A stretch of DNA of 32,740 bases from a bacterium (GTDB lineage: Bacteria > Bdellovibrionota_C > UBA2361 > RFPC01): NCBI GenBank assembly GCA_009926305.1, contig RFPC01000023.1, forward strand, positions 1-32,740, given 5' to 3'. Shown piece by piece: positions 1 to 32,740 of the stretch. The translations under genes were made by a program, and so were the position numbers. Every line of letters starts with the position of its first letter. Positions within the stretch are counted from its first letter, which is position 1. The notes beneath the pieces were generated by a model. The model ran no database searches. It worked only from the letters and a program-made list of their open reading frames with translations, and was not told the DNA's origin.

Positions 1-1
1 G

Positions 2-856
2 TCTTCAACGGGAAAAATTGTTCCCGCCATGTTCGGAGCGGGAAGAGATGGTCAGAACTGGTTTTATCGAATGCTATCGATAAATCCTGATCTCGGAATA
101 TATAAACGGCATCTAGAAGCTGCATATCGTGATGTAGCGAAGGGAACCGAATACGAGCATATCCTCAACCGTGATGAGGTGCGAAATATTTTCGACCTTA
201 CGAAAAAGATCTCAGGGCTTGATAGCAAAGGCTTTGAGAAGGCCTATTTTGACAATGGTTCTATGCAGAAGGGAGTAACGGCTGGAAGTATGATAAAGGA
301 AATGTTTCAACAGCTTCAAACAAATTTGGCACAGTCAAAAACATTCTATGATCATCCCTTAACCGAAAAAGCTATCTCAATTCTTGAAGCTCATCTTCGA
401 TATCGAAGACCAGGTAATGTTTTATTGCACTCAAAGTATTTTTCAGACGCTGTTTTCTTAGCAGAGCATGCGGAGCACCGCTTGAAACGCTATGGAATTC
501 GTTCTCATGCTGTTGCTGGTGGGAAGTATATGAATCATCGAGAATGTCAAGAGCTATTGGAAAATTTTGGAGCTGGTGAAGTTGACTTTATGGTCGGTAC
601 TAGTTTTCTTACGGAGGGTCATCATATTCCTGGTGCAAATACCCTAGTTATGAAACATCAGCCATCAAGGGGAGATGAACTTCAGCAGTTTATGGGTCGT
701 GTTGGTAGAGAATGGAAGGGGTTTATTCACGGATTAGTGCTTCCAGCGTCGAGAGGCGTCTTTTTTGCAAATCAGCAGAAAATGAAGCGAGCAAATCAGT
801 TCATCCAAAGTGATTTCAGGAGAATCATTCCGCGTAAGGATGTAATTGAGAGTTGA
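2..856 (+). CDS. SF2 DEAD/DEAH-type helicase, C-terminal part (5' end outside window)
   Basis: The reading frame is open from base 2, so the gene starts before the window and the ATG at 29 is probably internal. The visible 285 codons hold the second RecA-like domain of a superfamily 2 helicase. A strand VLLHSKYF (motif IV region) is followed by the motif V-like VGTSFLTEGHHIPGANTLVM and the motif VI-like QQFMGRVGR with its two arginine-finger positions. The region before this (about residues 10-130) is mainly helical and probably links the two RecA domains or packs on them. SF2 enzymes use ATP to move on or unwind DNA or RNA; the substrate cannot be told from this part. The protein ends soon after motif VI, so there is no large C-terminal accessory domain. 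The next gene begins about 50-85 bp downstream on the same strand and may be cotranscribed. The family call is fairly sure; a specific function is not assigned. Confidence 0.75.
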   Translation, partial: SSTGKIVPAMFGAGRDGQNWFYRMLSINPDLGIYKRHLEAAYRDVAKGTEYEHILNRDEVRNIFDLTKKISGLDSKGFEKAYFDNGSMQKGVTAGSMIKEMFQQLQTNLAQSKTFYDHPLTEKAISILEAHLRYRRPGNVLLHSKYFSDAVFLAEHAEHRLKRYGIRSHAVAGGKYMNHRECQELLENFGAGEVDFMVGTSFLTEGHHIPGANTLVMKHQPSRGDELQQFMGRVGREWKGFIHGLVLPASRGVFFANQQKMKRANQFIQSDFRRIIPRKDVIES

Positions 857-940
857 GATAGAGATTTTTATTAATCGAATATAAGTAATCTGCATCGTAA
901 GAGAGCAGAGATGTGTATAGAGATGATAAGAGAGGAAATG

Positions 941-2212
941 ATGACTCATAAACCCACCGTACAAGTTTTTGGTAATCTCAATGATCTGCCCACGGATTTC
1001 ATACAAGAGTTTTGTTCTGATTTTGAAGTGATTGCTCGCTCTGGTGGAGCACGTGATCCTATATTCAGCTTTCAAACAGAAGTTTCGTGTGCGCATGCGG
1101 TAATTGCTCTTCCCTCCGCACATCCATTCACGCTGATGACGGTAATTGAGGAGGCTGCGGTTCAACATCCGTTTCTTTTTAATCGAGATGCCAAAAATAT
1201 TAATGAAAGGAAACAGAAGCCCATTGTATTTCTTGGCGAGGAGAAAAGCTGGAGGTCATTTCATGAGAGTTTTCAAGAAATGAAGCAGCAAGGTCTCATG
1301 AGAGATAGCTTTGATGTCGTGCGTTTTATTGAGCATCCCAGAGAAGCGAAGGAATATATCCAGGCCGGACTTCCTCAGCATCTCGAGTTCGATAGAAGTG
1401 AACAATTCTATCATTCTCGCCTTCCAAATGTGCTCTTTCGAGAGATTAATGCTGCCGATAGAGTCAAACAACGTGACGGAACTATTGCATTCTATGGATC
1501 CGCTAGTAGCAATGCTCCCCAGCATTTAGAGCGTGCTGAGAGAGCAGTTGAAATGTGTCAGCACCTTGGAATGAATGTCCTGCATGGTGGTGGGATAAGT
1601 AGTGTCATGGGACAACTGAGTAAAAGTGCTCAGGAGCGCTCGCTATATGTTGTTGGAGTCAGTGTTGATGGAATTGGTGCGCCCGGAATTGTAGGAAAAG
1701 AGTTAGGAGGTAAGATTCAGCGACCAGAGAATGTGTCTGAATACATTGCATGTAAATCAATGATTCACAGAATTGAAGAGTATCACAACCGAGTTAATGC
1801 AAATATTGCGCTTGATGGAGGCATTGGCAGTACTCAAGAAGTTCTTATGACAGCGACATTGATGAGCATTGGACATTCTGCCGTCAGTAACAAGGATAGA
1901 CATGGTGCTCAAGTACTGAAGCCGCTTTATTTAGTGAATGAAGGAGGAATATGGAGTGGTTTCGAAAAGTATTTACGAGATAGAGATCTAGGAGTCCTGC
2001 TTGAACAGATGCAAATTGTCCCGAATATGGATCGTTTAGAGATCTCTTTAGGAGAGCATTTTCGTCAGCATCCTCCTGTTGCCATCAGTCCACGGTTAGA
2101 CCTTCGAGATAGTTATCATCGTCAGGCGCATGGTATTCCTAATCTTGATACTCTTCCTGCTAGCCCATATTCGATTCAGCAGGAAAGAGACGAGGAGAGG
2201 CTGAATCCTTAA
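941..2212 (+). CDS. LOG-family (lysine decarboxylase-like) Rossmann protein with two tandem modules
   Basis: The C-terminal half is a LOG-like nucleotide-binding Rossmann domain. It has the strand TIAFYGSAS, a glycine-rich LHGGGISSVMG, and LDGGIGSTQE in the position of the family signature PGGxGTxxE. LOG proteins are phosphoribohydrolases acting on nucleoside monophosphates (cytokinin activation in plants; often unknown role in bacteria). The first half also looks LOG-like but lacks the signature: AVIAL and KPIVFLGEEKSWRSF there match ANIAL and KPLYLVNEGGIWSGF in the second half at identical spacing. The protein is therefore about twice the usual LOG length. I chose ATG 941, which follows AGAGGA and directly precedes the first strand; ATG 911 and 938 are in-frame alternatives. 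The gene converges on the rRNA/tRNA methyltransferase gene with only 9 bp between stop codons. The first P of PGG is replaced by D, so activity is not certain. Confidence 0.75.
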   Translation: MTHKPTVQVFGNLNDLPTDFIQEFCSDFEVIARSGGARDPIFSFQTEVSCAHAVIALPSAHPFTLMTVIEEAAVQHPFLFNRDAKNINERKQKPIVFLGEEKSWRSFHESFQEMKQQGLMRDSFDVVRFIEHPREAKEYIQAGLPQHLEFDRSEQFYHSRLPNVLFREINAADRVKQRDGTIAFYGSASSNAPQHLERAERAVEMCQHLGMNVLHGGGISSVMGQLSKSAQERSLYVVGVSVDGIGAPGIVGKELGGKIQRPENVSEYIACKSMIHRIEEYHNRVNANIALDGGIGSTQEVLMTATLMSIGHSAVSNKDRHGAQVLKPLYLVNEGGIWSGFEKYLRDRDLGVLLEQMQIVPNMDRLEISLGEHFRQHPPVAISPRLDLRDSYHRQAHGIPNLDTLPASPYSIQQERDEERLNP

Positions 2213-2221
2213 AGCGCCGTT

Positions 2222-3391
2222 TCAAGCTTTCTTTGCTCGAAGGAGTGTAACGACTTCGACATGTGGTGTATGTGGAAACATGTCAATGGCTCTTATATTT
2301 TCAACCTCATAATGACCATGAAGAATCTGCAATTCACGTGCAAGTGCTTTGTAGTTACATGATACATAGATAAGCGTTGGTGGATGAGCTTTCTTCAGTT
2401 GTTCCAATGCACGATCATGGAGCCCCGCGCGAGGAGGGTCTACAAGAAGCAAATCAATGGGTTCTTCAGCCCAGGATGAGTCTTCTGTTTTAGCGGCAAG
2501 AAAATCGATTGATATATTATTCAGTGCAGCATTCGATCTGGCCCGTTCTATAGCCTCTTCCTCGATCTCAATTCCAAGAGTATTTTCATAGTGTGCTGAA
2601 ATTGGGATCGTAAAAAATCCAGAGCCACAGTAGAGATCTACAAACCGTTTACCCGAAATTGAAGAAGAGAACTCTAGAACGGTTCCAAGGAGTTTTTCTG
2701 CTCCAAGCGAGTTGGTCTGAAAAAAAGTGAAAGGATGTATCTGATATTGATAATCTAAAATTTGTTCAGTTAGGTATGGCGTATTCTGAATAGGAATAAT
2801 GCGGTCACCACGTGAAACATCGCTTACCGTATCAGCAATGCTCCAGACCACATGTTGGGTAGGAACCATCGCAGCAAGTTCTGCAAGCGCATCTTTTACT
2901 CTCTGTTCTTCACTCTCTTCAGTTGGTGCACTGGTAATAATAGTTATAAGTGTCTCTCCGTTCTTTGTGCATCGAATAACAGCATAACGTAGAAGTCCTG
3001 TATGCGCTTTCCGATCAAAAAATGAGAGATTCGCTTTTTGTGTCCATTGCCTTACCGTATGAAAGGCAGATTCAATATGTATATCACTGATGAAGCAACA
3101 ATGGTTATCGAGGACTCGCCACCATTTTCCCTTCTCTCGAAGACCAACCCGTCCTTGGTAATCGATAGCGAAGTCCATTCGATTGCGATAGTGAGCAATT
3201 TGCGGAGCTGGCACAATCTCTTCACATGAGAGGGTCAGGGCATGAGATCGGAAGGAGCTGTTTATATCAGATAATTTCTGATCCAGCTGCTTCTGATAGG
3301 GAATATGAGACCAGCGACATGAACCGCAAATCTCTTTATTTGGACACGAAGAAGTTATGTTCATCTCCACACGTTGAATTGAGTAGGGCAA
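2222..3391 (-). CDS. TrmA/RlmD-family RNA (uracil-C5)-methyltransferase
   Basis: This is a SAM-dependent m5U methyltransferase of the RumA/RlmD/TrmA group, which modifies 23S rRNA or tRNA. Near the N-terminus CPNKEICGSC supplies three of the four cysteines typical of the [4Fe-4S] site in this family. The catalytic half carries the SAM-binding motif DLYCGSGFFTIPIS, then DPPRAGL, the nucleophile motif YVSCNY and, at the C-terminus, HTPHVEVVTLL, whose glutamate is the family's general base. The N-terminal TRAM domain of E. coli RlmD is absent, giving a short 389-residue form. Which uridine is modified (U747, U1939 or tRNA U54) cannot be decided here. The listed start is a TTG; GTG at 3370 and ATG at 3364 are in frame and none has a clear Shine-Dalgarno sequence. 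The gene lies 66 bp downstream of the unknown gene at 3458-4558 on the same strand, so the two may form one transcript. Confidence 0.9.
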   Translation of the reverse strand: MPYSIQRVEMNITSSCPNKEICGSCRWSHIPYQKQLDQKLSDINSSFRSHALTLSCEEIVPAPQIAHYRNRMDFAIDYQGRVGLREKGKWWRVLDNHCCFISDIHIESAFHTVRQWTQKANLSFFDRKAHTGLLRYAVIRCTKNGETLITIITSAPTEESEEQRVKDALAELAAMVPTQHVVWSIADTVSDVSRGDRIIPIQNTPYLTEQILDYQYQIHPFTFFQTNSLGAEKLLGTVLEFSSSISGKRFVDLYCGSGFFTIPISAHYENTLGIEIEEEAIERARSNAALNNISIDFLAAKTEDSSWAEEPIDLLLVDPPRAGLHDRALEQLKKAHPPTLIYVSCNYKALARELQILHGHYEVENIRAIDMFPHTPHVEVVTLLRAKKA

Positions 3392-3457
3392 AGAGTCAAG
3401 AGCTTCATCGAAGAGTGTTCAAATCAAGAGGTCAAGATGCGCTTGCCTATCGAATTG

Positions 3458-4558
3458 TTACTCAATGGCATCCTCTACATCGCTACGAAATTGCGCTTCC
3501 TGCTCTTCATCGAGATGATCGATGAGGTCGTCGAAATCTTCTTCTTCCATGTCTGTAATCTGTTCGAGTGAGAAGATGTCGGTAAATTGCTCTGGAAGAT
3601 CTTCGCTCGTCTTGACTGGCTTGAATAGGAGTGGAGTTGTTTTTTCGGAAATATCGTCACGCCCACGGCTAATCCAGCCCACTTTGCCATCTAAGACCTC
3701 TTGCACCTCTTCAAGCAGAGAGTTTTCCTCAGTATGTGCTGGATAATACTTTTCAGGAATATCTATTATGGGAGCAATGTTTCCATATAAGAGATGGTCC
3801 ATCCAAAAACGAGTGATTGACATACGCAATGTGAGGGGATCTTTAATGAGCGTCAAATTTTGCTCACTTTTATAGGCGTCGCGAAATGCTTGTCCAATCG
3901 GTATTCCAAAACCCATTTTCGATATTGCTAAAACTCCTATTTGTTCGCTAGTGCACTCGTAGAGTTCTTTCTCTTTGCTAAGATCATACCGAAGGTTCTT
4001 CTGACGTAAGTGTCGACGATATTCTTTGAATGCTTTCTCATCAGCACTCACAAGTGCAGTAAGACCTACCATTCTCATCGTGCCAATGAGTATTCCAGCT
4101 GAGATGCCAATTGCTGGAATCGATGCGCCAAGCGTCGAACCCACTTGTGCAACAATGTGAAAATCTTCTCTTATATAATCCCACTGGCTGTTGCTAAGAA
4201 CTTTTCGAGCTCTACGATAGTAGACAAATGCACCGATAAGGCTCGCAAGATCGATTGGATCAAAGAGGTCTATAAGGCTACCAGTAGTGACAGCTTTCTC
4301 AGATTTTAATTTTTCTTTTCGCATTTGAAGTGCCGCAAAGTAGAGCATGGCACGAAATGATTGAATTTTGAGAAGTTGGGCAATTTGATATTTTGTTACT
4401 GGTCGCAGGTAACCTGAAGCATCGTGATGATCATGTATAAGTGTTCGAACAGCTCGTGGAAAAAAAGCTGGCAGATAACCAATTTTCTCGGCAATACGCT
4501 TTGCTGTAGCCCAGTCTTCTTGCGTATCGTCGGTATGTGATGGAAATGAAGATGACAT
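3458..4558 (-). CDS. Hypothetical protein, possibly HDOD/HD-like, with acidic C-terminal tail
   Basis: I do not recognise this 366-residue protein with confidence. The N-terminal two thirds are mainly helical, with a HDHH cluster near residue 43, a glycine-rich hydrophobic stretch (STLGASIPAIGISAGILIG) around residues 140-160, and a segment EQIGVLAISKMGFGIPIGQA that resembles the end of HDOD signalling domains. The last 50 residues are strongly acidic (MEEEDFDDLIDHLDEEQEAQ) and probably disordered or used for protein contacts. No signal peptide is seen. The start is well supported: AAGGAG lies five bases before the ATG. It is the first gene of a likely two-gene minus-strand unit with the m5U methyltransferase, and it is divergent from the UDP-glucose pyrophosphorylase gene across about 270 bp. 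The HDOD idea rests on pattern resemblance only. Confidence 0.7.
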   Translation of the reverse strand: MSSSFPSHTDDTQEDWATAKRIAEKIGYLPAFFPRAVRTLIHDHHDASGYLRPVTKYQIAQLLKIQSFRAMLYFAALQMRKEKLKSEKAVTTGSLIDLFDPIDLASLIGAFVYYRRARKVLSNSQWDYIREDFHIVAQVGSTLGASIPAIGISAGILIGTMRMVGLTALVSADEKAFKEYRRHLRQKNLRYDLSKEKELYECTSEQIGVLAISKMGFGIPIGQAFRDAYKSEQNLTLIKDPLTLRMSITRFWMDHLLYGNIAPIIDIPEKYYPAHTEENSLLEEVQEVLDGKVGWISRGRDDISEKTTPLLFKPVKTSEDLPEQFTDIFSLEQITDMEEEDFDDLIDHLDEEQEAQFRSDVEDAIE

Positions 4559-4827
4559 CTCGCTCCTTTCGCTTTTCCTCTGTCTTGCGGTATCTCTGTC
4601 TTCGTGCCTCTCTGGTGTGGTATCGGTAGTTGAGGCTGCTTTACTTAACCTGAAAATCCGGAGGCAAGAGAGCTCCTGTGCAAGATCAGATTTTGCGATG
4701 TATATTCGGGTGGTTATGATATCGCTTGGTTTTTACATCCCCTTTTTGGATAGCCTTGATCACAGGAGCGAGTGAGTTGTTTTCTCGGCTGTATGAATTC
4801 AGTATCCTGAAGACAACGAACGTAGAG
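4559..4827. promoter_or_regulatory. Divergent intergenic region, presumed to hold two promoters
   Basis: This 269-bp stretch separates two genes that point away from each other (unknown protein on the minus strand, UDP-glucose pyrophosphorylase on the plus strand), so it should contain a promoter for each. I see the minus-strand Shine-Dalgarno sequence (AAGGAG as read on that strand) right at its left edge. I cannot pick convincing -35/-10 pairs. No tRNA, terminator or repeat was recognised in it. Confidence 0.35.
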
Positions 4828-6237
4828 ATGGTGATGAGCAATAAGAGCTTTTTACAAATTAAGAAGAGTGTTCAACAAAAATTTTCCCAGAGCCAGCAAC
4901 ATGAGCTCGCAGAGGCTGCTTTTTTAAGAAATCTATCTGAGGTTCTCTCACGGAGAGATACTGTTATTTCTAGTAAAACTCTTCAGGCTATGAGTGACCT
5001 ACCACAGATGAGTGACCTTGATGGGTATGGAGAAAGTGGATTACGGGCACTCCCAAAACTCATGATCTGTAAGTTAAATGGTGGATTGGGAACAAGTATG
5101 GGTCTGGAATCAGCAAAGAGCTTGATTCCAGTCCGCAGCGGACTTTCCTTTCTTGATTTAACTGTCAAGCAAATTCAAGCGATTCAATCTCGTACTGAGG
5201 TTTCAATTCCCTTTTTTTGTATGAATAGTTTTCGTACTCAAGAAGATACCATGAAGGTGTTAGACGGATCATCGCTCACTCAGCAGCTGCCGCTTTCAAT
5301 ACTGCAGAATCAAGTCCCCAAATTACAGAAAGACACCTTTGAACCGGTGGATTATTCGAAGGACCCTTCCCTCGAATGGTGTCCTCCTGGACATGGAGAT
5401 CTTTATACCGTACTTCAGTCGAGCGGGCTGCTTGCTCGTGCGCTTTCAGCCGGCTATCGATATCTGTTCATTTCAAATGCCGATAATCTGGGAGCAACAG
5501 TCAGTCTCGAAATTTTGGGTTATATGGAAAAGTTGCAAATACCCTTTCTTATGGAAGTTGCACAGAGAACTGCTATAGATCGCAAGGGTGGGCATTTGGC
5601 AAAGACTGCTGATGGCCGACTTATCCTTCGGGAGAAGGCTCAAGTAGGGATAGAAGATGAGGAAGATTTTCAGAACTTTGAGAAATATGATTCGTTTAAT
5701 ACCAATTCCATCTGGCTTGATCTCGAGGTTCTACACAAGCTTCTCATAGCGCATAATTCGATTCTTCCTCTTCCTGTTATCGTCAATGAGAAGAGAGTGA
5801 ATCCAAGAGAGTCCAATTCTACGGAAGTTATTCAACTAGAAACGGCAGTGGGTTCCGCCATTAGTCTCTTCGAGGGTGCCTGCGCTGTTCGAGTCCCACG
5901 TAGTCGGTTTCTTCCAGTGAAGACAACCGAAGATCTTTTGCGAGTTCGGTCAAATTTGTTTTCCTTAAATGAAGAGTGTGAGCTATGCGGCCATGAGCAA
6001 AGTTTAGCCTTTCCAATAGAACTGGATTCACGATATTTTGGCCACATTGATCAGTTCGAAGCTCGATTTTCGAAAGGAGTGCCTTCTCTACTAGGGGCAC
6101 GTGCCTTTACAGTGATTGGAGACGTTTTTTTTGGGGCTGATGTTACTTGTCACGGGAATACGATAGTCAAAAATAACGCGGAAGCCCCGTTCTATATTGA
6201 AGATGAGGCGACTCTAGGAGAAATGACCGCGGAATAG
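4828..6237 (+). CDS. UTP--glucose-1-phosphate uridylyltransferase, UDPGP (eukaryote-type) family
   Basis: The enzyme makes UDP-glucose from UTP and glucose 1-phosphate in the cytoplasm, feeding envelope polysaccharide and glycosylation pathways. It belongs to the UDPGP family common in eukaryotes, not the GalU family. Visible hallmarks are the nucleotide-binding loop [20 protein letters not shown] near residues 83-102, the [11 protein letters not shown] segment, the NADNLGA metal/sugar-nucleotide motif and the downstream [10 protein letters not shown] block. The C-terminus is shorter than the beta-helix domain of eukaryotic enzymes. The frame is open back to a TTG at 4726, but the ATG at 4828 (or 4834) follows a purine-rich GTAGAG and gives a normal family N-terminus, so I start there. 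The stop codon is followed 13 bases later by the rmlA start, which suggests an operon for nucleotide-sugar supply. Confidence 0.9.
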
Positions 6238-6250
6238 GAGATTAAGGATA

Positions 6251-7147
6251 GTGAATCAAGCTATGCACGGGAATAAAAAGGGAATTATCTTAGCCGGAGG
6301 GAGTGGTACGCGACTTTTTCCCGCGACGCGAGGATTAAGCAAGCAACTCCTACCTATTTATAACAAGCCGATGATCTATTACCCGTTATCGGCGCTTATG
6401 TTGTCTGGAATGCGGGACATTCTGGTTATTACCACACCAGAAGATCAAGCATCCTTCCAGCGGGTGCTTGGAGACGGAAGTTCCCTCGGAATTTCCCTTT
6501 CGTATGCTATTCAGCCTAAGCCAGAGGGGTTAGCCCAGGCGTTTCTGATCGGAGAAGACTTTCTTGAAGGAAAGGGGGCCGTCCTGGCGTTGGGAGATAA
6601 TATTTTCTTTGGGCATGATCTTCCAAATCAATTCGAAGAGGCTGCTCAAAAGAGTCGAGGAGCTACGGTATTTGGTTATCAGGTAAAAGATCCGGAGCGA
6701 TATGGAATAGTAGAGTTTGATGATACGGGAAGACCAAAAAGTTTGGTGGAGAAACCATCCGCACCACAGTCAAATTATGCCGTCACAGGAATTTATTTTT
6801 ATGATGAACAGGTAGTAGAGTTTGCAAAAGCACTTGAGCCATCTCCAAGAGGAGAGCTTGAAATTACGGATCTGAATAAATGCTACTTAGACCGGGAAGA
6901 ACTGTATGTCGAAAAGATTGGAAGAGGAGTCGCTTGGTTAGATACCGGTACTCATCAAAGTTTGCTCCAGGCCTCACTTTTTGTGCAGGCGATTGAGGAG
7001 CGACAAGGGCTTCTCGTGGGAGCCGTTGAGGAAATTGCTTTTCGGAAAGGATATATTACCTTTGATCAGTTTCGAGAACTTGCCCGGATATATGAAAAAA
7101 CTGAATATGGAGCATACCTTCTCCGTGGAATATCAGAAAATAAATAG
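6251..7147 (+). CDS. rmlA: Glucose-1-phosphate thymidylyltransferase
   Basis: RmlA (RfbA) joins dTTP and glucose 1-phosphate to give dTDP-glucose, the first step toward dTDP-rhamnose and other deoxysugars of surface polysaccharides. The N-terminus contains the pyrophosphorylase signature [20 protein letters not shown], followed by [19 protein letters not shown] supplies a metal-binding aspartate, and [18 protein letters not shown] is typical of the RmlA C-terminal half. Length (298) fits the short RmlA type. The start is GTG 6251, preceded by AGGAG at 6236-6240; ATG 6263 is an alternative. It follows the UDP-glucose pyrophosphorylase gene closely on the same strand. The rmlB, rmlC and rmlD partners are not in this window, so the rest of the pathway must be encoded elsewhere. 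Confidence 0.95.
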
Positions 7148-7236
7148 CATACTTGCCGGAAAACGTTTTCAAAGTATGAGATATCTTTATTAATCATTTG
7201 TCTTGAACTCTACAGAGTGGCGGTAAGAGAGATTTC

Positions 7237-7245
7237 TGTTATGCT
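7237..7245 (+). promoter_or_regulatory. Possible extended -10 promoter for ettA
   Basis: TGTTATGCT fits an extended -10 element (TGn followed by TATGCT, five of six matches to TATAAT). It lies in the 143-bp gap before the EttA gene, about 45 bases upstream of its ATG. No good -35 hexamer is seen at the usual distance. Confidence 0.3.
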
Positions 7246-7290
7246 CGTTTATAGGGAAATCGTAGGATCGTTTTTAGAAGACAATAAGCT

Positions 7291-8970
7291 ATGAATCAAA
7301 AATATGTATTTCAGCTCTCCAAGGTTTCGAAGGTCTATAAGCCCGATAAAACTATTCTTGATAATATCAATCTTTCTTTCTATTACGGAGCGAAGATTGG
7401 AGTGCTCGGGCTGAATGGAGCGGGAAAGTCTACCCTGCTTCGAATTATTGCGGGAGAGGATAAGGAGTTTACAGGAGAGGCAGAGTTTCTGCCCGGTGTA
7501 ACTTTTGGTTATCTTCCGCAGGAGCCACGGCTAAATGAGGAGAAGACAGTCAAAGAGAATGTAATGGAAGGGCTCGGTGGTGTTGTGGAGAGCCTGAAGC
7601 GCTTCGAGGAGATCAGTTCCGCGCTGGGTGACCCTGATTTGTCACCTGATGATATGGAGAAGCTGCTCGATGAACAAGCAAAAGTACAAGATGAAATCGA
7701 TGCGCAGAATGGATGGGAACTTGATCATACGCTCGAAGTAGCGATGGATGCACTTCGATTGCCACCAAGCGAAAGTGCGGTGACACATTTGTCCGGGGGT
7801 GAGAGGCGTCGGATAGCGCTTTGTAAGTTACTACTTGAAAAGCCTGATGTGCTTTTGCTTGATGAGCCAACGAATCATCTTGATGCCGAAACTGTACTCT
7901 GGTTAGAGCAGCACCTGCAACAGTATCCAGGAACTGTTATTGCTATTACCCACGATAGATACTTTCTGGATAATATTGCTGGTTGGATCTTGGAGTTAGA
8001 CCGAGGGCGAGGCATTCCATGGGAGGGGAATTACTCTTCGTGGCTTGAGCAAAAAGAAAAGCGACTTGCTCAGGAAGAGAAGCAAGATAAGAAGCGTTTG
8101 AAAACGCTTGAGCGGGAACTAGAATGGATTCGAATGAGTCCAAAGGCCCGACATGCAAAGAGTAAAGCGAGGATTAAAGCGTTTGAAGATCTGCAATCAG
8201 AAGATGCGCGCACAAAAATTCAGGAGCTTGAAATTTTTATTCCGCCTGGACCTCGACTTGGTACGAAGGTAGTAGATGCTAAAGGTCTGTGTAAAGCGTT
8301 CGATGAGAACTTATTGATTGATGATTTTTCATTTTCTATCTCACCGGGAAGTATTGTTGGAATTATCGGTGCAAACGGAGCGGGAAAGACGACATTGTTT
8401 CGTATGATTACTGGTCAGGAACAGCCTGATTCCGGAGATCTTAGCCTCGGGGATACTGTCGCTATTGGATATGTGGATCAGTTGCGAGACGCACTTGACG
8501 GTGAGAAATCCGTTTGGGAAGAAATTTCTGATGGACAAGATCAACTCGATCTGGGAGGGCGGCTTGTAAACTCTCGGGGTTATTGTGCTCGCTTTAATTT
8601 TACGGGCTCAGATCAGCAGAAGAAAGTGAAAGCGCTCTCAGGAGGAGAGCGTAATCGTCTTCATCTCGCAAAGCTTCTCAAGCAGCCATCAAATCTTCTC
8701 TTATTAGATGAACCGACAAATGATCTCGATGTAAATACGCTGAGAGCGCTGGAAGACGCTATTTTAAGCTATGCGGGTTCTGTGGTTGTCATCAGTCATG
8801 ACAGGTGGTTTCTCAACAGAATCGCAACTCACATCATTGCGTTTGAAGGAGACAGTTCAACAATTTTTGTAGAAGGTAATTTCCAAGACTATGAGGAAGA
8901 TAAGAAAAAGAGGCTTGGTCCAGAAGCCCTCGTACCGAAAAGAGTCAAGTATCGAAAGCTAGTCGCTTGA
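7291..8970 (+). CDS. ettA: Energy-dependent translational throttle protein EttA (ABC-F ATPase)
   Basis: EttA is a soluble ABC-F ATPase that binds the ribosomal E site and gates entry into elongation according to the ATP/ADP ratio. Two complete nucleotide-binding domains are visible. The first has Walker A GLNGAGKST (about residues 40-48), signature LSGGERRR and Walker B LLLLDEPTNHLD. The second has Walker A GANGAGKTT, signature LSGGERNR and LLLLDEPTNDLD. Between them lies a basic coiled linker (residues about 240-320, rich in KR/E) carrying the P-site tRNA interaction motif region of ABC-F proteins. There are no membrane segments. Length (559) matches the family (about 555). The gene overlaps or abuts pdxH: the pdxH ATG begins 2 bases after this stop, so the two are probably translationally coupled. 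Confidence 0.95.
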   Translation: MNQKYVFQLSKVSKVYKPDKTILDNINLSFYYGAKIGVLGLNGAGKSTLLRIIAGEDKEFTGEAEFLPGVTFGYLPQEPRLNEEKTVKENVMEGLGGVVESLKRFEEISSALGDPDLSPDDMEKLLDEQAKVQDEIDAQNGWELDHTLEVAMDALRLPPSESAVTHLSGGERRRIALCKLLLEKPDVLLLDEPTNHLDAETVLWLEQHLQQYPGTVIAITHDRYFLDNIAGWILELDRGRGIPWEGNYSSWLEQKEKRLAQEEKQDKKRLKTLERELEWIRMSPKARHAKSKARIKAFEDLQSEDARTKIQELEIFIPPGPRLGTKVVDAKGLCKAFDENLLIDDFSFSISPGSIVGIIGANGAGKTTLFRMITGQEQPDSGDLSLGDTVAIGYVDQLRDALDGEKSVWEEISDGQDQLDLGGRLVNSRGYCARFNFTGSDQQKKVKALSGGERNRLHLAKLLKQPSNLLLLDEPTNDLDVNTLRALEDAILSYAGSVVVISHDRWFLNRIATHIIAFEGDSSTIFVEGNFQDYEEDKKKRLGPEALVPKRVKYRKLVA

Positions 8971-8972
8971 GC

Positions 8973-9647
8973 ATGAAAAAGTTTTCAACATTTCGGGAAG
9001 CATTATTTCTGGTAACGCATCCAAGTCTTTGGTTTCGCAGGTATCTCTCACAATCTGATTTTTCGCCTAATCCCATTGAGCAATTTACAAGGTGGTATGC
9101 GGAAGTACAGAAAGGATTGTGGGGGGAGTTTCCTAATTGGCTTTGTCTTTCAACCATCGATGAGCAGGGTATGCCAGATGGTCGTATTGTCCTTTTGAAA
9201 AGTTATGATGAGAGGGGGTTCGTTTTTTATACGAATACAACATCTCGAAAAGGTGCTTCGCTGGAGCGGCATCCTGCTACCGCTATGACGTTCTTTTGGG
9301 AGCGGTTTCAGAGACAGGTTCGGATATCTGGCTCGTGTGAGCAGGTTGCTCCAGAGGAGGCAGATCGGTATTTCTCGACTCGTCCGCGTGCCAGTCAGAT
9401 AGGAGCCTGGGCATCTTTACAGAGCCAGGAGTTATCAGATCGATCCAAGCTTGAGGAGAGAATATCTGAGTTCGAGCAGAAGTTTGCGAACAAGCCCGTT
9501 CCACGTCCTGAGTACTGGACGGGGTATCGATTAATTCCTCAGCGGTTCGAATTTTGGGAATTAAGAATGAGTCGACTTCATGACCGGTTTGAGTATACGG
9601 TTGGAGTGAAACCCGGTGAATGGAATATTCGTCAGCTCTATCCCTAA
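8973..9647 (+). CDS. pdxH: Pyridoxamine 5'-phosphate oxidase
   Basis: PdxH is an FMN enzyme that oxidises pyridoxine or pyridoxamine 5'-phosphate to the cofactor pyridoxal 5'-phosphate. The protein shows the family order: a substrate/FMN-binding block GRIVLLKSYDERGFVFYTN, then TSRKGASLERHPATAM, FFWERFQRQVRISG, the SRPxSQIGAWAS-type block written here as TRPRASQIGAWAS, and the C-terminal dimerisation motif PQRFEFWELRMSRLHDRF. All expected arginine and lysine positions for phosphate and FMN contacts appear to be kept. The start is ATG 8973; an in-frame TTG at 8967 overlaps the ettA stop and is less likely. The length of 224 residues is normal. The coupling to ettA is tight, but I know of no functional reason for it. 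Confidence 0.95.
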   Translation: MKKFSTFREALFLVTHPSLWFRRYLSQSDFSPNPIEQFTRWYAEVQKGLWGEFPNWLCLSTIDEQGMPDGRIVLLKSYDERGFVFYTNTTSRKGASLERHPATAMTFFWERFQRQVRISGSCEQVAPEEADRYFSTRPRASQIGAWASLQSQELSDRSKLEERISEFEQKFANKPVPRPEYWTGYRLIPQRFEFWELRMSRLHDRFEYTVGVKPGEWNIRQLYP

Positions 9648-9789
9648 GAATTGAGAAGAGCAGACCCATTTCTGAGTTCGAAGTGCGCACTCTGAGCCTT
9701 GTAACTATTATATATTACTGATATTTGCTGAGTAGCAGTCCTGCACGTTCAAATTTGCCTAAAGGAAGACTACCCGATACCCTTGGGTG

Positions 9790-10431
9790 ATGAGTCAAAG
9801 GGACGCTCACATATCCATTGGACTAAGCATCATAGCGCATGTTGTTTTCGCTATAGGTGTATTTTGTGCTCGGGACAGTATCCCGCTTTTGGCCTCGCAA
9901 CATCATTCAGGCAGTAAGACGCTTGCCATTCGCCTTCAGCCCCTCATTGAACAAGAAGTTGAGATACAGAAGAGAGTGAGGGCTCCTTCGATTGAGAAAC
10001 CAGTTCTTCCCAAGGAGGAGAAAGCCGTTGTGCCCCAACCCGATAAAAAGCAGGACTTCCCTGAATTCACCAATGAGCAAGCAGCAGACGGGGCTCGCGC
10101 GATGATGCAACATGAGTTGCTCATGAACGAGGAGAATGGACAACTCACAGACGACTACCGCTCGTTAATCTTGAGTTTGATAGCGAAAGAAAAGAGGTAT
10201 CCGCCAAGAGCGCAACGGCTCCGTCTAGAGGGAGAAGTATTGGTCTCTATACAGGTGTCAAATACAGGAAAGCTTTTGGGAGCAAGGATTACGAAGAACG
10301 CAAAGTATTCTTTTTTTGATCGAGAAGTTCTTCGCATGATCCATGCTGCAGCTCCTTTTCCTCGACCAGAAAAGGCGTTTCAAAGTAAAACTCTGACTTT
10401 TCAGATTCCAATTGAGTTTGAGCTGAAATAG
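9790..10431 (+). CDS. TonB-like energy transducer
   Basis: TonB proteins span the inner membrane once and carry proton-motive energy from ExbBD to outer-membrane receptors. This protein has a short cytoplasmic N-terminus, one hydrophobic segment (about residues 10-28), and a periplasmic linker rich in Pro, Lys and Glu (EKPVLPKEEKAVVPQPDKK). Its C-terminal TonB domain shows YPPRAQRLRLEGEVLVSIQV and a final strand LTFQIPIEFEL. In the first of these, the EGEVLVSIQV strand is diagnostic. ATG 9790 and GTG 9787 are both possible starts; an AAGGAAG lies rather far upstream. No exbB/exbD or receptor gene is nearby. The stop codon directly abuts the murD stop on the opposite strand with no spacer, so the two genes converge. 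Length (213) is normal. Confidence 0.8.
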   Translation: MSQRDAHISIGLSIIAHVVFAIGVFCARDSIPLLASQHHSGSKTLAIRLQPLIEQEVEIQKRVRAPSIEKPVLPKEEKAVVPQPDKKQDFPEFTNEQAADGARAMMQHELLMNEENGQLTDDYRSLILSLIAKEKRYPPRAQRLRLEGEVLVSIQVSNTGKLLGARITKNAKYSFFDREVLRMIHAAAPFPRPEKAFQSKTLTFQIPIEFELK

Positions 10432-11754
10432 TTAGGATGTAGTTTCTAAAGCCGTATTGAAAGCAGCGCCACGTTCCATAAAATTCTTGTACGCATGATA
10501 ACTTGCTGCAGCTGGAGAGAAGAGGCAGGTAGTTTCTCTTGGGGTAATTTGCATTGCTATGGTTACCGCCTCATGAACGGTGTCTGCTTGAAAGAGAGAC
10601 CGGAGAGGATAGTTTGCTTCTTGCAGTAAAGGATAAAGCTTCTTCCCGGTATCTGGAATGCAGATAATGTTCAATTGAGGAGTCGAGACCAAAAATTGGA
10701 CAAGCTCAGTCAGGGGGACATCTCGCTCCATACCACCGATAATAAGAGTTGAGATATCGGGAAGAGACTGTATCGCGGATATTGCTGCCTCAGGAATGGT
10801 TGAAGCAGAATCATTGATGAAGCGAATCCCTGAGAATGTCCCTACATCTTCCATTCGAAAAGGAAGCCCTTGAAATCTCGTAATTCCTTCTTGGATATTC
10901 TCCATACTGATTCCCATAGAGCGCGCGATAGTGATGGCAAAGAGTGAGTTAATTCTTTGGTGGTGTGACTCCAGATAAGGTGGGAGGTTCAATTCGCGGA
11001 GAATTTCAAGGTTGTCTCCAATCCAGTGTATCTCTCGTGTATTTTCTAGTGCGTGAATACGACTCTTTAGTGACTGATGCACAAATGCAAGGGATTGCGT
11101 GTCATTGTAGCTGAGGAGGATACGATATTTAGCCGACGCATAATCATCAAAAGAGTCGTAGTATTCTAGGTGTTCCTTATAGATATTGAGTAAGACTGAG
11201 AGTGTTGGTGCGTATCGAATATGTTGTAACTGATGGCTGGAAAGCTCCAGCACTACGGGTCTATCTACGGAACAGGAGTCAATCCGCTCAAATACTGGAA
11301 TGCCGATGTTTCCCATCAAAAGTGGCTTTTTCCCAGCAGCTTCAAGTATTGAAGCAAGGAGTGAGCTTGTTGAAGTCTTTCCTTTGGTTCCAGTGATTCC
11401 AATTGTTTTTCCTCGGAAATATTTGAGGAAAAGCTCGATCTGACTTGTAATTCGTGAACCGCATTCTTCCCAGATATGCTTTGAAAGAGGGATTCCTGGC
11501 GAGCGAATTACGAGGTCATATTCCGATAAGGCTTGTAGGTAATGCTCGCCGAGATACAGGATATCTGCGTGAGAGATAGATAGATTTTCTCTCATATCAG
11601 CAATTGCCATTGTCGAATGAGTATTCATCTCACGGAGGAGCGTGGCGGTACTCTTTCCTTCCGCTCCATATCCAAGAATAAGGATTTTTTTCGCAGAGAA
11701 CTCTTTGGCTAACGCATCTCGTATCATTGCTGCAATACTTTTTGTTTCACGCAT
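10432..11754 (-). CDS. murD: MurD-type ligase, likely UDP-MurNAc-L-Ala--L-glutamate ligase (MurD2)
   Basis: Mur ligases add amino acids to the UDP-MurNAc peptide in the cytoplasm; MurD adds glutamate. The protein has the N-terminal UDP-binding Rossmann motif LGYGAEGKST (28-37), RSPGIP (84-89), the ATP loop ITGTKGKTSTS (120-130), the MGNIGIP block and LNIYKEHLEYY, followed by a C-terminal domain beginning near NDSASTIPEA (314-323). Canonical MurD has NDSKATN at the last site, so the lysine is missing here. The gene overlaps the 3' end of the murL-like gene by 31 bp, and AGGAG sits eight bases before its ATG, so the two are probably translationally coupled. Because the partner looks like MurL, which epimerises an L-Glu already attached, this enzyme is probably the MurD2 type that uses L-Glu. 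General MurD family is sure; L-Glu use is inferred from context. Confidence 0.88.
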   Translation of the reverse strand: MRETKSIAAMIRDALAKEFSAKKILILGYGAEGKSTATLLREMNTHSTMAIADMRENLSISHADILYLGEHYLQALSEYDLVIRSPGIPLSKHIWEECGSRITSQIELFLKYFRGKTIGITGTKGKTSTSSLLASILEAAGKKPLLMGNIGIPVFERIDSCSVDRPVVLELSSHQLQHIRYAPTLSVLLNIYKEHLEYYDSFDDYASAKYRILLSYNDTQSLAFVHQSLKSRIHALENTREIHWIGDNLEILRELNLPPYLESHHQRINSLFAITIARSMGISMENIQEGITRFQGLPFRMEDVGTFSGIRFINDSASTIPEAAISAIQSLPDISTLIIGGMERDVPLTELVQFLVSTPQLNIICIPDTGKKLYPLLQEANYPLRSLFQADTVHEAVTIAMQITPRETTCLFSPAAASYHAYKNFMERGAAFNTALETTS

Positions 11755-13055
11755 TTCTCGAACTCCTGGGGGAGAAAGTGCCTTTCATTCCAATCGTATA
11801 ATAGACTCTTCAGAGTGCTTTCCTCGACACAGATCTGGTTCTTATCCCTCAAGAGCTTTGATACCGGATTCCTTTGCAAAAGTTCCCTTACACACGCTGT
11901 TGATTCCTCTCGTGTGCCAACACACTCAAAAGGCTTTATTCGAGCTGGTAAGCAGAGGTCAAGGAGCATCTCTTCAAGATGCTGATTCTCCAGAGGGTTA
12001 TTGCGGAAGATCGGTTGTAATGATGTAAACGGTGATAAAATCAGCGCGACGAAAAGGCACTTTGGACACTCTTCACACCATTTGTCTTCATAGCAGCCCA
12101 CGTTGCAACTTCTAAAAATTGAATGATACTTGGTAAAGTTGGCAAAATATCGGGCAATTTGTACTTCATGGAGTGGGCGTAGCAAACTGAAGTATTCAAT
12201 ATCTTGAGATAGATATATGTGGGAATAGCTTCGAAATTGTGACTCAAATTCTAGTGATTTTGAATACTGATGGTTTACCTCACTATCCGCGATATTCGTT
12301 TCAGAGGCACTTCTCTCATTTGATAAGATGACGTTTTTTTTCCCTAAAAGCGCAGCAGCTAACAGCGAAACAAAAGCAAGTAGCGCAGAAAATGGAGTAT
12401 GTCCGTTGAGATATCCTAAGCTATTCAGTGCTAATAGTTTTCGATCGAGCGAGCGAGATACTTCAAAAATATCGCCTTTTGCGTAGCCTGCAGCAGATGC
12501 TGAGCGCATGCAAGCAGGTCTTGGATTGAGGAAAAAAAGCATGTTTTCATTTTTTTGGTGAGCGAGGAGTTCGAGAGTAGCTAGAGAGTCTTTTCCTCCA
12601 CCCACTGGTATGAGATTTCCATCCGTAGCAAGCGGTATAGAATAATGTATGGGAGAGTCTACTGATCCACAAAATGAAATAAATTCATTCTCAAGAGTCT
12701 GTATTCCATTCTGATATCGAAATTCGCCAAGACCATGATAGAAGAGATGTTTCCAAAAAGTGAGCTCGTCTGATGAAATTTCAACATCTACGAATTGAAA
12801 CTGAGGTGAGCATGTCGCTTTCCAGTAGCTCAGAGCTTCTATTAATCCGAGCCTCGTTACCATTGGAATGAGTTGGTCAATACGTTTTTGCGAGTCAACA
12901 CAAGGAAAGTGAAACTCACTGGTAAAATCCTCTAGCCCCTCAATGGTATAGAAGTATCGAACAGTATCTCTATTACGCTCTGGTATGATTTCAAAGCCTC
13001 TATAGAGAAAGGTAGGGAACTGTTCTCGAAGTATCGATGGATTTTTGTTTTGCAT
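11724..13055 (-). CDS. murL: MurL-like UDP-MurNAc-L-Ala-L-Glu epimerase
   Basis: MurL, described in Xanthomonas, uses ATP and Mg2+ to invert the terminal L-Glu of UDP-MurNAc-L-Ala-L-Glu to D-Glu, replacing free D-Glu supply by MurI. This 443-residue protein matches what I recall of that family. It has an N-terminal beta-rich part with FPTFLYRGFEI, a PP-loop-like adenylation motif IPVGGGKDSLAT (149-160), GYLNGHTPFSAL (214-225), SNERSASETN (245-254) and a cysteine cluster with C317, C321, C327, C330 and C333. The ATG start is preceded by GCGGGGAA. It lies 61 bp after the glycosyltransferase gene and overlaps the murD start by 31 bp, exactly the partner expected for this route. A generic PP-loop protein is the alternative; the murD overlap makes MurL much more likely. 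Confidence 0.82.
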   Translation of the reverse strand: MQNKNPSILREQFPTFLYRGFEIIPERNRDTVRYFYTIEGLEDFTSEFHFPCVDSQKRIDQLIPMVTRLGLIEALSYWKATCSPQFQFVDVEISSDELTFWKHLFYHGLGEFRYQNGIQTLENEFISFCGSVDSPIHYSIPLATDGNLIPVGGGKDSLATLELLAHQKNENMLFFLNPRPACMRSASAAGYAKGDIFEVSRSLDRKLLALNSLGYLNGHTPFSALLAFVSLLAAALLGKKNVILSNERSASETNIADSEVNHQYSKSLEFESQFRSYSHIYLSQDIEYFSLLRPLHEVQIARYFANFTKYHSIFRSCNVGCYEDKWCEECPKCLFVALILSPFTSLQPIFRNNPLENQHLEEMLLDLCLPARIKPFECVGTREESTACVRELLQRNPVSKLLRDKNQICVEESTLKSLLYDWNERHFLPQEFEKCVKQKVLQQ

Positions 13056-13116
13056 TTCCCCGCTAGTCTATCAGAGCTATTCGTCAAAAGTCAGCAGATA
13101 GAGACTATCTTTCACA

Positions 13117-13815
13117 TCAGGAAGATATCCCAGAGGTACTGCTGGATCGTCGCCATTCTCTCCATGCCTGTGTGCCTGTTGTAAGAAGATGTGAATAGGT
13201 GACCGAAAGCCATCCATTTTGGGCATATTTTCGAGCACTCGTTTCGATTATCCCCCCTGATGCAATGATGGGCATTCCTGCTCTTTTTACTTTCCAGACG
13301 AACAGGTGATCCTCTCCAATCTGGACATTTTCATCGTAGCCCCCTAGAGCGCGAAAATTCTCAGCAGAGATGCAAAGTCCTTGATCGCCAAACGGAAGGC
13401 CCAGGTAACGAGACCGTATCCATGCTCCAAATTGATTTAATGCCATGAGATTTGGCCCGTCTTCTTTGAACTTCAGGTCACAGTAAAAAAGTGCACTCGG
13501 ATGCACGATAATAGAAGTCGTCATACTTTTAATAGTTGAGGCAGCAAGTCTGGAATCGGCATGTACAAACCACAGATAGTTCCCAGAGGAATGGGCAGCT
13601 CCGGCATTTAGCTGACGTGCTCTTCCCGGCGGAGTATCCGATATAACCCACTTTACTTTAGACTGAGCGGTATCAAGAGGCGTCTCGTGCAAACAACATT
13701 TTGTAGTTGAGATGACGATCTCATGGATTGCCTCGAATTGTAATAATGCATCAATGAGGTGTTGAACAGATGACTCATTTTTCCCCAAGGGAACGATTAC
13801 TGAAATTGGATACAT
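13117..13815 (-). CDS. Family 2 glycosyltransferase (TIGR04283-like)
   Basis: This is a GT-A fold glycosyltransferase using a nucleotide sugar in the cytoplasm; acceptor and sugar are unknown. The start ISVIVPLGKNE is the usual first strand of GT2. PGRARQLNAGA followed by YLWFVHADSRL (the DxD-like metal site) and GLPFGDQGLCISAENFRALGGYDE match the transferase-2 subfamily often annotated as rSAM/selenodomain-associated. No membrane segment is visible, and 232 residues is a normal length. The gene sits four bases after the mltG stop and 61 bp before murL on the same strand, so it is part of the cell-wall cluster. Whether it acts on peptidoglycan or a lipid carrier cannot be told. ATG 13815 is preceded by a weak AGGTAA. 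Confidence 0.85.
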   Translation of the reverse strand: MYPISVIVPLGKNESSVQHLIDALLQFEAIHEIVISTTKCCLHETPLDTAQSKVKWVISDTPPGRARQLNAGAAHSSGNYLWFVHADSRLAASTIKSMTTSIIVHPSALFYCDLKFKEDGPNLMALNQFGAWIRSRYLGLPFGDQGLCISAENFRALGGYDENVQIGEDHLFVWKVKRAGMPIIASGGIIETSARKYAQNGWLSVTYSHLLTTGTQAWREWRRSSSTSGISS

Positions 13816-13819
13816 AAGC

Positions 13820-14902
13820 TTACCTGACTGGCTTTTGAGAAATTATATCTGCCTTTTTTCGTGCTCTCCAGTATGCTTCTACGTTACGATTATGTTCAGA
13901 GAGCTTTTTGGTAAAGCGGTGTCTTGAGAAGTCGTTAGCATCAACAACATAATAAAGAAAACCATGGTGCGTCGGCGTAATAACAGCCTTCAGCGAATGA
14001 AGCCCTGGTGAGCAGATAGGAGTTGGAGGAAGGCCTAGATGAATGCGGGTATTATATTTATTGGTCTTATCATTCAAGTGGCGGTAGCGCAGATTCCCAT
14101 CAAAATCCTTTAGACCATAGATAATAGTGGCATCAATGCCTAAGGCTATTCTTTTTCGTAGACGGTTGTGAATAACCTCTGAAACAATTTGTCTTTCTTC
14201 ATTTCTATTGGTTTCTCGTTCAATAAGACTTGCCATTGTGACCGCTTCCTGAAGAGAAAAATTCATTGTTTCTAATGCTGAGATGTAGTCGGCCGGTAGT
14301 TTTTCAAAAAATGTATTTAAGAGAGTCGAGATAAACTCATTGGGCGAGGGAAATGTCGTAAATCGATACGTAGCGGGGAAAAGATAACCCTCAAGAGATG
14401 AAGCTGGTTGCGAGAGTCTCGGATAGCGTACGTGCCAGTTTTCGGCTGTAAGCGCATGCTCTAGTTCCTCAAGCGTTCCAATTTTGCTTTTAACAGCACG
14501 AGCCAGTATTTGTTGCTGAGTAAATCCTTCGGGAATAGTCATCTCTAGCACGACTGGTTCATAGATATCTCCCCTTCGAATCGCTGTATCAATCTGAGAG
14601 GGTGTCGTATGAGGCTGAAATTGATAATGGCCAGCTTGATAGCGGGAATAATCGGAAAAAAGCCTGACCCAAAGTTTAAAAACTACGGGAGATTCGATAA
14701 CACCGTGATTCTCGAGTTTTATAGCAAGAGCACCTAAACTTTCCCCTCGTTCTAGTTCAATTTCTATTAGGGTTGAGAAAGAAAGAGGCTTGTTTCCCCA
14801 AAGTTGTATCTGTTGATAGGAGAATAGTATTACGCAAAACAGAAAAACGCTAAGACTGCCAATCACTCCTACTAAGATATATAAAGGTCTTCTACGGTTC
14901 AT
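13820..14902 (-). CDS. mltG: Endolytic murein transglycosylase MltG (YceG family)
   Basis: MltG cleaves nascent glycan strands at the outer face of the inner membrane and helps set their length. The protein has one N-terminal membrane anchor (about residues 8-29) and then a LysM-like subdomain with IELERGESLGALAIKL. The catalytic YceG domain contains MTIPEGFTQQQI, LEGYLFPATYRF (170-181), the active-site glutamate in ASLIERET (E228), GIDATIIYGL and TRIHLGLPPTPICSPG near the end. Length (360) is typical. It is the first gene of the minus-strand set mltG, glycosyltransferase, murL, murD. The next start is only four bases past its stop, indicating cotranscription. The start ATG has no strong Shine-Dalgarno sequence. 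Confidence 0.95.
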   Translation of the reverse strand: MNRRRPLYILVGVIGSLSVFLFCVILFSYQQIQLWGNKPLSFSTLIEIELERGESLGALAIKLENHGVIESPVVFKLWVRLFSDYSRYQAGHYQFQPHTTPSQIDTAIRRGDIYEPVVLEMTIPEGFTQQQILARAVKSKIGTLEELEHALTAENWHVRYPRLSQPASSLEGYLFPATYRFTTFPSPNEFISTLLNTFFEKLPADYISALETMNFSLQEAVTMASLIERETNRNEERQIVSEVIHNRLRKRIALGIDATIIYGLKDFDGNLRYRHLNDKTNKYNTRIHLGLPPTPICSPGLHSLKAVITPTHHGFLYYVVDANDFSRHRFTKKLSEHNRNVEAYWRARKKADIISQKPVR

Positions 14903-15078
14903 GGTGAGAAAGTATTCATGTGCCCAGAATGTTGATGTGGTTCTGTAATCGATTTTTTATTACAAACCAGAGTCAGTCCCTACATTCTATATACAATCTT
15001 TATGAGTATCGAGAAAAGATAGCATCGTACGTGAGAGTCTGGGAGACGCTTTGTTTTCCCATTGGCGTTCAATCTGTG

Positions 15079-15858
15079 TTACAGCGAATCCGCTTCGTTG
15101 AGCGCTTCTTTGAGGGGTTCGATACGCTTCTTCATCTCCGGGTCTGCATAGAGTCGAGTTCGCTTTCTCATATATGCTACTTGCACAAAAAGCCCGAAGC
15201 CCATCGCTGCATAGAGCTGGTTTTTCTCGATATGAGCCCCTAGCCCCTCAGCAAACAAAAAGCCGCCGATCAGAAATACAAGGCTCAGAGCAAATACTTT
15301 AAGATTTGGATTTGATTCAATGATCCGACTAATTTTACCAACCGAGGTAAGAAGTACGAGAACTGAAATCATTACGGCAGTAACCATTATTGGATATGAA
15401 TCAACGGTTCCAATTGCACTGAGAACGCTATCAAGTGAGAAAATTAAATTTACCCCTAAAATTTGTATCAATATGAGGGCAGGGCTCGGAGTTTTCTTTG
15501 AACGCATGTGATGATGATACATCCCGAGATCATTGTAGTGCTTGATCGCAATCCACATGAGTACAAGACCTCCTACGAGTGAAATAAGTTCATTGTAAGA
15601 GATGCTTAGACCCAGCACGTTTTCAATGATTCCTATTGGAGCAGTAAGAGCTGTTAGCCAAGAGAGGGCAGTCAAAAGAATGATTCGGACTACCGCTCCT
15701 TGTATGAGACCGAGTCTTTCTATCAATCTTCGTTGGTTTTCCGGCAGCGGTTTACATTGAAGAATTACTACCAGAGCATTATCAACAACCAGCACGAGCT
15801 CTACCAGTGTTAGGAGAGCCAGACCGATAATCCCTTCTAATGTAAGAAAGTCTTCCAT
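15079..15858 (-). CDS. TerC-family integral membrane protein
   Basis: TerC-type proteins are multi-pass inner-membrane proteins linked to metal (mainly Mn2+) export or insertion of exported proteins. About seven hydrophobic segments are present. The two acidic family motifs are seen: LVLVVDNALVVI near residue 25 and LIFSLDSVLSAIG in the middle, whose aspartates are thought to bind metal. A loop MYHHHMRSKKTPS between them is basic and histidine-rich. The C-terminal 30 residues are charged and cytoplasmic. Length (259) is normal. The start ATG is preceded by TAGGT. It is on the same strand as mltG but upstream of it by 176 bp, so a separate promoter is likely. The YggT/YkoY-type subfamily is not distinguished. 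Confidence 0.88.
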   Translation of the reverse strand: MEDFLTLEGIIGLALLTLVELVLVVDNALVVILQCKPLPENQRRLIERLGLIQGAVVRIILLTALSWLTALTAPIGIIENVLGLSISYNELISLVGGLVLMWIAIKHYNDLGMYHHHMRSKKTPSPALILIQILGVNLIFSLDSVLSAIGTVDSYPIMVTAVMISVLVLLTSVGKISRIIESNPNLKVFALSLVFLIGGFLFAEGLGAHIEKNQLYAAMGFGLFVQVAYMRKRTRLYADPEMKKRIEPLKEALNEADSL

Positions 15859-16108
15859 ACCTATAAACTCACTCTATCTTTGCGGTTCTCGGATATCTTC
15901 AAGGGAGTCGTGAGTCAGAGTCAAGGGCATTCTGTGAGAGATAGAGGGGCTGTGATGCCTGGTAATCAGGAGAAAGTAGGGCAGGTGCTGGAATCTGCAA
16001 TAGAGAGGATATAGACTATTGCCGAGCTTCGAGAGGAAAAATAGCTCAAAAAGGGGTATTCCCTCTGGTATCTCTTGTTCTGTGTGCATTGTGGGTTGGT
16101 GATTGAGT

Positions 16109-18139
16109 ATGTCTCTAGTCAGTGAGCGCCAAGTGAAGTGGAGAGATGGGGTCGTTCTTTTGATCCTTCTGTTTCTTGCCACTGGTCTCAGATGGGATTT
16201 TCTTGCTGCAAGTAATTTTCGAGTGGACTCAGATGAAGCGATTGTAGGACTCATGGCTCAAGACATCAGCCAGGGAGCAACAGTGCCGGTTTTTTATTAT
16301 GGGCAGCATTACATGGGAAGTCTGGAGGCGATGCTTGTAAGCGCGCTTTATTCGCTAGCTGGATTCCATCCTGCATGGATAAAAGTTGTCCCCCTTGTTT
16401 TTTCGCTTCTATTTATTCTCGTCGTGTATTTTATAGGTGTACAGCTTGCTGGACGCTTAGCTGGAATTGTAAGTGCTACGCTTTGTGCTATTGGTCCCGG
16501 TACGCTTTTGGTCTGGAGCACCAAGGCTCGTGGCGGATTCATCGAGATTGTATTTTTTGCAGCACTTGCCGTGCTGCTCACGATCTATTGGTTGCGAGAT
16601 GAGCGACCTGATTGGACTCGATTAGGAATTATTGCGGTAATACTTGGGTTTGGATGGTGGACCAATAATCAAATTGTCTATGTCTATCTACCCATTGCCT
16701 TTGCTGTTTTCTGGAAGCTCTGGCATCAAAATGAAAGTTATCATGAGAAAGCAAAGACCCTGGGCTGGAGCTTTCTTGGATGTACAATCCTTGCAATTCT
16801 TGGAGGACTCCCATTTTGGCTCTATAATCTTCAGAATCAGTTTGCATCTTTCGCTCAACTCTTTCGGGGAGGAGAAGTTCAGTATGGAAGCCATATTCGA
16901 GGATTTATAGAGAATTCACTTCCTATCCTTCTTGGAGCGAAGCAATATTGGCACACCGAGGAGTTGTTTTCTGGTTCCCTTTTCCTTTTGTTTATCATTT
17001 TTCTGATTACGATAGTCTTTCTTTGGTATGGCATTCGTAAGGGGACAGTGGCGCGTGATGCTGTATTGATGTTGGTCGGAGTTTTTGCCTCTACAGCCCT
17101 GATTTTTGTTTCAAGTCCCTATGGAGATCTTTCACAAGCTCCAAGGTATCTGCTACCGCTGTACTTAGTCTTTTTCCCACTGTTCGGTGCGGCAGTATCA
17201 CAGAGCTATCATCTGAGTCGTGGGCTGGGAGTTTCCTTCTTTGCGGTGATTCTCGGGCTTCATTTAAGTTCTGCATACTTACATGGGCGCGCTATTCCAG
17301 GAGAGCCATTTATCTTTCGAGAACAACGTGTAGCTCGTGATCATGCGCCACTTATTCAACGTCTTTCCGAGCTTGGTATCTCACATGTTTATACCAACTA
17401 CTGGGTGGGATATCGACTGGCGTATGAAACTCAACAGCGGGTTACGTTCACCGTGTTTGGTCAGCCATCACAAGTACGAATACCTTCTTATGAGCGTCAA
17501 GATCGATGGGATATTCCGTTTGTATTGGCTCCTTTGCAGGCATCGATTCTTGAGAGGGCATTAGCAATGTATCACTACTCTTTCATTCGAGAAGAGGTGG
17601 GAGGATATATTCTTCTCTATGACTTGTCTCCAAAAGCACCGCTTCAGCTGAGAAAAATAAAAGCTGAGGAGTTGGCGAAGGTCTCTACGAATACCAAGGG
17701 CAAGGAGCTCAGTCCCCTTAACGCTCTTGATGGTGATATAAAAACTCGTTGGGGAAGCGGAGAGCCACAAAGACCAGGAATGGAGTTTCGAATTGTTTTT
17801 CAAGAACCAAAGCATATTAAAGCATTTCGATATTTTCTTGGAGATTGGGAGCATGATTACGCGAGACAATTCGTCATCAAAGGGATTTCTCAAAGCGGAA
17901 CCACGATGACTCTTTTTTCTCGGGCAGATTTTGAGACGGTCTGTTACTACAGAGAGTGTCAAGTTTCACCTCATCACGACTTTCATTGGCCATTCAGCTA
18001 TGAGCAGGAGCGAGTATATGTAAAAGAATATGAAGAACCACTCGTTGAAATAATTATAAAGCAGATTGGGGCTCATCCAGTACTTGATTGGTCTATTGCA
18101 GAACTTGAGCTTTACGTTGATGAAAATGGCGAGCGATAA
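16109..18139 (+). CDS. GT39/ArnT-like membrane glycosyltransferase with C-terminal discoidin-like domain
   Basis: This is a polytopic GT-C glycosyltransferase that probably takes a sugar from a polyprenyl phosphate donor on the periplasmic side. The first loop carries the acidic motif FRVDSDEAIVGLMAQDI, whose aspartates serve as the catalytic site in the GT39/ArnT/PMT group, followed by YYGQHYMGSLE. About ten or more hydrophobic segments fill residues 14-375. A soluble part follows, and residues about 510-676 look like an F5/8 type C (discoidin) carbohydrate-binding domain, with LNALDGDIKTRWGSG as the characteristic core. ATG 16109 is chosen; the in-frame TTG 16103 lies six bases earlier. A good terminator hairpin overlaps the stop codon. 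The acceptor is unknown. The membrane family is fairly sure and the discoidin call is moderate. Confidence 0.8.
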   Translation: MSLVSERQVKWRDGVVLLILLFLATGLRWDFLAASNFRVDSDEAIVGLMAQDISQGATVPVFYYGQHYMGSLEAMLVSALYSLAGFHPAWIKVVPLVFSLLFILVVYFIGVQLAGRLAGIVSATLCAIGPGTLLVWSTKARGGFIEIVFFAALAVLLTIYWLRDERPDWTRLGIIAVILGFGWWTNNQIVYVYLPIAFAVFWKLWHQNESYHEKAKTLGWSFLGCTILAILGGLPFWLYNLQNQFASFAQLFRGGEVQYGSHIRGFIENSLPILLGAKQYWHTEELFSGSLFLLFIIFLITIVFLWYGIRKGTVARDAVLMLVGVFASTALIFVSSPYGDLSQAPRYLLPLYLVFFPLFGAAVSQSYHLSRGLGVSFFAVILGLHLSSAYLHGRAIPGEPFIFREQRVARDHAPLIQRLSELGISHVYTNYWVGYRLAYETQQRVTFTVFGQPSQVRIPSYERQDRWDIPFVLAPLQASILERALAMYHYSFIREEVGGYILLYDLSPKAPLQLRKIKAEELAKVSTNTKGKELSPLNALDGDIKTRWGSGEPQRPGMEFRIVFQEPKHIKAFRYFLGDWEHDYARQFVIKGISQSGTTMTLFSRADFETVCYYRECQVSPHHDFHWPFSYEQERVYVKEYEEPLVEIIIKQIGAHPVLDWSIAELELYVDENGER

Positions 18140-18165
18140 AGAAATTCAGCTCGCTATTTTTTAAT
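18129..18165 (+). terminator. Rho-independent terminator after the GT39-like gene
   Basis: GCGAGC (18129-18134) and GCTCGC (18149-18154) form a GC-rich stem with a 14-base loop, followed by TATTTTTT. The stop codon of the glycosyltransferase lies in the loop. The T-run is only on the plus-strand side. Confidence 0.55.
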
Positions 18166-18381
18166 CGTTAGAGTGTTTTGGTCTCGTCCTTGATCCGATA
18201 AGAAGCGCGAGCGTCCATGGCCACGATTTATAGCGAATAGGTATCGAGCGGAGCTTTCCATCTCTTGTTTAGAGTAAAACTTTTGTACGCCGATCAGGTG
18301 TCTCTGAGAATTTAAGTGCGGTGTTGAATCACATGATAGACTTTGCGTGGAGGTCTTTTTGAATTTAGAGAGAAGTGCCAT
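18154..18381 (-). CDS. Possible small hypothetical protein (75 aa)
   Basis: Between the glycosyltransferase and hydrolase genes there are about 410 bp with no sure gene. On the minus strand an ATG at 18381 is preceded by AGGGA at a good distance and opens a 75-codon frame. The predicted peptide is basic and polar (starts MALLSKFKKTSTQSL, ends with DQNTLTIKK), with no membrane segment or known motif. The frame is open further upstream to 18474, but that part lacks protein-like character. It would converge with the terminator of the upstream gene. It may be a chance frame; no family was recognised. Confidence 0.3.
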   Translation of the reverse strand: MALLSKFKKTSTQSLSCDSTPHLNSQRHLIGVQKFYSKQEMESSARYLFAINRGHGRSRFLSDQGRDQNTLTIKK

Positions 18382-18551
18382 ACGAGATTCCCTGTTTATA
18401 GCCAAGAACGTAAGAACCTGAATGCAATTCGCGAAAAAGTGAAAGAACTCATATACTAAAGAATATAGAGGCAAAAATGTTACTACTCAAATATTTTGAA
18501 TGTGCATACTGTCAGTAAAATGAGGAAGTTATTTGTGTTCAAGGGAGTACG

Positions 18552-19370
18552 ATGAAGGAAATCCTCGTTAAACTTGGTAATGGGATCGCTCTGAAATCGG
18601 ATTGGTACCGAGCCCCTGAAGCGGTAGATCGCGGAAAAGTAGCAGTTATCTGTCACGGATTCTCTGCTCACCGCCGGTTAGCATTTCTTCCTGAGATTGC
18701 CAAATTTCTTGCTGAAAGAGGTATCTCGAGCCTAATTCCCGATTTTTCTCGAAATGGCATGGATGCGACAACCGGCCAACTCACGGATCCCGAAGGATTT
18801 TCGCGAAATACCTTTGAACATGAGCGACAAGAGTTGGTTTCTCTCATTGATGTAATATCGAAAGATCATGTCTTCGGAGAGGTAAAAAGTATCATTGTAA
18901 TCGGCCATAGTCGAGGAGGGGTATCTGCCCTTGGTGCGGCTTCAGATTCTCAGGTAAGTCATGTCATTGAACGAGTGAGTGTTTGGTCAGCGCCCTCAGG
19001 GACTGAGCCATCTCGTTTTGGATTAACAGAAGAGCATCGACGAATATGGGAAGAATTAGGGCATATCCCTTATCCGATACAGCGATTAGGCATAGAGACT
19101 GCCTTGGGGCTTGAGATTTTGGAAGATATGGAGAGAGAGCCGAATAGAGTGGAAAGATACGTACGATCGCTCTCCATGCCACTTCAAATTATTCATGGTA
19201 CAAAAGATGTGAGAGTACCGCTGTCTTGTGGACAGCAGCTTGCAGAATGGGGAGAGCAATCTGAATTTGAGCCCATTGAGGGAGCGGATCATGTTTTTCA
19301 ATGTTCTCGTGAATTCCCCTCTTCTGCCTATCTTGAGGAAGCACTAAAGGCACTTTTTCGATTCTTATAA
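18552..19370 (+). CDS. Alpha/beta hydrolase (serine esterase-like)
   Basis: The protein is a cytoplasmic alpha/beta-hydrolase of unknown substrate. VAVICHGFSAHR (about 30-41) supplies the oxyanion-hole HG motif. The nucleophile elbow GHSRGG (118-123, Ser120) lies after a hydrophobic strand IIVIGHS. The acid is in IHGTKDVRVPL and the histidine in GADHVF near the C-terminus, completing the triad. There is no signal peptide. Size (272) fits dienelactone-hydrolase/BAAT-like or YbbA-type esterases. Translation start ATG 18552 is well supported by AAGGGAG five bases upstream. It stands alone, with a 247-bp gap before the next gene. A 9-bp inverted repeat (TCTTATAAA/TTTATAAGA) overlaps its stop codon, but without a T-run. 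Confidence 0.85.
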   Translation: MKEILVKLGNGIALKSDWYRAPEAVDRGKVAVICHGFSAHRRLAFLPEIAKFLAERGISSLIPDFSRNGMDATTGQLTDPEGFSRNTFEHERQELVSLIDVISKDHVFGEVKSIIVIGHSRGGVSALGAASDSQVSHVIERVSVWSAPSGTEPSRFGLTEEHRRIWEELGHIPYPIQRLGIETALGLEILEDMEREPNRVERYVRSLSMPLQIIHGTKDVRVPLSCGQQLAEWGEQSEFEPIEGADHVFQCSREFPSSAYLEEALKALFRFL

Positions 19371-19404
19371 AAATTCTTCACATTATCAGGGGTTTATAAG
19401 AGCA

Positions 19405-19500
19405 TTACAGCAACTCCTGTAGGCAAATACGGTTTGCTCCACCTTCAACGGCTCTCTCCCACGCTTTCTCCATCTCTGCAGGCAAAATAATCTGTAACAT
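19405..19500 (-). pseudogene. Possible CutC-like N-terminal remnant
   Basis: On the minus strand a 31-codon frame reads like the start of the copper homeostasis protein CutC. AVEGGANRICLQELL resembles the family's N-terminal (A)xxGGADRIELCxxL, and the preceding residues fit the strand and helix before it. The frame then stops. Nothing like the rest of CutC follows. It is therefore either a decayed gene end or a coincidence; the likeness is short and made by eye. Confidence 0.2.
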
Positions 19501-19617
19501 CTCGTCATTTTTCGTTCATATCCCTTAGTAGAGGAGTTGAGACTTTACATCTTTTGGGGAAAAGAGGTCGAGCTTCTGTACCGTGAGGTACGCAGAGGTT
19601 TTTACTAGGGGTGGGAT

Positions 19618-21774
19618 TTGAAGAGCTATTCACCAGACAGATTATTATCATTCATTTTTATATGCCTCTTTCTGTGGTGCACTTCGCTTCATGCGCAAGA
19701 AAATCCAGCAGGCTGTGAGCCTGTAGGAATAATACCCCATGGAGCAAATCAAATTCATACTGATATCACCGGAGGGGCAACACTTTTAGGACAAACTGCA
19801 ATAATCCGTCAGGGACTTACTGTTTATGCTTATCGACTCGATGCCTCAGGACAGCCAATTTTAGTTGGACAGATGCCACTTCCTCTCGGGGGCACTCCTC
19901 ATTTTGCAACAAATGGAGAGACTCTCAGCATTTCGCTGCATTCATACGAGGCAGTGAATGGAAGCGGAAGTAGCTTTTCATCGCCTTTAAGCCAGAGAAC
20001 CGTTCATAAGTTCAGCCTTCAAGATCTAGCACCGCTCGAAGGTTTTATCGATGAAAGAAATAATAATCTAGCAGGTTCTCAGCCCCAGATTACCTTTCCT
20101 TGGATACGGGTCTATAGGCCTGGGGGCTATGCATGGGATAATTGGTATGATGACTATTTATGTAGCTACAACTCCACGTGTAGTGCCCTTGGGATGCAGG
20201 GACGATTTTATGTTTCCACCGGAAACACTGGTTTTCTCATGAATGGTCAAGAATATACGGAGAATTATTTTTTTCAGAATGGAGAGACCTGTTGGTGGCC
20301 TGCGGGCAATTGTATCCTCTCGGATGGAGCGATGGTAGCGGGGGGAATAAGAGTTGCTGATGATACCAATACTCTTTTTGGTCTCCCACATCAGAAACTT
20401 GGCCTTCCTTCCATTCCAGAACTCAGTCAGGCTTTACAAGAAATTTACCCATCACACCCTGGACATTCTCCTATGCGAGATCTCATCTTTCATTATTATG
20501 AGGATGTTTCGATAGATCACGAGAGTAAGTTTGCCGTTGTTGGCGTACGAGCAAGTATCGATGAGCATGTTCCAGACTTACATGATGTGGGCATCGTCAC
20601 CTACCTAAAGTTTCAGACGAATCAGGTTCTGAATGTTCCAAATTCGAGTGTTTTTTATCCTCTAACTGAGCAGCAGATCGGATTTTCCGTTGCAGCAACA
20701 GGAGCAGGAGAAACAGTCAATGACGATACAGGAGAACTCATGATGGGCTTCACGAGTGTAGCTGGTGGACCAGGAGAAGGACATGCTTCAACTGTACTCC
20801 CCGTTAACTCGTGTACAACGTACTCACAAGCAACATTGCCTCCAACCGCAGGTGGTGTGGTCGTTGCAGCGGTACATAATCCTTCGAATGGTCAGTTGAT
20901 AGACTCGTTTCTCTTTTATCGAGAGGAAGCGGGTCATCAGTTCGGGTACGATGTGGCTGCGCTCGGGAACCTCAATTATGACCTCTATCCTGAGGTTATC
21001 GCAGGAGCTCCGGGAGGCAACTATGTGATGCTTTTCTCGTTTAGCGACGAAAATCTAAATACAGCCATTACCATAGCAGATCCGGCTGTTGGATTTGGTA
21101 AGCAGGTCGGAGCCGTACAGTCTGAGAATGGCTCTTCGTTTTTCATGGTGGCTTCAGATGACCAGGTGTCAATTTACGATGCTGCTACTTGCTTTACCGA
21201 GACAAATCGGGGCAATGGAGGTGAGATAAACTTTTGGCAGCCAGAGCCTCCTACAGGTTGTGCAGGTGGAGGGGGTGCGCTTACTGAGGAAGAGGCTCAA
21301 GCATTGCTTGATGGAGCTCACGCAGACGCAGAAGGCATTCTTGCTTCATTTGGACTTGGAGAAGGTCTCGAGAGCGGGATTCAGTTGATCCTGATGGAGT
21401 TGCTCGAATTACTGATCGGTGTATTAGAAGATAAAATTCAGCAACTGATTTCTGATGGGATATTGAATCCACAGCCAGTCGCTGCTGCATTCCTTGGTGA
21501 ATCTCCATTGCAACAACTCCTAGTAATACAGGCCTTAAAGCCTCAACTTGAGCAGCAGGCTCAGAAGTTGCAAAAAGCAGAGAAGAAGCATTTACGCTCC
21601 AAGAAAATCAAGAAAAAAGCCCGCAAGCTGAGAAGAGCTGGAAAGCGCGCTGAAGCGAGGAAACTGAGAAAGAAAGCAAAAAACAGGAAGAGAAGAGCGC
21701 TCAGTATGACCAAGCAAGTGGCAGCTGAGGTCGTAAGCATTCTTGAGCCGTTCAAATCATCCGCGTCTCATTAA
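19618..21774 (+). CDS. Large secreted FG-GAP-repeat protein with highly basic C-terminal tail
   Basis: I do not recognise a named family. The start is TTG 19618, preceded by AGGGGTGG. It opens a clear Sec signal peptide (hydrophobic core SFIFICLFLWCTSL, cleavage after LHA). The mature protein is beta-rich and cysteine-containing. Around residues 354-386 and 440-467 there are FG-GAP-like units, with HQFGYDVAALGNLNYDLYPE including a calcium-loop-like NxNxD pattern; such repeats form integrin-type beta-propellers. Residues about 565-640 are helical and leucine-rich. The final about 65 residues (from QKLQKAEKKHLRSKK to MTKQVAAEV) are very Lys/Arg-rich, with units such as KLRRAGKRAEARKLRKKAK. It is probably exported to the periplasm or surface, where the tail may bind anionic polymers. 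It stands alone between a hydrolase gene and RNase PH on the opposite strand. Confidence 0.8.
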   Translation: MKSYSPDRLLSFIFICLFLWCTSLHAQENPAGCEPVGIIPHGANQIHTDITGGATLLGQTAIIRQGLTVYAYRLDASGQPILVGQMPLPLGGTPHFATNGETLSISLHSYEAVNGSGSSFSSPLSQRTVHKFSLQDLAPLEGFIDERNNNLAGSQPQITFPWIRVYRPGGYAWDNWYDDYLCSYNSTCSALGMQGRFYVSTGNTGFLMNGQEYTENYFFQNGETCWWPAGNCILSDGAMVAGGIRVADDTNTLFGLPHQKLGLPSIPELSQALQEIYPSHPGHSPMRDLIFHYYEDVSIDHESKFAVVGVRASIDEHVPDLHDVGIVTYLKFQTNQVLNVPNSSVFYPLTEQQIGFSVAATGAGETVNDDTGELMMGFTSVAGGPGEGHASTVLPVNSCTTYSQATLPPTAGGVVVAAVHNPSNGQLIDSFLFYREEAGHQFGYDVAALGNLNYDLYPEVIAGAPGGNYVMLFSFSDENLNTAITIADPAVGFGKQVGAVQSENGSSFFMVASDDQVSIYDAATCFTETNRGNGGEINFWQPEPPTGCAGGGGALTEEEAQALLDGAHADAEGILASFGLGEGLESGIQLILMELLELLIGVLEDKIQQLISDGILNPQPVAAAFLGESPLQQLLVIQALKPQLEQQAQKLQKAEKKHLRSKKIKKKARKLRRAGKRAEARKLRKKAKNRKRRALSMTKQVAAEVVSILEPFKSSASH

Positions 21775-21790
21775 GCGCTTAACGAGTGGG

Positions 21791-22519
21791 TCAGAGTCCG
21801 TATTGCTTTAATGTTTCTTTTTGAAGGTTGATTAAGTGTGTAATGCCTTGATGAGCAAGAGAGAAGAGCTCATCAAAATCTTTCTTTGAGATCGTTTTCC
21901 CTTCAGCTGTCCCTTGAACCTCTACAATATTTCCTTCTCCAGTGAGGACAAAGTTTGCGTCAACTTCAGCTCTGACATCTTCTTCATAACAGAGGTCCAA
22001 TACAGGAGAGTTTTCAACTATTCCAGCTGAGATTGCTGCTACTGGAGCACGAAGGACATCTTTTGAGATACTTTCATTTTCTATTTCAGGTAAAAGCGCA
22101 AGTAGAAGAGCAATATACCCACCTGTAATTGATGCAGTGCGGGTTCCGCCGTCAGCTTGGATTACATCACAATCGATAAGGATTGTTTTTCCCCCAAGGA
22201 GCTCAAGGTTTACTGAAGCTCTAAGCGAACGGCCAATGAGTCGTTGTATTTCTTGGGTCCTGCCTTTAGCGCCATTTCGTTCTCGGCGAACCCGTGTTGT
22301 CGTTGATCGAGGAAGCATCGAATATTCTGCAGTTATCCATCCTCCGGTGCCCTCTTCGGCTGCCATCCACTTTGGCGTTCGGTGTTCTAGTGTAGCCGTA
22401 CACAGTACTTTTGTGTTGCCACAGTGTACGAGAACCGACCCTTCAGCATTCGGTGCAAAGTGCGGTTCAAATCTTACCTTGCGTAATTCATCAATTTTTC
22501 TTCCATCTATTCTTTGCAT
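21791..22519 (-). CDS. rph: Ribonuclease PH
   Basis: RNase PH trims nucleotides 3' of the tRNA CCA end by phosphorolysis and forms a hexamer. The N-terminus RIDGRKIDELRKVRFEPHF is diagnostic. It is followed by VLVHCGNTKVLCTATLE, GGWITAEYSMLPRST, the RxxxRNGAKGRTQEIQRLIGRSLR region and CDVIQADGGTRTASITGG, whose aspartates and glycines form the active site. Length (242) is normal for the family. It converges with the secreted FG-GAP gene (16 bp between stops) and is divergent from the MazG-like gene across about 75 bp. No rdgB/mazG fusion is present, although a MazG-like gene is adjacent. Confidence 0.96.
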   Translation of the reverse strand: MQRIDGRKIDELRKVRFEPHFAPNAEGSVLVHCGNTKVLCTATLEHRTPKWMAAEEGTGGWITAEYSMLPRSTTTRVRRERNGAKGRTQEIQRLIGRSLRASVNLELLGGKTILIDCDVIQADGGTRTASITGGYIALLLALLPEIENESISKDVLRAPVAAISAGIVENSPVLDLCYEEDVRAEVDANFVLTGEGNIVEVQGTAEGKTISKKDFDELFSLAHQGITHLINLQKETLKQYGL

Positions 22520-22593
22520 CGCTCAATCCTTGTCGTTTCCTTGATAGTAGGCTAAACCAATGGCATAAGAAAAGCAGCGATAAGGGTGCTCTA

Positions 22594-23148
22594 ATGAAAT
22601 CAGATAAAATTCAACAATTTTTTCATTTAGCGGGACAAGTATGTGGCGATGAGTTTCACGAAGGCAGTGACTCAGACCGAGAGCTTGGAGCTCAGCTTCT
22701 TTTGTCGGAAGTTCTTGAGTATGTGATCCATGGTTTGGGAGTAACTCCGTATATCGATGGACAACCGATTACAAAGCCGAATGATGTTGTCTATAAGGCA
22801 AATGGAGGGAGGCCAGATCGCGAGGAGATGCTTGATGGATTAGCGGATGTGGCGTACACGATGTTTTGGAATAAGGTCAAGTTTGGTATTCCACTTGAAT
22901 CGGCCTTTGAGCTTGTTTGTGATAACAATCTATCGAAATTTGTCAGATTGGACGAATGGCAGCAGGGAGCAGGGATTTTAAGTGAAGCAGAGTGGCACCT
23001 CAACCAGGAGGTCACTTGGCCAGAGAGTGTAGTCTCAGTAGAAGTCCTTGAAGTTCGAGGGACTTTTTTTGCCGTCGGAAAAGATAGTACAGGAAAGGTT
23101 CGAAAACCATCTACCTATGCCTCGGTAGACCTCAGCTCTCTCTTGTAA
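22594..23148 (+). CDS. MazG-like nucleotide pyrophosphohydrolase
   Basis: The first about 115 residues form an all-alpha NTP pyrophosphohydrolase domain of the MazG/HisE superfamily, which hydrolyses nucleoside triphosphates or related compounds. The metal-binding pattern is visible as LLLSEVLEYV (E39, E42) and EEMLDGLADVAYTMF (E78, D81, D85), followed by FGIPLESAFELVCDNNLSKF, a family-typical end. Residues about 120-184 form an extra C-terminal segment that I do not recognise (SVEVLEVRGTFFAVGKDSTGK). The start ATG 22594 follows AAGGGTG at good spacing; the frame extends upstream to 22411 but overlaps rph and is unlikely to be translated. It is divergent from rph, sharing a 74-bp promoter region. 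Confidence 0.75.
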   Translation: MKSDKIQQFFHLAGQVCGDEFHEGSDSDRELGAQLLLSEVLEYVIHGLGVTPYIDGQPITKPNDVVYKANGGRPDREEMLDGLADVAYTMFWNKVKFGIPLESAFELVCDNNLSKFVRLDEWQQGAGILSEAEWHLNQEVTWPESVVSVEVLEVRGTFFAVGKDSTGKVRKPSTYASVDLSSLL

Positions 23149-23284
23149 ATATAAATGATGTTTCAGAAGAGCTGGTCGCATCGGCTGTGCTTGAAGATTG
23201 ATTTAGAGCGCATGCTATAAATTTTCAAGAATTGCTCACTCTTCCTAGTAGCTCCCTCACCATAATCGTGAGAGAATTACCAGT

Positions 23285-25192
23285 ATGACTCACTTTTCTG
23301 ATTTAGATTCATTCGGTTCTTTGGCGGAAGCATTCTACTCTATCGCGCGATCAGCACCAGATACCCCAGTGTATCAACAAGCGATATATGATGCCGCAAC
23401 GGATGGCAATGGAGAGCCTCGGAAGCGCTGTAGACGGACGTTTCGAGAGGTGGAGGTGCGGGTAAAAAAAATAGCCCAATTTTTAAAGTCCATCGGAGTC
23501 GCTCGTGGTGATAAGATTGCAATTATTTCATCCTCTCGTCCTGAATGGATGGAGTGCGATCTGGCTGCCCACACTTTGGGAGCTGTGGTGGTTTCAATTT
23601 ATCAATCAATCCCCTCGGATGACGTTGGATATATTCTCTTTGATTCAGGAGCCTCTGTTGTTTTCGTTGAGAATCAAGAGCAAGTTGATAAGTTAAAGGT
23701 TCTTTTAAGTGCACCACTGAGGGTGCCAGCAACAGAAGATAGGGAGGCTTCAAGTGTACAGATCGGCCTAAAGAAAATTGTTGCTTTTGAATCGGTAGAG
23801 GAGCATCAACTGGTAACGCCACTTCGTGAGGTCTTAGCGGGACCTGAGCCAGAATCTCTTGATGCTGCCTATTCGGATATTACCCGCTCGGATATGGCTG
23901 CTTTGGTGTATACCTCAGGAACCACAGGTCCACCAAAGGGCGTAATCCAAACGCACGGAAACCATCTTGCAAACGTTCGGCAAGTATATGGATGTGGAAT
24001 GTTACAGGTAGACTCGACCGTAATGGTCTTTTTGCCTCTCGCGCATGCCTTTGCCAAGCTCATGGGATATGTCGGATTCCTTGCTCCTGCTGAGCTTTAT
24101 TTCCCAGCTATTAAAGATCCACTTTCATCCAAGGCTGATCCAGAGTCAGTAACAAGAGATATTCGTGAGTTAAGTGCTGAAGTCGTACCCGTTGTTCCCC
24201 GACTATTAGAGAAGATGCAATCTGGAGTTATAGCAAAATCTAAGGCAGGAGGGGTCTCTGGAAAGCTTTTAACGTTAATGCTTTGGTCAGCTCGTGGTGT
24301 TTATTTCGGGAAACCTACGTTTGGTCAAAAAGTAGCCTATGCTCTAACAGGCTTTCTGAGAAAGAAGGTCAAAGCGCAGTTGTTTGGGAAGAACTTTCTT
24401 TATTCCATCTCTGGCGGGGCCAAGCTAAACCCTGATGTTGCACGCTTCTTTGACATGCTGGGCATGGAGATCTTGGAAGGATACGGGTTAACAGAAACGT
24501 GTGTAGCGTGTAACGTGAATCGATATGGTGAGAAACGTATTGGTACGGTAGGTCCTGTAATTGCTGATGATATTGAACTGCGGATAGCAGAAGATGGGGA
24601 GATTCTCTACAAGGGACCAAACATTACTCAGGGCTACTATGGTCGTGAAACTGCAACACAGGCTGCATGGGATCCCGATGGCTGGTTTCATACTGGAGAT
24701 CTTGGTGAAGTCGCGCCTGATGGTTATCTATCAATAGTAGGGAGAAAAAAGGATATCATCGTCACCTCGTATGGGAAAAATATTGCACCCGAAGATATTG
24801 AAGCACTGATGAAGCAATCAGAGTTTATTTCAGCGGTAGTTCTGGTGGGCGATGGACGACCGTTTATCACCGCCTTACTGAGCATAGACATGTCAGCAGT
24901 ATCTGCTTGGGCGAAAAAGCGAGGCATATCAGATTTAGACAATGCATCTTTAGCACAGAATCAAGCCGTTCGTGATCTTCTTTGGAAGGAGTTGGAGCGA
25001 GGTAATGCTCAACTTGCTGAGTATGAGAGGATTAAGCGCTTTGAGATAGTTTCAGAGGACTTTACGGTTGAAAATGGGATGTTGACCCCGACGTTCAAGG
25101 TAAAGCGTCCAGTAGTCATGAAGAATTTTTCAGCGTTAGTTGAAAAGCTTTATCAGAATGAGTTCACCTCAGAAGCCTCTGGTAGACCGTAA
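23285..25192 (+). CDS. Long-chain acyl-CoA synthetase (AMP-dependent ligase)
   Basis: The enzyme activates a fatty acid with ATP to acyl-AMP and then acyl-CoA. Motifs in order: P-loop-like YTSGTTGPPKGV (about 209-220), the HAFAKLMG region, the adenylate motif GYGLTETCVACN, GWFHTGDLG with the ATP-binding aspartate, and GRKKDIIVTSYGKNIAPEDIE, whose lysines belong to the swinging C-terminal domain. Length (635) and the order PVVPRLLEKMQ resemble the FadD15/FAA-type long-chain group. The start is ATG 23285; no strong Shine-Dalgarno sequence is seen. A possible -10 (TATAAA) lies upstream at 23216-23221. Its 3' neighbour on the other strand is a glycosyltransferase, 181 bp away. Confidence 0.92.
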   Translation: MTHFSDLDSFGSLAEAFYSIARSAPDTPVYQQAIYDAATDGNGEPRKRCRRTFREVEVRVKKIAQFLKSIGVARGDKIAIISSSRPEWMECDLAAHTLGAVVVSIYQSIPSDDVGYILFDSGASVVFVENQEQVDKLKVLLSAPLRVPATEDREASSVQIGLKKIVAFESVEEHQLVTPLREVLAGPEPESLDAAYSDITRSDMAALVYTSGTTGPPKGVIQTHGNHLANVRQVYGCGMLQVDSTVMVFLPLAHAFAKLMGYVGFLAPAELYFPAIKDPLSSKADPESVTRDIRELSAEVVPVVPRLLEKMQSGVIAKSKAGGVSGKLLTLMLWSARGVYFGKPTFGQKVAYALTGFLRKKVKAQLFGKNFLYSISGGAKLNPDVARFFDMLGMEILEGYGLTETCVACNVNRYGEKRIGTVGPVIADDIELRIAEDGEILYKGPNITQGYYGRETATQAAWDPDGWFHTGDLGEVAPDGYLSIVGRKKDIIVTSYGKNIAPEDIEALMKQSEFISAVVLVGDGRPFITALLSIDMSAVSAWAKKRGISDLDNASLAQNQAVRDLLWKELERGNAQLAEYERIKRFEIVSEDFTVENGMLTPTFKVKRPVVMKNFSALVEKLYQNEFTSEASGRP

Positions 25193-25241
25193 CGCAGAGG
25201 CGAGTGATTTGGAGAGGCGAGCATTAGTAAGGATATCTGAT

Positions 25242-25259
25242 AAAAAGCCTTTGTAGGCT
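25242..25259 (-). terminator. Short terminator hairpin for the minus-strand glycosyltransferase
   Basis: Read on the minus strand, AGCCT, loop ACAA, AGGCT is followed by TTTTTA. The stem is only 5 bp, so this is a weak candidate. It lies 115 bp after the stop codon of the glycosyltransferase, in the 181-bp convergent gap, which otherwise shows nothing clear. Confidence 0.35.
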
Positions 25260-25373
25260 GTCACATCCAAGTATCGCGTCTGGACTTCATCTTTATTTTA
25301 GCTCTGCCCTATCTTCGGTATGGCGTAGCAGTAATTGAGGAAAAATTTGCTCGTTCAGTGTATTTTGAAAGTC

Positions 25374-26096
25374 CTATCGTTTGAAGTCATACCAGATGAT
25401 GTTTGACGCATCCCGGTCGGTCCCCCGGAATAGCCGCCAGAGAAGATGCGGACGGAGTAGAAAGTACCAGTCCCCGAAGTGGTCGAATTTGCGAGTCGAA
25501 GTCGTGATATATGTCTTCCATAATGTACGAAATGTTCTATTGTCACTTTTGCCCAGTGCTTTCAAACGGATTGCGAAGTCAATATCTTCAATACTAACAA
25601 GATTCTCATCAAACCCCCCGATACGTTGAAAGTCGTCCTTTCGAAAGAAAAACATTCCTCCCGAAATGCCATAGCGTAAGACAATCGGCAGAAGGAGCAG
25701 CCCGGTAAGAATGATACCAGGGGAGTAACGACTAGGATATATCATTACACCACCGCCTACGGTCTTTGGATTTTCCAGAGCCTGATGGATGCTTTTAAAT
25801 ATATGAGGACAGACAATGCTGTCAGCATCGAGAGTGGCAATCCATTCCGAGTTCGCTTTTGAAACTCCCACATTGCGTATCGCAGAGAGGTTCTTTTTAT
25901 CGCAACGAACCGTTATGCAGCCGAGTTCGTTTGCAATCTCTTCAGTCTTATCCGTGCATCGATTGAGAACAACTATGATCTCTAAGCTGCAATTTGCAAA
26001 TTGGGATGCAGATTGCAGAGCAGCAATACACCGCGGAAGGAATGACTCCTCATTTCTGGCCGGTATTATGACTGATACAGTCTTTTTCAGAGGCAT
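25374..26096 (-). CDS. Family 2 glycosyltransferase with a membrane-associated segment
   Basis: A GT-A glycosyltransferase of unknown acceptor. It begins VSVIIPARNEESFLPRCI, with LEIIVVLNRCTDKTEEIA as the nucleotide-sugar pocket. WIATLDADSIV provides the DxD metal motif, and GGMFFFRKDDFQRIGGFDE followed by IEDIDFAIRLKALGK is the acceptor-side block with the catalytic ED. A hydrophobic stretch GIILTGLLLLPIVL around residue 145 suggests membrane contact. I chose ATG 26096, with GGAGC nine bases upstream; the frame extends to 26186 but that part looks non-coding. The 240-residue length is normal. It is not part of an obvious operon: neighbours are convergent (acyl-CoA synthetase) and divergent (malic enzyme). 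Confidence 0.88.
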   Translation of the reverse strand: MPLKKTVSVIIPARNEESFLPRCIAALQSASQFANCSLEIIVVLNRCTDKTEEIANELGCITVRCDKKNLSAIRNVGVSKANSEWIATLDADSIVCPHIFKSIHQALENPKTVGGGVMIYPSRYSPGIILTGLLLLPIVLRYGISGGMFFFRKDDFQRIGGFDENLVSIEDIDFAIRLKALGKSDNRTFRTLWKTYITTSTRKFDHFGDWYFLLRPHLLWRLFRGTDRDASNIIWYDFKR

Positions 26097-26230
26097 GAAT
26101 GGCGAAAGCTCCGTAGTTCTCGACTTTTTTCTATTATAGCAGATAAAAGAGCACCACCAAATCTTGATTCCATATGTGAACTTCATGGATTATAGAGTTC
26201 AAGAAAAAAGACTCTTAGAGAAACAATAAT

Positions 26231-27652
26231 ATGGAAACTACACCCTATCAAAAGCCGTCTGCTGGATTTTCCGTTACCTTAAAGATAAAGATTCGTAATA
26301 GCCCAGGATGTTTTCTGCAGGTGGTACAAGAAGTTGCATCGAGAGGTGCATCGATGAGCGATCTCTCTCTCATTTATGGAGATTCAAATTTTCTGATTCG
26401 AGATGTAACGGTCAACTGTCTGAGTGACCGACAAGCTGAGGAAATCGTTGCAGCGGTAAAAACATTTGATGGCATTGAGCTACTCGATTGGAAGGATGAT
26501 ACCTTTGACTTACATCTTGGGGGGAAACTTTCTGTGAACTCACGGGTAGCGCTAAAAACAACCGATCAACTCTCAAGGGCCTATACTCCGGGAGTTGCCC
26601 GAGTATGTCTTGCTATTGCTGAGAAGCGAGAGCATGTCTACGACTATACGATAAAGCAGAATACCGTTGCAGTGGTTACAGATGGAAGTGCCGTACTTGG
26701 CCTTGGAGATATTGGCCCTGAAGCAGCGCTTCCTGTTATGGAGGGAAAGGCCGTTCTCTTTAAAGAATTTGCTGGGGTGGACGCTTTTCCCATCTGCCTT
26801 GCTACTCAAGATACAGAAGAGATTATTCAGACGGTGAAAGCGATAGCTCCAAGTTTTGGTGGTATCAATTTAGAGGATATTGCCGCTCCTCGATGTTTTG
26901 AAATTGAGGATCGTCTACGAGCAGAACTTAACATTCCTGTTTTTCACGACGATCAGCATGGAACGGCCGTTGTCGTTCTAGCGGGTCTCATGAATGCTCT
27001 GAAGATTATAGGTAAAAAGCTATCAGAGATTCGAGTTGTAGTGAATGGATTTGGAGCGGGAGGTGTCGCCTGTACTCGAATGTTATTAGCTGCAGGAGTG
27101 AAGGATATAGTTCCGTGTGATAGAGCCGGCGCGGTTTACCGTGGGCGAAAGGAGCGAATGAATCCAGTGAAAGAGGAAGTTATTAAATTAACGAATCCTG
27201 AAAATCTTAAGGGGAGTGTTGGAGATGTATTGAAGGGGGCAGACGTATTTATCGGTGTTTCTAAACCAGGTGCGATTACCCGCGATGATGTATCACGGAT
27301 GGCAAAGGACCCAATCGTCTTTGCTTTAGCCAATCCAATTCCAGAAATAATGCCTGGAGAGATTGAGGATATTGCTCGTGTCATAGCAACGGGTCGTAGT
27401 GATTATCCGAATCAGGTAAATAACGTACTCTGTTTTCCTGGAATCTTTCGAGGAGCACTTCATGCGAAGGCAACGGATATCACAGAGGGTATGAAGATAG
27501 CTGCCGCAGAAGCGATCGCTGATTCTGTAACTGCAGAAGAACTCCACGAACGCTATATTATTCCGAGCGTATTCAGAGGAGAAATTGGTGAGATTGTGGC
27601 CAAGCGAGTAAAGGAGCGAGCTATAGAAGATGGAGTTGCCTCCATTCCATAG
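26231..27652 (+). CDS. NAD(P)-dependent malic enzyme with N-terminal ACT domain
   Basis: Malic enzyme decarboxylates malate to pyruvate with NAD(P)+ reduction. Residues about 13-85 form an ACT regulatory domain ([31 protein letters not shown]), known to sense small ligands such as amino acids. The catalytic part follows, with [69 protein letters not shown] and [16 protein letters not shown]. The Rossmann domain is marked by [16 protein letters not shown], and ANPIPEIMP closes the active site. Length (473) fits the small bacterial type plus ACT. The start ATG is preceded only by a weak AGAGAAACA. NAD versus NADP preference cannot be judged safely. Confidence 0.94.
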
Positions 27653-27720
27653 TAAGTCATTTTAGTAAGATAGGGGATAGCTCTTCCCTTGGAGGAAAAT
27701 TTCGGTGATACTATCTGAGT

Positions 27721-28014
27721 ATGGATAAGGACAAGATAATTACATACAGGCGTTTAGAACGCGCGCGTAAGAGGAAGGCCTCAGATGGGAAGTCTCCATC
27801 TCTCGTCTCTCTACCTCACTACCGCAGTGAACGCACGATTCCCAGAGAATTCAGTCCGGGGAGCAAGGTGCTAACCATCAATCCGAAGCGTTCCATCAGA
27901 GATTCACAATTCACATCATCAGAGCGAGCCTCTTTATTCGATCATGCAGCTCTTGCCGCCCTGATTAGCGAGGTAGAGAACGTGGATGTTCCGAATGGAC
28001 CGTTCTACCTCTAG
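27721..28014 (+). CDS. Hypothetical small basic protein (97 aa)
   Basis: I do not recognise this protein. It is polar and strongly basic in its first half (TYRRLERARKRKASDGK), probably disordered, and has a short helical C-terminus with alternating acidic residues (SLFDHAALAALISEVENVD). There is no signal peptide, membrane segment or known motif. GGAGG occurs 25 bases before the ATG, too far for ideal initiation. It follows the malic enzyme by 68 bp on the same strand. Its stop codon is immediately followed by three 23-bp tandem repeats. It could be a genuine lineage-specific gene or a chance frame. Confidence 0.45.
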   Translation: MDKDKIITYRRLERARKRKASDGKSPSLVSLPHYRSERTIPREFSPGSKVLTINPKRSIRDSQFTSSERASLFDHAALAALISEVENVDVPNGPFYL

Positions 28015-28015
28015 C

Positions 28016-28084
28016 GCGCCCTGTTGAATTACGCTGAAGCGCCCTGTTTGATTACGCTGAAGCGCCCTGTTTGATTACGCTGTT
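28016..28084 (+). repeat. Three tandem 23-bp repeats
   Basis: The unit GCGCCCTGTTTGATTACGCTG plus AA occurs at 28016-28038, 28039-28061 and, with its last bases changed, 28062-28084. The first copy has one shifted base pair (GTTGAATT versus GTTTGATT). A degenerate echo (GTTTGATTGCCCTGTTTT) follows. There are no unique spacers between units, so this is not a CRISPR array. It begins one base after the stop codon of the small protein and lies in the 138-bp gap before the convergent K+ channel gene. Confidence 0.85.
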
Positions 28085-28152
28085 TGTTTGATTGCCCTGT
28101 TTTCGTTCGTGTGCTGCTACGTGTACCTTGAATTCATGTATGCCGTGAATCG

Positions 28153-28962
28153 CTAGAGGACGCGACCACAGATTTTACAGAATCGTGCATCTTCGTCATG
28201 ACCCTGGCTTAGGCAGAGTATGCAATTTTCCCCCGTAGATCGTCCTGTCAACAACATGTTCTGTCCTTGAGCAAGTTGAGCACTGACAATGCCGGTTGGA
28301 ACGGCAAGAATGCCGTAACCACAAATCATCAGAATTGAAGAAATGAGTTGCCCGAGAGGCGTTTGCGGGCTGATATCGCCGTATCCAACCGTTGTAATAG
28401 TTACAATTGCCCAGTAGATCCCCCGTGGAATACTGGTAAATCCTGAAGATGCCCCCTCGATTATATACATGATAGAGCCAGCAACGATGGTTGTAATTAA
28501 TACACCGAGGAGGAATACCGTAATTTTATGACGGCTTGAATTTATCGCTTGTCGCAGTGAGTATGCCTCTCCCATAAATTGAGCAAGTTGTAGAACACGA
28601 AAAACTCTTATGAGACGTAGAGCTCGTATAACAATAAGGAATTGTGTATTCAGGGCAAAAAGACTGAGATAGGTGGGAATGATGGCAAGAAGATCGACTA
28701 CGCCAAAAAAGCTGGTCATATAACGCGCAGGTCGTCTTGAGCAATAGATTCGAAGTAAGTACTCAATCGTAAAAATGATAGTAAAACACCACTCGAGCTG
28801 GAGCAGTAAGTCACCATGTCTATCGTGGTAGCTTTGCACGCTATCAAAGCACACTACAGTCACACTGAGTAAGATAAGCCAGATAAGAGCCATATCAAAA
28901 GCTCTTCCCGCCCTGGTATGAGTACCAAAAATAATCTCTCGTAATTGCATTCGAAGTTTCAT
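28153..28962 (-). CDS. Voltage-gated potassium channel with C-terminal zinc-ribbon motif
   Basis: A six-transmembrane Kv-type channel subunit in the inner membrane. The S4 helix shows regularly spaced arginines (VIRALRLIRVFRVLQ), a voltage-sensor hallmark. The pore helix and selectivity filter are TITTVGYGDISPQTPLG, typical of K+ channels, and S6 follows (MICGYGILAVPTGIV). The cytoplasmic tail ends with CILC...CKIC, spaced like a rubredoxin-type zinc ribbon with HDEDARF between, as in several bacterial ion transporters. The start is ATG 28962; an in-frame TTG at 28971 is less likely. Length (269) is short because there is no RCK domain. It is divergent from the Na+/Ca2+ exchanger gene, sharing about 106 bp. 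Confidence 0.93.
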   Translation of the reverse strand: MKLRMQLREIIFGTHTRAGRAFDMALIWLILLSVTVVCFDSVQSYHDRHGDLLLQLEWCFTIIFTIEYLLRIYCSRRPARYMTSFFGVVDLLAIIPTYLSLFALNTQFLIVIRALRLIRVFRVLQLAQFMGEAYSLRQAINSSRHKITVFLLGVLITTIVAGSIMYIIEGASSGFTSIPRGIYWAIVTITTVGYGDISPQTPLGQLISSILMICGYGILAVPTGIVSAQLAQGQNMLLTGRSTGENCILCLSQGHDEDARFCKICGRVL

Positions 28963-29068
28963 ACCGAGCAATATAGCCCAAAATGGGGTGCTAATGATAA
29001 GGGGAATTTTGATTATCTGAACGTTCTGCTAGTGTTCAGGGGAAGAAGAGCTCCTGAAAGGAAGAAAG

Positions 29069-30019
29069 ATGTTCATTGAAATACTCTTATTGTGTTGTGG
29101 AGTTGGCATACTGCTTTCGGGTGCTGATGCGCTCATTAAGGGTGCCACTAATATTGCCGCTCGATTAGGAGTCTCTACTTTAATTATAGGTCTTACTGTT
29201 GTTGCCTTTGGAACTTCAGCGCCCGAGCTTTTTGTTTCTGTTGCAGCTGCTATTGAAGGGACTGCCGATATAGCAGTAGGAAATGTTGTAGGAAGTAATA
29301 TATTTAACATTCTTGTGGTAATAGGACTAACCGCATTGATTGCTCCCGTAGATGTCGCCCGAAGCATTGTTCACAAAGATTATCCAATCATGTTAATCGC
29401 ATTAGGAATCTTTTTTATCGTTTCTATCGATGGAGTTATCTCTCGTGCTGATGGTGCCATTCTTGTTTTCGGTTTTATAAGCTATCTCTTCATGAATTAT
29501 CTAGAAGTAACATCTTCTGAACGAGCTGTTATTGAGGAATTTCAAGAAGAAGAGTTGGAGCAGAAGCCTGAAGCAAAGACCAAGAGTGCACTTCTTCTTA
29601 TTCTCGTAGGTCTGATTGGTTTGATTATTGGTGCAGAGCTTATCGTTGAAAATGCAGTTTCAATAGCTCGCAAGGTTGGTGTGTCGGAGCTTGTAATCGG
29701 CGTAACGCTTGTTGCCCTCGGGACATCACTGCCTGAGCTCGCAACTACAGTGCTCGCTGCTCGAAGAGGAGAACCTGACTTAGTGGTTGGGAATGCAGTA
29801 GGGAGTAATATCTTTAATGTATTGTGTGTTATTTCATTCACGGCCTTGATTCAACCTCTTCCTGTGGTAAGGAACGCTATTTCCTTTGATATGCCGTATA
29901 TGTGGATATCATGTGGCATTATTCTGCCGATGCTATTTCTCAAGCGAACGATAGGAAGACATCTTGGGCTAATGATGCTCATTGGTTATGGGGTGTATAT
30001 CATGCTTTGTCTTGGATAA
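29069..30019 (+). CDS. K+-dependent or independent Na+/Ca2+ exchanger (YrbG/CaxA family)
   Basis: An inner-membrane cation antiporter of the CaCA superfamily, expelling Ca2+ against Na+ (or H+). It is built from two inverted repeats, each with an alpha motif: VAFGTSAPELFVSVAAAIEG and GNVVGSNIFNILVVIGLTAL in the first half, VALGTSLPELATTVLAARRG and GNAVGSNIFNVLCVISFTAL in the second. About ten hydrophobic segments are seen, with an acidic cytoplasmic loop (EFQEEELEQKPEAKTK) between the halves. ATG 29069 is preceded by AAAGGAAG. It is followed 23 bp later by uppP on the same strand, so both may be cotranscribed. Length (316) is normal. Confidence 0.93.
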   Translation: MFIEILLLCCGVGILLSGADALIKGATNIAARLGVSTLIIGLTVVAFGTSAPELFVSVAAAIEGTADIAVGNVVGSNIFNILVVIGLTALIAPVDVARSIVHKDYPIMLIALGIFFIVSIDGVISRADGAILVFGFISYLFMNYLEVTSSERAVIEEFQEEELEQKPEAKTKSALLLILVGLIGLIIGAELIVENAVSIARKVGVSELVIGVTLVALGTSLPELATTVLAARRGEPDLVVGNAVGSNIFNVLCVISFTALIQPLPVVRNAISFDMPYMWISCGIILPMLFLKRTIGRHLGLMMLIGYGVYIMLCLG

Positions 30020-30042
30020 AAGTGATGGAGGAGGAGTGAGGC

Positions 30043-30846
30043 ATGGATAGTAGTGGAGAGTATGGAATACCAATCCTCCTCGGAATTATTGAGGGATTAA
30101 CTGAATTTATTCCGGTTTCAAGTACTGGTCATCTTATTTTATTCGGAGAGGCACTCACGTATCATGGTCCAGCTGCGGAGACGTTCGAAGTGTTCATTCA
30201 GCTAGGAGCTATTCTTGCAGTCCTATTTCTCTATCCCAATCGTTTTTTGCACCTTCTGCGATTTAATTCATCAGGAGGGTTTTCAGGATGGCAGGGTATC
30301 ACGAAGCTTTGTCTTGCATGCTTGCCAGCATTTGTCCTGGGGTTCCTTCTTCATTCAATTATTAAGGGAATGCTCTTTAGACCAATCCCGGTGGCAATAG
30401 CACTGATTGTCGGAGGAGTTGCTCTGATCGGAATTGAGAGAAAGACTTTAAAAAGTCCAGTTAGCTCGCTTGAAGATATTTCTTTTCGTCAGAGTTTTCT
30501 CATAGGATGTTTTCAGACTCTAGCCCTCTGGCCTGGCATTTCACGCTCTGGTGCTACCATTATTGGTGGAATATGGCTTGGACTTGAACGTACCGTAGCA
30601 GCTGAGTTCTCTTTTCTTGTTGCTGTTCCTGTGATGTTTGCAGCTACGCTATTTGATTTATACAAAAATATGGGTTCGTTGGGAGAGGGGGCATTTACTG
30701 AGTTATCGACGGGTTTTGTTGTGTCGTTCGTCGTTGCATTAATTGCTATCCGAACGTTTATCGGATTTCTGAAGAAATTTTCACTTGCTTCCTTCGGTTG
30801 GTATAGAATTCTGCTGGGGGTGATTGTGTTGCTTGTATTGCGGTAA
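30043..30846 (+). CDS. uppP: Undecaprenyl-diphosphatase
   Basis: UppP (BacA) dephosphorylates undecaprenyl diphosphate on the periplasmic side, recycling the lipid carrier for peptidoglycan and O-antigen; overproduction gives bacitracin resistance. The two signature motifs are present: LGIIEGLTEFIPVSSTGHLIL near the N-terminus (E17/E21 region and SSTGH) and ALWPGISRSGATIIGG further on (with the catalytic arginine and serine). About eight membrane segments fill the 267 residues. A strong ribosome-binding site (GGAGGAGTGAGGC) precedes the ATG. It follows the Na+/Ca2+ exchanger by 23 bp. An extended -10 promoter begins 29 bases after its stop. Confidence 0.96.
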   Translation: MDSSGEYGIPILLGIIEGLTEFIPVSSTGHLILFGEALTYHGPAAETFEVFIQLGAILAVLFLYPNRFLHLLRFNSSGGFSGWQGITKLCLACLPAFVLGFLLHSIIKGMLFRPIPVAIALIVGGVALIGIERKTLKSPVSSLEDISFRQSFLIGCFQTLALWPGISRSGATIIGGIWLGLERTVAAEFSFLVAVPVMFAATLFDLYKNMGSLGEGAFTELSTGFVVSFVVALIAIRTFIGFLKKFSLASFGWYRILLGVIVLLVLR

Positions 30847-30874
30847 ACGAAGAAAAAAGCGGCAGTCCAGGTCG

Positions 30875-30883
30875 TGATATAAT
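30875..30883 (+). promoter_or_regulatory. Extended -10 promoter for a putative small RNA
   Basis: TGATATAAT combines a consensus TATAAT hexamer (30878-30883) with the extended TGn element (30875-30877). No good -35 is visible at the usual spacing, which is common for extended -10 promoters. The predicted start point near 30890 lies just before a perfect 15-bp hairpin. No open frame follows that would explain it as an mRNA promoter. Confidence 0.55.
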
Positions 30884-30893
30884 GATGATTTAG

Positions 30894-30939
30894 GAGTGAG
30901 GCGTTGAGAACTCTTCGCAAAGTGCTCAACGCCTCACTC
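30894..30939 (+). repeat. Perfect 15-bp inverted repeat
   Basis: GAGTGAGGCGTTGAG (30894-30908) is the exact reverse complement of CTCAACGCCTCACTC (30925-30939), separated by 16 bases. No T-run follows on either strand, so it is not a terminator. It would form a stable hairpin at the 5' end of the putative RNA. The right arm is complementary over nine bases (GCCTCACTC) to the uppP ribosome-binding site. Confidence 0.85.
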
Positions 30940-31172
30940 TCATACAGATCTGATGATATGCTGCATTGATAACCTCTAATTTGAAATTTAATTTCAGAAA
31001 ACCTCTATAAAGAAACCTCAGTGAGAACCTCACACATAATGCTTTGTTTCATCAATCTTTCTGTCTGTGTTTGAGCAGGAACAACAGCGTATATCGAAAA
31101 CCTCATGTTTGCTCTTAAAGCGCATGCTTTAAATAACCTCAAAAAAATGACCTCTAGTAATATTGTACTTCT

Positions 31173-31219
31173 GGACTGCCTCGAAAAAATCTGACTTCTT
31201 TCGAGACAGCCCGCTTTTT
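31173..31219 (+). terminator. Rho-independent terminator of the putative small RNA
   Basis: GGACTGCCTCGAAA (31173-31186) pairs with TTTCGAGACAGCCC (31199-31212) with two mismatches in 14 positions and a 12-base loop; the seven loop-proximal pairs (CTCGAAA/TTTCGAG) are perfect. GC plus TTTTT (31215-31219) follows. The orientation is plus, so it cannot serve the converging trmD transcript. Confidence 0.65.
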
Positions 31220-31341
31220 CACTCTTCTACGCATATTAAGTTGTAGAAAAGTTATGAGCTCTTTTGACTGCTATGTAGCTTTGGTTTGCGGCTTACCGAA
31301 GGGGGGTGAGGATAAGTAGCTGTTTTATGGTAGAATTGAGC
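31220..31341. other. Gene-free spacer before the SPOUT gene end
   Basis: These 122 bp contain no open frame of note. A short inverted repeat TTCTAC/GTAGAA near 31224-31248 is not followed by a T-run on either strand. A G-rich run (GGGGGGTGAGG, about 31300-31313) stands out but I cannot assign a role. I found no clear terminator for the minus-strand trmD transcript. Confidence 0.4.
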
Positions 31342-31899
31342 CTAGATTCCCATGAGACGGTCAAGCATTATTGCGCATGCAGAACGTACCGATAGGTGGT
31401 TGTAGTCTCCTGGTCCGTAAATGGGTTCCAGGAAGAGTTCTGCCCTCTCAAGAAGGGCATCACCCATCCCCCATCCTGTTCCCAGCATGAGAAGATATAC
31501 GTTGTCATCAGAGTGAAGAGACTGCTTGAGTTGGCTATAACTTGTTCTGCCGCCCCCTCCCTTGGCTGAGGTAGCTACAAGTATTGGTTTTTTTCCTGTT
31601 TGTTTCTCTAGATCATCAATAATCTCTTCGAGCGTGTGGAGAGCCGTCATGTTGTCGAGAGCAGACTTTCGGTCTGGATTGTACGTAGACCCATAGCCTT
31701 CCTTCCAGTGGGACGTTAGCCGCATTGCCAGTTGATGAAGAGCAAGAGAGGGATGAGCAATATAGGCATGAATAAGTCCATAAGTCTTCGCCGAGCGAGA
31801 GATATCATGAATGTCAATGAGTGTAAGAGAAGTCGTTACTTCATTTCCCGCTTTATCGATCATTCCTTCATGGAGAAGGCAAACTGCAAGTTGTCCCAC
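31342..31899 (-). CDS. SPOUT-fold RNA methyltransferase (PF09936-like)
   Basis: A SAM-dependent SPOUT-type RNA methyltransferase; its RNA target is not known. The N-terminus (GQLAVCLLHEGMIDKAGNEV followed by TTSLTLIDIHDISRSAKTYG) matches the family found beside or fused to TrmD in several bacteria. VATSAKGGGGRTSYSQL and YLLMLGTGWGM, followed by EPIYGPGDYNHLSVRSACAI, form the trefoil-knot SAM site. The frame is open upstream to an ATG at 31947, but the family start and a GGAGGA just upstream point to the GTG at 31899, whose G is the last base of the trmD stop (TAGTG). This 1-bp overlap indicates translational coupling with trmD. Predicted length is 185. The downstream rplS gene often present after this pair is absent here. 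Confidence 0.85.
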   Translation of the reverse strand: MGQLAVCLLHEGMIDKAGNEVTTSLTLIDIHDISRSAKTYGLIHAYIAHPSLALHQLAMRLTSHWKEGYGSTYNPDRKSALDNMTALHTLEEIIDDLEKQTGKKPILVATSAKGGGGRTSYSQLKQSLHSDDNVYLLMLGTGWGMGDALLERAELFLEPIYGPGDYNHLSVRSACAIMLDRLMGI

Positions 31900-32588
31900 T
31901 ACTCCTCCCTGTCTTTCTTTCGTTTTTGAGATTCTACGTTTCGCCATTGTAAGATAGCTTGATGATCACCAGAGCGCAGAACTTCAGGGACTGTATGCCC
32001 CCGGAAATCTTCTGGTCGGGTATACTGAGGAGCCTCAAGATAGCCTTGCTCTGAGTGCGATTCATCGTTGAGTGATTTCGGATTGCCGAGTACTCCCGAG
32101 CGCAGTCTCAGCACGGCCTCAAGTATGACCATAACAGGAACTTCTCCGCCCATCAGCACATAGTCGCCAATAGAGATCTCTTCGTCTACGAAGTGATCAA
32201 GAACCCGTTGATCAATACCTTCGTATCGACCGCAGAGGAAAATGAGCCCTGAGCTTTGGGCAAGTTGCTTCGCCTTTTGTTGTGTGAATGGCTTTCCGGC
32301 TGCACTAGGCGCAATGACTATGCCTTCTCCATGAAGTTTTTTCTTTGCCTCTTCAATCGCTGCAACAAGGGGTTCTGGCCTCATTACCATGCCGGCGCCA
32401 CCACCATACGGGATATCATCAACATGGTGGTGCGGCGGTGGCGCAAAATCTCGCGGATTAAGGGTCGAAAAGCGAAAAAGATGCTCGCGAACAGCCTTTT
32501 GAATAAGGCTGGTTTCGACAAACTGTTCGAAAAAGTTAGGGAAGAGGGTTATCGCACATGATTGAAAAATTTTATTGTTCGATTTCAT
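31899..32588 (-). CDS. trmD: tRNA (guanine-N1)-methyltransferase TrmD
   Basis: TrmD methylates G37 of tRNAs next to the anticodon, preventing +1 frameshifts. It is a SPOUT-fold dimer. Signature motifs are ITLFPNFFEQF, HVDDIPYGGGAGMVMRPEPL, LCGRYEGIDQRVLDHFVDEEISIGDYVLMGGE in pieces (the SAM knot) and RPEDFRGHTVPEVLRSGDHQAI, the tRNA-binding tail. Residues and length (229) are as expected. The first 8 residues look like an unusual leader, and the start ATG has no clear Shine-Dalgarno sequence. It is read in the order trmD then SPOUT gene, overlapping by one base. No rpsP or rimM is seen in the 150 bp upstream, so the usual ribosomal operon order is either interrupted or lies further off. Confidence 0.96.
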   Translation of the reverse strand: MKSNNKIFQSCAITLFPNFFEQFVETSLIQKAVREHLFRFSTLNPRDFAPPPHHHVDDIPYGGGAGMVMRPEPLVAAIEEAKKKLHGEGIVIAPSAAGKPFTQQKAKQLAQSSGLIFLCGRYEGIDQRVLDHFVDEEISIGDYVLMGGEVPVMVILEAVLRLRSGVLGNPKSLNDESHSEQGYLEAPQYTRPEDFRGHTVPEVLRSGDHQAILQWRNVESQKRKKDREE

Positions 32589-32740
32589 TTGTTTACCAAG
32601 GAGTCCCAGTATTATTTCAATCCAGTATGAGCATGAGAAACTTCGAATGAACTCTTCTTCACTAATACTACAATAATAAAGAGACGAAACTCCAGCTGAT
32701 GAAAGGAGGCGAGTGGCGACAGTAGGCTAGCAGCGAGTAT
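32589..32740. other. Region upstream of trmD
   Basis: No gene end resembling rimM is visible on the minus strand in any frame, and no convincing start on the plus strand. An AAAGGAGG at about 32700-32708 would be a strong ribosome-binding site, but the next GTG frame closes after five codons. The promoter of trmD probably lies here. Confidence 0.35.

Follow-up and report, generated by a model that had tools for sequence, protein, structure and literature searches.

A putative structured RNA gene with repeated AACCU elements downstream of uppP, and its counterparts across one bacterial order

The window, meaning the whole stretch of 32,740 nucleotides that was analyzed, lies on contig C23 of the host genome G000 (3.0 Mb, 281 contigs). 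A gene-free stretch at 30847-31341 was located between uppP on the + strand and two convergent genes on the - strand, which encode an RNA methyltransferase and TrmD. The genes and features of this region were as follows.

30043..30846, + strand: uppP (undecaprenyl-diphosphate phosphatase), the conserved upstream neighbour (NCBIfam NF001390, 300 bits, cut-off 260)
30875..30883, + strand: extended -10 TGATATAAT, read directly; predicted start near 30890-30893
30893..30940, + strand: P1, 5' hairpin GAGTGAGGCGTTGAG / CTCAACGCCTCACTC (fold, -32.2 kcal/mol)
30951..31054, + strand: P2, long-range stem pairing 30951-30968 with 31037-31054, around AACCTC copies 1-4 (fold)
30971..31031, + strand: AACCTC copies 1-4 (30971, 31000, 31014, 31026), mostly unpaired in the fold, with CCTC of copy 4 paired
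31065..31114, + strand: P3, tentative hairpin CTGT/ACAG (31065-31068 with 31084-31087), by eye from G000, G002 and G003
31099..31154, + strand: AACCTC copies 5 and 6 (31099, 31135) and GACCTC (31149), from motif positions and fold
31116-31131, + strand: small hairpin between AACCTC copies 5 and 6 (fold)
31172..31219, + strand: 3' hairpin, P5-like, stem 31172-31213 followed by CTTTTT (fold, -13.1 kcal/mol)
31342..31947, - strand: SAM-dependent RNA methyltransferase (Methyltrn_RNA_4), convergent neighbour (Pfam PF09936, E 9e-64)
31899..32588, - strand: trmD, convergent (NCBIfam NF000648)

The motif ACCTC occurred seven times, on the + strand only (30972, 31001, 31015, 31027, 31100, 31136 and 31150). 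The array spanned 30972-31154, and six of the seven copies read AACCTC while the remaining one read GACCTC. These counts, and the claim of an earlier note on this DNA that they exceed chance, were confirmed by the exact positions and by 5,000 dinucleotide shuffles of the intergenic stretch 30847-31341, which held 0-4 copies. In the 432 kb sample of G000 that was used for motif clusters and Shine-Dalgarno usage, the array was the only place on either strand with at least four AACCT per 200 nt. A pattern of three AACCTC was searched in 192 genomes; the other matches looked like coding repeats or chance, and their frequency was not above that of the reversed control. The copies were spread over all three reading frames, so the array marks no coding repeat. 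A protein-coding reading of the stretch, which the earlier note had named as a refuting outcome, was ruled out since the motifs lie in three frames, the helices covary and no frame fits.

The 342-nt window strand folded far below its shuffles (z = -5.1). The same note had seen all the parts of an sRNA gene here. The extended -10 and the strong 5' hairpin held and the terminator is plausible, but a -35 match was not found and simple scanners called neither the promoter nor a terminator at 31172-31219. The promoter was missed because of the absent -35 match and the terminator because its stem has internal loops; in the predicted fold, the 3' hairpin and TTTTT probably form an intrinsic terminator. 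Judged by eye from G000, G002 and G003, the P3 loop GAGCA (31073-31077) could tentatively form a pseudoknot with TGCTC (31110-31114); this P3 arrangement was not clear in G005.

Counterparts of the window RNA were detected downstream of uppP in 17 further genomes, so that with the window 18 of the 29 sampled genomes of the order carry one. G002, G003 and G005 share the family of the window (f1), G007, G008 and G018 represent three other families, and 11 genomes belong to family f11; RNA boundaries outside f11 were placed by hand. The counterparts diverged strongly in sequence and had hairpins in common. With the window RNA as query, a BLAST-type DNA search rose above noise only at the P1 arm of the congener G002. 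Weak P1-like matches in G024 and G028 were inspected by eye and rejected as RNA loci. Beside uppP in some genomes of the order (e.g. G006, G011, G012 and G014) no counterpart was found. Judged by gene positions in the relatives, the window-like arrangement of trmD and uppP recurs in several of them.

Within the order, uppP was close to trmD in several genera. In G006 and G011 the gap between uppP and trmD barely exceeded the methyltransferase gene and left no room for the RNA. In G020 (f11) the RNA and uppP lay on different contigs that both end in the same GC-rich repeat, which indicates that the assembly broke there. Tandem GC-rich repeats GGAGGGCCGGCGGCCTCGCCGGCC lay between uppP and the RNA in the two loci of this genome (L106 and L119), and a similar repeat, CGGACCGCGAGTACGCGGTCC, occurred in locus L107 of G026. 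In G003, long inverted repeats of the CCAGTCCTAGTCC / GGACTAGGACTGG type surrounded the locus downstream of uppP (L083, 100-230 and 690-760).

Family f11, the best-sampled one, could be aligned over a core of 126 columns with three helices and 26 pairs (alignment A1). In this core 86.5% of the cells were paired, vs 28-43% when one side was slid, and changes on both sides occurred at 13 of the 26 pairs, vs 4.5 in shuffles. The f11 P1 is a long-range stem that closes the molecule (GAAGUGAAGACGUUCCG with CGGAACGUCUCACUUC in G027). Its own arms paired with -25.6 kcal/mol vs -17.0 kcal/mol for swapped arms, a comparison on hand-cut arms that favours own pairs; as an independent check, P1 was present in the unconstrained folds of most members. 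The covarying helices, together with the evidence for P1, indicate that the feature is an RNA whose structure is under selection. The covariance model R1 recovered the 11 f11 members (E 6e-14 to 7e-22). In all other genomes of the class it gave nothing below E 0.28, and it had no convincing match to f1, G008 or G018.

In f1 the P1 letters GUGAGGCGUU with AACGCCUCAC form a local 5' hairpin (30893-30940 in the window). The array follows this hairpin and lies partly inside the second long-range stem (30951-31054). Both window P1 arms were also present in G002, and stems equivalent to P2 with other letters were recognised on visual inspection of G002 and G003. The 3' arm of the window P1 resembled the P1' arm of G020, in which CUGAACGCCUCACUUC nearly equals the window CUCAACGCCUCACUC. 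The order AACCT, hairpin, AACCT, A-rich linker, ACCT was common to the window RNA and f11. From place, motif and the similar P1 letters we infer that f1 and f11 may be a single family whose parts were reordered. Against this unity, R1 has no match to the window, and the two groups differ in P1, which in f11 encloses the entire molecule and in f1 is confined to a local hairpin.

Over all RNAs AACCT was the most enriched 5-mer (55 vs 12 expected from shuffles), and it stayed so with the window left out. It was also the top 5-mer in G002, G005, G008 and G018, a set selected purely on location (13 vs 3.6); G003 and G007, whose windows had been positioned by AACC clusters, were excluded from this synteny-only test. 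The 17 RNAs together held 92 AACC on the RNA strand and 3 on the other. What follows AACCU, or even AACC alone, varied: the next base was C in the window and U, G, A or C in the relatives. The conserved unit is AACCT and not ACCTC: the window RNA had seven ACCTC, the remaining f1 RNAs and those of G007, G008 and G018 had 1-3, and f11 (10 RNAs) had 0-1. Conservation of the motif in relatives, which the earlier note had proposed to check, thus applies to AACCT as recurring top 5-mer but not to ACCTC.

With its conserved place, its conserved and covarying helices and no coding frame, the proposed sRNA gene is supported, and the feature seen in the window is very probably genuine as an RNA gene. 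A repeat array acting at the DNA level as protein-binding sites, or a chance cluster, would be in line with the scanners missing both promoter and terminator. This reading is very improbable given the compensatory changes in the helices, the strand bias of AACC and a cluster unique in 432 kb.

The AACCU repeats sit in A-rich linkers that are predicted to be unpaired. In the predicted folds of the 17 RNAs, the C of AACC was unpaired in 78% of cases, vs 39% for other C (Wilcoxon P 1.5e-5). In f11 the AACC elements lie in the A-rich joins between helices. The simplest reading of an exposed, conserved short element in a fast-changing structured RNA is a set of binding sites for a single partner, which is probably a protein.

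The first idea of the earlier note was an array pairing ACCUC with GAGGU in Shine-Dalgarno sites. ACCUC is indeed part of the 16S 3' end (GGATCACCTCCTTTTA), the window has seven unpaired copies, and α-r14 sRNAs carry three anti-Shine-Dalgarno motifs in unpaired regions (PMC10746234). The α-r14 or cuckoo sRNAs of rhizobia (e.g. NfeR1) resemble the window RNA in having variable stems and several identical C-rich motifs placed in unpaired parts. However, their CCUCCUCCC is ultraconserved and anti-Shine-Dalgarno, whereas here only AACC(U) is kept, and they have three hairpin motifs in place of 3-7 linker sites. The f11 RNAs keep neither ACCUC nor CCUCC, and five nucleotides make a short pairing site. 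GAGGT preceded 6% of the sampled G000 genes and AGGAG or AAGGA 17-18%, figures informative only for the relative use of GAGGT and AGGAG as start sites were chosen with a Shine-Dalgarno preference. GAGGT is thus a minority form, and a trans-acting sRNA of the α-r14 kind is improbable.

Comparison with Rfam 15 yielded no gathering matches in the window. The best hit in the region came from a miRNA model of plant type, on the opposite strand (E 0.17), and the homologues had no relevant match up to E 1. The covariance-model search suggested earlier thus ended with no fitting Rfam family. tmRNA and RNase P RNA were rejected as candidates, their G000 copies being elsewhere (G000:C54, 190.6 bits, and G000:C49, 276.9 bits). 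The 6S model RF00013, which recovers only 5 of 14 controls, had no match anywhere in G000, and the window fold is not one long bulged rod.

The closest architectural parallels are CsrB/CsrC and RsmX/Y/Z, the sponges of CsrA: stand-alone RNAs of a few hundred nt with a short repeated motif, hairpins and an intrinsic terminator. A CsrA homologue is encoded in the window genome (G000:C3:33737-33895, E 2.5e-25), and CsrA genes were detected in 25 of the 29 genomes of the order, which together with the multi-site architecture would suit a CsrB- or RsmY-like antagonist of CsrA. In those RNAs, however, GGA lies in hairpin loops, whereas here AACCU lies in linkers. GGA was not enriched over the 17 RNAs (70 observed vs 56 expected), ANGGA occurred 18 times vs 19 expected, and the window RNA has 3 GGA. 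AACCU also differs from the CsrA SELEX consensus RUACARGGAUGU (PMC7652899). A CsrA antagonist is hence highly unlikely. The protein sponge that the earlier note gave as its other reading fits better than anti-Shine-Dalgarno pairing, but CsrA is not obviously the protein.

On balance we think it probable that the locus belongs to an undescribed, fast-evolving structured noncoding RNA family of the order, offering AACCU sites to a partner that is most likely a protein. At about 30890-31219 the + strand of the window would encode a free-standing structured RNA of roughly 330 nt. Its helices would keep apart A-rich single-stranded linkers, each with AACC(U), giving about 3-7 such sites in each molecule. 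This recurring open element would most likely be the binding site of an RNA-binding protein, several per RNA, and such a multi-site RNA could act as a scaffold or titrating sponge. What the analysis showed directly is the array with its enrichment among relatives, the conserved location, covariation in the helices of one family and the predicted lack of pairing; that the RNA is transcribed, what it binds and which way it regulates is what we infer in this scheme. By analogy with Csr/Rsm, a more specific form is possible, short of probable: an order-wide regulatory or housekeeping RNP of 3-7 AACCU sites and a putative AACCU-specific protein with an unrelated recognition code. We know of no AACCU-binding bacterial protein.

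The main rival is a structural role of the AACC joins or RNA self-assembly. The A-rich linkers and CC would dock on helices or on a second RNA, giving compact or multimeric RNAs in the manner of OLE, ROOL and GOLLD with no dedicated protein. The number and spacing of AACC differ between RNAs, so a structural role is possible. AACC elements flank helices in f11, a loop pseudoknot may exist in f1, and large bacterial RNAs assemble via A-minor contacts and kissing loops (PMC12286853). OLE, ROOL, GOLLD and raiA (ModT) are likewise conserved structured bacterial RNAs with no evident role in coding, and A-rich joining regions occur in some of them, but these families are either larger or widespread and have Rfam models, and none of those models matches here. 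The window-type RNA is smaller than OLE, ROOL and GOLLD. Moreover, linker lengths differ and the position of the motifs relative to P1 is not the same from one family to another, while tertiary motifs usually fix geometry. We regard this rival as rather unlikely.

If the protein-partner reading is true, a structured RNA family absent from Rfam exists in a lineage with almost no RNA biology, and the conserved AACCU predicts a protein or RNA surface recognising that letter code. Identifying the recogniser would show that bacteria have, next to CsrB with its GGA, another way of building multi-site RNA sponges or scaffolds.

Two minor features were observed in the f11 loci. A conserved block behind P5 (e.g. 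L100, reverse strand, ~480-530) contained a small hairpin with the loop AGUAUA(U), followed about 20 nt later by CUCAAAAUAGUUUUU; the RNA may have its actual 3' end in this block. In the P4/P1 region (e.g. L102, reverse strand, 95-300), UUGCGGAAC has two possible partners, the local P4 arm (UUCCGCA) and the P1 5' arm (GUUCCG); P4 and P1 of f11 therefore overlap and could switch.
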